DNA of 64,000 nt from Modestobacter sp. L9-4 (GTDB lineage Bacteria > Actinomycetota > Actinomycetes > Mycobacteriales > Geodermatophilaceae). Numbering within the stretch: the stretch's first letter is position 1; each line of letters starts with the position of its first letter. A model generated the notes under the pieces. The model saw only the letters and a program-made list of their open reading frames with translations, made no database searches and was not told the origin of the DNA. The DNA is taken from NCBI RefSeq assembly GCF_019112525.1, contig NZ_CP077800.1, forward strand, positions 1,550,001 through 1,614,000. Reading direction: 5' to 3'. This document shows positions 1-64,000 of this stretch, in pieces. The position numbers and the translations under genes are program-made.

Positions 1-46
1 GCCAGGCCCGGGTGATGTCACCGGGCTTGGGGGTGTACGTGCGCAC
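1..46 (-). CDS. rplM: 50S ribosomal protein L13, 5' end only
   Basis: Only the first 15 codons are inside the window; the gene continues past the left edge. The translation MRTYTPKPGDITRAW matches the conserved start of actinobacterial L13 (a TY-x-PK-x-GD-x-x-R-x-W pattern). I chose GTG at 46 because AAGGA lies 11 nt upstream and this start aligns with family N-termini; an in-frame GTG at 55 would add MSL but leaves only 2 nt after AAGGA. L13 is an early-assembling large-subunit protein, normally followed by rpsI. Its position just past the alpha operon and truA is the usual bacterial order, here separated from truA by an inserted molybdenum-cofactor block. Confidence 0.85.
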   Translation of the reverse strand, partial: MRTYTPKPGDITRAW

Positions 47-226
47 GAGGCTCACTGTCCTTCGTCGTCGTCTGGCGGGTGGCTGGTGGGATCGCCTCAC
101 CGAGCACGGGAGACTTGGGCTTGTCCGGTCGAGAAGACCAGGCCCCGGACACGCGCGCACCAACCGGCGTCGCGCACCAGCAGACGACGATACCAGCCGG
201 GGGACCGCACGCTCCCGGCCGTGCTG

Positions 227-264
227 CAGGGGCCCATCGCCGGCGTGCGCACGGTGGGCCCCTG
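227..264 (-). terminator. hairpin 3' of carbonic anhydrase
   Basis: Ten-base arms CAGGGGCCCA (227-236) and TGGGCCCCTG (255-264) are perfect complements and lie 9 nt beyond the stop of the minus-strand carbonic anhydrase gene. There is no U-tract, as is common for actinobacterial terminators. The remaining DNA between here and rplM (47-226) holds no gene I can support and should contain the rplM promoter. Confidence 0.55.
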
Positions 265-272
265 CACCGGGG

Positions 273-764
273 TCAGGCCTGGACGACCTCCCGGACCTGT
301 CCGGTGGCGACGTCGTAGACGGCACCGCGGACCTCGGTCGAGGCCAGGTAGGGCGCCTCGCTCGCGAGGCGCATCGACAGCCGGACGTCCTCGTCGCAGT
401 CGGTGAAGGTCTGGGCCGGCCACGGGAGCCGGTGCCCGGTCGCCGACAGCACGGCGTCGGCGACCATCTGCTCGTCGGCCTTCTGCATGCCGCAGCCGGT
501 GTGGTGCATGAAGAGCACGGCCTCGGTGCCCAGCAGGTGCTGGGAAACGGCGATGGAGCGCAGGGTGTCGTCGGTGACGACGCCGCCGGCGTTGCGCAGC
601 ACGTGGGCGTCACCGGGCTCCAGCCCGAGCACGGCCTCGACGGGGATCCGGGCGTCCATGCAGGCCACCACGACCACCTGCCGGGACGGCGGCGCGGGCA
701 GCAACCCGGGGAACCGCTCCGTCCACGCCTCGGTGGCGGCCAACATCCGGTCGATCTCGCTCAT
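273..764 (-). CDS. beta-class carbonic anhydrase
   Basis: The 163-residue protein should catalyse reversible hydration of CO2 to bicarbonate in the cytoplasm. The zinc-site pattern of beta carbonic anhydrases is complete: CMDAR (Cys35, with the Asp37-Arg39 dyad) and HHTGC (His88, Cys91). The short length resembles the small mycobacterial beta-CA group (Rv1284 type). The ATG at 764 is preceded by GAGGGGGAG; an upstream in-frame start at 797 would add 11 residues with no family similarity. The gene stands alone, convergent to nothing on its left and divergent from moeA. A hairpin follows its stop. Confidence 0.93.
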   Translation of the reverse strand: MSEIDRMLAATEAWTERFPGLLPAPPSRQVVVVACMDARIPVEAVLGLEPGDAHVLRNAGGVVTDDTLRSIAVSQHLLGTEAVLFMHHTGCGMQKADEQMVADAVLSATGHRLPWPAQTFTDCDEDVRLSMRLASEAPYLASTEVRGAVYDVATGQVREVVQA

Positions 765-910
765 CTGACTGCTCCCCCTCGTGACTGGTCGGTGCATCTT
801 CGGCAGGGACCCCCGGGGAGTTGAGCCGCATCCCTCGCGGAGGGCACCCGGGCCGCGCGCGGGCCCACCCGGACGGGCGCCGGGGCGGGCACGTCGGACA
901 GGATGGGACG

Positions 911-2116
911 GTGCGCACGGTCGAGCAACACCAGGCGGTGGTCGCCGGGCTGCTCGCCCCGCTGCCGGTCGAGGAGGTCGCGCTCGCCGCGGCCGCCGGG
1001 CGGGTGCTGGCCCGCGACCTCCCGGCGTTGGTCTCGCTGCCCGGCTTCACGAACTCCGCGATGGACGGCTACGCCGCCCGGCACGCGGAGGTCGGTGCGG
1101 CGAGCGAGGGGGCGCCCGTGCGGCTGCCGGTGGCCGAGGACGTCCCGGCCGGGCGCAGCGACGGCCCGCCCCTGCAGCCGGGCACCGTCCACCGGATCAT
1201 GACCGGCGCCCCGGTCCCGGACGGCGCCGACGTCATCGTGCCGGTGGAGCGCACCGACGCGGCCACCGACGTCGTCACGGTCACCGGCGCCCCGGCGGTG
1301 GGCACCCACCTGCGGCACGCCGGGGAGGACATCCGTGCCGGCGAGCTGGCGATGCCGGCCGGGACGGCGCTGGGGGCCGCGCAGCTGGGCCTGGCGGCCG
1401 CCGTGGGGTACGCGACCGTGCCGGTGCGCCGCCGCCCACGGGTGCTGGTGCTCTCCACCGGCAGCGAGCTGGTCGAGCCCGGCCGCCCGCTGGCCAGGGG
1501 CCAGATCTACGAGTCCAACTCGGTGCTGCTGGCCGCCGCCGTCACCGAGGCCGGTGGTGAGGCCCGCACCCTGCACTTCGTCCCCGACGACGTCGACCAG
1601 TTCCTGGCCACGGTCCGGGCCGAGCTGTCCTGGGCCGACGTCCTGGTCACCAGCGGCGGGGTGAGCGCCGGCGCCTACGAGGTGGTCAAGGACGCGTTCC
1701 GGGAGCTCGGGACCGTCGAGTTCGGCAAGGTCGCCATGCAGCCCGGTGGCCCGCAGGGCGCCGGCACCGTGGACGGCGTCCCGGTGGTCACCCTGCCGGG
1801 CAACCCGGTCAGCTCGTTCGTGTCCTTCGAGGTGTTCGTCCGGCCGGCGCTGCGCCGGGCGCTGGGCCACGCCTCCCCCGACCGGCTGCGCACCACCGCC
1901 CGGCTGACCGCCCCGCTGCGCTCCCCCGCCGGACGCCGCCAGTTCCTCCGCGGCCGCTTCGACGGCACGGTCGTCGACCAGGTCGGCGGCCCCGGTTCGC
2001 ACCTGGTCGCCCACCTCGCCCGCGCGAACTGCCTGGTCGTCGTCCCCGAGGACGTCACCGAACTCCCCGAGGGCGCGCAGGTCGCCGTCGTCCTGATCGA
2101 AGGAGCGCTGCAGTGA
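911..2116 (+). CDS. moeA: molybdopterin molybdenumtransferase MoeA
   Basis: MoeA inserts molybdate into adenylated molybdopterin, the last common step of molybdenum-cofactor synthesis. The 401-residue length is normal for the family. Recognisable segments are GFTNSAMDGYA near residue 45, the GEDIRAGE segment near 140, the STGSEL and TSGGVSAGAYE segments of the MoCF-like domain (about 180-265) and LPGNPVSSFVSFE near 295. GTG at 911 was chosen because AGGA lies 7 nt upstream and the protein then begins with the usual VEQH helix. It is the first gene of moeA-moaC-mog, with its stop overlapping the moaC start (GTGA). Confidence 0.95.
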   Translation: MRTVEQHQAVVAGLLAPLPVEEVALAAAAGRVLARDLPALVSLPGFTNSAMDGYAARHAEVGAASEGAPVRLPVAEDVPAGRSDGPPLQPGTVHRIMTGAPVPDGADVIVPVERTDAATDVVTVTGAPAVGTHLRHAGEDIRAGELAMPAGTALGAAQLGLAAAVGYATVPVRRRPRVLVLSTGSELVEPGRPLARGQIYESNSVLLAAAVTEAGGEARTLHFVPDDVDQFLATVRAELSWADVLVTSGGVSAGAYEVVKDAFRELGTVEFGKVAMQPGGPQGAGTVDGVPVVTLPGNPVSSFVSFEVFVRPALRRALGHASPDRLRTTARLTAPLRSPAGRRQFLRGRFDGTVVDQVGGPGSHLVAHLARANCLVVVPEDVTELPEGAQVAVVLIEGALQ

Positions 2117-2586
2117 CAGAAGCCCGGCTCACCCACCTCGACGCCTCCGGCGCCGCCCGGATGGTCGACGTGACCGCCAAGGCCGTCACCCCCCGGGTCG
2201 CCACAGCCGCCGGCCGGGTGCTGGTCACCCCCGAGGTGGTCGCGCTGCTGCGCGGTGAGGGCGTGCCCAAGGGCGACGCGATCGCCGTGGCCCGGATCGC
2301 CGGCATCGCCGGTGCCAAGCGGACGCCGGACCTGATCCCGCTGTGCCACCCGATCGCGCTGCACGGGGTGACCGTCGACCTGGAGGTCACCGACGAGGCC
2401 GTGGAGATCACCGCGACCGCCCGCACCGCCGACCGGACCGGGGTGGAGATGGAGGCGCTCACCTCCGTGGCCGTCGCCGGGCTCACCGTGATCGACATGG
2501 TCAAGGCCGTCGACCCGCGGGCAACGATCACCGACGTCCGGCTGCTGGCGAAGTCCGGCGGCAAGAAGGGCGACTGGACCCGGTGA
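2113..2586 (+). CDS. moaC: cyclic pyranopterin monophosphate synthase MoaC
   Basis: MoaC converts the MoaA product to cyclic pyranopterin monophosphate, the first committed molybdopterin intermediate. The 157-residue protein has the family signature: MVDVTAK near the N-terminus, LIPLCHP (Cys78-His79) and the GVEMEALTSVAVAGLTVIDM segment that carries the catalytic acidic and lysine residues. The GTG start overlaps the moeA stop by 4 nt (GTGA) and has AGGAG 7 nt upstream, so translation is probably coupled. No moaA is in the window, so the pathway must be completed elsewhere. Confidence 0.97.
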   Translation: MTEARLTHLDASGAARMVDVTAKAVTPRVATAAGRVLVTPEVVALLRGEGVPKGDAIAVARIAGIAGAKRTPDLIPLCHPIALHGVTVDLEVTDEAVEITATARTADRTGVEMEALTSVAVAGLTVIDMVKAVDPRATITDVRLLAKSGGKKGDWTR

Positions 2587-3083
2587 GCGCGCAGCTGCCC
2601 GCCGGTGCCCGCGCCGTCGTCGTCACCGCGTCCAACCGCGCCTCGGCCGGGGTCTACGAGGACCGCAGCGGCCAGGTGCTGGCCGAGGGCCTGCGGGAGC
2701 TCGGCTTCGACGTGGAGGGCCCGCACGTGCGCCCCGACGACGTCGCCGCCCTGACCGAGGTGCTGCGGGCCGCGGTCGCCGGCGGCGCCGACGTCGTCCT
2801 GACCACCGGCGGCACCGGGCTGTCCCCCACCGACGTCACACCGGAGGCGACCCGCGCCGTGCTCGAGCGCGACGCCCCTGGGCTCGCCGAGGCGGTGCGC
2901 CGGTACGGCGAGCCGACCGTGCCCACGGCGGTGCTCTCCCGCGGGGTGGCCGGCACGGCGGGGCGCACGCTGATCGTCAACCTGCCCGGCTCGACCGGCG
3001 GTGTGCGCGACGGGCTGGCCGTGCTCGGCCCGCTGCTGCCGCACGTCGTGAGCCAGCTCCGCGGCGGCGACCACCAGGGCTGA
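2583..3083 (+). CDS. mog: molybdopterin adenylyltransferase, MogA/MoaB family
   Basis: This family adenylates molybdopterin before MoeA adds molybdenum. The 166-residue protein has the MoCF fold: an initial VVVTASNRASAG strand-loop, VLTTGGTGLSPTDVTPEAT (the GGTG substrate loop) and LPGSTGGVRDGL near the C-terminus. The GTG start overlaps the moaC stop (GTGA). A longer in-frame reading starting inside moaC was rejected because it would run against the moaC code. As last gene of the trio it completes an adjacent MoaC-Mog-MoeA set. Confidence 0.93.
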   Translation: MSAQLPAGARAVVVTASNRASAGVYEDRSGQVLAEGLRELGFDVEGPHVRPDDVAALTEVLRAAVAGGADVVLTTGGTGLSPTDVTPEATRAVLERDAPGLAEAVRRYGEPTVPTAVLSRGVAGTAGRTLIVNLPGSTGGVRDGLAVLGPLLPHVVSQLRGGDHQG

Positions 3084-3151
3084 GCCGTCGACGCCCGTCC
3101 GGCAGGCGCCGGACCCGGTTCCGGCGCGTGCCCGCAGGGCATGCTGAGGCG

Positions 3152-3547
3152 ATGAGCGTGCTGGCCGCCGGGCGGACCGTCGAGGGCGACCGCTGGGAGC
3201 TGTCCGTGGCGCCGTCGTCCCTCGGCCTCACGGCGTCCGTGGCGGTCACCTCGGTCGCGGGCCACCGGTACTGGGGCACGGGCTGCGGGCTGACCGGCCC
3301 CCTGGCGACCGGCCCCTCGGTGACGACCGCCGGGAGCGATGACAGCGGCCCCGCCACCCTGCTGCTGCAGGTGCCCGCGGACGTCCGGGCGGTGGTCGTC
3401 CGGCTGTCCGACGGCACCCGTGAGGACCTCGTCCTGCACCCGCTCCCGGGCCGACCCGACCGCCTCGCGGTGCTCGTCTTCCCCCGGCACCTCGACGTCC
3501 ACCGGATCGACCGGTACGACGCCACCGGGGCCCTGCTGCCCGACTGA
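3152..3547 (+). CDS. hypothetical protein, 131 aa
   Basis: I do not recognise this protein. It has no signal peptide or membrane segment and reads as a small beta-rich soluble protein: WELSVAPSSLGL, repeated Val/Leu strands, a central acidic-Ser stretch and a C-terminal FPRHLDVHRIDRYDATG. The ATG at 3152 (after GAGGCG) is preferred over an upstream GTG at 3128. It follows mog by 68 nt and could be transcribed with it. Its stop lies 1 bp from the stop of the convergent fdhD, leaving no room for a terminator. Confidence 0.7.
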   Translation: MSVLAAGRTVEGDRWELSVAPSSLGLTASVAVTSVAGHRYWGTGCGLTGPLATGPSVTTAGSDDSGPATLLLQVPADVRAVVVRLSDGTREDLVLHPLPGRPDRLAVLVFPRHLDVHRIDRYDATGALLPD

Positions 3548-3548
3548 C

Positions 3549-4397
3549 CTACTCGGGCAGGACCAGCCGCTCGGGGTGGGTGTAGACGTTGCAGCCGTCG
3601 CCGCGCAGGAACCCGACCAGGGTGATGCCGACCTCCTGCGCCAGCTCCACCGCCAGCGAGCTGGGCGCGGACACCGCGGCGAGCACCGGGACGGCAGCCA
3701 TGGCGGCCTTCTGGGTCAGCTCGAACGACGACCGCCCGCTGACCATCAGCACGTGCCCGGCCAGCGGCACCCGGCCCTCGCGGACCGCGTCGCCGACGAC
3801 CTTGTCCACGGCGTTGTGCCGGCCGACGTCCTCGCGCAGTGCCACCAGGTCACCCCCGGCGGTGAACAGCCCGGCGGCGTGCAGCCCGCCGGTCTTGTCG
3901 AACACCTGCTGCTCGGCGCGCAGCCGGTCCGGGAGCGCCAGCAGCGTCTCCAGGGTCAGCCGGGTGTCGTCGGCGGCGACGTCGTAGGCGGTCTTGGTGC
4001 GGATCGCGTCGATGCTGGCCTTGCCGCAGACCCCGCACGAGCTGGTCGTGTAGAAGTTCCGGTCCAGCGCGGTGTCCGGGGCCTCGACGCCGGGCGCCAG
4101 GTCGACGTCCACGACGTTGTAGGTGTTGCGGCCCTCGTCGTCGGTGGAGTTGCAGTAGCGCAGCCCGGCGATGTCGGCGGCGGAGGAGATGACGCCCTCG
4201 GTGGTGAGGAAGCCGTGCACCAGGTCGAAGTCGTCACCCGGCGTCCGCATGGTCACCGCGAGGGGGGTGCCGTCGAGGCGGATCTCCAGCGGCTCCTCGG
4301 AGGCGACCGTGTCCGGCCTACGGGAGTGCACGTCGCCTCGGATGCGCAGCACCGGGGTGCGGCTGGTCACTCGTCCCACGGGGTCGACGGTACTCAC
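3549..4397 (-). CDS. fdhD: formate dehydrogenase accessory sulfurtransferase FdhD
   Basis: FdhD carries sulfur from a cysteine desulfurase to the molybdenum cofactor of formate dehydrogenase. The 282-residue protein keeps the sulfur-carrying motif CGVCG (Cys121, Cys124), plus EEPLEIRLDG near the N-terminus, KTGGLHAAGLF, REDVGRHNAVDKV and the C-terminal LVGFLRGDGCNVYTHPER. GTG at 4397 has AGGG 8 nt upstream; GTG at 4400 and 4379 are in frame and possible. It is divergent from mobA, with 24 nt between starts. It implies a Mo-containing formate dehydrogenase outside the window. Confidence 0.95.
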   Translation of the reverse strand: MSTVDPVGRVTSRTPVLRIRGDVHSRRPDTVASEEPLEIRLDGTPLAVTMRTPGDDFDLVHGFLTTEGVISSAADIAGLRYCNSTDDEGRNTYNVVDVDLAPGVEAPDTALDRNFYTTSSCGVCGKASIDAIRTKTAYDVAADDTRLTLETLLALPDRLRAEQQVFDKTGGLHAAGLFTAGGDLVALREDVGRHNAVDKVVGDAVREGRVPLAGHVLMVSGRSSFELTQKAAMAAVPVLAAVSAPSSLAVELAQEVGITLVGFLRGDGCNVYTHPERLVLPE

Positions 4398-4408
4398 CAC
4401 CCGCGCCC

Positions 4409-4414
4409 TACCGT
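4409..4414 (+). promoter_or_regulatory. -10 box of a probably leaderless mobA transcript
   Basis: TACCGT fits the actinobacterial TAnnnT -10 pattern and lies exactly 7 nt before the mobA ATG, which would start transcription at or next to the start codon. There is no Shine-Dalgarno sequence in the 7 nt. Known leaderless actinobacterial genes have this spacing; the call itself is inference. Confidence 0.5.
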
Positions 4415-4421
4415 TCCCCGC

Positions 4422-5033
4422 ATGAGCCCGCTCCCGCCGTTCGCCGCCGTCGTCCTCGCCGGCGGCCGGTCGGCCCGCCTGGGCGGGCAGCCGAAGCCCC
4501 AGCTGGACGTCGGTGGCCGCACGATGCTGGCTGCGGTCCTGGCCGCCGTGGACGGCGCCGGGCAGCGCATCGTGGTGGGTCCTCCGCAGCCGGTGCCCGA
4601 GGGCGTCGTGCTGGTGCGGGAGTCCCCGCCCGGCGGCGGCCCGGTGCCGGCCCTGGCCGCCGGGCTGGCCGCCGTGGACCCCGGCACCGAGGTGGTGGCC
4701 GTGCTCGCCGCCGACCTGCCGTTCGTGACCCGCGACCTGGTCGACGAGCTGCGGGAGCGGCTGACCGCCGACGGCGTGATGGTGGTCGACGGCACGGGAC
4801 GCGACCAGCTGCTGCTGGGCGTGTGGCGTGCCGGGTCGCTGCGGGCGGCGGCGGCCGGTGCGCGGGCGCACGCCCCGCTGCGGGGTGTGCTGGGACAGCT
4901 CGCCGTCACCCGGCACCGGCCCCGGGTGCCCGCCGGCGAGCCGGCGCCGTGGACCGACTGCGACACCCCTGCCGAGCTCGACCGGGCCCGGGCCGCCGCT
5001 GCCGCGCGACTGCCGGGCCCCACCGCCGGGTAG
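4422..5033 (+). CDS. mobA: molybdenum cofactor guanylyltransferase, MobA-like
   Basis: MobA-type enzymes attach GMP (or CMP for MocA relatives) to the molybdenum cofactor, giving the dinucleotide form used by formate dehydrogenase and similar enzymes. The 203-residue protein begins with the nucleotidyltransferase loop VVLAGGRSARLGGQPKPQL and has LAADLPF, where the Asp binds metal. The first loop is longer than the usual GRSxRMGxDK form, so CMP-specific or related activity cannot be excluded. Context with fdhD and moeA-moaC-mog supports the Mo-cofactor role. It is probably leaderless. Confidence 0.87.
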   Translation: MSPLPPFAAVVLAGGRSARLGGQPKPQLDVGGRTMLAAVLAAVDGAGQRIVVGPPQPVPEGVVLVRESPPGGGPVPALAAGLAAVDPGTEVVAVLAADLPFVTRDLVDELRERLTADGVMVVDGTGRDQLLLGVWRAGSLRAAAAGARAHAPLRGVLGQLAVTRHRPRVPAGEPAPWTDCDTPAELDRARAAAAARLPGPTAG

Positions 5034-5043
5034 GGCGGTGCGC

Positions 5044-5709
5044 ATGCGCGTCGTCATCGCAGGAGCCCACGGACAGATCGCCCGCCGCCTCGGCCGGCTG
5101 CTCAGCGGACGGGGGGACACCGCCGTCGGCATCGTGCGCAACCCCGACCACCGGGCGGACCTGGAGTCCGACGGCGTCGAGCCCGTCGTGCTGGACCTGG
5201 AGCAGGCCACCGTCGCCGACGTCGCGGCGGTCGTGACCGGCGCCGACGCCGTCGTCTTCGCCGCGGGCGGCGGCCCGGCCAGCGGCATCGCCCGCAAGGA
5301 CACCGTGGACCGCGGCGCCGCCGTCCTGCTGGCCGAGGCCGCCGAGGCCGCCGGCGTCCGGCCCTACCTGCTGGTGTCCTCGATCGGGGTCGAGCAGGTC
5401 GCCGACGGCGCCGTCCCCGACGGCATGGACGAGGTGTTCGTCGCCTACCTGCGCGCCAAGCTCGCCGCCGAGACCGACGTGCTGTCGCGCTCCGGCCTGT
5501 CGCCGATGGTCCTGCGGCCGGGCAGCCTCACCGACGAGCCGGGCACCGGCCGCGTCCGACTCGAGCACGTCTACGAGCACGGCCAGGTCACTCGGGACGA
5601 CGTCGCAGCGGTCCTGCTCGAGCTGCTGGACAACCCGAAGGACGGGCTGGTCGTCGAGCTCCTGGCCGGGGACACCCCGGTGGCCGAGGCCGTCGCCGCG
5701 CTCCCCTGA
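5044..5709 (+). CDS. NAD(P)-binding Rossmann protein, atypical SDR family
   Basis: The 221-residue protein has the N-terminal dinucleotide loop GAHGQIARRLG, then the VVLDLEQATVADVAAVV and ADAVVFAAGGG strands typical of NAD(P)H-binding atypical short-chain dehydrogenases. The active-site region lacks a clear YxxxK: a Tyr and Lys appear in VAYLRAKLAAE but with different surroundings. Such proteins are annotated as sugar epimerase-like or NmrA-like; the substrate is unknown. ATG at 5044 has AGGG 8 nt upstream. It lies 10 nt after mobA, probably in the same transcript, and is convergent to truA with 15 nt between stops. Confidence 0.85.
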   Translation: MRVVIAGAHGQIARRLGRLLSGRGDTAVGIVRNPDHRADLESDGVEPVVLDLEQATVADVAAVVTGADAVVFAAGGGPASGIARKDTVDRGAAVLLAEAAEAAGVRPYLLVSSIGVEQVADGAVPDGMDEVFVAYLRAKLAAETDVLSRSGLSPMVLRPGSLTDEPGTGRVRLEHVYEHGQVTRDDVAAVLLELLDNPKDGLVVELLAGDTPVAEAVAALP

Positions 5710-5724
5710 CGCCGGCTGCGGGCC

Positions 5725-6591
5725 TCAGCCCGGGGACGGGGGGTCTGCGGACCGCTTGGCCCGGGTGACGAGCGTGCGGGCCGCCAGCTGTGACTCCTCG
5801 GGGTAGTCGACCCGGACCAGGGTCAGCCCGCCCGCGGGGGCCACCGGCACGTCGTTCGCCCGGCTGGTCAGCGACAGCAGGGACGCCGGCCAGCCCGGCT
5901 CCCGGCGCCCCTCCCCCACCGCGATCAGCGCGCCGACCAGGCTGCGCACCATCGAGTGGCAGAAGGCGTCGGCCGACGCCGCGATCTCGATGACCGCCCC
6001 GTGCCGTTGCACGTCGAGGTCCAGGAGCGTGCGGATCGTCGTGGCGCCCTCACGACGACGGCAGTAGGCGGCGAAGTCGTGCTGGCCGAGCAGGAGCGCG
6101 GCGGCGACCCGCATGCGCCCCGCGTCCAGCCGGCGCCCCCAGGCCGCCGTGTCCGCACGGCGCAGCGGCGGCGGACCGGACTCGGCGTCGGTGAGCCGGT
6201 AGACGTAGTGCCGGGCGAGGGCGGCGAAGCGGGCGTCGAAGTCGGGGCTGACCACCCGCGCACCGGTGACCGCGACGTCGGGGGGCAGGACGCCCCGCAG
6301 CCGTCGGATCAGCTTGCCGGCGTGCTGCTCGAGGAGGGCCGCCGGGAGGTCGGTGTGCGCGACCTGCCCGGTGGCGTGCACGCCTGCGTCGGTGCGGCCG
6401 GCCACGGTCAGGTCGACGTCCCGGCGGAGCACCGTCGCCAGCCCCTGCTCCAGCTCGGACTGCACGGTGCGCTGCCCGGGCTGGCGCGCCCAGCCGTGCA
6501 GCGCGGTGCCGTCGTAGGAGACGTCGAGCCGGACGCGGACGAGCCCGCCACCGGTGTCGGTGGCGGGCTCGTCGGCGAACAGGTGCTCCAC
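5725..6591 (-). CDS. truA: tRNA pseudouridine synthase A
   Basis: TruA converts uridines 38-40 of tRNA anticodon arms to pseudouridine. The catalytic loop AGRTDAGVHA carries the nucleophilic Asp (residue 68 in this model). Further family segments are RLDVSYDGTALHGWARQP near the N-terminus, RHYVYRL, and FCHSMVRSLVGALIAVGEG near the C-terminus. The start is uncertain: GTG at 6591 gives 288 residues and sits 29 nt after the rplQ stop, but has no clear ribosome site; an ATG at 6681 would overlap rplQ. Position after rplQ is the usual alpha-operon tail. Confidence 0.93.
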   Translation of the reverse strand: MEHLFADEPATDTGGGLVRVRLDVSYDGTALHGWARQPGQRTVQSELEQGLATVLRRDVDLTVAGRTDAGVHATGQVAHTDLPAALLEQHAGKLIRRLRGVLPPDVAVTGARVVSPDFDARFAALARHYVYRLTDAESGPPPLRRADTAAWGRRLDAGRMRVAAALLLGQHDFAAYCRRREGATTIRTLLDLDVQRHGAVIEIAASADAFCHSMVRSLVGALIAVGEGRREPGWPASLLSLTSRANDVPVAPAGGLTLVRVDYPEESQLAARTLVTRAKRSADPPSPG

Positions 6592-6619
6592 GGAGCTGAC
6601 CGTCAGGAGACGGTCGAGG

Positions 6620-7402
6620 TCACTTGGGGTCGACCTCGGGGTCGCCACCGGGGGCCTGGCGGCCCGCGGTCGCGGCGTCACCGAGCTCGGCGGCCTCGAC
6701 CTCGGCGGCGGCCGCGTTGGCGACCTCCGGCGACAGGTTCTCGTCGTCGACGACGGCAGCGTTCTCGGCGGTGGGCTGCGGGGTCACGTCGCCGTCGTCC
6801 TGCCGCTCGCCGTCGGGGTTGTAGACGTCGGTCACGATCGCCTCGGCGTCCTCGAGACCGGCGGCACCGGCGACGACGGCCGGGCTGGTGTCCCCACCCG
6901 GGCCGGTGGTGACGTCGGTGTCGACGAGACCGGACTCGGTGGCACCGGCGGTGACCTCACCGGCGGCGGCGGACGCGCCGGCCCCGGAGGCGAAGCGGGA
7001 GCCGCGGGCCTGCTCGGCCTCGCCGACGGCCTGCTGCGCCACGGTCTGGCCCTCGACCAGCTCGATGACCGCCATGGGGGCGTTGTCGCCCTTGCGGGGA
7101 CCGACCTTGGTGATGCGGGTGTAGCCGCCCGGACGGTCGGCGTAGCGCGGGCCGATCTCGGCGAACAGGTGGTGGACGACCGACTTGTCACGGACCGTCG
7201 TCATCACCTGACGACGCGCGTGCAGGTCGCCGCGCTTGGCGAAGGTGATGAGCTTCTCGGCCAGCGGGCGGAGCCGCTTGGCCTTGGTCTCGGTGGTGGT
7301 GATCCGACCGTGCTCGAACAGCGAGGTGGCCAGGTTGGCCAGCATCAGCCGCTCGTGCGCGGGGGACCCGCCGAGACGAGGGCCCTTTGTGGGGGTGGGC
7401 AT
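6620..7402 (-). CDS. rplQ: 50S ribosomal protein L17 with very long C-terminal tail
   Basis: Residues 1-117 are a normal L17 ([20 protein letters not shown], then [20 protein letters not shown] and the [20 protein letters not shown] segment), placed at the exit-tunnel side of the 50S subunit. The remaining ~140 residues are low-complexity, rich in Ala, Glu, Asp, Gly and Thr, and more than double the usual length of about 120. Actinobacterial L17 proteins often carry an Ala-rich tail, but this one is at the long end. It follows rpoA with two hairpins in the 128-nt gap. Confidence 0.96.
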
Positions 7403-7466
7403 GTCGGTCCTTCCTCAGGCCGCCGGGGTGTCCCTGCAGGCCGCGCGTTCACTGATGGGTGGTGCT

Positions 7467-7491
7467 CCGGTCCCGGCGGTGCCGGGACCGG
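7467..7491 (-). terminator. first of two tandem hairpins between rpoA and rplQ
   Basis: Perfect 10-bp stem CCGGTCCCGG (7467-7476) with CCGGGACCGG (7482-7491) around a 5-nt loop. It lies in the rpoA-rplQ gap, on the rplQ side of a second, longer hairpin. There is no U-tract, so it could act as an attenuator or an RNA-processing/stability element. Confidence 0.5.
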
Positions 7492-7493
7492 CG

Positions 7494-7525
7494 GGACCTC
7501 GCCGCCCCGGGGGGCGGCGAGGTCC
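7494..7525 (-). terminator. hairpin 3' of rpoA
   Basis: Perfect 13-bp stem GGACCTCGCCGCC (7494-7506) with GGCGGCGAGGTCC (7513-7525) around a 6-nt loop, 5 nt beyond the rpoA stop. The gene-proximal arm reads GGACCTCG on the transcript, the same start as the hairpins behind rplA and rplK. Only 2 nt separate it from the next hairpin. Confidence 0.6.
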
Positions 7526-7530
7526 GTCTC

Positions 7531-8598
7531 TCAGAGCTGCTCGGTCTCCTGGAACGTGGTCTCGTCGAACTGCGCCGGGTCGCCGTAGGAGGCGTCGCCC
7601 TGGTAGGCGTCGGTCTCGTAGCCCTCGTCGTAGCTCTCGACCGAGGTCGGGACGAACCCGGGCGGGCTGTCCTTCAGGGCCAGGCCCATGGCGGCGAGCT
7701 TGAGCTTGACCTCGTCGATCGACTTCGCACCGAAGTTGCGGATGTCGAGCAGGTCGGCCTCCGAGCGGGTGACGAGCTCCCCGACGGTGTGCACGCCCTC
7801 GCGCTTGAGGCAGTTGTAGGACCGGACGGTGAGGTCCATGTCCTCGATCGGCATCGAGAAGTTCGCGATGTCGGCGGCCTCGGCCGGGCTGGGCCCGACC
7901 TCGATGCCCTCGGCGTCGACGTTGAGCTCGCGCAGCAGGCCGAACAGCTCCACCAGGGTGGAACCGGCGCTGGCGATGGCGTCGCGGGGCTCCATCGACG
8001 GCTTGGTCTCGACGTCGACCACGAGGCGGTCGAAGTCGGTGCGCTGCTCGACGCGGGTGGCCTCGACGGCGTAGGTCACCTTGAGCACCGGGGAGTAGAT
8101 CGAGTCGACGGGGATCCGACCGATCTCCTGGCCGGGCTGCTTGTTCTGCGTGGCCGGCACGTAGCCGCGGCCGCGCTCGACGACCAGCTCCACCTCGAGG
8201 CGGCCCTTGGCGTTGAGCGTGGCGATGTGCAGCTCGGGGTTGTGCACCTCGACACCGGCCGGGGGCGCGATGTCGGCGGCGGTGACCTCACCCGGGCCCT
8301 GCTTGCGCAGGTACATGGTCACCGGCTCGTCGGAGTCGGAGCTGACCACGAGGCCCTTGAGGTTCAGGATGATCTCGGTGACGTCCTCCTTGACGCCCGG
8401 CACAGTGGTGAACTCGTGCAGGGTGCCCTCGATGCGGATGCTGGTGACAGCAGCGCCGGGGATCGAGGACAGCAGGGTGCGACGGAGCGAGTTGCCGAGG
8501 GTGTAACCGAAACCCGGCTCGAGCGGCTCGATGACGAACCGTGAGCGCTGGGCGTCGATGGTCTCCTCGGTGAGGGTCGGACGCTGTGCGATGAGCAT
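7531..8598 (-). CDS. rpoA: RNA polymerase alpha subunit
   Basis: The alpha subunit dimerises to start assembly of RNA polymerase and contacts activators and UP elements. The 355-residue protein has the N-terminal domain ([20 protein letters not shown] near residue 27) and the C-terminal domain with [19 protein letters not shown] and [19 protein letters not shown]. The last ~30 residues after the C-terminal domain are an acidic Tyr/Asp/Glu-rich tail. Order rpsD-rpoA-rplQ is the standard alpha operon. A GGAG-like site precedes the ATG at 8598. Confidence 0.98.
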
Positions 8599-8707
8599 GG
8601 TGGTTCTCCTTCGTGTCCTCCGGCGACCGCCATATGACGCCGTGAGGGAGGTGGTGCCGGCGGGGCGGACATCGGTCCACCCGCCCCGCCGTCGTGCAGT
8701 TCGGCTC

Positions 8708-8755
8708 CCTCACAGGGCCCCACGCCGCGCGGAGCGTGGCGTGGGGGGCGAGGGG
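8708..8755 (-). repeat. 3' hairpin repeat, copy 1 (behind rpsD)
   Basis: Outer arms CCCTC (8708-8712) and GAGGG (8751-8755) enclose a second stem CCCCACGCC (8719-8727) with GGCGTGGGG (8739-8747). The 25 nt at 8726-8750 are identical to 41363-41387 behind rplA and nearly identical to 42220-42242 behind rplK. The element ends 6 nt from the rpsD stop. The outer arm sequence differs between copies while pairing is kept, which points to a structured RNA. Confidence 0.65.
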
Positions 8756-8761
8756 GTCCTT

Positions 8762-9388
8762 CTACTTCGAGTAGAGCTCGACGATCAACTGCTCCTGGAC
8801 CGGGGTGTCGATCACCTGGCGGGCCGGGATGTTGTGGACGAGCACCTTCAGCTGCGAGGAGATGACCTCGAGCCACGGCGGGACCGGACGGGAGCCGGCC
8901 TTCGCCTGGGCGAGCTGGAACGGGACCATCTCGGTGGACTTCGCAGCCACCTCGAGGATGTCGTTCGCGGACACGCGGAAGGACGGGATGTCGACCTTGC
9001 GGCCGTTCACCTTGATGTGGCCGTGGCGCACCAGCTGGCGGGCCATGTCACGGGACTCGGCGAAGCCGGCCCGGTAGACCACGTTGTCCAGGCGCGACTC
9101 GAGGATCTGCAGCAGGACCTCACCGGTCTTGCCCGTCTTCTTGTTGGCCTCTTCGTAGTAACCGCGGAACTGCTTCTCCAGCACGCCGTAGATGCGGCGG
9201 GCCTTCTGCTTCTCACGAAGCTGGAGCAGGTACTCGCTGTCCTTGGTGCGCCCACGGCCGTGCTCGCCCGGCGGGTAGGGCCGGATCTCGATCGGGCACT
9301 TCGGGGACTCGCACTTGCTGCCCTTGAGGAACAGCTTCATCTTCTCGCGCCTGCACAGACGGCAGTCGGCTCCGGTGTAACGGGCCAC
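8762..9388 (-). CDS. rpsD: 30S ribosomal protein S4, zinc form
   Basis: S4 nucleates assembly of the 30S body and is a translational repressor of the alpha operon in many bacteria. The 208-residue protein carries four N-terminal cysteines (Cys9, Cys12, Cys26, Cys31: CRLC then CESPKC) that form a zinc site, and the S4 RNA-binding domain DMARQLVRHGHIKVNGRKV near residue 110. It follows rpsK by 35 nt and precedes rpoA; a repeat-family hairpin lies just past its stop. Confidence 0.98.
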   Translation of the reverse strand: MARYTGADCRLCRREKMKLFLKGSKCESPKCPIEIRPYPPGEHGRGRTKDSEYLLQLREKQKARRIYGVLEKQFRGYYEEANKKTGKTGEVLLQILESRLDNVVYRAGFAESRDMARQLVRHGHIKVNGRKVDIPSFRVSANDILEVAAKSTEMVPFQLAQAKAGSRPVPPWLEVISSQLKVLVHNIPARQVIDTPVQEQLIVELYSK

Positions 9389-9423
9389 GTCAAATACTCC
9401 TAGATCGTCTCGTCAGTGACCGG

Positions 9424-9831
9424 TCAGACCCGGCGGCGCTTCTTGGGCCGGCAGCCGTTGTGCGGCTGCGGCGTCACGTCCTGGATCTGTCCGACCTCGA
9501 GGCCAGTGGCCTGCAGGGAGCGGATCGCGGTCTCGCGACCGGAGCCGGGACCCTTCACGAAGACGTCGACCTTGCGCATGCCGTGCTCCTGGGCCTTGCG
9601 CGCCGCGCTCTCGGCAGCCATCTGCGCCGCGAACGGCGTGGACTTGCGCGAGCCCTTGAAACCGACGTGGCCGGCCGAGGCCCAGCTGATCACGTTGCCC
9701 GTGGGGTCGGTGATCGACACGATCGTGTTGTTGAAGGTGCTCTTGATGTGCGCCGCGCCGTGAGCGACGTTCTTCTTCTCCTTGCGGCGCACCTTCTTGG
9801 TGCCAGCTGCCGCGCGAGCCCTGGGAGGCAT
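9424..9831 (-). CDS. rpsK: 30S ribosomal protein S11
   Basis: S11 sits on the 30S platform beside the mRNA exit. The 135-residue protein has [19 protein letters not shown] near residue 28, the [14 protein letters not shown] segment, and the conserved C-terminus [18 protein letters not shown]. The basic N-terminal stretch ([18 protein letters not shown]) is typical of actinobacteria. It is separated from rpsM by 128 nt containing two hairpins. Confidence 0.98.
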
Positions 9832-9866
9832 CTCTCTCCGGTCTGAGTCTGTGTTCGTGGCCTGGT

Positions 9867-9894
9867 CGTCCCCCCTGCCGCAGCAGGGGGGACG
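9867..9894 (-). terminator. hairpin in the rpsM-rpsK gap, rpsK side
   Basis: Perfect 12-bp stem CGTCCCCCCTGC (9867-9878) with GCAGGGGGGACG (9883-9894) and a 4-nt CGCA loop. It lies 35 nt upstream of the rpsK start on the minus-strand transcript. As rpsK is expected to be co-transcribed with rpsM it may process or attenuate rather than fully terminate. Confidence 0.5.
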
Positions 9895-9904
9895 GTCGTG
9901 CTGA

Positions 9905-9947
9905 GGCGCACCGCCGGTCCGGCCCTACGGACCAACGACGGTGCGCC
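9905..9947 (-). terminator. hairpin 3' of rpsM
   Basis: Nine-base arms GGCGCACCG (9905-9913) and CGGTGCGCC (9939-9947), with an inner GGTCC/GGACC stem, 12 nt beyond the rpsM stop. It is tandem with the 9867-9894 hairpin. Confidence 0.5.
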
Positions 9948-9959
9948 GACGAGCTGAGA

Positions 9960-10334
9960 TCAGCGGGCCTTCTTCTTGCCCGCGATGGTCTTGCGCGGGC
10001 CCTTGCTCGAGCGCGCGTTCGTCTTCGTGCGCTGCCCGTGCACCGGGAGACCGCGGCGGTGCCGCAGACCCTGGTAGCAACCGATCTCCACCTTGCGGCG
10101 GATGTCGGCGGCCACCTCGCGGCGCAGGTCACCCTCGACGCGGAAGTGCTCGTCGATGTAGTCGCGCAACTTGAGGAGGTCCTCGTCGGTCAGGTCCTTG
10201 ACGCGCAGGTCCGGGCTGACGCCCGTCGCGGTCAGGGTCGCCTTCGACGACGTCGGGCCGATCCCGTAGATGTAGGTGAGCGCGACCTCCATCCGCTTCT
10301 CGCGGGGGAGGTCAACGCCTGCAAGTCGAGCCAT
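9960..10334 (-). CDS. rpsM: 30S ribosomal protein S13
   Basis: S13 lies in the head of the 30S subunit and contacts the P-site tRNA. The 124-residue protein starts [21 protein letters not shown]-like, has [29 protein letters not shown] and a basic C-terminus. ATG at 10334 was chosen; the longer reading frame upstream overlaps rpmJ and has no family similarity. It is 14 nt after rpmJ. Confidence 0.98.
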
Positions 10335-10348
10335 TGTCCGGTACTCCC

Positions 10349-10462
10349 TCAGCCCTGGCGCTGCTTGTGCCGGGCGTTCTCGCAGATGACCATGACCCGG
10401 CCGTGCCGGCGGATCACCTTGCACTTGTCACAGATCTTCTTCACCGACGGCTGGACCTTCAC
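10349..10462 (-). CDS. rpmJ: 50S ribosomal protein L36
   Basis: This 37-residue protein reads [19 protein letters not shown] at its start and ends [10 protein letters not shown]. It is a standard bacterial L36 with a zinc ribbon made of CDKC (Cys11, Cys14), Cys27 and His32. GTG at 10462 is preferred because GAGGG lies 8 nt upstream and it gives the family length; an ATG 15 nt upstream would follow AGGA with no spacing. It lies between infA and rpsM as in most actinobacteria. Confidence 0.95.
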
Positions 10463-10532
10463 CGGTGCCGCCCTCATTCCTGTAGTTCGTGGCCGGTCAG
10501 CAGGCGTCGGGTGGACGCCGGACCGGCGGGGG

Positions 10533-10754
10533 TCACTTGTAGCGGTAGACGATGCGGCCGCGGGTCAGGTCGTAGGGCGACAGCTCCACGACCACGCGGT
10601 CCTCGGGCAGGATGCGGATGTAGTGCTGCCGCATCTTGCCGCTGATGTGGGCGAGCACTCGGTGCCCGTTCTGCAGTTCGACTCGGAACATCGCGTTGGG
10701 CAGCGGCTCCACGACGCGACCCTCGACCTCGATGGCCCCGTCCTTCTTTGCCAC
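10533..10754 (-). CDS. infA: translation initiation factor IF-1
   Basis: IF-1 binds the ribosomal A site during initiation. The 73-residue OB-fold protein reads [20 protein letters not shown] at the start, then [20 protein letters not shown] and ends [14 protein letters not shown], which is the exact family length. GTG at 10754 was chosen from this alignment; GGAG lies 11 nt upstream. It is the first gene of the alpha-operon unit, behind its own promoter. Confidence 0.98.
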
Positions 10755-10948
10755 GCCTACACGGCCTCCTCGTTCGATCGGACTGCATTCGCCCATGCCG
10801 CAACGGCAGGACGGTGGAACTGGATTCAGTGCGACGCGCAGACCCGGGTGACCCGGGTGCAGTACGCGGTGGTGCGGGCGATCTCGCTGAGGGCGTCCAT
10901 CGGCGTACGGCCACAGCACGACGACGGGCGGCGCGAACGCCAACGGTC

Positions 10949-10978
10949 ACTGTACTCCCTGGACCCCCTGGGCTCCAA
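10949..10978 (-). promoter_or_regulatory. candidate sigma-A promoter for infA-rpmJ-rpsM
   Basis: On the minus strand TTGGAG (10973-10978) and TACAGT (10949-10954) are separated by 18 nt. Transcription would start near 10942, giving a leader of roughly 190 nt before infA. The 287-nt map-infA gap (10755-11041) shows nothing else I can name. Confidence 0.5.
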
Positions 10979-11041
10979 CCCGGTCCGGGTGACGGCCGCC
11001 CCGGCCACCGGAGGAGCGCAGGACGCGGCAGAGCCGTTCGG

Positions 11042-11845
11042 TCAGGAGCGCGGGGTGACGCCGAAGGGCGCGAGGCCGGCGAGGCCGCCGTCCTCCGCGG
11101 TGAGGACCCAGGGGCCCTCGGGGGTGATGGCGACGCTGTGCTCGAAGTGCGCGGCGCGGGAGCCGTCCTTCGTGACCACCGTCCAGCCGTCCTCCAGCTC
11201 GGCGGTGGCCGGGTCGCCGACGGTCACCATCGGCTCGATGGCCAGGGCCAGCCCCGGGACGAGCTTCGGGCCACGCCCGGCACGCCCGTAGTTGAGCACG
11301 TGCGGGTCCTGGTGCATCTCGGTGCCGATGCCGTGGCCGCCGTAGTGGTCGACGATCCCGTAGCGGTGCGGGTGCGCGGTGATCGACTCCTCCACCGCGG
11401 CGCTGATGTCGGTGAGACGGCCGCCGGCGATCGCCCGGGCCAGCCCGGCCCACATCGAGCGCTCCGTGACGGCGATGAGCTCCAGGTCCTCCGCGCGGGC
11501 AGTGCCCACGGTGACCGTGACGGCGGAGTCGCTGTGCCAGCCGTCCAGCACGGCCCCGCAGTCGATGGAGATGTTGTCCCCGTCGGCGAGGACCCGCTCC
11601 GTGGACGGGATGCCGTGGACCACCTCGTCGTTGACCGAGGCGCAGATGGTGCCGGTGAAGCCGTGGTAGCCCAGGAAGTTCGGCACCGCGCCGTGGGACC
11701 GGATGTGGTCCTCGGCGATGGCGTCCAGCTCCCCCGTGGTGACACCGGGGGCCACGGCTGCCTTAACCGCGGCGATGGCCCCGGCGGTCACGAGCCCGGA
11801 GGCGCGCATCAGCTCGAGCTCGTGCGTCGTCTTGATCTGGATCAT
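11042..11845 (-). CDS. map: type I methionine aminopeptidase
   Basis: Map removes the initiator methionine from nascent proteins. The 267-residue protein keeps the five metal ligands of the pita-bread fold: Asp in SIDCGA, Asp in HSDSAVT, His in GGHGIG, Glu in AIEPMV and Glu in FEHS. ATG at 11845 (MIQIKTTHELE) has GGAG 7 nt upstream; an in-frame ATG at 11911 would add 22 residues without similarity. It follows adk by 81 nt in the usual secY-adk-map order. Confidence 0.97.
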   Translation of the reverse strand: MIQIKTTHELELMRASGLVTAGAIAAVKAAVAPGVTTGELDAIAEDHIRSHGAVPNFLGYHGFTGTICASVNDEVVHGIPSTERVLADGDNISIDCGAVLDGWHSDSAVTVTVGTARAEDLELIAVTERSMWAGLARAIAGGRLTDISAAVEESITAHPHRYGIVDHYGGHGIGTEMHQDPHVLNYGRAGRGPKLVPGLALAIEPMVTVGDPATAELEDGWTVVTKDGSRAAHFEHSVAITPEGPWVLTAEDGGLAGLAPFGVTPRS

Positions 11846-11926
11846 GCGTCCACTCCACTTCGCCAGCACGGGCAGGCGTGCCAGGAGGGCGGCGCCACGG
11901 TCACCGTGCACCTTGCCCTCGCGCTC

Positions 11927-12541
11927 TCAGCCTGCGGCCGGGGCCCCGGCCGGGCCGTCGTCGGTGAAGCCGAGCGCGGTCAGCGCCCGATCGGTGACCT
12001 CGTCGATCTCGCCGATCGCGTCGATCTGGCTCAGCAGCCCGGCTTGGCGGTAGAACCCCGACAGCGGAGCGGTCTGTTCCCGGTAGACCTCGAGGCGGTG
12101 CCGGACCGTCTCGGGCTTGTCGTCGTCGCGCTGGACCCACTCGCCGTCGACGAGCATCTTGCGCCCGGAGAGCCGGCGCACCAGCTCGTCCTCGTCGACC
12201 ACGAGCTCGAGGCAGCGGTCCAGCAGGTGCCCGAGCTCGGCGAGGGAGTCACGGAGCTGCTCGGCCTGGGCGATCGTCCGCGGGAAGCCGTCGAGCAGGA
12301 AGCCGGCCTTGGCGTCGGGCTCGGCCAGCCGCTCGGTGACCATCGCGACCGTGATCTCGTCCGGGACCAGGTCACCGGAGTCCATGTAGGCCTTCGCCTG
12401 CTGCCCCAGCTCGGTCTGCCCGGTCACGTTGGCCCGGAAGATGTCCCCGGTCGAGATCGCCGGCACCGACATGCGGCTGGCGATGATCTGCGCCTGGGTG
12501 CCCTTGCCCGCTCCAGGGGGCCCCAGCAACACGACGCGCAC
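11927..12541 (-). CDS. adk: adenylate kinase
   Basis: Adk interconverts ATP+AMP and 2 ADP. The 204-residue protein begins with the P-loop [12 protein letters not shown], has STGDIFRA (AMP site), [10 protein letters not shown] and a short lid region ([17 protein letters not shown]) without the zinc cysteines of Gram-positive long forms. The GTG start shares one base with the secY stop (TAGTG), indicating translational coupling. Confidence 0.97.
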
Positions 12542-13851
12542 TAGCGCAGGAACCCTTCGTAGCTGCGCTGGTTGAGCTGCGTCTCGATCTGCTTGACCGT
12601 CTCCAAGCCCACTCCCACCATGATCAGCACCGCGGTCCCGCCGAACGGGAAGTTCTGGTTGTTCCCCTGCTCGGTGATCGAGAGGAACAGGTTGGGCAGC
12701 ACGGCGACCAGACCCAGGTAGATCGAGCCCGGCAGCGTGATCCGGGACAGCACGTACTGCAGGTACTCCGCGGTGGGACGACCGGGGCGGATGCCGGGGA
12801 TGAAGCCGCCGTAGCGCTTCATGTCGTCGGCCCGCTCTTCCGGGTTGAACGTGATCGAGACGTAGAAGTACGTGAAGAAAACGATGAGCGCGAAGTAGAT
12901 CGCGATGTGCACCGGGCTGCTCTGGTTGATCACGTAGTTCTCGAAGAACCGCCGCACCGGGCCGCTGGTGTCGCCCTGCAGCTGGCTGACCAGCTGCGGC
13001 AGGTAGAGCAGCGACGAGGCGAAGATGACCGGGATGACACCGGCCTGGTTCACCTTCAGCGGCAGGTAGGTCGAGGTGCCGCCGTACATGCGCCGGCCCA
13101 CCATGCGCTTGGCGTACTGCACGGGGATGCGGCGCTGGGCCTGCTCGACGTAGACCACCGAGGCGATCACGATCACCGCGAAGATGCAGACGACGGTGAA
13201 GATGAAGGCGCCGCGGGTCTGCAGGATCGAGCCGCCCTCGGCGGGGATGCGGGCCGCGATCGAGGTGAAGATCAGCACGGACATGCCGTTGCCGATCCCC
13301 TTCTCGGTGAGCAGCTCGCCCAGCCACATGATGACGGCCGTGCCGGCGGTGAGGGTGACGACGAGGACCACCGTCGTCCACACGGAGTTCGACGGGATGA
13401 TGTCCTGCTGGCAGTTCGGGAACAGCTGGCCGCTGCGGGCCAGGGCGATGATCCCGGTGCTCTGCAGCACGGCGAGCGCGATGGTGAGGTAGCGGGTGTA
13501 CTGGGTCAGCTTCGCCTGACCCGACTGCCCTTCCTTCTTCAGCTGCTCGAACCGTGGGATGACCACCACCAGCAGTTGCACGATGATGCTCGCGGTGATG
13601 TACGGCATGATGCCGAGCGCGAACACCGACAGCCGCAGCAGCGCACCGCCGGAGAACAGGTTCACCAGCGAGTAGACGTCGCGCTGGTCGGAGGCGTTGG
13701 CCTGCTCCAGGCAGCTGTTGATCGCCTCGATCGAGACCCCGGGACCGGGGACGCTGGCGCCCAGCCGGTAGACCGCGATCAGCGCCAGTGAGAAGAGCAG
13801 CTTGCGCCGGAGATCTGGCGTCCGGAACGCAGCGGCGAACGCCTGCAGCAC
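12541..13851 (-). CDS. secY: protein translocase subunit SecY
   Basis: SecY forms the channel of the Sec translocon with SecE (encoded at 43.8-44.3 kb). The 436-residue protein has ten hydrophobic segments and family motifs such as [25 protein letters not shown]-region periplasmic loop, and [20 protein letters not shown] in the cytosolic loop. The start is GTG at 13851. It is separated from rplO by a 191-nt gap with a large hairpin and a possible TAACCT -10 box, so it may be partly an independent unit. Confidence 0.98.
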
Positions 13852-13987
13852 GTGCCCTCCCCAAGTCGGTCGTTCGAGGTTATCAACATCTGGTCGATGG
13901 CCCGGCCGGGCCCGTCACGCCGTCCGGCGTGCAGACCCGTGGGGCCGGTGCCGTCCGGCGGCGGACTCCCCGCCGAACAGCAGAAGG

Positions 13988-14035
13988 CCCCTCTGCCCTC
14001 CGCCACGAGCTGGCTCGCGGCGGAGGGCAGAGGGG
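13988..14035 (-). terminator. long hairpin 3' of rplO
   Basis: Perfect 17-bp outer stem: CCCCTCTGCCCTCCGCC at 13988-14004 pairs with 14019-14035. An inner CGAG/CTCG stem with a CTGG loop follows after one A-C mismatch. It lies 7 nt past the rplO stop. It is among the longest perfect stems in the window and is followed on the transcript by CCTTCTGCTGTT, a weak T-rich tail. Confidence 0.7.
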
Positions 14036-14042
14036 TCCTCCC

Positions 14043-14486
14043 TCAGAGCTGGGTGGTGCTGCCCCCGGCAGCGCCGATCTTCTCCTCGGCGGACTTGGAG
14101 AAGGCGTGCGCCTGCACGTCGACCTTCACCCCGCCGAGCTCGCCGGTGCCCAGGACCTTGATCGGCTGACCGCGACGGACGGCGCCGGCGTCGGCCAGCG
14201 TGTCGGGGTCGATGCGACCACCCTGCGGGAACAGGGAGGCGATCCGGTCCAGGTTGACGACCTGGAAGACGACCTTGTTGTTGTTCTTGAAGCCCGAGAG
14301 CTTCGGCAGCCGCATGAAGAGGGGGGTCTGACCACCCTCGAACCGTGCAGAGACCTGCACGCGGGCGCCGGAGCCCTTGGTGCCGCGACCGGCGGTCTTG
14401 CCCTTCGAGCCCTCACCACGACCCACGCGGGTCTTCTTGGTGTGGGCGCCGGGGGCCGGACGCAGGTGGTGGACCTTGAGAGTCAT
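14043..14486 (-). CDS. rplO: 50S ribosomal protein L15
   Basis: L15 is a large-subunit assembly protein. The 147-residue sequence has the flexible Gly-rich N-terminus ([20 protein letters not shown], then [13 protein letters not shown]) and [20 protein letters not shown]. The C-terminal domain ends in [20 protein letters not shown]. It follows rpmD by 13 nt. Confidence 0.98.
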
Positions 14487-14499
14487 GACGTTCCCCTGC

Positions 14500-14682
14500 T
14501 CAGACGATCTCTTCGACGGTGACCAGGTGCGGCACCGTCGCGACCATCCCGCGGATCTCGGGACGGTCCTCCTGGACGACCGAGTCGCTGATCCGCTTGA
14601 GCCCGAGCGAACGCAGCGTCTGACGCTGGTTGGGCTTGGTGCCGATCGCCGACTTGATCTGGGTGACCTTCAGCTGAGCCAT
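14500..14682 (-). CDS. rpmD: 50S ribosomal protein L30
   Basis: The 60-residue protein has the family pattern [20 protein letters not shown] followed by [12 protein letters not shown] and a C-terminal [14 protein letters not shown]. The gene starts 1 nt after the rpsE stop, so translation is probably coupled. Confidence 0.97.
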
Positions 14683-14683
14683 G

Positions 14684-15337
14684 TCAGACCCCCTGTCCGG
14701 CCCGGGCGCGCAGCATGGCGGCCGGGGCGACGTCCTCCAGGGGCAGACCGCGGCGGGCCGCGATCTCCTCGGGACGGACGAGGTCCTTCAGCGCCTGCAT
14801 GGTCGCGTGGACGATGTTGATCGGGTTGGAGGACCCGAGGCTCTTGGAGAGCACGTCGTGGATGCCGGCGCACTCGAGGACGGCACGCACCGGGCCACCG
14901 GCGATGACGCCGGTACCGGGGCTGGCCGGCTTGAGCAGCACGACGCCGGCCGCGGCCTCACCCTGCACGGGGTGCGGGATCGTGGCGGCGATGCGGGGCA
15001 CCTTGTAGAAGTGCTTCTTGGCCTCCTCGACGCCCTTGGCGATCGCCGCGGGCACCTCCTTGGCCTTGCCGTAGCCGACACCCACGGTGCCGTCGCCGTC
15101 GCCGACGATCACCAGCGCGGTGAAGCTGAAGCGCCGACCGCCCTTGACGACCTTCGACACGCGGTTGATGGCGACCACGCGCTCGATGAACTGGCTCTTC
15201 TCGACGGGGCCGCCGGGGCCACGCCCGCCGTCCCGACGGTCACGACGGTCGTTGCCGCCGCCCTGGCCGCCCTGGCCGCCGGCACCGGGGCCACCCGTAC
15301 CGCCGGCGCCACCGCCGCGTCGCTGTGGTCCTGGCAT
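14684..15337 (-). CDS. rpsE: 30S ribosomal protein S5
   Basis: S5 lies at the mRNA entry and affects decoding accuracy. The 217-residue protein has a Gly/Arg/Gln-rich N-terminal extension of about 45 residues typical of actinobacteria. The double-stranded RNA-binding domain follows ([20 protein letters not shown]), then [16 protein letters not shown] and the C-terminal [21 protein letters not shown] at 15337 is preferred; GAGAGGG lies upstream. Confidence 0.97.
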
Positions 15338-15389
15338 CAGACGTCCCTCTCGATCATGCTCGACAGCTCGTTCGTGGAAGTGGTGCGCA

Positions 15390-15806
15390 TCAGAAGTCCA
15401 GCCCACTCTCGCGGGCGCCGTCGGCGAGCGCGGCGATGCGACCGGCGTACCGGTTGCCACCACGGTCGAAGACGACGGCGCCGATGCCGGCGGCCTTCGC
15501 ACGCTCGGCCACCAGCGCACCGACCTGACGGGCGAGCGCGGACTTGTCGCCGGCCACGCCCTTCAGGCTGGCGTCCATGGTGGAGGCACTGACCAGGGTG
15601 CGACCGACGGTGTCGTCGACGACCTGGACGTGGATGTGCCGGGAGCTGCGCTTGACGACCAGACGGGGCCGCTCCGGCGTACCGCCCACGCGCTTGCGCA
15701 GACGGTTGTGCCGGCGCAGCCGCGAGACGCGGCGCGCGGTGCTGATGTCGGTCCCGACGGGCTTGTGCACCCGGGGGCCCTTCGCGGTGTTCGCTGCAGT
15801 GGTCAT
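15390..15806 (-). CDS. rplR: 50S ribosomal protein L18
   Basis: L18 binds 5S rRNA with L5 and L25. The 138-residue protein has [39 protein letters not shown] and [20 protein letters not shown] near the C-terminus. The ATG shares one base with the rplF stop (TGATG); a GTG one codon upstream is also possible. The first ~20 residues extend beyond the usual start. Confidence 0.96.
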
Positions 15807-16345
15807 CACTTGCCCGTCTTCCCGACCTTGCGCTTGACGACCTCGCCCTGGTACCGCACGCCCTTGCCCTTGTACGGGTCGGGCTTGCGGATCTTGCGGA
15901 TCTTGGCGGAGACCTCGCCGACCTGCTGCTTGTCGATGCCGCTGACGCGCAGGCGGGTCGGGGCCTCGACGGTGAAGGAGATCCCCTCGGGGGCCTTCAC
16001 GACGACCGGGTGGCTGAAGCCGAGCGCGAACTCGAGGTCCGCCCCACGGGCAGCCACGCGGTAACCCACGCCGACGATCTCCAGGGTCTTGTCGTACCCC
16101 TGGGTGACGCCGGTGATCATGTTGGCGATGAGGGTGCGGGAGAGACCGTGCAGGGCACGGCTCTCGCGCTGGTCGTCGGGACGCTGCACCTGCAGCGTGC
16201 CGTCCTCACCGCGCTCGACGGTGATGGGAGCGGCCACCGTGTGGCTCAGCTTCCCCTTCGGGCCCGAGACGTTGACCGTGCGCCCGTCGATGGCGACGTC
16301 AACCCCACTGGGCACCGGAATCGGGAGTCGTCCGATCCGTGACAT
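15806..16345 (-). CDS. rplF: 50S ribosomal protein L6
   Basis: The 179-residue protein starts [19 protein letters not shown] and has the two repeated L6 domains, with the C-terminal signature [20 protein letters not shown]6 lies near the sarcin-ricin loop and factor-binding site. It follows rpsH by 14 nt. Confidence 0.98.
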
Positions 16346-16359
16346 GTCTGCGTCTCCTC

Positions 16360-16770
16360 TTACCAGACGTAGGCGAGGACTTCCCCACCCACGCCCTTCT
16401 TGTTCGCCTGCTTGTCGGTCAGCAGTCCGGTGGAGGTGGAGATGATCGCCACCCCGAGGCCGCCGAGGACCTTCGGCAGGGAGGTCGACTTCGCGTAGAC
16501 CCGCAGGCCGGGCTTGGACACGCGCCGGATGCCGGCGATGCTCCGCTCACGGTTGGGGCCGTACTTGAGGGAGACCACGAGCTCCTTGCGGACGTGGCCG
16601 TCCACCTCGACGTCGTTGACGGTCCAGCCGCCGATGTAACCCTCCTTCTGGAGGATCTCGGCGACGTGCGTCTTCAGCTTCGACGACGGCATGGCAGCGG
16701 TGTCGTGGTACGCCTGGTTGGCGTTCCGCAGCCGCGTGAGCATGTCCGCGATCGGGTCGGTCATCGTCAT
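16360..16770 (-). CDS. rpsH: 30S ribosomal protein S8
   Basis: S8 binds the central domain of 16S rRNA and, in E. coli, represses the spc operon. The 136-residue protein has [19 protein letters not shown] and the C-terminal [20 protein letters not shown]. Two in-frame ATGs (16770, 16764) are possible. It follows rpsZ after a 162-nt gap with a strong hairpin, so an extra regulatory point lies here. Confidence 0.97.
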
Positions 16771-16897
16771 GTGTGGGTGGTGCCTCTCTCGCCGCGGTTC
16801 CGCACGCGCTGGGTCACGGGGACTTGGCGCAGGGCCTTCGGCGATCGGTGGTGCGTCTTCAGGTGACCGGTTGGTCGGTGGTGCAGAGCCGTGCCGA

Positions 16898-16928
16898 CCC
16901 CGCCCCAGGGCGTGACCCTGGGGCGGGG
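16898..16928 (-). terminator. hairpin 3' of rpsZ
   Basis: Perfect 13-bp stem CCCCGCCCCAGGG (16898-16910) with CCCTGGGGCGGGG (16916-16928) around CGTGA, 4 nt beyond the rpsZ stop and inside the spc operon, ahead of rpsH. Confidence 0.6.
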
Positions 16929-16932
16929 GACG

Positions 16933-17118
16933 TCACCAGCTGGACTTGGTCACGCCGGGCAGCTCGCCGGCGTGGGCCATCTCCCGCACGCAGATCCGGC
17001 AGAGGCCGAACTTGCGGAACACCGCGTGCGGACGACCGCACCGCTGGCAGCGGGTGTAGCCGCGCACCTTGAACTTCGGGGTGCGGGCTGCCTTGTTGAC
17101 AAGAGCCTTCTTGGCCAT
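16933..17118 (-). CDS. rpsZ: 30S ribosomal protein S14, zinc type (type Z)
   Basis: The 61-residue protein is the short zinc-binding S14: [20 protein letters not shown], then CQRC and CRIC, giving four cysteines (24, 27, 40, 43). This form is standard in the actinobacterial spc operon; a longer non-zinc paralogue may be elsewhere. It lies between rplE and rpsH. Confidence 0.97.
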
Positions 17119-17152
17119 CTCTGGATCTCCTGGAACTTCTACGCAGACCGCG

Positions 17153-17737
17153 TCAGCGGGTCGCGTTGACGACGGTCTGGCCGGCGAAGGGGAAGCCGAG
17201 CAGCGAGAGCAGCTCGCGGCCCTCCTCGTCGGTGGTGGCGGTGGTCACCAGGGTGATGTCCATGCCCCGGGGGCGGTCGATCCGGTCGACGTCGATCTCG
17301 CGGAACATCGACTGCTCGTTGAGACCGAACGTGTAGTTGCCGTGGCCGTCGAACTGCTTCGGGCTCAGGCCACGGAAGTCGCGGATGCGGGGCAGGGCCA
17401 GCGAGAGCAGCCGGTCCAGGAACTCCCACATGCGGTCGTTGCGGAGGGTGACCTTCGCGCCGATCGGCATGCCCTCGCGCAGCTTGAACTGGGCGATGGA
17501 CTTGCGGGCCTTGACCACGGCCGGCTTCTGACCGGTGATGGCGGTGAGGTCGCGGACCGCGCCGTCCATCAGCTTCGCGTCGCGGGTGGCCTCGCCGACG
17601 CCCATGTTGACCACGATCTTGACCAGACCGGGGATCTGCATGACGTTCGAGTAGCCGAACTCCGCCATCAGGGCCGGTGCGATCTCCTCGCGGTACCGGG
17701 CCAGCATGCGGGGCAGTTCACGCGTGGGTGCGCTCAT
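17153..17737 (-). CDS. rplE: 50S ribosomal protein L5
   Basis: L5 binds 5S rRNA and contacts P-site tRNA. The 194-residue protein has the segments [40 protein letters not shown] and [20 protein letters not shown]. It begins 2 nt after the rplX stop. Confidence 0.98.
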
Positions 17738-17739
17738 GT

Positions 17740-18087
17740 TCAGAGGTCCTTACCGGTGCGCCGGGAGACCCGGATGTTGCGGCCGTCATCGTCCTTGCGG
17801 TACCCGACGCGGGTGGGGTTGCCCTCGGAGTCGACGACCATCACGTTGCTCACGTGGATGGCGGCCTCCTGCGTCACGATGCCGCCGGACTGCGCGCCGC
17901 GCTGGTTGCTGCTGACCCGGGTGTGCTTCTTGACCCGGCCGATGCCCTCGACCAGGACCTTCGACGTCTTGGGGAAGGCGGCGATGACGCGGCCCTTCGC
18001 ACCCTTGTCCTTGCCGGACAGGACGACGACGGAGTCGCCCTTCTTGACCTTCATCGACGGGGTCTTCCCGCTGCTCTGCTGAGCCAT
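17740..18087 (-). CDS. rplX: 50S ribosomal protein L24
   Basis: L24 initiates 50S assembly and has a KOW motif ([20 protein letters not shown]). The 115-residue protein ends with [15 protein letters not shown] at 18087 has GGAGG 10 nt upstream; an in-frame GTG at 18093 also exists. The start is next to the rplN stop. Confidence 0.97.
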
Positions 18088-18089
18088 GA

Positions 18090-18458
18090 TCACAACACCT
18101 CCGGAGCGAGCGAGATGATCCGCATGAAGCGCTTGTCACGCAGCTCGCGGCCCACGGGGCCGAAGATGCGGGTACCGCGCGGGTCGCCGCTGTCGCGGAT
18201 GATGACCGCGGCGTTCTCGTCGAAGCGAATGTAGGAGCCGTCGGGACGACGACGCTCCTTGACCGTGCGGACGATGACGGCCTTGACCACGTCGCCCTTC
18301 TTGACGCCTGCGCCGGGCAGCGCGTCCTTCACGGTGGCGACGATGACGTCACCGATGCCCGCGTAGCGTCGACCGGACCCGCCGAGAACCCGGATGCACA
18401 AGATCTCCTTGGCCCCGGTGTTGTCGGCGACTCGCAGTCGCGACTCCTGCTGGATCAC
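18090..18458 (-). CDS. rplN: 50S ribosomal protein L14
   Basis: The 122-residue length is exactly that of bacterial L14. The sequence has [39 protein letters not shown] and the C-terminal [22 protein letters not shown] at 18458 is preceded by AGGAG with 6-nt spacing; longer upstream readings lack similarity. It starts the segment after a 201-nt gap with several hairpins downstream of rpsQ. Confidence 0.98.
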
Positions 18459-18484
18459 TACCTGCTCCTGTGTATCGGTGTCGA

Positions 18485-18512
18485 CAGCCGGACCGGATCG
18501 GTGAACCGGCTG
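18485..18512 (-). other. small hairpin upstream of rplN
   Basis: Arms CAGCCGG (18485-18491) and CCGGCTG (18506-18512), 26 nt upstream of the rplN start on the transcript. It is weaker than the neighbouring 18528-18563 hairpin and could be part of an rplN leader structure. Confidence 0.35.
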
Positions 18513-18527
18513 TCCGGTGCCCACGTG

Positions 18528-18563
18528 CGGACGCACCGGCAGCGTTCGCCGCCGGTGCGTCCG
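18528..18563 (-). terminator. hairpin in the rpsQ-rplN gap
   Basis: Perfect 13-bp stem CGGACGCACCGGC (18528-18540) with GCCGGTGCGTCCG (18551-18563) and a 10-nt loop, about 97 nt past the rpsQ stop. This gap (18459-18659) is where the S10 and spc operons are usually separated, and it also holds a possible TACCCT -10 box near 18616-18621 for rplN. Confidence 0.55.
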
Positions 18564-18659
18564 TACACGGGTTCCGGGATGTGGCGCGCACCCGGAGGGC
18601 GCGCCAGTCGTCCAGGGTACTCCCTGCTCACTGGCCTGGGGAGGCCGGTGGGCAGCTGC

Positions 18660-18938
18660 TTACTTGGCCTTCTCGACGACCGACACCAGACGCCAGCGCT
18701 TGGTGGCGGAGGTGGGGCGCGTCTCCATGATCTGCACCCGGTCGCCGATGCCGGCGGTGTTCAGCTCGTCGTGCGCCTTCAACTTGCTGGTGCGGCGCAG
18801 GACCTTGCCATACAGCGCGTGCTTCACGCGGTCCTCGACCTCGACGACGATGGTCTTCTCCATCTTGTCGCTGACGACGAGCCCCTCACGGACCTTGCGG
18901 TCCGCGCGCTCGACCGGTGCGTTGCTGGCCTCGCTCAT
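18660..18938 (-). CDS. rpsQ: 30S ribosomal protein S17
   Basis: The 92-residue OB-fold protein has [29 protein letters not shown] and the C-terminal [19 protein letters not shown]. The ATG overlaps the rpmC stop by 4 nt (ATGA). Confidence 0.98.
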
Positions 18939-19168
18939 GCCACACCCTCGTTCGGGGCGACCGACAGACCGAGCTCGCGCTCGCGCATGATCGTGTAGAT
19001 CCGGGCGATGTCGCGGCGGACGGTCTGCAGTCGCCGGTTGTTGTCCAGCTGGCCGGTGGCCACCTGGAACCGCAGGTTGAACAGCTCTTCACGCGACTCG
19101 CGCAGCCGGGTGGCCAGCTCGTCGACGGAGAGCTCGCGCAGCTCGGGCGCAGTGAGACCGGCGGCCAT
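18935..19168 (-). CDS. rpmC: 50S ribosomal protein L29
   Basis: L29 lies at the exit-tunnel rim, near the trigger-factor and SRP docking site. The 77-residue protein has [20 protein letters not shown], then [15 protein letters not shown] and [15 protein letters not shown]. The ATG at 19168 shares one base with the rplP stop (TGATG). Confidence 0.97.
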
Positions 19169-19584
19169 CACGCCTCTCCTTCTCGGGAGATGAAGCGGCA
19201 CTTCATCGGGAGCTTGTGGATCGCACGCCGCATGGCCTCGCGGGCCACCGGCTCGTCGACACCGGACAGCTCGAACATGATCCGGCCGGGCTTGACGTTG
19301 GCCACCCACCACTCGGGCGAGCCCTTGCCGGAACCCATGCGGGTCTCGGCCGGCTTCTTGGTCAGCGGACGGTCGGGGTAGATCGAGATCCACACCTTGC
19401 CGCCACGCTTGATGTGACGCGTCATCGCGATACGAGCGGACTCGATCTGACGGTTGGTCACGTACGCCGGCTCCAGGGCCTGGATGGCGAAGTCACCGAA
19501 GTTGATCTCGGTGCCGCCCTTGGCCTTGCCCGAACGGTCCGGGTGGTGCTGCTTGCGGTGCTTGACCCGACGAGGGATCAGCAT
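19168..19584 (-). CDS. rplP: 50S ribosomal protein L16
   Basis: L16 organises the A-site tRNA region of the 50S subunit. The 138-residue protein has the start [20 protein letters not shown] and [39 protein letters not shown] and [16 protein letters not shown] follow. It starts 2 nt after the rpsC stop. Confidence 0.98.
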
Positions 19585-19586
19585 GA

Positions 19587-20498
19587 TCAGGCCTCCGTGT
19601 TCTCGGCACCGGCGGCCTGAGCCACGGCGGTGCCCTCGGCGCCGGCAGCCTCGCCGACGCTCTGCTCGGGAGCGACCTCGCCGGAGGTGGCAGCCACGGC
19701 GGTGACCGTGGTGTCCTCCACCGGGCCGGTGCCCTCGGCTGCCGCGCGACCGGCCTCGGTGCCGCCGGCGGTGGTGCCCGACGAACCCGACCGGCGCTGC
19801 GGGCGCTGGGCCCGCTCACGGCGCTGCTGACGCTGGGCGAGGGCCTCAAGGGCCTCCCGCTCGGCGCGCGAACCGCTGGCGTCGCCCTTGTAGATCCAGA
19901 CCTTCACGCCGATGCGGCCGAAGGTCGTGCGGGCCTCGTAGATGCCGTAGTCGATGTTCGCCCGGAGGGTGTGCAGCGGGACACGACCCTCGCGGTAGAA
20001 CTCCGAACGGCTCATCTCGGTGCCGCCCAGGCGCCCGGAGCACTGCACCCGGATGCCCTTGACCTGCGGGCTGCGCTGCGCGGACTGCATCGCCTTGCGC
20101 ATGGCACGACGGAAGCTCACGCGGCTGGACAGCTGCTCGGCGACACCCTGGGCGACCAGCTGCGCGTCGGACTCGGGGTTCTTCACCTCGAGGATGTTCA
20201 GCTGGACCTGCTTGCCGGTGAGCTTCTCGAGCTCACCGCGGATGCGGTCGGCCTCCGCGCCGCGGCGGCCGATGACGATGCCCGGCCGGGCGGTGTGGAT
20301 GTCCACGCGGACGCGGTCACGGGTGCGCTCGATCTCCACCTTCGAGATGCCGGCGCGCTCCATGCCCTTGCCCATGAGCTTGCGGATCGCCACGTCCTCC
20401 TTGACGTAGTCCGCGTACAGCTTGTCCGCGTACCACCGGGACTTGTAGTCGGTGGTGATGCCGAGCCGGAACCCGTGCGGGTTGACCTTCTGACCCAC
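19587..20498 (-). CDS. rpsC: 30S ribosomal protein S3 with long C-terminal tail
   Basis: S3 lies at the mRNA entry pore and contributes to helicase activity. Residues 1-215 hold the normal protein, including the KH domain ([20 protein letters not shown]) and [19 protein letters not shown]. About 75 further residues form an Ala/Glu/Gly/Thr-rich tail preceded by an Arg/Gln-rich segment ([17 protein letters not shown]). The GTG start shares a base with the rplV stop (TAGTG). Confidence 0.97.
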
Positions 20499-20962
20499 TA
20501 GCGGGTCCCTCCCCTCGTGTTGCTGGTCTGCTGCGTCGCCGGGCCGGACTGCCCGGTCTCGCGCCGTGCCTTGCGAGACCGCAGGGCGAGCTCGGCGCTC
20601 GAGCTCACCTCGGAGACCTCGACGGTGATGTGGCTGGTCCGCTTGTTGATGCGGAACGCCCGGCCCTGCGCACGCGGACGGATCCGCTTGAGCGTGGGGC
20701 CCTCGTCGACGAACGCGGCGCTCACGACGAGCGCAGCGGGGTCGAGGCGGAGGTTGTGCTCGGCGTTGGCCACCGCGCTGGCGACGACCTTGGCCACCGG
20801 CTCGCTGGCGGTCTGCGGGGCGAAGCGCAGCAGCGCCAGCGCCTCGTCGGTCGGCAGGTAACGGATCATGTCCACCACCCGCCGCGCCTTCATCGGGGTG
20901 ACGCGGACGAACCGGGCGGTGGCCCGGGCGACCGGCGTCTCCTGTCCCAACTGGGAAGTCAT
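20498..20962 (-). CDS. rplV: 50S ribosomal protein L22
   Basis: L22 lines the exit tunnel. The 154-residue protein has [20 protein letters not shown], then [17 protein letters not shown] and [20 protein letters not shown], with the tunnel-constriction loop in the usual place. A Ser/Arg/Gln-rich tail of about 25 residues follows. It is 21 nt after rpsS. Confidence 0.98.
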
Positions 20963-20983
20963 CTGTGTCTTCTCTCTACCTGG

Positions 20984-21265
20984 TCAGCCGCGCCGCGAGC
21001 GACGGTCGTCCTTGATGTGCCCACGGAAGGTGCGCGTGGGCGCGAACTCGCCGAGCTTGTGCCCGACCATCGCCTCGGTGACGAACACCGGGACGTGCTT
21101 GCGGCCGTCGTGCACGGCGATCGTGTGCCCGAGCATGTCGGGGATGATCGTCGAACGCCGCGACCAGGTGCGGATGACGTTCTTGGTGCCCTTGTCGTTC
21201 TGGACGTCCACCTTGGCGAGCAGGTGGTCGTCGACGAACGGGCCCTTCTTCAGGCTGCGTGGCAT
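20984..21265 (-). CDS. rpsS: 30S ribosomal protein S19
   Basis: The 93-residue protein starts [16 protein letters not shown] and has [20 protein letters not shown], followed by [20 protein letters not shown]. It has the family's normal length and lies between rplB and rplV. Confidence 0.98.
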
Positions 21266-21287
21266 GTCTGTCGGCTCCTCTACCCGC

Positions 21288-22121
<834 letters not shown>

Positions 22122-22164
22122 GGTTCCTCGTCAGTCCTCTGGTCCGATCGGTGGTCCGGGGCCG

Positions 22165-22467
22165 TCAGGCGCCCGGGCCCCCGAAGAGCTCGATGCGGTC
22201 GCCGGGGGCCACGGAGACGATGGCGCGCTTGGTGTCCTTGCGCTTGCCCATCAGAGCGCCCTTCGAGCGCTTCCTCTTCCCCTGACGGTTGATCGTGTTG
22301 ACGGCGAGGACCTTCACGTTGAAGACCTGCTGCACAGCGATCTTGATCTGGGTCTTGTTGGCGTCGGGACGCACGATGAACGTGTACTTGTTCTGGTCGA
22401 GGAGGCCGTAGCTCTTCTCGGAGATCACCGGGGACAGCAGGACGTCCCGGGGGTCGCGGACGCTCAT
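22165..22467 (-). CDS. rplW: 50S ribosomal protein L23
   Basis: L23 is the docking site of trigger factor and SRP at the tunnel exit. The 100-residue protein has [35 protein letters not shown] and the C-terminal [17 protein letters not shown]. The ATG overlaps the rplD stop by 4 nt. Confidence 0.98.
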
Positions 22468-23362
22468 GCCTTCTCCTCGGTGTCATCGGTGCTGACGTCG
22501 GCACGGGCGGCCTCGGCCGGCGTGGTCACGTCGGCGACCGGCACGGTGCTGGCTGCCTGGGCGACCGGCGTGGGGTCGACCGGGGCCTCGCCCAGGTCGA
22601 GGTCCGTGGTGCCCTGGCCCTCGACGGAGGGGATGGCACCCGGGATGCTCGGCGTGGTCAGGTCGGGGAGCTCGACGGACGCGCCGCTCTTCCCGCCCCG
22701 GGCCGGACCGGACACGAACTCGGCCAGCGCGACCTCGGTGAAGACGACCTCGTCGGCCACCAGCACGTCGTAGGTGTTGAGCTGGCCGGCCTCGATCAGG
22801 TGCACCTGCGGCACGTTGCGCAGGCTGACCCAGTTGAGGACGTCGTCGCGGTCGAGGACGACCAGCACGCGCTTGGCGGTGCTGATCGAGGTCAGGACCT
22901 TCAGCGCGGACTTGGTCGACGGGGCGTCGCCCTCGACGAACGCGGTGACCACGTGGACGCGGTCCTCGCGGGCCCGGTCGGAGAGGGCACCGCGCAGGGC
23001 GGCCGCCTTCATCTTCTTGGGGGTCTTCTGCTCGTAGTCGCGCGGCTTGGGGCCGTGCGAGATGCCACCGCCGGAGAACTGCGGGGCTCGGAGCGAGCCC
23101 TGACGGGCGCGGCCGGTGCCCTTCTGCCGGTACGGCTTGGCACCGGTGCCGCTGACCTCGGCGCGCGTCTTGGTCGAGTGCGTGCCCTGGCGGGCCGCGG
23201 CCAGCTGGGCCACGACGACCTGGTGCATCAGGGAGACGTTGGCGTTGGCGTCGAAGAGCTCACCGGGAAGCGTGACGCTCCCGGTGGTCTCCCCCGCCGG
23301 CGTACGGACCGGGACCTGACGGTCGGTCCGCGCCTGTGCCTTGGACTCGGCGATCGACTGGC

Positions 23363-23366
<4 letters not shown>
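22464..23366 (-). CDS. rplD: 50S ribosomal protein L4 with long C-terminal tail
   Basis: L4 lines the exit tunnel and represses the S10 operon in some bacteria. Residues 1-220 are normal L4, with the tunnel loop [16 protein letters not shown]-like (here [20 protein letters not shown]) and [20 protein letters not shown]. About 80 residues of Asp/Glu/Thr/Pro/Ala-rich low-complexity tail follow. It overlaps rplC and rplW by 4 nt each. Confidence 0.97.
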
Positions 23367-24028
<662 letters not shown>

Positions 24029-24043
24029 GTCTGGAAACAGCCC

Positions 24044-24349
24044 TTACTGGATGTTGACGTCGACCGAGGCCGGCAGGTCGATGCGCATGAGCGCGTCGAC
24101 CGTCTTCGGTGTCGGGTCGAGGATGTCGATGAGCCGCTTGTGGGTGCGCATCTCGAAGTGCTCGCGCGAGTCCTTGTACTTGTGCGGCGAGCGGATGACG
24201 CAGTACACGTTCTTCTCCGTCGGCAGCGGCACGGGGCCGACGACGCGCGCACCGGTCTTCGTCACCGTCTCGACGATGCGACGAGCCGAGGCATCGATCG
24301 CCTCGTGGTCGTAGGCCTTCAGCCGGATGCGGATCTTCTGTCCCGCCAT
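24044..24349 (-). CDS. rpsJ: 30S ribosomal protein S10 (NusE)
   Basis: S10 is part of the 30S head and, as NusE, links NusG and transcription to translation. The 101-residue protein reads [20 protein letters not shown], has [20 protein letters not shown] and ends [15 protein letters not shown] at 24349 has CAGGAGCG upstream. It starts the S10 operon after a 118-nt gap with a long hairpin behind tuf. Confidence 0.98.
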
Positions 24350-24426
24350 CGGTTGTCTTCGCTCCTGCCGATCGGTTGTGAAAGTTCGTGTGGGTCTGCT
24401 GACCCTGGGTCGGTGTCCCGACCCGA

Positions 24427-24463
24427 CTGACGGGCGGCGGCCGGTCCGGCCGCCGCCCGTCAG
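24427..24463 (-). terminator. very long hairpin 3' of tuf
   Basis: Eighteen-base arms (24427-24444, CTGACGGGCGGCGGCCGG, and 24446-24463) are perfectly complementary around one central T, so the effective loop is about 5 nt. It lies 4 nt past the tuf stop and probably ends the str operon. Confidence 0.75.
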
Positions 24464-24467
24464 GGTG

Positions 24468-25661
24468 TCACTTGTTGATCTTGACGACCCGGCCGGCGCC
24501 GACGGTCCGGCCACCCTCGCGGATGGCGAAGCGCAGGCCTTCCTCCATGGCGATCGGCTGGATCAGCTCGACCGACATCTCGGTGTTGTCACCGGGCATG
24601 ACCATCTCGGTGCCGGCGGGCAGGGTCACCACGCCGGTCACGTCCGTGGTCCGGAAGTAGAACTGGGGACGGTAGTTGTTGAAGAACGGCGTGTGACGGC
24701 CGCCCTCGTCCTTCGAGAGGATGTAGACGGAGCCCTCGAAGTTCGTGTGCGGGGTGATGGAACCCGGCTTCACGACGACCTGGCCACGCTCGACGTCCTC
24801 GCGCTTGATGCCGCGCAGGAGCAGCCCGACGTTGTCGCCGGCCTGGCCCTGGTCGAGCAGCTTGCGGAACATCTCGACACCGGTGACCGTCGTCTTCGAC
24901 GAGGTCGGGCGGATGCCGACGATCTCGATCTCCTCGGAGACCTTGACGATGCCGCGCTCCACGCGACCGGTGACGACGGTGCCGCGACCGGTGATGGTGA
25001 AGACGTCCTCGACGGGCATGAGGAACGGCATGTCGATCTCACGCACGGGCTCGGGGATGGCCGAGTCCACGGCGTTCATGAGCTCCATGAGCTTGTCGCC
25101 CCACTCGGCGTCGCCCTCGAGGGCCTTCAGCGCCGAGACGCGGACCACGGGGAGGTCGTCGCCCGGGAACTCGTACTCGCTGAGGAGCTCACGGACCTCC
25201 AGCTCGACGAGCTCGAGGATCTCCTCGTCGTCGACCATGTCGGCCTTGTTGAGCGCCACGACGATGTAGGGGACACCGACCTGGCGGGCCAGGAGCACGT
25301 GCTCCTTGGTCTGCGGCATCGGGCCGTCGGTGGCGGCAACCACCAGGATCGCGCCGTCCATCTGCGCGGCACCGGTGATCATGTTCTTGATGTAGTCGGC
25401 GTGCCCGGGGCAGTCGACGTGCGCGTAGTGCCGGTTCTCGGTCTGGTACTCGACGTGGGCGATCGAGATCGTGATGCCGCGGGCCTTCTCCTCGGGCGCC
25501 TTGTCGATCTGGTCGAACGCAGACGCCTCGTTGAGGTCCGGGTACTTGTCGTGCAGGACCTTGGTGATCGCCGCGGTCAGCGTCGTCTTCCCATGGTCGA
25601 TGTGCCCGATGGTGCCGATGTTGACGTGCGGCTTGGTCCGCTCGAACTTGGCCTTGGCCAC
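24468..25661 (-). CDS. tuf: translation elongation factor Tu
   Basis: EF-Tu delivers aminoacyl-tRNA to the ribosome. The 397-residue protein has all GTPase motifs: GHIDHGKTT (G1), the RGITI effector region (G2), DCPGHADY (G3) and NKADMVDD (G4), followed by beta-barrel domains II and III ending [11 protein letters not shown] at 25661 has GAGAGAGGA upstream. It is last in rpsL-rpsG-fusA-tuf and is bounded by strong hairpins on both sides. Confidence 0.99.
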
Positions 25662-25724
25662 TGGGATCCTCTCTCCGTGTCTTCGCAGTCGTGCGCGTGT
25701 CTGTGGGGGGGTACGGGCGGTGCT

Positions 25725-25758
25725 GGTCGGCCGCGGGTCGTCAGACCCGCGGCCGACC
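25725..25758 (-). terminator. hairpin 3' of fusA
   Basis: Perfect 15-bp stem GGTCGGCCGCGGGTC (25725-25739) with GACCCGCGGCCGACC (25744-25758) and a 4-nt loop, 5 nt beyond the fusA stop. It could lower read-through into tuf or process the transcript. Confidence 0.65.
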
Positions 25759-25763
25759 GGTGG

Positions 25764-27863
<2,100 letters not shown>

Positions 27864-27892
27864 TACGTCACTCCTCTTCTCTCTAGTCCGTG

Positions 27893-27925
27893 CGCGGTGT
27901 CCGGGGGTCGCCCGGGTTCACCGCG
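27893..27925 (-). other. hairpin in the rpsG-fusA gap
   Basis: Arms CGCGGTG (27893-27899) and CACCGCG (27919-27925) with an inner CCGGG/CCCGG pairing, in the 87-nt gap between rpsG and fusA. It is weaker than the others and could mark a processing site. Confidence 0.4.
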
Positions 27926-27950
27926 GGCAGCGGCTGCTGATGGACTGTCG

Positions 27951-28421
27951 TCACCAGCGGTAGTGCGCGAAGGCCTTGTTCGACTCGGCCATCTTGTGGG
28001 TGTCCTCGCGACGCTTCACGGCGGCACCGAGGCCGTTGCTGGCGTCCAGGAGCTCGTTCATGAGGCGCTCGGTCATCGTCTTCTCGCGGCGGGCGCGGCT
28101 GTACTGGATGAGCCAGCGCAGGCCGAGCGTGGTGCTGCGGGAGGGACGGACCTCGATCGGCACCTGGTAGGTGGCGCCACCGACACGGCGGCTGCGGACC
28201 TCCAGGGCGGGCTTCACGTTGTCCAGCGCGCGCTTGAGCACGACGACCGGGTCGGTGTCGGCCTTGGCGCGGACGCCCTCGAGGGCGCCGTAGACGATCG
28301 CCTCGGCGATCGAGCGCTTGCCGTCGACGAGCACCTTGTTCACCAGCTGGGTGACCAGCTGGGACTGGAAGACCGGGTCGATGACCAGCGGACGCTTCGG
28401 CGCGGGGCCCTTGCGAGGCAT
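27951..28421 (-). CDS. rpsG: 30S ribosomal protein S7
   Basis: S7 nucleates the 30S head. The 156-residue protein reads [20 protein letters not shown], then [20 protein letters not shown] and [16 protein letters not shown], and ends AFAHYRW. The ATG shares a base with the rpsL stop (TAATG). Confidence 0.98.
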
Positions 28422-28795
28422 TAGCTCTTCTCCTTCTTCGCGCCGTACTTGCTGCGCGCCTGCTTGCGGCCACGGACGCCCTGGGTGTCCAGCGAGCCGC
28501 GGATGATCTTGTAGCGAACGCCGGGGAGGTCCTTCACACGGCCGCCGCGCACGAGCACCATCGAGTGCTCCTGCAGGTTGTGGCCGACGCCCGGGATGTA
28601 GGCGGTCACCTCGACACCACTGGTGAGCCGGACACGAGCGACCTTGCGCAGCGCCGAGTTCGGCTTCTTCGGCGTCGTCGTGTACACGCGGGTGCACACC
28701 CCGCGGCGTTGAGGAGAGCTCTTCAACGCCGGGGTCTTGGTCTTCTCGACCTTGTCCTCGCGGCCCTTGCGGACCAGCTGGTTGATCGTGGGCAT
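28421..28795 (-). CDS. rpsL: 30S ribosomal protein S12
   Basis: S12 monitors codon-anticodon pairing in the A site. The 124-residue protein begins [20 protein letters not shown] and has [17 protein letters not shown] and [18 protein letters not shown]. Lysines corresponding to K43 and K88, the classic streptomycin-resistance positions, are unchanged. It is the first gene of the str operon, behind a ~310-nt leader. Confidence 0.98.
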
Positions 28796-28917
28796 GGGTG
28801 GCCTGGATCTCCTACCTGCGCTGGGTCGTGCTGTGGATGTGGTGCGTGCTCATGCGTGCCCGGTCGCCCCGGCCCTCGGGCCGGCTGACCCGTCCTCCGG
28901 CCCCCGCGGTCGGGCGT

Positions 28918-28943
28918 GTCGCCCGTCCCGGGACCCGGGCGAC
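28918..28943 (-). other. hairpin in the rpsL leader
   Basis: Arms GTCGCCCG (28918-28925) and CGGGCGAC (28936-28943) with an inner CCCGGG. It lies in the leader between the rpsL promoter and rpsL. The 575-nt interval 28796-29370 otherwise holds the divergent promoter regions and no gene I can support. Confidence 0.4.
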
Positions 28944-29111
28944 TGACTCGACCGGACTCCGCACTCCTCGCCCGGCACCGGCCACCCCGCCTCGCGGCGG
29001 CCCGTCGTCAGACGGGAGGTGGCCCCCGGCGCTCTGTCGATCCGGGGACCGACGGACGCTCAGGTGCACGACGAACGGGAGCAGGCCCAGTCATCCTGGG
29101 CACAGCTGACC

Positions 29112-29140
29112 ACAGTACCCGGCCCCCTCGGCCCGGTCAA
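29112..29140 (-). promoter_or_regulatory. sigma-A type promoter of the str operon (rpsL)
   Basis: On the minus strand TTGACC (29135-29140) and TACTGT (29112-29117) are separated by exactly 17 nt. This is the best -35/-10 pair I found in the window. Transcription would start near 29105, about 310 nt before rpsL. Confidence 0.75.
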
Positions 29141-29370
29141 AGCCGGGTCGACTTGTGGTCGGTGCACCGAGGTCGTCGGCTCGCTGGGTGTCAACGGCGA
29201 CCGGTGCCGACCTGTTCCCGGGTGGGCGGAGGTCTCGCGGTCGACCGTACGACCCGTCGCCCGACCGGGACGGGAGGTCGCCGCCGACACCCGCCGCATC
29301 GCTGTTGTCGGTACCCGGTCCTACCGTCGGTCGCGAACTGCTCACCGACCGCTGCTGCCCGGAGGTACCC

Positions 29371-30360
29371 GTGCTCCCCGACTCCGCCCGCGAACTCAAG
29401 GCACGGCTGTCCCAGCGCCTCAGCGGCGTGCTGCCCGGCGAGGTGGTCGCCAGCTCCCTCGGGGGCGCGACGCGCTGGAGCGGCGTCGCCCTCGGCCTGC
29501 GCCCGGTGGGCCCCGACCAGGTGCACCTGGCGATCCGGCTGATCGACCAGCGGGACGCCGACGTCGTCCTCGCCGGGCTGGACGAGGCGGCCCGCGAGGA
29601 GGTCGACGTCCGGGTCATCGGCCCGGTGCGGCTGCTCTCCTCCCCCGATTCGTTCTCGCCCGCGGCGCTGCAGCGACGGGAACGGCCGCTGCGGCCGGGG
29701 CAGTCGGTCAGCCACCGGGACGTCACCGCCGGCACCCTGGGCGGCTTCGTCCGGCGTCCGGGCACCGACGGGCTGCTGGTGCTCAGCAACAGCCACGTGC
29801 TGGCCGACAGCGGCGCCGGCGACCTCGGCGACCCGGTCCTGCAGCCCGGGGTGGCCGACGGTGGCCGGCCGGGCGACCGGGTGGGGACGCTCGCGGGCTT
29901 CCTGCCCTTCAGCGACGAGCCCGGCAACTTGGTCGACGCGGCCGTCGCCACGCTGGACGCCGGCGTGGCCGCCGATCCCACCGCCTACCCCGGCGGCGCC
30001 CTGCTGGCCCGGGTGACCGCACCCGAGGAGGTCGACCCCGACGAGGTCGTCGAGAAGGTCGGTCGCACCACCGGGCACACGCGCGGGCGCATCACCGCCG
30101 TGGAGGTCGACGGGGTCGGCGTGCAGTACGACGACGGGGTGCACACCTTCGACGACCAGGTGGAGGTGGAGGGGCTCACCGGTGGCTTCAGCGCCGGCGG
30201 GGACAGCGGCTCGGTCATCTGGCGCAGCCGCGACCGCGCGCCGCTGGGACTGCTGTTCGCGGGCTCGGCGGTGGGCGGCAGCGCCGGGGGCGGTGTCACC
30301 TTCGCCAACCCGCTGGCGACCGTGCTGCAGCGCCTGGGGGTGGACTGGGTCGCCGGCTGA
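29371..30360 (+). CDS. trypsin-fold serine protease, cytoplasmic
   Basis: The 329-residue protein has no signal peptide. Residues ~35-90 form a small alpha/beta module (WSGVALGLRPVGPDQVHLAI, ending VDVRVIGPVRLL). A chymotrypsin-like domain follows: NSHVLAD (His142), VDAAVATLD (Asp189) and GFSAGGDSGSVIW (Ser279). These fit a complete catalytic triad, and the order resembles bacterial relatives of the plant Nal1 protease group. GTG at 29371 has GGAGG at 5-nt spacing. It is divergent from rpsL and 78 nt ahead of a small gene that may repeat its N-terminal module. The substrate is unknown. Confidence 0.85.
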   Translation: MLPDSARELKARLSQRLSGVLPGEVVASSLGGATRWSGVALGLRPVGPDQVHLAIRLIDQRDADVVLAGLDEAAREEVDVRVIGPVRLLSSPDSFSPAALQRRERPLRPGQSVSHRDVTAGTLGGFVRRPGTDGLLVLSNSHVLADSGAGDLGDPVLQPGVADGGRPGDRVGTLAGFLPFSDEPGNLVDAAVATLDAGVAADPTAYPGGALLARVTAPEEVDPDEVVEKVGRTTGHTRGRITAVEVDGVGVQYDDGVHTFDDQVEVEGLTGGFSAGGDSGSVIWRSRDRAPLGLLFAGSAVGGSAGGGVTFANPLATVLQRLGVDWVAG

Positions 30361-30438
30361 CGGCGGACACACCCCGGACGGGGAGGCCGCGCGACGGGAG
30401 GCCTGGGCAGCGGGCCGGGACGGGGGCACCATGGGTGC

Positions 30439-30654
30439 ATGACCGACCGCGCCTCCGCCCGGGCCGCCAAGAGCACCCTGGCCGCCCGCTTCGCCGGTGA
30501 CCCCGGTGTCGCCGGCGTCGGGCTGGCCCGTCAGGACGCCGACTACGTGGTCCGGGTCGACCTGACCCGGGCCGACACCGACGGCCGGGTCCCGCGGGAC
30601 GTCGACGGCGTCCGCGTCGTCACCCACGTCGTGGGCACCGTCCGCGCCCTCTAG
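30439..30654 (+). CDS. small protein resembling the N-terminal module of the adjacent protease
   Basis: The 71-residue protein has the pattern VAGVGLARQDADYVVRVDL, then PRDVDGVRVVTHVVGTVRAL. This resembles residues ~45-90 of the neighbouring protease (SGVALGL, a central Val-rich strand, then VDVRVIGPVRLL) and the short module that precedes the protease domain in similar proteins. It has no signal peptide or cysteines. CACCAT lies 6 nt before the ATG, so it may be leaderless, but read-through from the protease is also possible. The function is unknown; a stand-alone regulatory or inhibitory module is an inference. Confidence 0.65.
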   Translation: MTDRASARAAKSTLAARFAGDPGVAGVGLARQDADYVVRVDLTRADTDGRVPRDVDGVRVVTHVVGTVRAL

Positions 30655-30703
30655 GGCGGTCCTGTCCCCCGCCGCCGGGCCGGTGCCGGGGCCGCGTGCC
30701 CGG

Positions 30704-30709
30704 TAGCGT
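30704..30709 (+). promoter_or_regulatory. -10 box of a probably leaderless oxidoreductase gene
   Basis: TAGCGT fits TAnnnT and is 6 nt before the ATG at 30716; no Shine-Dalgarno sequence is present. Confidence 0.45.
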
Positions 30710-30715
30710 CCGGCC

Positions 30716-31756
30716 ATGCGGATCGGGATCCAGGCCAGCTACGCCGGGGACTTCAGCCAGACGGCGGAGGAGGTCCGCGACCTCGAGTCCGCCGGGCTCG
30801 ACGTCGTCAGCGTCGCGGAGGTCTACACGTTCGACGCGGTGAGCCAGCTGGGCTACCTGGCCGCGGTGACCGACCGCGTGGAGCTGATGAGCGGCATCCT
30901 GCCGATCTACAGCCGGACCCCGGCCCTGATGGCGATGACCGCCGCCGGCCTGGACCACGTCTCCGGCGGCCGTTTCACGCTGGGGCTCGGCGCCTCGGGT
31001 CCCCAGGTGGTCGAGGGCTGGCACGGTCTCCCGTACGACGCACCGCTGCAGCGCACCCGCGAGATCGTCGAGATCTGCCGCCAGGTGTGGCGGCGCGAGC
31101 GCCTGGTCCACCAGGGCCCGAAGTACACCGTGCCCCTCCCGGCCGACCAGGGCACCGGACTGGGCAAGCCGCTGAAGCTGATCAACACCCCCGTGCGCGA
31201 GCGCGTGCCGGTGCTGCTGGCGGCCCTGGGCCCGAAGAACGTCGAGCTGGCCGCGGAGATCGCCGAGGGCTGGGAACCGATCCTCTTCCACCCCGAGCGC
31301 GCGGCCGACGTCTGGGGCGCCGCACTGGCGGCCGGACGGGCCCGGCGTGACCCGGCGCTCGGCGACCTCGACGTCGTCGTCGGGGTCCCGGTGGCCGTGG
31401 GCGAGGACGTCGACCACCTCGTCGACGCGGTGCGCCCCGGGATCGCGCTCTACGTCGGCGGCATGGGCGCCAAGGGCCGCAACTTCTACAACGACCTGGC
31501 CCGCCGCTACGGCTATGACGCCGAGGCGGAGACCATCCAGGACCTCTACCTGGCCGGACGGACGGCGGAGGCGGCCGCCGCCGTGCCGGAGGAGCTGGTG
31601 CGGGCGACGTCGCTCATCGGCCCGGAGTCCCACGTCGCCGAGCGCCTCGCCGCCTTCGCCGAGGCCGGGGTGACCACGCTGGTGCTCCAGCCACTCGACG
31701 ACAGCCGGGCAGGCCGCCTGCGCACCGTCGAGACCATGCGCCGCCTGGCGGGCTGA
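30716..31756 (+). CDS. LLM-class F420-dependent oxidoreductase
   Basis: The 346-residue protein is a luciferase-like TIM-barrel enzyme. Residues 1-100 contain the typical ESAGLDVVSVAEVYTFDAVS, a LMSGILPIYSRTPALMAM strand-loop and GGRFTLGLGASGPQVVEGWH. A later PVLLAALGPKNVELAAEIAE and GWEPILF complete the family pattern. These enzymes use coenzyme F420 with varied, usually unknown, substrates. The gene is convergent to rpoC with a terminator hairpin between. Confidence 0.92.
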   Translation: MRIGIQASYAGDFSQTAEEVRDLESAGLDVVSVAEVYTFDAVSQLGYLAAVTDRVELMSGILPIYSRTPALMAMTAAGLDHVSGGRFTLGLGASGPQVVEGWHGLPYDAPLQRTREIVEICRQVWRRERLVHQGPKYTVPLPADQGTGLGKPLKLINTPVRERVPVLLAALGPKNVELAAEIAEGWEPILFHPERAADVWGAALAAGRARRDPALGDLDVVVGVPVAVGEDVDHLVDAVRPGIALYVGGMGAKGRNFYNDLARRYGYDAEAETIQDLYLAGRTAEAAAAVPEELVRATSLIGPESHVAERLAAFAEAGVTTLVLQPLDDSRAGRLRTVETMRRLAG

Positions 31757-31813
31757 CCCGCCGCCACCCGCGGACACCGGTGCGGTTGCGTCACGTGACG
31801 CCGCAGCACACGC

Positions 31814-31851
31814 AGAAGGGCCCCGCCGACCGAGGTCGACGAGGCCCTTCT
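31814..31851 (-). terminator. terminator of rpoBC (also placed to serve the oxidoreductase gene)
   Basis: Arms AGAAGGGCC (31814-31822) and GGCCCTTCT (31843-31851) with an inner CGAC/GTCG stem lie between two convergent stops, 17 nt past rpoC. Reading either way the stem ends in TTCT, the closest to a T-tail among the hairpins here, so it can serve both strands. Confidence 0.75.
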
Positions 31852-31868
31852 GTCACTCACTCAGCGCA

Positions 31869-35768
<3,900 letters not shown>

Positions 35769-35821
35769 TCTGTGACCCCTTTCAGGGGCTAGTTACTGCA
35801 ATCAATGCTGTGTGTCGGGGA

Positions 35822-35856
35822 CGCCGGCCGGCCCCGGGGTGCGGGGCCGGCCGGCG
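35822..35856 (-). terminator. hairpin in the rpoB-rpoC gap
   Basis: Perfect 14-bp stem CGCCGGCCGGCCCC (35822-35835) with GGGGCCGGCCGGCG (35843-35856) and a 7-nt loop, 5 nt past the rpoB stop. As rpoC is co-transcribed with rpoB in other bacteria, partial termination or RNA processing is more likely than a full stop. Confidence 0.6.
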
Positions 35857-35861
35857 ACCGA

Positions 35862-39380
<3,519 letters not shown>

Positions 39381-39573
39381 GACGTGCGGGCGGGTGCTTT
39401 TCGTCCTGGGTCGTCGTCGGTATCGGCGGGGCTGACCGCTTGTGCCGGTACACCGCCGGGGAGGTCGGAGGGGGCGACCGGGTGGACGTCGTCCCGGGGG
39501 ACGTCGTTCGGGCCGGAGGCCCCTGGCGACCCGTGTCGGCGGGGCGGGCAGTCAGAGGGCAGCGCAACAGGAG

Positions 39574-39602
39574 ACCCTACCCCTGATGCGCGCCGCTGTC
39601 CA
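39574..39602 (-). promoter_or_regulatory. candidate sigma-A promoter of rpoBC
   Basis: On the minus strand TGGACA (39597-39602) and TAGGGT (39574-39579) are separated by 17 nt. The -35 box differs from TTGACA by one base. Transcription would start near 39567, leaving a ~187-nt leader. The 587-nt gap 39381-39967 contains this promoter and two hairpins behind rplL, and no gene I can support. Confidence 0.65.
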
Positions 39603-39865
39603 CGTCGGCCTCCGGCGGCTGCGGCACCCCCCTCCTGCGGGGGGCTGCCGGCGCGAGGACGACGAGCGGGTCACCGCTGCGGCGACCGGACGGGCGGACG
39701 TGACGTGCTCTCGGGACCGATGATGCCAGCGGACCGTCCGGGTGCCAGCCGCCACGCCGGTCGCCGTGCGGCCGCGTCGCCGGTCACGGCGGGTCGCCCG
39801 CGACCGGCCGGTCCGACGTGCGGGATCGCGGGGCAGGAGCCGGGCCGCCGGGGCAGGGACGCGGA

Positions 39866-39899
39866 CAGGGGCCGCTCCACCGGAGTGGAACGGCCCCTG
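39866..39899 (-). terminator. second hairpin downstream of rplL
   Basis: Arms CAGGGGCCG (39866-39874) and CGGCCCCTG (39891-39899) with an inner TCCAC/GTGGA stem and CGGA loop. Together with 39939-39960 it separates rplJL from rpoB. Confidence 0.65.
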
Positions 39900-39938
39900 T
39901 CGGGTGTGCGGGTGGTGCTACCCGGCGAGAGCCGGGGC

Positions 39939-39960
39939 CCCGGCGGCCGAGGCCGCCGGG
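39939..39960 (-). terminator. first hairpin downstream of rplL
   Basis: Ten-base arms CCCGGCGGCC (39939-39948) and GGCCGCCGGG (39951-39960) around GA, 7 nt past the rplL stop. The effective loop is 4 nt. Confidence 0.5.
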
Positions 39961-39967
39961 AGGGGGG

Positions 39968-40354
39968 TCACTTGACGGTGACGGTGGCGCCGGCGCCCTC
40001 GAGGGAGGCCTTGGCCTTCTCGGCAGCGTCCTTGGCGACCTTCTCCAGCACCGGCTTGGGCGCGTTGTCGACCAGGTCCTTGGCCTCCTTGAGGCCGAGC
40101 GAGGTCAGCGTGCGCACCTCCTTGATGACCTGGATCTTCTTGTCGCCGGCAGCCTCGAGGATGACGTCGAACTCGTCCTGCTCGACGGGGGCCTCGGTGG
40201 CGGCGGCACCGCCACCACCAGCGGCGGCGACGGCGACGGGGGCCGCGGCGGTGACGTCGAAGGTGGTCTCGAACTCCTTCACGAAGTCAGACAGCTCCAG
40301 GAGCGTCATCTCCTTGAAGGCGTCGAGGAGCTCGTCGGTGGAAAGCTTGGCCAT
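39968..40354 (-). CDS. rplL: 50S ribosomal protein L7/L12
   Basis: The 128-residue stalk protein has the N-terminal dimerisation helix ([20 protein letters not shown]) and an Ala/Gly-rich hinge ([18 protein letters not shown]). The C-terminal domain carries the factor-binding segment [20 protein letters not shown]. It is 17 nt after rplJ. Confidence 0.99.
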
Positions 40355-40371
40355 GATTTCTCCTGGGGGTT

Positions 40372-41016
40372 TCAGTCGGTGCTGACCGCGGTGTCCGCGG
40401 CAGCATCGGTCGTGTCGGGGGTGGTGTCAGCAGCAGCAGTGGCGCCGTCGGTCGGGGCGTCCTCGGCAGCAGGGGCGTCGGCGGCGGGCAGGGTCTCCCC
40501 GGCCGCCTCCTTCTTCTCCTGCAGCGCGGCGGCGAGCCGGGCGACCTGCGACAGCGGGGCCTGGAACAGCCCGGCGGCCTTGGTCAGGTTGCCCTTCATC
40601 GCGCCGGCCAGCTTGGCCAGCAGGACCTCACGGGACTCGACGTCGGCGAGGCGGGTGACCTCGGCTGCGTCGACCGTGCGGCCCTCGACCACGCCGCCCT
40701 TGATGACCAGGAGCGGGTTGGCCTTCGCGAAGTCGCGGATGGCCTTGGCCGCCTCGACCGGGTCGCCGTCGATGAAGGCGATCGCGGTGGGGCCGGTGAG
40801 CAGCGGGGCGAGGTCGGAGTGACCGACCGCGTCCGCCGCCCGCTTCGTCAGGGTGTTCTTGACGACGGCGTAACTGCTGCCCGCACCGAGGGACACGCGC
40901 AGCTGGGTCAGCTGCGCGACGGTGAGCCCGCGGTACTCGGTGAGCACGGCCGCACTGGAGTTCTGGAACCGCTCGGTGATCTCCTCGATCACCGCGGCCT
41001 TCGCCTGCGTGGGCAT
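40372..41016 (-). CDS. rplJ: 50S ribosomal protein L10 with acidic C-terminal tail
   Basis: L10 anchors L7/L12 dimers to the ribosome and, with them, represses its own mRNA leader in several bacteria. The 214-residue protein has [20 protein letters not shown] and [23 protein letters not shown]-type assembly segment reads [18 protein letters not shown]. The last ~40 residues are Asp/Ala/Thr-rich and extend beyond the usual L12-binding helix. Confidence 0.98.
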
Positions 41017-41187
41017 GGGCCTCCTCTCGTCTGTCGGGCGACCGCCGGCGACGCGCGCTGCGTGCGATCAGGGCCCGGAGACGAGGAACGCCCCGGCGCA
41101 GGGCGCACGGGGCGAGGGACGTGCCGCGGTACCGGGCGGTGAGCCCGTGCCACGACGCGTTCGTCGAGCCGTCCACCTGCGCAGGAC

Positions 41188-41225
41188 GTCCGGGATCCGG
41201 ACCTTCGATCGCACGCGGACGTGCG
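41188..41225 (-). promoter_or_regulatory. structured leader of rplJL, candidate L10 binding region
   Basis: Two adjacent hairpins, CGCAC/GTGCG (41210-41214 with 41221-41225) and GTCCGG/CCGGAC (41188-41193 with 41197-41202), lie in the leader about 170-210 nt before rplJ. L10 leader autoregulation is known in other bacteria; a kink-turn was not identified here, so this is a candidate only. Confidence 0.4.
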
Positions 41226-41256
41226 ACGACCAGCGGTCTTGGGGGGAACAGCGGCA

Positions 41257-41262
41257 AGAGTA
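41257..41262 (-). promoter_or_regulatory. -10 box upstream of rplJL
   Basis: TACTCT on the minus strand fits TAnnnT and lies just downstream of the two hairpins behind rplA, which places rplJL in a transcription unit of its own with a leader of about 230 nt. No convincing -35 box was found. Confidence 0.45.
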
Positions 41263-41300
41263 CACGGCCGCGGACACCGGCGGCCACCGGCCCGGGAACG

Positions 41301-41338
41301 CCGAACGGCGCCGCCCCCAGGGGGACGGCGCCGTTCGG
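41301..41338 (-). terminator. strong hairpin downstream of rplA
   Basis: Perfect 13-bp outer stem CCGAACGGCGCCG (41301-41313) with CGGCGCCGTTCGG (41326-41338) and an inner CCCC/GGGG pairing. It follows the repeat-family hairpin 41343-41394, so two terminator-like structures stand in tandem behind rplA. Confidence 0.7.
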
Positions 41339-41342
41339 ACGG

Positions 41343-41394
41343 CCTCGCTGCAGGGTCCCGCACCGCGCGGAGCGTGGCGTGGGGGGCAGCGAGG
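41343..41394 (-). repeat. 3' hairpin repeat, copy 2 (behind rplA)
   Basis: Outer arms CCTCGCTGC (41343-41351) and GCAGCGAGG (41386-41394) enclose a core that contains the 25 nt 41363-41387, identical to 8726-8750 behind rpsD. It starts 5 nt past the rplA stop. The outer arms differ from copy 1 yet pair perfectly. Confidence 0.7.
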
Positions 41395-41399
41395 TCCTT

Positions 41400-42119
41400 C
41401 TAGGCGTTGACCTCGTCGACGGTCATGTTGCGGGTGCGGTTCGGGTCGACCGGGATGCCCGGGCCCATGGTGGTGGAGACGGTGACCTTCTTGAGGTACC
41501 GACCCTTGGCCGAGGACGGCTTCGCGCGGAGCACCTCGTCGAGGGCGGCGGCGTAGTTCTCCACCAGCTTGGTCTCGTCGAAGGAGGCCTTGCCGATCAC
41601 CAGGTGCAGGTTGGCCTGCTTGTCGACGCGGAAGTTGATCTTCCCGCCCTTGATGTCGTTGACGGCCTTGGTGACGTCGGGGGTCACCGTGCCGGTCTTC
41701 GGGTTCGGCATCAGGCCACGGGGGCCGAGGATGCGGGCGATGCGGCCGACCTTGGCCATCTGGTCGGGGGTCGCGATCGCGGCGTCGAAGTCCAGGAAGC
41801 CGCCCTGGATGCGCTCGATCAGGTCCTCGGCACCCACGACGTCGGCGCCGGCGGCGGTGGCCTCGGCGGCCTTGTCACCGGTCGCGAACACGATGACGCG
41901 GGCGGTCTTGCCGGTGCCGTGGGGCAGGTTGACCGTGCCGCGGACCATCTGGTCGGCCTTGCGCGGGTCGACCCCGAGGCGGATCGCGACCTCGACGGTC
42001 GCGTCGTACTTGGTGGGCGAGGTCTGCTTCGCCAGACCGGCAGCCTGCAGCGGGCTGTACAGGGTGTCCTGGTCGACCAGCTCGGCGACCTTGCGGTAGT
42101 TCTTGCCGTGCTTCGCCAT
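41400..42119 (-). CDS. rplA: 50S ribosomal protein L1
   Basis: L1 forms the mobile stalk near the E site and can repress rplKA translation. The 239-residue protein has [58 protein letters not shown] and [14 protein letters not shown] near the C-terminus. Confidence 0.98.
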
Positions 42120-42200
42120 GGTGGCGCTCCTCTCCCCCGCTACCGGGGGGTCGTGTGGTGAACGGGCCGGCGAGGCCCTCCCACGTGGTGCCTGTTCGGC

Positions 42201-42249
42201 CCTGCTGCGGGGTCCCGCGCCGCGCTGAGCGTGGCGTGGGGCAGCGAGG
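42201..42249 (-). repeat. 3' hairpin repeat, copy 3 (behind rplK)
   Basis: Arms CCTGCTGC (42201-42208) and GCAGCGAGG (42241-42249) pair with one bulged G. The core 42220-42242 matches the 25-nt core of copies 1 and 2 with one substitution and a 2-nt deletion. It lies 4 nt past the rplK stop. Confidence 0.65.
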
Positions 42250-42253
42250 TCCG

Positions 42254-42682
42254 TTACTTGACGGTGATGCCCATCGACCGGGCGGTGCCGGCGATGATCT
42301 TCTCGGCCTGCTCGAGGTCGTTGGCGTTCAGGTCCTCCATCTTGACCTGGGCGATCTCGCGGACCTGGTCACGGGTGACCGTGGCGACCTTGGTCTTGTG
42401 CGGCTCGCCCGAGCCCTTCTCCACACCAGCGGCCTTCAGCAGCATGCGGGCTGCCGGCGGCGTCTTGGTGATGAAGGTGAAGGACCGGTCCTCGAAGACC
42501 GAGATCTCCACGGGGACGATGTCCCCGCGCTGCGCCTCGGTGGCGGCGTTGTAGGCCTTGCAGAACTCCATGATGTTGACGCCGTGCTGGCCGAGCGCCG
42601 GACCCACGGGCGGCGCGGGGGTGGCCGCGCCGGCCTTGATCTGGAGCTTGATGACCGCGGTCAACCGCTTCCTGGGGGGCAT
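42254..42682 (-). CDS. rplK: 50S ribosomal protein L11
   Basis: L11 binds the GTPase-associated rRNA region and is required for RelA sensing and thiostrepton binding in other bacteria. The 142-residue protein has [36 protein letters not shown] and [18 protein letters not shown], including the N-terminal Pro-rich segment contacted by thiopeptides. Confidence 0.98.
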
Positions 42683-42721
42683 GACTTCCTTCTCCGTGAC
42701 GGTGGTGACGTGTGGAACGGC

Positions 42722-42768
42722 CCCCTCGCCGGTTCCCTTCCCGGGCTGACCCGGGACGGGGCGAGGGG
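42722..42768 (-). terminator. hairpin in the nusG-rplK gap
   Basis: Arms CCCCTCGCC (42722-42730) and GGCGAGGGG (42760-42768) with an inner CCCGGG/CCCGGG stem, 8 nt past the nusG stop. On the transcript the first arm follows AAGGAG, like the other hairpins here. Confidence 0.6.
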
Positions 42769-42776
42769 CTCCTTGT

Positions 42777-43784
42777 TCAGATCTTGGAGACCTGCGTGAA
42801 GGACAGCTCGACGGGGGTCTCGCGACCGAAGATCGAGACCAGCACCTGCAGCTTCTGCTGCTCGGGGTTGATCTCGTTGATGGTGGCCGGCAGCGTCGCG
42901 AACGGACCGTCCATGACGGTGACGGACTCGCCGACCTCGAAGTCGGAGACGGCGGCCGGGCTCGCGGCGGGCGTCGCCTCGGTCGCGGCGGCCGAGGTCT
43001 CCGGGATCGCGGTGACGAGGAGGTTGACGACCTCGTCGATGCTCAGCGGGGAGGGCTTGGAGGTCGCGCCGACGAAGCCGGTGACGCCGGGGGTGTTGCG
43101 CACCGCGCCCCACGACTCGTCGTTGAGGTCCATCCGGACGAGCAGGTACCCGGGCAGCTTCTTGCGGTTGACCTGGGTCCGCTTGCCGTTCTTGATCTCG
43201 GTGACCTCCTCGGTGGGCACCTCGATCTGGAAGATGTAGTCCTCCATGTCCAGCGACGTGATCCGGGACTCGAGGTTGGTCTTCACCTTGTTCTCGTAGC
43301 CCGCGTAGGAGTGGATCACGTACCAGTCGCCGAACTGGCTGCGCAGCGTCTCGCGCAGCGCGGTCGCCGGGTCCTGGTCCTCAGCGACCGCCTCTTCCAG
43401 CGTCTCGACGACCAGCGGGTCGTGGTCGGGCGCCGGCTCGGCCGTCGGGTCGCCGACCAGGACGTCGTCCACCGAGCCACGGGAGTTCCCGTTGCCGGAC
43501 ACGGACGCGTTGCCCATCGGGTTGTCGGCGGTCAGGTCCGTGTCGTCGAGCGCACCCTCGACGGAACCGGTCTGCCGGACGCCGGACTCGTCGTCGGGGA
43601 CGACGTCGAGGTCCTCGGTGTCGGTGTCCTGGTCGGCGGTGTCGACGGACCCCTCGGCGGACCCGGTGCTGTCGTCGGTGCCCGTCTCGAGGTCGGTGCT
43701 GCCGCGCACGTCGAACCGGGCGTCGTCGAGGTCGATGGCCTCGACGGCGCTGTCGGTCTCGAAGGGCTCACGGGGGTCGGTCAC
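42777..43784 (-). CDS. nusG: transcription elongation/termination factor NusG with long acidic N-terminus
   Basis: NusG binds RNA polymerase and couples to S10 or Rho. The NGN domain begins near residue 150 ([20 protein letters not shown], later [18 protein letters not shown]), and the C-terminal KOW domain is [20 protein letters not shown] near 280. Two additions stand out: ~150 residues of Asp/Glu/Ser/Thr-rich N-terminus, and an Ala/Pro/Thr-rich linker ([20 protein letters not shown]) between the two domains. At 335 residues it is almost twice the E. coli length of about 180. It follows secE by 43 nt. Confidence 0.97.
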
Positions 43785-43827
43785 AGGGTCTCTTCCTTCT
43801 GGTGGGTCGTGCAGTCGCGGAGGCGGG

Positions 43828-44301
43828 TCAGCCGAAGACGGCGAGCACGCCCTGGGCGAAGAGGATGTCGAGGCCGGCCACGAGCGCGACCATGATCGCC
43901 ACGAAGACGATCACCACGGTCGTGTAGGTGATGAGCTCCTTGCGACCGGGCCAGATGACCTTCCGCAGCTCGGCGACGACCTCGCGGAGGAACCGGCCGA
44001 GGCTGCGCTTGCGGCGGAGCTCCGCGGCGCGGGCGCGCTCGGCGTCGGCGCGGGAGCGGGTGCCCGCCGCGGTGGCGCCGCCCTCGGTGCGGTTCGCGGG
44101 ACGGGCGGCCGTGCGGCCGCGGCGCCGGGTCGGGGCGACCGTCTTGTCCTCGTCGTGCTCGGCCTCGTCGGCGAGCTCGGCCTCGGCGGCCTCGAGCTCC
44201 GCGGCGTCGTCGACGCCCGGGGCCTCGGCGTCCAGCGGGTCGACGCCGAGCTGCTCGGCGTCGGGCCGCTCCTCGTTCGGCTCGCCGTCCTTCTCGCTCA
44301 C
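43828..44301 (-). CDS. secE: protein translocase subunit SecE with acidic N-terminus
   Basis: The C-terminal ~60 residues hold the conserved SecE part: [20 protein letters not shown] followed by one membrane segment ([20 protein letters not shown]). Residues 1-55 are strongly acidic, and residues 56-90 are Arg/Ala-rich. Single-span SecE is normal in actinobacteria, and long charged N-termini are common there. It works with SecY at 12.5 kb. The order trpT-secE-nusG is the standard one. Confidence 0.96.
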
Positions 44302-44347
44302 AGCGCCTCGCTCACGTCGGTCGGGCTCACTTCGGTCGGTCGGACGG

Positions 44348-44423
<76 letters not shown>

Positions 44424-44529
44424 AGGGGAAAGCCGGGTCCGCGTCAGACGTGGCCCCTGCTTCGGCGCGCCCCCCGAGAGAGGCCTCCGGGGCACGCCGG
44501 TGGCGGGGTCCCACTGGCCCCAGCCGACG

Positions 44530-44535
44530 AGTGTA
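44530..44535 (-). promoter_or_regulatory. -10 box upstream of tRNA-Trp/secE
   Basis: TACACT on the minus strand, about 107 nt before the tRNA 5' end. The palindrome CCCACCGGTGGG (44544-44555) covers the spacer to -35 region and could be an operator or simply part of the leader; no good -35 was found. Confidence 0.4.
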
Positions 44536-44568
44536 CGGGACCACCCACCGGTGGGGCGAACACGGCCG

Positions 44569-44594
44569 GGCACGTCCCCCGGGACGGGGGTGCC
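44569..44594 (-). terminator. hairpin 3' of the M1 peptidase gene
   Basis: GGCA (44569-44572) pairs with TGCC (44591-44594) and CCCCC (44576-44580) with GGGGG (44586-44590), with a 3-nt bulge. It lies 2 nt past the stop of the M1 peptidase gene and before the tRNA-Trp -10 box. Confidence 0.4.
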
Positions 44595-44596
44595 GA

Positions 44597-46018
44597 TCAG
44601 CGCGGGAGGTCGTCGGCCTCCAGGGCACCGGCGTCCTGCAGGACGGCCAGCGCCGCGGGCAGGCCGGCCAGTGCGGCGGCCACGTCGGCGGGGGTGGCGG
44701 TCGTCCAGGCGGTGGCGTCGACCAGGCAGCGCAACGCGGCGTCGAAGGCCCCGGCGCCGGCCCGGTCACGGGCGGTCAGCAGCGCGGCCGCGCCCTTGGC
44801 GTAGACCGCCTCGACGTACCGCCGGTCGTCGGGGAAGTCGGCCATCGAGCCGCCGACGTCGCCTGAGACGGCCAGCGCCCGGGCGACGCGGGCCGGCGGT
44901 GGGTCACGGGTGACCGACTCGGCGTAGGAGGCGAAGGACTCGTCCAGCCACGGGTCGCGGAACTGGTCGTTGCCCACCATCCCGTAGAACCACATGTGGG
45001 CGACCTCGTGCACCAGCACCTGGTCGTCGGCGCTGGCCAGCAGCACCGACGAGGGGTACTCGATCCCCCCTCCCAGGTCGGGCAGCCAGGGCACCGTCAG
45101 CGTGGCGTAGGGGAACGGGCCGAACCGGTCGGTGAGCGCCTCCAGGGCCGCGGTGGTGGTGCGGGCCAGCCGGGCCGGGTCGCGACCGGAGCCGCGCAGC
45201 ACGCCGGTGGTCACCCGGACGCCGTCCACGTCGGTCTCGGCGGTGGTGAAGGCCCCCACCGCCACGCTCACGTCCCGGGCGAGGGGCTCGTGGGAGGTCC
45301 AGGTGCGCCGTCCACCGGTGTCCCGGGTCGGCTCGGCCTGGTCGCCGGTCATCAGCACGGTCAGCTCGGCCGGTGCCTCGACGGAGACGGTCGTGTCGCT
45401 GACCGGGCTGCTCGCGGTCTCCCCGGTGAGCGGGCTGAAGGGGGCGCGCGCCCAGCCCACACCCGGCTCCCAGGCCAGCAGCGGCGCACCACTGCCCCAC
45501 CAGGAGACCCCCGGGGCGGTGCCCAGCCGCTCGAGGCCGCCCCCGCCGAGCCGGAGCGTGAAGTCCAGGGTCACCTCGGTGGCCTCCCCCGCCGCCAGTG
45601 GGCGGGTGAGCGCGACGACGTACCGCCCGCCGGGGGCGGCGGCTCCCGCGTCCTCGTAGCCGCCCGCGCGGACGTCCGTGCCGCGCACCGCGTCGACGGT
45701 GAGCTGGTTGCCCGCCGCGGTCGTGTCGGGCCCGTTGGGCACCAGCCGGAAGACCAGCTCGCCGGTGGGCAGGTCGGGGGTGAAGACGACGGTCTCGGTG
45801 CCGGTGACCGTGCGCCGGTCCGCGCCCAGGGAGAACGCCAGGTCCACCACCGAGCGGTCGGGGTCGGGGGCGGCCCGGCCGGCCGGGCACGCACCGGCTG
45901 CCGACGTCGTCGTGGCGGGTGCGGCGGCGACGGGGGCCGGCCCGGTGCACCCGGCGGTCAGCAGGGCTCCGGCGGACAGCGCGGCGGCCAGGGGCAGCGG
46001 CAGCCCGGACCGGCGCAC
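44597..46018 (-). CDS. M1-family metallopeptidase lipoprotein
   Basis: The 473-residue protein has a lipoprotein signal ending LLTAGC (Cys24), so it should be anchored outside the membrane. The zinc site is HEVAH at 337-341 with the third ligand Glu360, exactly the HExxH-x18-E spacing of M1 aminopeptidases. GGIEYPSS stands where family members have GAMEN. The N-terminal half is a beta-rich domain. It starts 10 nt after hadB, in the place where mycobacteria have hadC. Peptide substrate is unknown. Confidence 0.92.
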   Translation of the reverse strand: MRRSGLPLPLAAALSAGALLTAGCTGPAPVAAAPATTTSAAGACPAGRAAPDPDRSVVDLAFSLGADRRTVTGTETVVFTPDLPTGELVFRLVPNGPDTTAAGNQLTVDAVRGTDVRAGGYEDAGAAAPGGRYVVALTRPLAAGEATEVTLDFTLRLGGGGLERLGTAPGVSWWGSGAPLLAWEPGVGWARAPFSPLTGETASSPVSDTTVSVEAPAELTVLMTGDQAEPTRDTGGRRTWTSHEPLARDVSVAVGAFTTAETDVDGVRVTTGVLRGSGRDPARLARTTTAALEALTDRFGPFPYATLTVPWLPDLGGGIEYPSSVLLASADDQVLVHEVAHMWFYGMVGNDQFRDPWLDESFASYAESVTRDPPPARVARALAVSGDVGGSMADFPDDRRYVEAVYAKGAAALLTARDRAGAGAFDAALRCLVDATAWTTATPADVAAALAGLPAALAVLQDAGALEADDLPR

Positions 46019-46028
46019 CGTGGTGGGG

Positions 46029-46451
46029 TCAGGCCAGGGCGACGACGGCGCGGGCCAGGGACAGGACCTTCTCGCCCCCGCTGGTCACCGTGAGGTCGAC
46101 GCGCACCCGGCCGTCCTCGAGCAGGGCCGCGACCCGGCCGCGCACGGTGAGCTCGGCGCCCTCGTCGTCGTCGGGGACCACGACGGGCCGGCTGAAGCGC
46201 ACGGAGTACTCCACGACCGCGCCCGGGTCGCCCGCCCACGCGGTGACGGCGCGGGCGGCGATGCCGGCGGTGAGCATGCCGTGGGCGATGACGCCGGGCA
46301 GGCCCACCTCGCGGGCGACGCGCTCGTTCCAGTGGATGACGTTGAAGTCACCCGAGGCGCCGGCGTAGCGGACCAGGTCGGCGCGGGTGACCCGGGAGAC
46401 CTGCTCGGGCAGCTCGGTGCCGACGGCGACGTCGACCGGCCGGGGGCTCAT
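46029..46451 (-). CDS. hadB: MaoC-like (3R)-hydroxyacyl dehydratase, HadB type
   Basis: The 140-residue hot-dog protein has the hydratase-2 catalytic motif: DFNVIHWNERVAREVGLPG followed by VIAHGML, with Asp and His in the expected places. In mycobacteria HadB is the catalytic partner of HadA in FAS-II fatty-acid elongation. Here it overlaps hadA by 4 nt (ATGA) in the same rpmG-hadA-hadB-trpT order. Geodermatophilaceae do not make long mycolic acids, so the physiological acyl chain is an open point. Confidence 0.9.
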   Translation of the reverse strand: MSPRPVDVAVGTELPEQVSRVTRADLVRYAGASGDFNVIHWNERVAREVGLPGVIAHGMLTAGIAARAVTAWAGDPGAVVEYSVRFSRPVVVPDDDEGAELTVRGRVAALLEDGRVRVDLTVTSGGEKVLSLARAVVALA

Positions 46452-46894
46452 GCCGTGCCCCGGGCGACGAGCATCGAGTGGGTCGTGCAGACCGGCTCGC
46501 CGTCCTCGGTGGCCAGGTCGACCCGGGTGGTGAGCATGTCGTTGCCGGCCACCGTGCGCACCGTGTCGATGGTGGCGGTGGCGACCAGCCGGTCGCCGGC
46601 CCGGATGGGGCGGTGGTGGGTGAACCGCTGCTCACCGTGCACGACCCGGCTGTAGTCGATGCCCACCTCGGGGTCCTCGACGACGACGTTGCCCGCCCCC
46701 AGGCTCAGCACGATGGCGAACGTCGGTGGGGCGATCACGTCGGGGTGGCCGGCGGCGCGTGCGGCCGCGGCGTCCCGGTGGACCGGGTCGGGGTCGCCGA
46801 TCGCGGTGGCGAACTCGGCGATCTTCTCCCGCCCGACCTCGTACACGGCAGAGGGCGGGTAGCTGCGCCCGACCAGTCCTGCGTCCAGCGCCAT
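46448..46894 (-). CDS. hadA: FAS1-like/MaoC dehydratase partner, HadA type
   Basis: The 148-residue protein has the N-terminal MaoC form YEVGREKIAEFATAIGDPDP, APPTFAIVLSL and GEQRFTHHRPIRAGDRLVAT. It lacks the Asp/His pair of the catalytic subunit, as expected for the substrate-binding partner. It overlaps hadB and follows rpmG by 30 nt. Confidence 0.9.
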   Translation of the reverse strand: MALDAGLVGRSYPPSAVYEVGREKIAEFATAIGDPDPVHRDAAAARAAGHPDVIAPPTFAIVLSLGAGNVVVEDPEVGIDYSRVVHGEQRFTHHRPIRAGDRLVATATIDTVRTVAGNDMLTTRVDLATEDGEPVCTTHSMLVARGTA

Positions 46895-46924
46895 GCTCCC
46901 GCCCTCTCCCCTACGACCGTGCGG

Positions 46925-47089
46925 TCAGCGCGTCTCGCGGTGGACCGTGTGCTTGCGGTCGGTCGGGCAGTACTTCTTCAGCTCGATCCGGTCGGGGTCG
47001 TTGCGCCGGTTCTTGCGGGTGATGTAGTTGCGGTTCTTGCACTCCTGGCAGGCCAGGGTGATCTTCGGACGGACGTCTGTGGCTGCCAT
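46925..47089 (-). CDS. rpmG: 50S ribosomal protein L33 with an incomplete zinc site
   Basis: The 54-residue protein reads [20 protein letters not shown] and ends [15 protein letters not shown]. The first pair CQEC (Cys14, Cys17) is intact, but the second pair, normally CPxC, is CPTD, so one zinc ligand is missing. Length and position after tRNA-Met and tRNA-Thr match the actinobacterial main-copy L33. The ATG at 47089 fits the family start. Confidence 0.95.
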
Positions 47090-47201
47090 GGGTGCATCCT
47101 CGCCTTGTCGGTGGTCGAGAGGTCTCGACGCTTCGGGTCGTGCACGTGACCGGCCGGGCCGGACACGACGACGGACCCCGGCTGGCGGGGTCCGTCAGGA
47201 G

Positions 47202-47275
47202 TAGCGGTGACCGGACTTGAACCGGTGACACAACGATTATGAGCCGTTTGCTCTACCAGGCTGAGCTACACCGCC
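47202..47275 (-). tRNA. metT: tRNA-Met (CAT), elongator type
   Basis: The minus strand starts GGCGGTGTAGCTCAGCCTGG, has loop CTCATAA (anticodon CAT), TTCAAGT, and ends CACCGCT + A. The 1-72 pair is G-T. The absence of three G-C pairs at the base of the anticodon stem argues against an initiator. CCA is not encoded. Confidence 0.93.
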
Positions 47276-47334
47276 AGGTGACCGCCCGGGCCTGGGTCTC
47301 ACGACCGGACCGGAGGTCAGAACTCGATCCTACG

Positions 47335-47407
47335 AGCCCCTTTACGGAATCGAACCGTAGACCTTCTCCTTACCATGGAGACGCTCTGCCGACTGAGCTA
47401 AAGGGGC
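47335..47407 (-). tRNA. thrT: tRNA-Thr (GGT)
   Basis: The minus strand starts GCCCCTTTAGCTCAGTCGGC, has stem TCTCC/GGAGA around ATGGTAA (anticodon GGT), TTCGATT, and ends AAGGGGC + T. CCA is not encoded. It precedes tRNA-Met and rpmG, as in mycobacteria. A TAGAGT -10 box lies 21-26 nt upstream (47428-47433). Confidence 0.95.
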
Positions 47408-47427
47408 GGTGCTCGGGAGCGAGGGAG

Positions 47428-47433
47428 ACTCTA
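47428..47433 (-). promoter_or_regulatory. -10 box for tRNA-Thr/tRNA-Met/rpmG
   Basis: TAGAGT on the minus strand would start transcription near 47421, about 14 nt before the tRNA-Thr 5' end. No clear -35 box; a second possible -10 (TACAGT) is at 47482-47487. Confidence 0.45.
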
Positions 47434-47498
47434 CCAAGTCGCTCGCGGCGACTGTGCGACCCCCCTCGACCGCGCTCGAAGACTGTAACAGGCCCCCC

Positions 47499-47529
47499 GA
47501 CCGGACCCGCGGAGGGCACCGCTCCGGTC
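47499..47529 (-). terminator. hairpin overlapping the stop of the GGDEF/EAL gene
   Basis: Arms GACCGGA (47499-47505) and TCCGGTC (47523-47529) overlap the stop codon by 2 nt. It is short and only a weak terminator candidate. Confidence 0.35.
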
Positions 47530-50086
47530 AGGTCCGGACGAACAGCCGTCGGTGGGTGGCCCCCGGGGGTGCCGAGCGCACCCCGGTGCGGGCGAGCAGC
47601 CAGCCCTCCAGCCGGTCCTCCGGCAGCGGGCGGCTGACCAGGAAGCCCTGCAGCTTGTCGCAGCCCATCTGGGCCAGCAGGTCGCGGGTGACCTCGTCCT
47701 CGACGCCCTCGGCCACGACCCGCAGGCCGAGGTTGTGAGCCAGCTCGACGATCGAGCGGGCGATGAAGGACTCGTTCTGGCTGGTGGACATGCCCAGCAC
47801 GAAGGACTTGTCGATCTTCAGCTCGTCGATCGGCAGCAGCCGCAGCTGGGACAGCGACGAGTAGCCGGTCCCGAAGTCGTCCATCGACAGCCGCAGGCCC
47901 AGGGCGTGCAGGTCGGCCAGCACGGTGCTGTTGCGCACCGTGTCGTCGACGACGCTGCCCTCGGTGAGCTCCAGGGTGAGCAGGTCCCCGGGCACGCCGT
48001 GCTCGCGCAGGGCGTTGCGCACCCGGTCGACCAGGTCCGGCTCGACGAGGCAGCGGGCGGAGAGGTTCACCGCGACCGAGATGGCGATGTCCTGGTCCAG
48101 CCAGCGGCGGCACCGGTCCAGCGCCAGGCCCAGGACGTGGTCGGTCAGCGAGCCGATCCGGCCGATCTGCTCGGCGAGGCTGATGAAGTCCTCGGGCGGG
48201 ACGTCGCCGTAGCGCGGGTGGTGCCAGCGGACCAGGGTCTCCACCGAGACGATGTCGGCGGTGCGCGCGTCGATGATCGGCTGGTAGACGACGCTGATCT
48301 GCCCCTCGGCCATCGCGGTCTCCAGCTCCGTGCCCAGCTGCAGCCGGCGCAGGCTCTGCTGGTCGAGCACCGGGTGGTAGGTGGCCACGCCGGCGGAGGT
48401 GTGCGCGGCCAGCAGCGCGACGTCGGCCCGCTGGATGAGCGTGCCGGCGTCCGAGCCGTGCACCGGGGCCGCGGCGACGCCGATGGTGAGGGAGACCTCC
48501 AGGTCCAGGCCGGCGACCCGGGCCCGGGTCGAGGCTGCCTCGCGCAGCCGGCGGGCGGCGTGCTCGGTGGCGGCCAGGGACAGCCCCGGCAGCAGGACGG
48601 CGAACTGCCCGCCCTCCATCCGGGCGACGACCGCCTGCGGCGGGGCGTGCTCGCGCAGCAGCCCGGCGGTCACCAGCAGCAGCTCGTCGCTGGCGGCGTG
48701 GCCGAGCGTGTCGGTGACGTCGGTGTAGCCGTCGAGGGCGGCGAGGACCAGGCCGGCGCGGGCCATGGCCGGGTCGACCGCCAGCAGTGCGTCGATCTCC
48801 GCGGCCAGCCGCTGCCGGTTGGGCAGCCCGGTCAGCCGGTCGTGGTCGGCGTCGTAACGGATCTGGGCCATCAGCTGCTGCTGCCGGATCGCGGCGTTGA
48901 CGTGGGTGAGCATCGAGTCCAGCGCGCCCCGGTCACCGTCGACGAAGTTGACGATGTCGCCCTGACGGTCGCAGACCTCCAGGTAGCCCGGCTCACCGGC
49001 GGCGGTGACCACGGGGGCGCCGAGGACCTCGCGGGCGGCCCGGCGGTCCAGCGCGGCCCGCTCCGGGGCGTCGGCGCGGGTGGCCGACAGCAGCACCGAG
49101 CCCCCGGCCTGGACCGCCAGGGACCGGCGGCGCAGCAGGTCGTCGGGGTCGCCGGGGCCGTCGTACCAGCGCAGCCCGCCCTCGGCGGCGTCGACGACGA
49201 GCTGCGGCCCGTCGTCGAGGTAGGGCGGGAGCCACAGTGCGGCCCGGTCGGCGTTGAGCAGCTCACGGACGGCGCGGACGATCTCCCGGGTGCCCGCCTC
49301 GTCGGGGGTGACCGACTCGACGCGCCGGGCGAAGTCGTAGACGCGCTGCACGGTGCGCCGTTCCCGCGAGGCGCGGGAGGACTGGCGGAACAGCAGCACC
49401 CCGGCCACGAAGGCCGGCGCGATCAGCGCCCAGGCCCACGACGTCTCGCGCGTGACCAGCATCCCGATGACGGCGACGACCGCGCACAGCGGGCCGACGA
49501 CGGCGTTGGGCACCGCCGAGACCCAGAAGGACCAGCCGGGGAAGCCCTCGGTCAGGGTGATGACCGCACCCACGCCCAGGACGCTGACGACCCAGACGAC
49601 GAGCATCGCCACCACGAGCACCAGCCAGCTCAGCGGGTCCGCGACGTCCACCCGCGGGAGGACGGCCAGCACCCCCAGGGCGGCGGCCAGCTCGACCACG
49701 GCCAGGGCCACGTTGAAGGTCAGCTTCACCGTGGGGCTGCCGCGCAGGCGCATCACCACGGCGATCGCCACGACCTGGGCGACCGCGGTCCAGAGGCCGC
49801 CGACCTCGACCAGCCCGACGACGATCGCCAGCTCCGTGGGCGAGGCCGAGATGGTCTGCCGGCGCACCTCGAGGTGCAGCTGCACCGACTCGGTGACCAG
49901 GAAGGCGGCGAGCAGCAGGAGGACGGACAGCACCGACGGCGAGGTGCGCGCGTGCCAGAGGACCGGGACGCCGACGAGCACGGCCAGCACCAGCGCCAGG
50001 ACGGCGATGGTCCAGGGGCGCCGCAGCAGGGGCGTGGCTCGGATCGCAGGGGCCGTGGTCTCGGCCAACGTCAGCCTGTCTGTCAA
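47528..50086 (-). CDS. membrane GGDEF/EAL protein, probable c-di-GMP phosphodiesterase
   Basis: The 852-residue protein has about eight hydrophobic segments (residues ~25-235), a GAF-like region (~245-400), a GGDEF domain (~415-570) and an EAL domain (~585-840). The GGDEF signature is degenerate (RMEGGQF instead of GGDEF, near residue 490), so cyclase activity is unlikely. The EAL domain keeps ETL (near 614), VNLSA, LELTEG, DDFGTG (near 736), LKIDKSF and VAEGVED, all the metal and catalytic positions I can check, so c-di-GMP hydrolysis is likely. The start appears to be TTG at 50086 without a ribosome site; TACCGT (50103-50108) could be a -10 box for it. Confidence 0.9.
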   Translation of the reverse strand: MTDRLTLAETTAPAIRATPLLRRPWTIAVLALVLAVLVGVPVLWHARTSPSVLSVLLLLAAFLVTESVQLHLEVRRQTISASPTELAIVVGLVEVGGLWTAVAQVVAIAVVMRLRGSPTVKLTFNVALAVVELAAALGVLAVLPRVDVADPLSWLVLVVAMLVVWVVSVLGVGAVITLTEGFPGWSFWVSAVPNAVVGPLCAVVAVIGMLVTRETSWAWALIAPAFVAGVLLFRQSSRASRERRTVQRVYDFARRVESVTPDEAGTREIVRAVRELLNADRAALWLPPYLDDGPQLVVDAAEGGLRWYDGPGDPDDLLRRRSLAVQAGGSVLLSATRADAPERAALDRRAAREVLGAPVVTAAGEPGYLEVCDRQGDIVNFVDGDRGALDSMLTHVNAAIRQQQLMAQIRYDADHDRLTGLPNRQRLAAEIDALLAVDPAMARAGLVLAALDGYTDVTDTLGHAASDELLLVTAGLLREHAPPQAVVARMEGGQFAVLLPGLSLAATEHAARRLREAASTRARVAGLDLEVSLTIGVAAAPVHGSDAGTLIQRADVALLAAHTSAGVATYHPVLDQQSLRRLQLGTELETAMAEGQISVVYQPIIDARTADIVSVETLVRWHHPRYGDVPPEDFISLAEQIGRIGSLTDHVLGLALDRCRRWLDQDIAISVAVNLSARCLVEPDLVDRVRNALREHGVPGDLLTLELTEGSVVDDTVRNSTVLADLHALGLRLSMDDFGTGYSSLSQLRLLPIDELKIDKSFVLGMSTSQNESFIARSIVELAHNLGLRVVAEGVEDEVTRDLLAQMGCDKLQGFLVSRPLPEDRLEGWLLARTGVRSAPPGATHRRLFVRT

Positions 50087-50102
50087 AGGGGTGCGGAGGC
50101 TG

Positions 50103-50108
50103 ACGGTA
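50103..50108 (-). promoter_or_regulatory. candidate -10 box for the GGDEF/EAL gene
   Basis: TACCGT on the minus strand, ending 16 nt before the TTG start, with no matching -35 box. If real, the GGDEF/EAL gene has its own start separate from the small ORF upstream. Confidence 0.35.
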
Positions 50109-50152
50109 GCAACGAAGGAGGGCCGGTGCGGGGGATCTCACCCCGTCGAGGG

Positions 50153-50182
50153 GACGGGGGCTGCGGCGCCCCAGCCCCCGTC
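50153..50182 (-). terminator. terminator-like hairpin between the small ORF and the GGDEF/EAL gene
   Basis: Perfect 11-bp stem GACGGGGGCTG (50153-50163) with CAGCCCCCGTC (50172-50182) and an 8-nt loop, 6 nt past the stop of the 29-codon ORF and 66 nt before the GGDEF/EAL start. It may end the small transcript or act as an attenuator. Confidence 0.6.
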
Positions 50183-50188
50183 AGCGGG

Positions 50189-50278
50189 TCAGCGGTTCCA
50201 GCGCCACGTGCGGTTCCACCGCCAGGTCGCGCGGGAGGCGGCGGCGGTGCTGGTGCGCGAGGTGGTGGTGGCGCTCAT
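50189..50278 (-). CDS. 29-residue Trp/Arg-rich small ORF
   Basis: The reading is MSATTTSRTSTAAASRAT followed by WRWNRTWRWNR and stop. AGGAG lies 7 nt before the ATG, one of the cleaner ribosome sites in this part of the window. The C-terminal half repeats WRWNR; the two copies use different Arg codons (CGG and CGC), which hints at selection on the protein. It has four Trp in 29 residues. I do not recognise a family. It could be a leader peptide for the GGDEF/EAL gene, or a free small protein with a Thr/Ser/Ala N-terminus and an amphipathic cationic end. A structured leader precedes it and a hairpin follows it. Confidence 0.6.
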   Translation of the reverse strand: MSATTTSRTSTAAASRATWRWNRTWRWNR

Positions 50279-50301
50279 GGCGATCTCCTGGGGGCAGCAC
50301 G

Positions 50302-50351
50302 GGACGACGGGGGGGCGCGGTAGCCGCCCACGCGGGGGCAGAGCGTCGTCC
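50302..50351 (-). promoter_or_regulatory. structured leader of the small ORF
   Basis: Outer arms GGACGACG (50302-50309) and CGTCGTCC (50344-50351) enclose a GC-rich region with an inner GCGG/CCGC hairpin. On the transcript it lies 23 nt before the small-ORF start. No known riboswitch class was recognised. The rest of 50352-50469 shows no gene. Confidence 0.4.
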
Positions 50352-50469
50352 GGCACAGACCGCGATTGGGAGACTGCGGCGTGTCACCCACACGGGGCAA
50401 GCATTGACGCGCCCGAGTGAACAGTGGTGGTCGTGTCGTCACGTTGAGTGGCTGGCCAACACCTCGTCG

Positions 50470-52530
50470 TCATCGGCGACCGGTGATCCCGGGCCGCTGC
50501 TGCGGCTCGCGTCCGCCCTCGCGCCGGTCCGGGAGGTCACCGTGCATGTCCTCCAGCTGGTCCAGCAGCCCCGGCTGGGGCGGCAGCGGCCGCCCCAGCA
50601 CCTCCGTCGCCCGGGCGAAGCCGGCCTCGGCCTCCGCGGAGACGGCCGCCGGGTCGCCCCCGGCCGCCCCGAGCACCGCCCCGGCCCACCGCCGGGCGTG
50701 CCACGCCGCGTAGGTGTCACCGGTGTCCGGCCCGATGTCGACGGTGCCGTCGAACCCGAGCTGGCGCTGCAGCTCCCCGGTGACGCCCTCCACGACCTCC
50801 CCGTACGGCTGCCGCCAGGTGAGCAGCTTCACCGGCAGGGTGACCGCGGTGTCCCACAGGAGCTGCTGGTCGACCTCCGACGACTGCGCCCGCGCGTGCT
50901 CGAGCACGTAGCTGATCCGCTGCCCGTACTCCTCCACCGCGACGTAGCCACCGGCCACCCGTCCACCGTCCGCCGGCCCCGCGAGCCCCTCGGCGAGCGC
51001 CCCCCGCACCGCGTCCCCGAGGGTGCGCACCCGGGCGTCGTCGGCGAGCAGGTGTCCCAGGCCCCGCAGCGTCAGGTCGGTCGCGTCGTCCACCTCCCCG
51101 GCGCCGACGCCGGCCGCGGCACCCAGCACCGGCAGGACGACGTCCATCCGGCCGGCGACCAGGTCGGTGACCGCGCTCCCCACGGCCGTCGCCAGGGCGT
51201 CGTCGACGAGGACCTCCTCGGTCGTCCCGGGCCGCAGACCCTGCCCCAGCGCGTGCAGCGCAGCGGCGGCCACCTGCGGCGCCTCCGGTGCCCGCGCCGC
51301 CAGGCCGATCACCTCCACCAGGTCGGACACGCCCCCGGGCCAGGAGCGGGCGAGCAGCCCCGTCCAGGACACCGGGTCGGCGAGGGTGGCGGCCGCGGCG
51401 CCCGGGTCGCCGGCGGCGACGAGCACCGCGAGGGCCGCCCCCAGCGGGTCGGGCAGCGTCGCCGTGGTCCGCTCGACCGCCGTGGCGCCCTGCGCCGCCT
51501 CGCGGTCCAGCACCTGACGACCCCAGCCGACGGCCAGGCGGGTGCCACTGCCCGCGCGCCCGGCCGCGGCCAGCGCGGTGAGCACCATCCCCATGCCCAC
51601 CGCGACGGTGTCCGGCGTGCCGTCCGGGTCGGTGGGGTCGAGCCGGACGCCGCCCAGCACCTCGGCGGCCCGGCTCCCCTCCCCCGCGGCACCGGCCGCT
51701 GCGGCGAGCAGCCCGGCCAGCGCCTCCCGCTCCGTCTCGACCGACCGGCCGCCCAGGACGGTGAGCAGCCAGGTCACGCCGTCCTCGCCGAGCCGGCCCA
51801 GCAGCGCGTCGGCGAACGCCGGGGAGGCGGCGTACGCGGTCCAGCGACGGGCCGCGGCGTCGAGCTCGGCGGCGGTCATCGGCCGCTCCAGCTCCGCGGC
51901 GGCCTGCACGCCCAGTGCGGTGAGCGCACCGTCGCCCCAGCCGGGCAGCACGCCGGCCAGCCGGAGGGTGACCCGCTCGACGTCCCCGGGCCGGGCCTCT
52001 CCGCCGAAGGGGGCGCTCAGCGACCCGAGCAGCGCCGCGGCCGAGGAGGCGTCGTCGGCCAGGTCGGACAGCAGGGCGGAGTGCTGGGCACCCCGCGCGG
52101 CGTCGTCCCGGGCGACCTCCCGGACCAGGGCGACCGCCTCGGGTGGCGGGGTGCCGGCGTCCGGGCCGTCGACGAGCACGGCCAGCCGGGCCGCCGCGGT
52201 GGCGTACTGGTGCCGCTGGTCCTCCCGCAGCGAGGCGAGCCGGGACAGCACCGAGGTCCACAGCTCGGCGTGGTCGCCCAGCCGGTCGGCCGCGGCGGTC
52301 ACGGCCGCGTGCAGGTCGGCCGCGACCGCGCCGGCCGCGGTGACCTCGGCCGCGGCTACGACGGCGTCGGCACCCTGCCAGCCGTGGACGACGGTCGCCG
52401 GCTGCAGCAGGTGCACGGTGAGCCCGGCCGAGAACCCGGCGGAGGTCAGCTGGTCGACCACGGTGCCCAGCGCGGGTGCCGAGCCCGGCGGGTCCGGCAA
52501 CGGCGCCGGCGGGGGCAGGACGGTGCTCAC
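50470..52530 (-). CDS. large Ala-rich protein, possible type VII secretion substrate
   Basis: The 686-residue protein has no signal peptide or membrane segment and reads as one long Ala/Leu/Asp/Glu-rich helical protein. Near residues 535-600 it has a more conserved-looking segment (GGYVAVEEYGQRISYVLEHA, later TLPVKLLTWRQPYGEVVEGV). The organisation resembles the DUF6571-type proteins paired with EspC-like proteins in actinobacteria; this assignment is from memory and uncertain. GTG at 52530 overlaps the upstream small gene's stop (GTGA), so translation is coupled. No ESX machinery is in the window. Confidence 0.75.
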   Translation of the reverse strand: MSTVLPPPAPLPDPPGSAPALGTVVDQLTSAGFSAGLTVHLLQPATVVHGWQGADAVVAAAEVTAAGAVAADLHAAVTAAADRLGDHAELWTSVLSRLASLREDQRHQYATAAARLAVLVDGPDAGTPPPEAVALVREVARDDAARGAQHSALLSDLADDASSAAALLGSLSAPFGGEARPGDVERVTLRLAGVLPGWGDGALTALGVQAAAELERPMTAAELDAAARRWTAYAASPAFADALLGRLGEDGVTWLLTVLGGRSVETEREALAGLLAAAAGAAGEGSRAAEVLGGVRLDPTDPDGTPDTVAVGMGMVLTALAAAGRAGSGTRLAVGWGRQVLDREAAQGATAVERTTATLPDPLGAALAVLVAAGDPGAAAATLADPVSWTGLLARSWPGGVSDLVEVIGLAARAPEAPQVAAAALHALGQGLRPGTTEEVLVDDALATAVGSAVTDLVAGRMDVVLPVLGAAAGVGAGEVDDATDLTLRGLGHLLADDARVRTLGDAVRGALAEGLAGPADGGRVAGGYVAVEEYGQRISYVLEHARAQSSEVDQQLLWDTAVTLPVKLLTWRQPYGEVVEGVTGELQRQLGFDGTVDIGPDTGDTYAAWHARRWAGAVLGAAGGDPAAVSAEAEAGFARATEVLGRPLPPQPGLLDQLEDMHGDLPDRREGGREPQQRPGITGRR

Positions 52531-52808
52531 TCCGGCACCCCGGCACCGCGGGACGGGAGCAGCGAGCCGTCCAGGTGCAGCCACGAGTCGGCGGCCGCGG
52601 CCACCGCACCGCCGAGCCAGGACAGCTCACCGGCCAGGCAGCTGCTCGCGGTGCGCACCGTCTCGGTGAAGCCGAGCACCGCGGTGCCCAGCGGGCCGCC
52701 GACCGGTGCCGGGTCGACCGCCCGGCCGGCCTGGGCCGCGCGGACGGACGCACCATCCAGCACGCCGGCCAGCGCGTGGAGCTGCTCGGGGAGGACCTCG
52801 ATCGCCAT
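52527..52808 (-). CDS. EspC-like type VII secretion target protein
   Basis: The 93-residue helical protein has the shape of the ESX EspC/T7SS-target family: a first helix (VLPEQLHALAGVLDGASVRA), a GGPLGTAVLGF turn and a second long helix ending in DSWLHLDGSLL. A WLG sequence (Trp64) occurs, but inside the second helix rather than in the turn, so it is not a classic WXG100 protein. It is coupled to the large downstream gene by a GTGA overlap, as expected for a co-secreted partner. Start ATG 52808 has no strong ribosome site. Confidence 0.7.
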   Translation of the reverse strand: MAIEVLPEQLHALAGVLDGASVRAAQAGRAVDPAPVGGPLGTAVLGFTETVRTASSCLAGELSWLGGAVAAAADSWLHLDGSLLPSRGAGVPE

Positions 52809-52960
52809 GACCGGGGAGTCTGCGGCCCGCCGGCCTGGTCGCGCTGCCGTCGTCCACAGGCGGAGGTGCACCAGGGTGGTCGATCGCCTCCGTCGTCCAC
52901 ATCGTCCACAGCCGCTGTCCACAACCGGTGGACAAGGTGCCACCAGCGGTGGCGAGGCCC

Positions 52961-52966
52961 TACGCT
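52961..52966 (+). promoter_or_regulatory. -10 box of a probably leaderless TadG-like gene
   Basis: TACGCT lies exactly 7 nt before the GTG at 52974, with no Shine-Dalgarno sequence, the arrangement of actinobacterial leaderless genes. Confidence 0.5.
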
Positions 52967-52973
52967 CCCGGGC

Positions 52974-53405
52974 GTGCGACCCAGCCGGCCCGACCCCGAG
53001 GCGGGGTCGTCCCTGCCCTTCGTCCTGGTCTGCTGGCTGGTGGCCGCCCTCATGGTGCTGGGCGGGATCGCGGCCTCCGACGCCTTCCTCGAGCAGCAGG
53101 AGGTGCAGTCGATCTGCGACGGCGCGGCCCTGGCTGCCGCCGACCAGGCCGACGAGGCCGCCGTCTACGCCGGGGGCGTGGGTGAGCAGCTGCCGCTCAC
53201 CCGGGCCGCGGCGGAAGCAGCGGTCGCCGACCAGCTGGCCGACGCGGGCAGCTCGCTGGACTCCTGGTCGGCGGAGACCGACGGCGCCGAGGTGACGGTG
53301 CGCTGCACCCGCTCGGTGCACATCGCCTTCGACCGGGTGTTCCTGGGCGGTCGCCCGCTGGAGCGCACCGCGGTGGCCAGCGCCCGCGCGCCCACGGTGC
53401 CGTGA
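52974..53405 (+). CDS. TadE/TadG-like membrane protein (Flp-pilus pseudopilin family)
   Basis: The 143-residue protein has an N-terminal DPEAGSSLPFVL segment followed by one membrane helix (VCWLVAALMVLGGIAASDAF) and then the CDGAALAAADQAD segment typical of TadE/TadG-like proteins (usually ..DAAALAAA..). The outer part has two cysteines (CDG and VRC) that could pair. No other tad genes are present. Divergent from the EspC-like gene; a bidirectional hairpin follows the stop. Confidence 0.75.
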   Translation: MRPSRPDPEAGSSLPFVLVCWLVAALMVLGGIAASDAFLEQQEVQSICDGAALAAADQADEAAVYAGGVGEQLPLTRAAAEAAVADQLADAGSSLDSWSAETDGAEVTVRCTRSVHIAFDRVFLGGRPLERTAVASARAPTVP

Positions 53406-53410
53406 ACGAG

Positions 53411-53442
53411 GACGGCCCCCGACCGTGAGGTCGGGGGCCGTC
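53411..53442 (+). terminator. bidirectional terminator between the TadG-like gene and tRNA-Tyr
   Basis: Perfect 14-bp stem GACGGCCCCCGACC (53411-53424) with GGTCGGGGGCCGTC (53429-53442) and a GTGA (GNRA-type) tetraloop. It starts 6 nt after the TadG-like stop and lies 22 nt beyond the 3' end of the minus-strand tRNA-Tyr. Confidence 0.75.
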
Positions 53443-53463
53443 GTACCACCGTCGAACCAGGTG

Positions 53464-53545
53464 TGGCGGGTGAAGGATTCGAACCTTCGTAGGCTAAGCC
53501 GACGGATTTACAGTCCGCTCCCATTGGCCACTCGGGCAACCCGCC
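53464..53545 (-). tRNA. tRNA-Tyr (GTA)
   Basis: The minus strand starts GGCGGGTTGCCCGAGTGGCC, has loop CTGTAAA (anticodon GTA), a long variable arm, TTCGAAT, and ends ACCCGCC + A. The acceptor stem pairs fully. CCA is not encoded. TACGAT at 53562-53567 is the probable -10 box, about 10 nt from the transcript start to the tRNA. Confidence 0.96.
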
Positions 53546-53561
53546 GTGGTGGTACCGGGAG

Positions 53562-53567
53562 ATCGTA
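53562..53567 (-). promoter_or_regulatory. -10 box of tRNA-Tyr
   Basis: TACGAT on the minus strand would start transcription near 53555, about 10 nt before the tRNA 5' end; no clear -35 box. Confidence 0.5.
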
Positions 53568-53633
53568 CAAGACCGGGGACGACGTCCTCGCCGGGTCCCC
53601 GGCGGGGTGTCACCCCGCTGAGGAGGAACCGAC

Positions 53634-54125
53634 ATGGCCGATGCGTCCTTCGACGTGGTCAGCAAGGTCGACCGGCAAGAGGTCGACAACGCCCTCAACC
53701 AGGCGGCCAAGGAGCTCTCGCAGCGCTTCGACTTCCGTGGCGTGAACGCCACCATCGTCTGGGCCGGCGAGGAGGGGGTGACCCTGCAGGCCGACACCGA
53801 GGACCGCGTGGTCGCCGCGCTCGAGGTCTTCCGCGAGAAGCTGGTCAAGCGCGGCATCTCGATGAAGGCGCTCGACGCCGAGGACCCGCAGTCGTCGGGG
53901 CGGATCTACAAGATCTCCGCGACGATCAAGCAGGGCATCGCCTCGGACAAGGCCAAGGAGATCGCCAAGGCCATCCGCGACGAGGGCCCCAAGGGCGTGC
54001 AGGCGCAGATCCAGGGCGACCAGCTGCGGGTCACCGGCAAGAAGCGCGACGACCTGCAGGCGGTGCAGCAGCTGCTCAAGGGCAAGGACTTCGAGATCGC
54101 CCTGCAGTTCGACAACTACCGCTGA
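53634..54125 (+). CDS. yajQ: YajQ-family nucleotide-binding protein
   Basis: The 163-residue protein has the family pattern [30 protein letters not shown]-type [40 protein letters not shown] and ends ALQFDNYR. Xanthomonas and Pseudomonas members bind c-di-GMP and act as transcription cofactors; this is known for those proteins and only likely here. GAGGAG lies 5 nt before the ATG. Stop overlaps the convergent hydrolase by 10 nt. Confidence 0.95.
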
Positions 54126-54883
54126 GCTGTGGCACCGGCAGGCACCACGACCCAGTCCCGGTGCCTGCCGGTGCGCCCGTCGCCGGACCAGCGCCGGACG
54201 ACCCGGCGCAGCGCCCACGGCAGCACGTGCTCCCGGTGGAAGGCGAGCTCGGTGCGCAGCCGCCGGGGCTCGTCGGGACCGGGGTCGAGCGCGGGGACGG
54301 GCCCGGGGTGCCCGAGCACGCGGAGCACGAGGCCGGCCACCCGGCGGTGACCGGCCGGCCCCAGGTGCAACCGGTCGGGCGACCAGTAGCCCGGACGGCG
54401 GAGCTCGACGTCGGCGAACACGTCGACGAACGGCACACCGGACCGGGCCGCGAGCCCCGCGACGGCGGTGGTCAGCGCGACGCCCCGGCGGTGCATGGTC
54501 CGGCCGCGGGGCAGCCGGGCGGTGGGGTCGGCACCGCTGACCACCACGAGCCGGACGCCCGCCTCGGCGCACTGCCGGACCGCCGAGGCGGTCAGCTCGA
54601 CCAGCCGGTCGACGTCACAGCCGGGCCGCATGACGTCGTTGCCCCCGCCGTTGAGGGTGATCAGCGTGGGCGGCGGGTCCAGGGCCAGGGCGGCCGGCAG
54701 CTGGTCGGCCACCACGGGCCCGAGCAGCCGCCCGCGGACCGCGGTGTTGGCGTAGTGCACCGGCTCCCCGGTGGCGGCGGCCAGGCCGGCCGCGACCAGG
54801 TCGGCCCACCCGCGCACCGAGCCGTCGGGGAGCTCGTCGCCCATGCCCTCGGTGAAGCTGTCCCCGATCGCCGCGTAGCGCAC
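54116..54883 (-). CDS. SGNH/GDSL hydrolase
   Basis: The 255-residue protein has block [16 protein letters not shown] (Ser9), block [12 protein letters not shown] and block [11 protein letters not shown] with the Asp/His pair. These give a complete catalytic set of SGNH esterases. There is no signal peptide, so it is probably cytoplasmic. The substrate is unknown. Its last 10 bases overlap the end of yajQ tail to tail. Confidence 0.93.
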
Positions 54884-54905
54884 GCCGCGAGCGTAGGCAC
54901 CCCGG

Positions 54906-55781
54906 TCAGGACTGCCCGGACTCCCGGGCCATCTGCTGCAGCCGGGCGATCCGCTCGGCCATCGGCGGGTGGGTGGCGAACATCGAGGCCCTGCCCTGCC
55001 CGCGGAACGGGTTGGCGATCATCAGGTGGCTCTGCGTCACCAACCGGTCGTCCTGCGGCAGCGGACGGGCGGAGACCCCGCGCTCCAGCTTCGACAGCGC
55101 GCTGGCCAGCGCCAGCGGGTCGTGGGACAGCTGCGCGCCGGAGGCGTCGGCCTGGAACTCACGGCTGCGGCTGACCGCCATCTGCACCAGGCCGGCGGCG
55201 ATCGGGCCGAGGAACACCAGCAGCAGGCCACCGACGGCCCCACCGCCCTCGCGGTCGTCGGACCGGCCGCCGAAGAACGACGCGAACACCGCCATGTGCG
55301 CCAGGTAGGTGATCGCGGTGGCCATCGCGCCGGCGACCGAGCTGATCAGGATGTCGCGGTTGTAGACGTGGGAGAGCTCGTGGGCCAGCACGGCGCGCAG
55401 CTCGCGGCGGTCGAGCAGCTCGAGGATGCCCTGGGTGCAGCAGACCGCGGCGTTGCGCGGGTTGCGGCCGGTGGCGAAGGCGTTGGGCTGGGCGGTGGGG
55501 CTGACGTAGAGCCGGGGCATGGGCTGCCGGGCCTCGGTGGCCAGCTCGCGGACGATCGCGTAGATCTGCGGCGCCTGCGTCTCGGTGACCGGGAAGGCCC
55601 GCATCGACCGCAGCGCCAGCGAGGCGGAGTTGAAGTACGCCCAGCCGTTGACGCCCAGGGCGATCAGCAGGGCCACGAGGAGCCCGGTCCGCCCTCCCAC
55701 CAGGGCGCCGGCGGCGAGGATGAGCCCGGCCATCACGCCGAGGAGCACCGCCGTCTTCAGCCCGTTGTTCCACCGTTGCAC
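54906..55781 (-). CDS. htpX: zinc metalloprotease HtpX homolog
   Basis: HtpX is a membrane M48 protease for damaged membrane proteins. The 291-residue protein has two N-terminal membrane helices (residues ~10-50), HELSH (134-138), two more helices in the middle and the third ligand Glu in [14 protein letters not shown] at 55781 is the best start ([14 protein letters not shown]); the long reading further upstream runs antisense to korA and was rejected. It is divergent from korA with 159 nt between. Confidence 0.95.
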
Positions 55782-55940
55782 GTGCCGTAGAACGCCCCCC
55801 GGGCGACACCCGTTCCCCGGGCTCGCTGTGAGCTCCCAGCACAGGGCAGGCTGCCCTGTGTGCCTTCCCTCACGTTGGGCGCACCCGGGTCGCCGCCCTG
55901 CAACCCGCACGTAACCTGAGCGGTCGGAGGTACCACACAG

Positions 55941-59095
<3,155 letters not shown>

Positions 59096-59103
59096 CTGAG
59101 GAC

Positions 59104-59145
59104 CCCCTGCCCCCACCACTCGCTCGTGGCGGGACCCTGCAGGGG
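59104..59145 (+). terminator. first hairpin downstream of korB
   Basis: Arms CCCCTGC (59104-59110) and GCAGGGG (59139-59145) with an inner CCAC/GTGG stem, 8 nt past the korB stop. The text right after the stop (CTGAGGACCCCCTG) resembles the GGACC start of the 3' hairpins in the ribosomal cluster. Confidence 0.5.
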
Positions 59146-59150
59146 ACCGA

Positions 59151-59187
59151 CCGGTGGCCCAGGACCCTCGTGGTCCCGGGCCACCGG
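59151..59187 (+). terminator. bidirectional hairpin between korB and the MocR regulator
   Basis: Arms CCGGTGGCCC (59151-59160) and GGGCCACCGG (59178-59187) with an inner GGACC/GGTCC stem lie between convergent stops, 3 nt from the regulator's stop. Confidence 0.6.
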
Positions 59188-59190
59188 CGT

Positions 59191-60552
59191 TCAGCGGTCC
59201 CGCAGCACCGCGGTGAGCGCCGGCAGCGCGGCGGTCAGCTCGCCGCGGGCCGGCGCCGCCCAGCCCACGACCAGCCCGGCCGGCCCGGCGTCCCCGAGCC
59301 GGTGGCGGGACAGCGGGTCCAGCAGCAGACCGCGCCCGGCGGCTGCGGCGACGACGGCCGCCTCGGTGGCGTCGTCGGGCAGGAGGACGACGACGTGCGC
59401 GCCGGCGTCGTCCCCGAGCGCGCGGAGCCCCGCAGCGGCGACCGCGGCGAGCACCTCGTCCCGGCGGGCGTGCAGCTCGCGGCGCAGCCGGCGCAGGTGC
59501 CGGGACAGGTCACCGGACGCGGCCATCGCCGCCACCACCCGCTGCCCGGCGCGGGCGGGCCGGGTGCCGGTCGCCGTCCGGCGGGCCAGCAGCGCGCCGC
59601 GGACGTCGGGTGGGGCGACCAGCCACCCCACGCCCAGGGTCGGGCTGAGCACCTTGCTGGTGGTGCCGAGGTGGACCACGACGTCGGGGGCGAGCGCGGC
59701 CAGCAGCGGCAGCGGCGCGACGTCGTAGCGCAGCTCGCCGTCGTAGTCGTCCTCGACCACCAGGAACCCCTCGGCCCGGGCGCGGGCGACCAGCGCGGTC
59801 CGGCGGGGCGCGGCCAGCCGGCCGCCGAGCGGGAACTGGTGGGCCGGCGTGCAGTACACCGCGGCCAGTCCGGCGGGCACCTCGTCGACGACCAGGCCGT
59901 CGCCGTCGACGCGCAGCGGCACGACCTCGGCGCCCGCGTCCCGCAGCGCACCGACGGCCCGGCCGTAGCCGGGGTCCTCCACCCCCACCCGGGCACCGGG
60001 CGGCAGCAGCCGGGCCAGCTCCCCGACGGCCGCGGAGGTGCCGGCGGTGGCCAGCACGTCGGCGCCGGTGGCGGGCAGCCCGCGGTGGCGCAGCAGGTGC
60101 TCGGCGACGGCGGCCCGGTAGGCCGGCGCCCCGGCCGCGCTGGTCACGCCGTCGGGTGCCTCGTCGCCGGCGGCCCGCCAGGCCCGGCGCCAGACCGCCC
60201 GGTCCAGCACCTCCAGGCACGGCGCCCCGGCCCGCAGGTCGGTGCCCTCCGCCGGCGGGTCCGGGACGGGAGCTGCCTCGACCGCCTGGACCACCGGCCC
60301 GGGCGCGCCGACGACGAACGTGCCCGCGCCGTGCCGGCCGGCGACCCAGCCCTCGGCGAGCAGCTGGTCGTAGGCGGCGGCGGTCACGGTGCGGCTGACC
60401 TGCAGCTCGGTGGCCAGCTGCCGGGTCGAGGGCAGCCGGTCGCCGGCCCGCAGGCTGCCCTGCGCGGTCACCGCCCGCAGCGCGTCGGCCAGCTGGACCG
60501 CCAGCGGCACCCGGGAGCCGCGGTCCAGCGGCAGCGGCGGGACGTCGGCCAC
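59191..60552 (-). CDS. MocR/PdxR-type GntR-family regulator
   Basis: The 453-residue protein joins a GntR winged helix (residues ~10-80, LRAGDRLPSTRQLATELQVS) to an aminotransferase-like domain with LLPPGARVGVEDPGYG, PLGGRLAAPRRTAL and the PLP lysine segment HLGTTSKVLSPTLGVGWL (Lys in TSK). Such regulators sense pyridoxal phosphate or its adducts. GTG at 60552 has AGGAG 6 nt upstream. It is divergent from a PNPOx-like gene with 86 nt between. Confidence 0.93.
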   Translation of the reverse strand: MADVPPLPLDRGSRVPLAVQLADALRAVTAQGSLRAGDRLPSTRQLATELQVSRTVTAAAYDQLLAEGWVAGRHGAGTFVVGAPGPVVQAVEAAPVPDPPAEGTDLRAGAPCLEVLDRAVWRRAWRAAGDEAPDGVTSAAGAPAYRAAVAEHLLRHRGLPATGADVLATAGTSAAVGELARLLPPGARVGVEDPGYGRAVGALRDAGAEVVPLRVDGDGLVVDEVPAGLAAVYCTPAHQFPLGGRLAAPRRTALVARARAEGFLVVEDDYDGELRYDVAPLPLLAALAPDVVVHLGTTSKVLSPTLGVGWLVAPPDVRGALLARRTATGTRPARAGQRVVAAMAASGDLSRHLRRLRRELHARRDEVLAAVAAAGLRALGDDAGAHVVVLLPDDATEAAVVAAAAGRGLLLDPLSRHRLGDAGPAGLVVGWAAPARGELTAALPALTAVLRDR

Positions 60553-60621
60553 GGGGCGCTCCTGAGGACGAAGTGGACTGCCAGGATGACAGCCCGGTGG
60601 CTCTTCGGGGAGGCCACCGGG

Positions 60622-60643
60622 CGGGTGACGATCACCGGGTGAC
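60622..60643 (+). promoter_or_regulatory. candidate operator between the MocR gene and the PNPOx-like gene
   Basis: CGGGTGAC occurs twice in direct repeat (60622-60629 and 60636-60643) with 14-bp spacing, and GGTGA/TCACC forms a palindrome (60624-60636). MocR regulators often use direct repeats. The second copy overlaps the GTG start, so binding would block that gene. Confidence 0.45.
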
Positions 60644-61301
60644 CACACCGCTGTCCCCCACCGCCCGCAGTACCGTGCGCCGGGGCGCCGCCCGGGCCCG
60701 TACCGACCGGGCGGAGCTGTACGCCGTGCTCGACGCCGGGCTGGTCGGCCACCTCGGCGTGGTGCTCGACGGTGCCCCCGTCGTGCTGCCCACCGGCTAC
60801 GGCCGCGTCGACGACACCCTGTACCTGCACGGCTCGACCGGCGCCGCCACCCTGCGGGCCGCGGCGGCCGGCGCCCCGGTCTGCCTCACCGTCACCCACG
60901 TCGACGGCGTCGTCTACGCCCGCTCCTCGTTCCACCACTCGATGAACTACCGCTGCGCGGTGGTGCACGGCCTGGCCCGCACGGTCACCGACCCGGACGA
61001 GCGCGAGCGCGGCCTGGCCGCCCTCACCGAGCAGCTGGCCCCCGGCTCGTGGACCGCGACCCGCCGCCCCGACCGCAGGGAGCTGGCCGCCACCGCCGTC
61101 CTGGCGCTGGACCTCACCGAGGCCAGCCTCAAGGTGCGCACCGGGCCGCCCGGCGACGACGACCGCGACCTCGACGCACCGGTGTGGGGCGGGGTCCTGC
61201 CGGTGCGCACGGTGTTCGGCGCGCCGGAGGACGACCCGCTGCTCCCGCCCGGCACGCCGGTGCCGGCGCGGGTCGCCGACCGGGTCAGCCGCGCGGGGTG
61301 A
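60639..61301 (+). CDS. FMN-binding pyridoxamine 5'-phosphate oxidase-like protein
   Basis: The 220-residue protein is a split-barrel flavin protein of the PNPOx-like family. It has GHLGVVLDGAPVVLPTGYGR near residue 32, LYLHGSTGAATLRAAAAGAP and a GVVYARSSFHHSMNYRCAVV segment. True vitamin-B6 oxidases have different motifs, so its substrate is unclear. Position opposite a MocR regulator suggests a B6- or amine-related job. It overlaps the convergent dehydrogenase by 17 nt. Confidence 0.88.
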   Translation: MTTPLSPTARSTVRRGAARARTDRAELYAVLDAGLVGHLGVVLDGAPVVLPTGYGRVDDTLYLHGSTGAATLRAAAAGAPVCLTVTHVDGVVYARSSFHHSMNYRCAVVHGLARTVTDPDERERGLAALTEQLAPGSWTATRRPDRRELAATAVLALDLTEASLKVRTGPPGDDDRDLDAPVWGGVLPVRTVFGAPEDDPLLPPGTPVPARVADRVSRAG

Positions 61302-62481
61302 CCCGCAGCAGCTGGTCCTCCCCGTCGCCGTTGTCGGTGGTGACGTACAGCGCGCCGTCGTCGCCCTGGACCGGTGAGCGCACCCGGCCGTAGGAGTCCT
61401 CCAGCTCCGGGACGCGGAACTGCTCGGCCAGCGTGCCGTCGGCCCCGAGCCGCAGCGCGAGCACGCCGGTGTCCTTCTGCACGCCCACCAGCAGGACGCC
61501 GTCGTAGCCGCCCCACTGCGCGCCGGAGAGGAAGCCACCCCCGCTGGCGGCGATCGTCGGGTCGCCCGAGGACCACACCGCGGGGAGCGCACCGGGCAGG
61601 GCGAGGTCGGTCATCGGCACGCTCTCGTCGTAGCCGCCGTCCTCGCCGGAGGGGTCCCAGCCGTAGTTGCCGCCCGGGACGGACCGGTTCACCTCGTCGT
61701 CGCGGTCGCTGCCCTGCTCGACGGTGTAGACCTCTCCCGTGCCGGGCTGCACGGCGATGCCCTGCACGTTGCGGTGCCCGTAGCTCCAGATCAGCCGGGT
61801 GACCGGGTCGGGCGAGTCCAGGAACGGGTTGCCCGCCGAAGGTGCACCGCTGCCCGGGTCGACCCGCAGCACCTTGCCGGCCAGCGTGCCCAGGTCCTGC
61901 GGGTTGGTGCCGACGGCGTTGTCCCCGGTGCCGATCAGCAGCTGACCGTCGGGGGCGAACCGCGGGCGGCAGCCGCCGTGCCGGCCGCTGCCCTCGTTGA
62001 CCGGGATGTCGTCCACCAGCGGGTCGGCGACCCGGGTGGCCGCCGCCCACCGGTCGTCGACCGTCCAGGCGATCACCTGGACCTCCGCGCCGCCGTCCTC
62101 CTCGACGCCCTGGCAGGTGTAGAACCGCCGGTTGTCGGCGAACGCCGGGTCCAGGGTCAGCCCCATCAGGCCGGTCTCCCCGTCGGCGAACAGGTCCGAG
62201 AAGTCGGCGTCCACCTCCTGGACGGTCCCGTCGGGCAGCACCGCGGTCAGGCCACCGCCGCGCTCGTCGAACAGCAGCGTGCCGTCGGGGGCGCGGGCGA
62301 CGTCCCAGGGGTGGTCGAGCCCGTCGGCGAGGACGTCGACCTGCAGCGCCGGCACGCCCTGCGCCGGGGCGGCCGCGTCCGGGACGTCGGTGGCCGCCTC
62401 CTCCCCCTGCTCACCGGGGGCGTTGCTGCACCCGGCGAGGGCGAGGACGGCGGTGAGCGCGAGCAGGCAGGAGCGGTTCAC
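61285..62481 (-). CDS. PQQ-type sugar dehydrogenase lipoprotein (glucose/sorbosone dehydrogenase family)
   Basis: The 398-residue protein has a lipoprotein signal ending LALAGC. A beta-propeller follows, with LDHPWDVARAPDGTLLFDER, GLTLDPAFADNRRFY, FAPDGQLLIGTGDNA, IWSYGHRNVQGIAVQPGTGE and VYTVEQGSDRDDEVN. These match the soluble aldose dehydrogenase family (Asd/Gdh-B type). PQQ use is expected from the family but PQQ synthesis genes are not here. GTG at 62481 is the best start. Confidence 0.9.
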   Translation of the reverse strand: MNRSCLLALTAVLALAGCSNAPGEQGEEAATDVPDAAAPAQGVPALQVDVLADGLDHPWDVARAPDGTLLFDERGGGLTAVLPDGTVQEVDADFSDLFADGETGLMGLTLDPAFADNRRFYTCQGVEEDGGAEVQVIAWTVDDRWAAATRVADPLVDDIPVNEGSGRHGGCRPRFAPDGQLLIGTGDNAVGTNPQDLGTLAGKVLRVDPGSGAPSAGNPFLDSPDPVTRLIWSYGHRNVQGIAVQPGTGEVYTVEQGSDRDDEVNRSVPGGNYGWDPSGEDGGYDESVPMTDLALPGALPAVWSSGDPTIAASGGGFLSGAQWGGYDGVLLVGVQKDTGVLALRLGADGTLAEQFRVPELEDSYGRVRSPVQGDDGALYVTTDNGDGEDQLLRVTPRG

Positions 62482-62530
62482 CCGCCCCAGGATGCCCTGG
62501 GATCGGGCTGTGCGTCGGGCGGCGGTGCGT

Positions 62531-63607
62531 TCAGGAGGTGCGGGTGACCACGTAGGTGCACAGCGCGGACAGCGCCTCGCGGACCGGCCCCTCGGGGACG
62601 GCGTCGAGGCGGGCGCGGGCCCGGTCGGCGTAGTCGTTGAGCACCGCGGTCGCCCGGGCCAGGGAGGCCGAGGAGCGCAGCAGGGCCAGCGCCTCGGCGT
62701 GCTCGGCGTCGTCGACCACGGGGCCGGCGACCAGTTCGCGGAGCCGGGCCTCGGCCGGGTCGTCGCCGGCGAGGGCGAAGAGCACCGGCAGGGTGGCGAT
62801 GCCCTCGCGCAGGTCGGTGCCGGGCAGCTTGCCCGACGCGCCGCCCTCGCTGACGATGTCGATGAGGTCGTCGGAGAGCTGGAAGGCGACGCCCACCTCC
62901 TCGCCGAACGCGGTGAGCGCGGTGACCAGCTCGGCGGGGACGCCGGCGAAGCTGGCACCGAAGCGGGCCGAGGTGGCCACCAGCGAGCCGGTCTTGTCGG
63001 CCAGCACGCCGAGGTGGTGGTCGATGCGGTCCTCGCCGGGCTGGGCGCCGACGGTCTCGCGGAGCTGGCCGGTGACCAGCCGCTCGAACGTCCGGGCCTG
63101 CACCCGCACGGCGTCGGGGCCGAGGTCGGCCAGCAGGTCCGAGGCGCGGGCGAAGAGGAAGTCGCCGGTCAGGATGGCCACGCTGTTGGTCCACCGGCTG
63201 TTGGCGCTGGGCGCCCCGCGGCGAACGGAGGCCTCGTCCATCACGTCGTCGTGGTACAGCGTGGCCAGGTGGGTCAGCTCGCAGACGACGGCGGCGGAGA
63301 CCACCTCGTCGGCCTCACCGTCGCCGAGCTGGGCGGCCAGCAGCGCGAGCATCGGGCGGAACCGCTTGCCGCCGGCGGCCATCAGGTGCCCGGCGGCCTC
63401 GCTGACGAACGCGTGGTCGCTGGCCACCGCGGTGGCCAGCGCGGACTCGACGCGCAGCAGCCCCGCGGACAGCGCGACGCCCAGCTCGCCCTCGGGCAGC
63501 CAGGGGCCGATCGTCGAGGGTGAGGCCGAGGGCCGGTGCCACAGCTGGGTGTCCCGCTGGGTCTCGCTCCCGCCGCCCCGTGGGCTGGTGGTGCCGGCTC
63601 CGGTCAT
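62531..63607 (-). CDS. polyprenyl diphosphate synthase
   Basis: The 358-residue protein has both aspartate-rich motifs, DDVMD (in LATLYHDDVMDEASVRRG) and DDLID (in FQLSDDLIDIVSEG), plus GGKRFRPML. It should build the all-trans polyprenyl chain for menaquinone. Position next to nuoN is common in actinobacteria and supports this. ATG at 63607 was chosen; TATCTT lies 9 nt upstream and could be a near-leaderless -10 box. Chain length cannot be told from sequence alone. Confidence 0.93.
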   Translation of the reverse strand: MTGAGTTSPRGGGSETQRDTQLWHRPSASPSTIGPWLPEGELGVALSAGLLRVESALATAVASDHAFVSEAAGHLMAAGGKRFRPMLALLAAQLGDGEADEVVSAAVVCELTHLATLYHDDVMDEASVRRGAPSANSRWTNSVAILTGDFLFARASDLLADLGPDAVRVQARTFERLVTGQLRETVGAQPGEDRIDHHLGVLADKTGSLVATSARFGASFAGVPAELVTALTAFGEEVGVAFQLSDDLIDIVSEGGASGKLPGTDLREGIATLPVLFALAGDDPAEARLRELVAGPVVDDAEHAEALALLRSSASLARATAVLNDYADRARARLDAVPEGPVREALSALCTYVVTRTS

Positions 63608-63668
63608 CGTCCGCTGAAGATACTCACCCACCGGCCCGGCTCCCGACCCGACCACCCGGCACCCGGCC

Positions 63669-64000
63669 TCAGCCGGTGAGCACGGCCGCGGACCGGGCGA
63701 GGTCGAGCACGGCCCCCGGCAGCACGCCCAGCAGCAGGGTCGCCGCCGCTGTGACGGCCAGCACCACCGTGGTCGGCAGGCCCGGGACCCCGACGGTGGG
63801 CCCGTCGGGTGCGGGCTCGGCGAAGTACATGAGCACCACGACCCGCAGGTAGAAGAACGCCGCCACCGCGCTGGCCACCAGGGCGACCACGGCCAGCGGC
63901 CAGGCGCCGGCCTCGATGGCGGCCCGGAAGACGGCGAACTTGCCGGTGAACCCGCTGGTCAGCGGCAGCCCGGCGAGGGCGAGCAGGAAGAAGGCCATCA
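63669..64000 (-). CDS. nuoN: NADH-quinone oxidoreductase subunit N, 3' end
   Basis: The last ~110 codons of a hydrophobic subunit run off the right edge. The segment LPLTSGFTGKFAVFRAAIEA matches the conserved GIPxTxGFxxKxxxF region of NuoN/NuoL/NuoM antiporter-like subunits. Two more helices follow, including VAAFFYLRVVVLMYF. NuoN is last in the nuo operon and pumps protons. Its stop is 61 nt from the polyprenyl synthase start. Confidence 0.9.
   Translation of the reverse strand, partial: MAFFLLALAGLPLTSGFTGKFAVFRAAIEAGAWPLAVVALVASAVAAFFYLRVVVLMYFAEPAPDGPTVGVPGLPTTVVLAVTAAATLLLGVLPGAVLDLARSAAVLTG

Follow-up and report, generated by a model that had tools for sequence, protein, structure and literature searches.

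A tandem tryptophan-repeat microprotein gene of Geodermatophilaceae, a candidate partner of a predicted S-component-fold c-di-GMP receptor

Introduction

Short tryptophan-containing ORFs are familiar from attenuation leader peptides of the trpL type, in which a hairpin lies behind the ORF, and tandem copies of one peptide are familiar from multi-copy precursors such as yeast alpha-factor. Two further systems come close to the locus described here from the side of c-di-GMP signaling. In CleD, an isolated Arg-rich peptide with the tandem motif [Y/F]XGP[D/E][R/K]R suffices for c-di-GMP binding (PMC5677366), and the 5TMR-LYT sensor kinases and their GGDEF/EAL fusions are receptors with an S-component fold (PMC11109136).

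Here we present a computational analysis of a small gene in a 64,000-nucleotide stretch of the Modestobacter sp. L9-4 genome (the window), whose source assembly is a single contig of 4.22 Mb. The gene encodes a microprotein ending in tandem Trp-containing hexads and lies on the same strand as, and immediately ahead of, a gene for a membrane-bound GAF-GGDEF-EAL protein (Table 1). Our search of titles and abstract openings in the open-licence part of PubMed Central found no description of this gene or of the pair.

Table 1. Features of the locus, with positions counted along the window
Feature	Positions	Strand	Basis or remark
Membrane-bound GAF-GGDEF-EAL protein, conserved partner	47528..50068	minus	Pfam EAL 1.1e-69, GGDEF 6.7e-27, GAF 3.3e-5; listed ORF from 50086
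N-terminal membrane domain of the EAL protein, predicted ECF S-component fold	49424..50026	minus	fold prediction
Extended -10-like site TGCTACCGT of the EAL gene	50103..50111	minus	TGnTAnnnT conserved across loci
11-bp hairpin past the stop, probable terminator	50153..50182	minus	position and strength conserved, sequence not
29-codon ORF (stop included), Trp-repeat microprotein	50189..50278	minus	ATG 50278 to TGA 50189
Repeat unit 2, TWRWNR, synonymous differences only from unit 1	50192..50209	minus	sequence
Repeat unit 1, TWRWNR	50210..50227	minus	sequence
AGGAG Shine-Dalgarno, 6 nt ahead of the ATG	50285..50289	minus	GGAG conserved in alignments
Hairpin region between 5' block and Shine-Dalgarno; covarying hairpin in most relatives	50292..50329	minus	arm comparison
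Near-invariant 5' block of the leader; may form a GCGG/CCGC stem enclosing a conserved loop	50332..50363	minus	conservation; model R1
Putative promoter TTGCCC (50395-50400) / CAGTCT (50371-50376), 18-nt spacer with GGGTGAC	50371..50400	minus	conservation; promoter role inferred
704-aa protein upstream	50470-52584		no Pfam or NCBIfam match
DUF520 (PF04461) gene	53622-54122	plus	Pfam

Results

The small gene and its distribution

The peptide encoded by the ORF is MSATTTSRTSTAAASRATWRWNRTWRWNR, and the two TWRWNR copies that form its final twelve codons differ only by ACC/ACG and CGG/CGC. A preliminary description of the locus had recognized a 29-codon ORF with a doubled WRWNR unit whose copies differ in the Arg codon; both are present, the full unit being the six-residue TWRWNR with the second synonymous difference. 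The AGGAG that it placed before the ATG is also there, at a distance of 6 nt rather than the 7 nt given. The peptide has no matching family in Pfam or NCBIfam, and tblastn with the 29 residues returned many weak matches across Geodermatophilaceae and no match against plasmids. Because these databases hold no family for the peptide, and Rfam none for the leader, routine annotation probably misses the gene.

Relatives were collected through the leader, with an 84-nt query and then with an RNA model (R1) built on 38 sequences. R1 matched 101 of 112 family genomes, 92 of the 96 of good quality, and 9 of 12 genera. At the level of the order the leader was found in 75 of 397 genomes, all 75 of them Geodermatophilaceae, and at the level of the class in 2 of 394, both from this family. 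The exact leader pattern occurred in 59 stretches of a named collection with one genome per species (84,980 species), all Geodermatophilaceae by name but one. That sole exception is an unverified record named Bacillus sp. AZ43 (L129, L241), which carries a Geodermatophilaceae leader and is probably misnamed.

A tandem-hexad ORF follows the leader in 100 of the 101 leader-bearing genomes, with the array at or near the C terminus, so that the reading-frame conservation proposed as a test in the preliminary description is borne out. The hexads mostly read R-[GTSN]-x-[KR]-W-[GSTNA], typically R-G-x-[KR]-W-[GST], as in RGVKWT x3, RGNRWS x4 and RTNKWT x4. Within the window's genus the N-terminal half of the peptide is variable and the repeat constant; 18 of 23 genomes carry the doubled-unit pattern next to the same EAL gene, three more (G004, G007 and G017) carry variants of it, and x is Trp and the units two throughout except in G013, where three units of a different form occur. 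Across the family the second aromatic site holds W, F, L, V, S and other residues, being F or non-aromatic in other genera, and the 101 peptides contain 2-5 Trp each. Departures are as follows: M or S precedes the Trp in G108-G111, arrays such as RGASWS and RGTMWG have no basic residue before the Trp, one Trp is lost from the array of G017, and G088, the exception without tandem hexads, keeps a single RW. An EAL orthologue is next on the same strand in 100 of 101 repeat-ORF loci, the one miss (G032) being at a contig end. Judged by these sequence comparisons, conservation of frame, repeat, leader and neighbor across the family is more than chance. A three-hexad DNA pattern searched in the class matched 89 of 296 genomes, but the matches listed were mostly simple repeats and a reversed-pattern control also matched often.

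The conserved neighbors over the 59 named loci, which bear on whether the peptide could be a RiPP precursor with a modifying enzyme close by, include EAL, DUF520 and FAS1_DH genes. A DUF520 homologue lies near the leader in 32 of the 59; this is the YajQ family, described as c-di-GMP binding. Homologues of the 704-aa protein lie upstream of the leader in 30 of the 59, with a median identity of 36%.

Selection and concerted change within the array

Comparison of adjacent units, based like the tree counts below on automatic unit calls, gave 762 identical and 203 different codon pairs, and 198 of the 203 differences are synonymous against 67.5 expected by chance; at the x codon alone synonymous differences outnumber non-synonymous ones by 40 to 1. 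Selection therefore acts on the peptide and not on the codons. On a tree of 99 EAL proteins (G032 and G034 left out) the minimum number of changes is 34 for x, 20 for the Lys/Arg site, 32 for the last site and 22 for copy number. All units are nevertheless identical in 83 of 92 arrays, and in seven of the nine others the only deviation lies in the first unit, at its first residue. The units of an array thus change in concert between species and stay identical within species, which suggests that the peptide must be periodic or repeated in order to function.

Copy number follows the identity of x. All 26 arrays with W or F at this site have two units, and those with polar x mostly have three to five. 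Copy number and the Wimley-White value of x have a rank correlation of 0.71 over 90 arrays and 0.50 for the 48 distinct arrays outside the window's genus. The total hydrophobicity of Trp plus x has a spread of 0.19; shuffling copy numbers within genera raises the mean spread to 0.28 and free shuffling to 0.47, and none of 5000 shuffles of either kind was as low. These figures cover 90 of the 92 arrays: the irregular G059 and G104 were dropped, three units were assigned to G025 by hand, and nine arrays added or corrected later were excluded. Against the relation, its sign is opposite in genera g3 and g9, where the range of x is narrow, and phylogenetically independent pairs are few: those defined by W/F/L gave 3-5 in the expected direction and none against (sign test 0.06-0.25), the result was weaker with W/F/L/I/V/M, and a cut at three copies gave nothing. 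Copy number compensates for x and is lowest with a bulky aromatic x, consistent with a constant total affinity. Peptide charge is not constant and rises with copy number.

A structured leader and two apparent transcription units

The 8-bp dyad noted in the preliminary description (50302-50351) exists in the window, but its 3' arm is not conserved and alignments of relatives led us to reject it as a conserved element; what is conserved instead is the 5' block and a different hairpin. The leader stretch GCGGTCTGTGCCGGACGACGCTCTGCCCCCGCGTGGGCGGC is almost invariant in 21 genomes of the window's genus, where the first half of the peptide is less conserved than this untranslated sequence. A 14-nt core, GCTCTGCCCCCGCG, shows no or almost no variation across a 38-row alignment, with deviations in three genomes added later. 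A coding role for the block was considered and rejected, as genomes of g9 carry a frame-breaking indel (by eye).

The hairpin ahead of the Shine-Dalgarno has arms that change together between species (GACTGC/GCAGTC, GACAGC/GCTGTC, TGGCTG/CAGCCA). Each sequence paired with its own arm scored 15.30, against 14.17 (sd 0.23) for arms swapped between species, and none of 2000 permutations, uncorrected for relatedness, scored as high. The leader thus contains covarying base pairs, by which a structured cis-acting RNA leader is recognized. With RNAalifold, the MAFFT alignment A1 yielded just 8 pairs, one of them changed on both sides, because the variable loop misaligns the 3' arm. The 274-nt region 50087-50360 as a whole folds no better than shuffled sequence (z -0.82; 41 of 200 shuffles as good). 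Against Rfam 15 the leader fell below the gathering score, the window's only matches being four tRNAs; a lax threshold gave three weak matches in the leader/ORF region (E 1.4-8.9).

A second copy of the leader occurs in three genomes of g4 (L277, L164 and L278), followed by ORFs that encode small proteins (71, 78 and 48 aa) containing hydrophobic stretches. An ORF that looks integrase-like by eye lies near one of these copies. The leader is thus portable.

Past the stop codon, the perfect 11-bp hairpin (50153-50182) already pointed out in the preliminary description has a strong, GC-rich counterpart of different sequence at the same place in relatives. A local hairpin of -20 kcal/mol or lower was found in all 77 loci folded (of 91; median -33.9), and in 68% of the 77 post-stop regions the fold beats base shuffles by more than 2 sd, leaving a third in which it does not. 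Between hairpin and EAL gene, the extended -10-like TGnTAnnnT occurs 22-75 nt ahead of the EAL start in 69 of the 81 loci (of 101) that could be evaluated, at a median of 36 nt from the start codon, against 1.1% in shuffles; a stricter expression gave 77 of 91 and missed the window's own site. Because of this placement, the small gene and the EAL gene look, from their sequence, like two transcription units. A GGGTGAC in the spacer of the small gene's putative promoter and a GGGTGAG (within 50103-50150) about 25 nt upstream of the EAL -10-like site both appear conserved in the genus by eye, and are perhaps served by one shared regulator.

The preliminary description had also raised the possibility of an independent small-protein gene. 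The repeat ORF in 100 family genomes, the 198 synonymous differences out of 203, the gene's own conserved leader and the hairpin preceding a separate EAL promoter-like site all agree with it, and comparative evidence strongly supports a genuine, independent small-protein gene of Geodermatophilaceae.

The neighboring receptor and Trp repeats beside its homologues

Conservation marks TTG 50068, and not 50086, as the probable start of the EAL gene. The GGDEF signature of its product is degenerate (EGGQF) and the EAL-type motifs sought are all present, so that the GAF-GGDEF-EAL protein is probably a c-di-GMP phosphodiesterase. Its membrane domain is predicted to adopt the ECF S-component fold. Pfam ECF_trnsprt was matched in 2 of 20 members of the receptor family (best E 0.0011), and PF07694 (5TMR-LYT) is absent from the 17 families matched by any of the 20 at E<=1.

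A search with the membrane domain in 28 genomes found matches in 18. Upstream of 16 homologue loci, Trp repeats were present in seven (L298 with only two Trp) and absent from seven, and two loci at contig ends (L291 and L293) were uninformative. The repeats comprise RNGRWG x3, EGVSWG, EGVSWN, FVDGNTWT x5, GVSWS and a weak DGAGWG, and the set is completed by another pair, encoded in the same genome as the window. In that pair (L383, G000:C1:2821600-2825900) an S8 peptidase with a Trp-repeat tail lies upstream of a paralogue of the EAL receptor.

With a profile of the domain (A2), matches at E<=1e-10 were found in 60 of 384 class genomes. The first 30 profile loci were initially scored at 3 Trp, and six of the 30 have less than 500 nt upstream; ten of the 30 have at least 4 periodic Trp in the upstream ORF. 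A further 40 loci were taken down the match list (one with too little upstream sequence skipped, one lower match added), and 38 remained once two proved too short. A Trp-repeat ORF lies upstream in 17 of these 38 and not in the other 21, ending 33-273 nt before the matched domain as measured to the start of the domain match rather than to the start codon. No locus was positive on the antisense strand (0 of 38) or in the stretch 750-1500 nt upstream (0 of the 37 loci having any).

Reading of the repeat-bearing ORFs, which drew on a third batch of 20 loci picked for known positives and negatives and kept outside the counts, showed 24 of 26 to be long and two to be small peptides with periods of 8 and 9. 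All eight long ORFs tested are S8 peptidases with period-5 tails, an arrangement for which we found no description in the open-access literature. These related repeats are often not basic (GSTWS, FVDGNTWT), and some adjoin homologues where the leader core was not found. The window's locus has the same layout, with a tandem Trp repeat ending shortly upstream, on the same strand, of a receptor of this family. Given the S8-peptidase tails and small-peptide repeats beside homologues, the window's gene is a stand-alone version of a commoner Trp-repeat partner.

Discussion

The small gene is kept in nearly all sampled relatives beside one membrane signaling protein and is therefore probably part of an undescribed signaling pair. 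Selection at the level of the peptide, the concerted change of its units, the family-wide pairing, the predicted S-component fold and the recurrence of Trp repeats upstream of distant homologues lead us to favor, tentatively, a reading in which the Trp-repeat microprotein is a functional partner of the S-component-fold c-di-GMP receptor, which would probably bind and sense it. The small-protein gene would be transcribed independently and its ORF translated into a leaderless peptide, of which the only conserved part is the near-C-terminal array of identical, mostly basic, Trp-containing hexads. The Trp repeats could then serve as an input, either ligand or tether, recognized by the S-component-like domain; such recognition would set the phosphodiesterase activity of the neighbor, and the structured leader may control the amount of peptide made. 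Topology is the main weak point of this receptor reading, because no export signal was seen by eye in the small peptides, whose N termini look hydrophilic and Ser/Thr-rich.

A wider proposal, which we regard as doubtful, is that Trp-repeat peptides are ligands of c-di-GMP receptors with an ECF S-component fold in general, carried as S8-peptidase tails in many lineages and as a stand-alone microprotein in Geodermatophilaceae, and forming a species-specific peptide code that sets c-di-GMP. Such a code would require identical units within a strain, the receptor reading a periodic peptide, and the variable residue would differ from species to species.

The compensation between copy number and x could instead reflect membrane binding itself. 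Hexads that combine basic residues with Trp would suit a membrane-active cationic peptide, which the preliminary description had also suggested, be it a stress peptide or a toxin-like one; total interfacial hydrophobicity would then be kept constant, and the neighbor would be syntenic without being a target. In three genomes the same leader also stands before ORFs whose small products have hydrophobic stretches. We consider such a membrane peptide unlikely, since neither pairing with a single receptor gene at 100 of 101 loci nor Trp-repeat counterparts beside distant homologues would be expected of it, and since charge grows with copy number and arrays such as RGASWS and RGTMWG have no basic residue before the Trp.

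The GGDEF and EAL domains of the neighbor, together with the precedent of the isolated Arg-rich tandem-motif peptide of CleD (PMC5677366), raise the alternative of a microprotein whose tandem Gly/Arg/aromatic repeats bind or sequester the neighbor's dinucleotide. The hexad has neither the Pro nor the acidic position of the CleD motif, and related repeats are often not basic and mostly sit on long S8-peptidase-like proteins, so that we hold this to be improbable.

The preliminary description had suggested Trp-dependent control, and a structured leader, a short Trp-rich ORF and a strong hairpin between stop and EAL gene are what a leader peptide controlling EAL expression by attenuation or ribosome stalling would present. 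The two apparent transcription units and the variable number of Trp codons (2-5) argue against attenuation: a separate -10-like site for the EAL gene, which is not itself a Trp gene, lies past the hairpin (69 of 81 loci, 1.1% expected). Residues at the second aromatic site change freely from genus to genus, selection within arrays preserves amino acids rather than codons, and the hairpin sequence is unconserved. Trp attenuation, or any codon-level reading, is accordingly rejected as the main function, and control through a leader peptide is very improbable. Equally hard to credit is a dual-function regulatory RNA with the invariant 5' block as its active part and the peptide secondary, for which the near-invariance of the 14-nt core in the 38-row alignment, though three later genomes depart from it, and the leader copies ahead of other genes would speak, but which sits poorly with very strong purifying selection on the peptide and with Trp-repeat ORFs beside homologues where the leader core was not found.

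If the pairing of microprotein and receptor is functional, an orphan class of GGDEF-EAL receptors in Actinomycetes would gain a candidate input, the S-component fold would be linked to peptide recognition, and the Trp-repeat tails carried by S8 peptidases beside such receptors would be accounted for. The microprotein is also a clean case of concerted evolution in bacteria, x having changed at least 34 times between species with almost only synonymous change within arrays.

Comparison with known systems

The small gene resembles trpL-type leaders in its short Trp-containing ORF and the hairpin behind it, but its downstream gene does not belong to Trp biosynthesis, the number and spacing of its Trp vary, and a separate promoter-like site lies downstream. 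With multi-copy precursors such as yeast alpha-factor it shares identical tandem units with synonymous differences and concerted change between species, and differs in that no signal sequence was seen by eye. The CleD peptides (PMC5677366) are alike in being short, in carrying tandem motifs with aromatic, Gly and Arg residues and in their c-di-GMP context, whereas the hexads lack the [Y/F]XGP[D/E][R/K]R motif and the microprotein has no receiver domain. On the receptor side, the partner and the 5TMR-LYT receptors (PMC11109136) both use an S-component fold as membrane input and have GGDEF and EAL outputs; the partner family is set apart by the lack of a PF07694 match in 20 members and by the Trp-repeat peptide gene alongside.

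A further likeness is to the S8 peptidases that are encoded upstream of S-component GGDEF-EAL genes and end in tails of Trp pentapeptides. These differ in a period of 5 rather than 6, in the attached enzyme domain, where the window's ORF has only 29 aa, and in that no shared leader was seen; they agree in one Trp per tandem unit, near-C-terminal position, gene order, strand and downstream receptor family. A small partner of a membrane receptor, an S-component receptor and an EAL output are thus each of a known kind, and it is their combination with an array of identical Trp-containing units that appears to be new.
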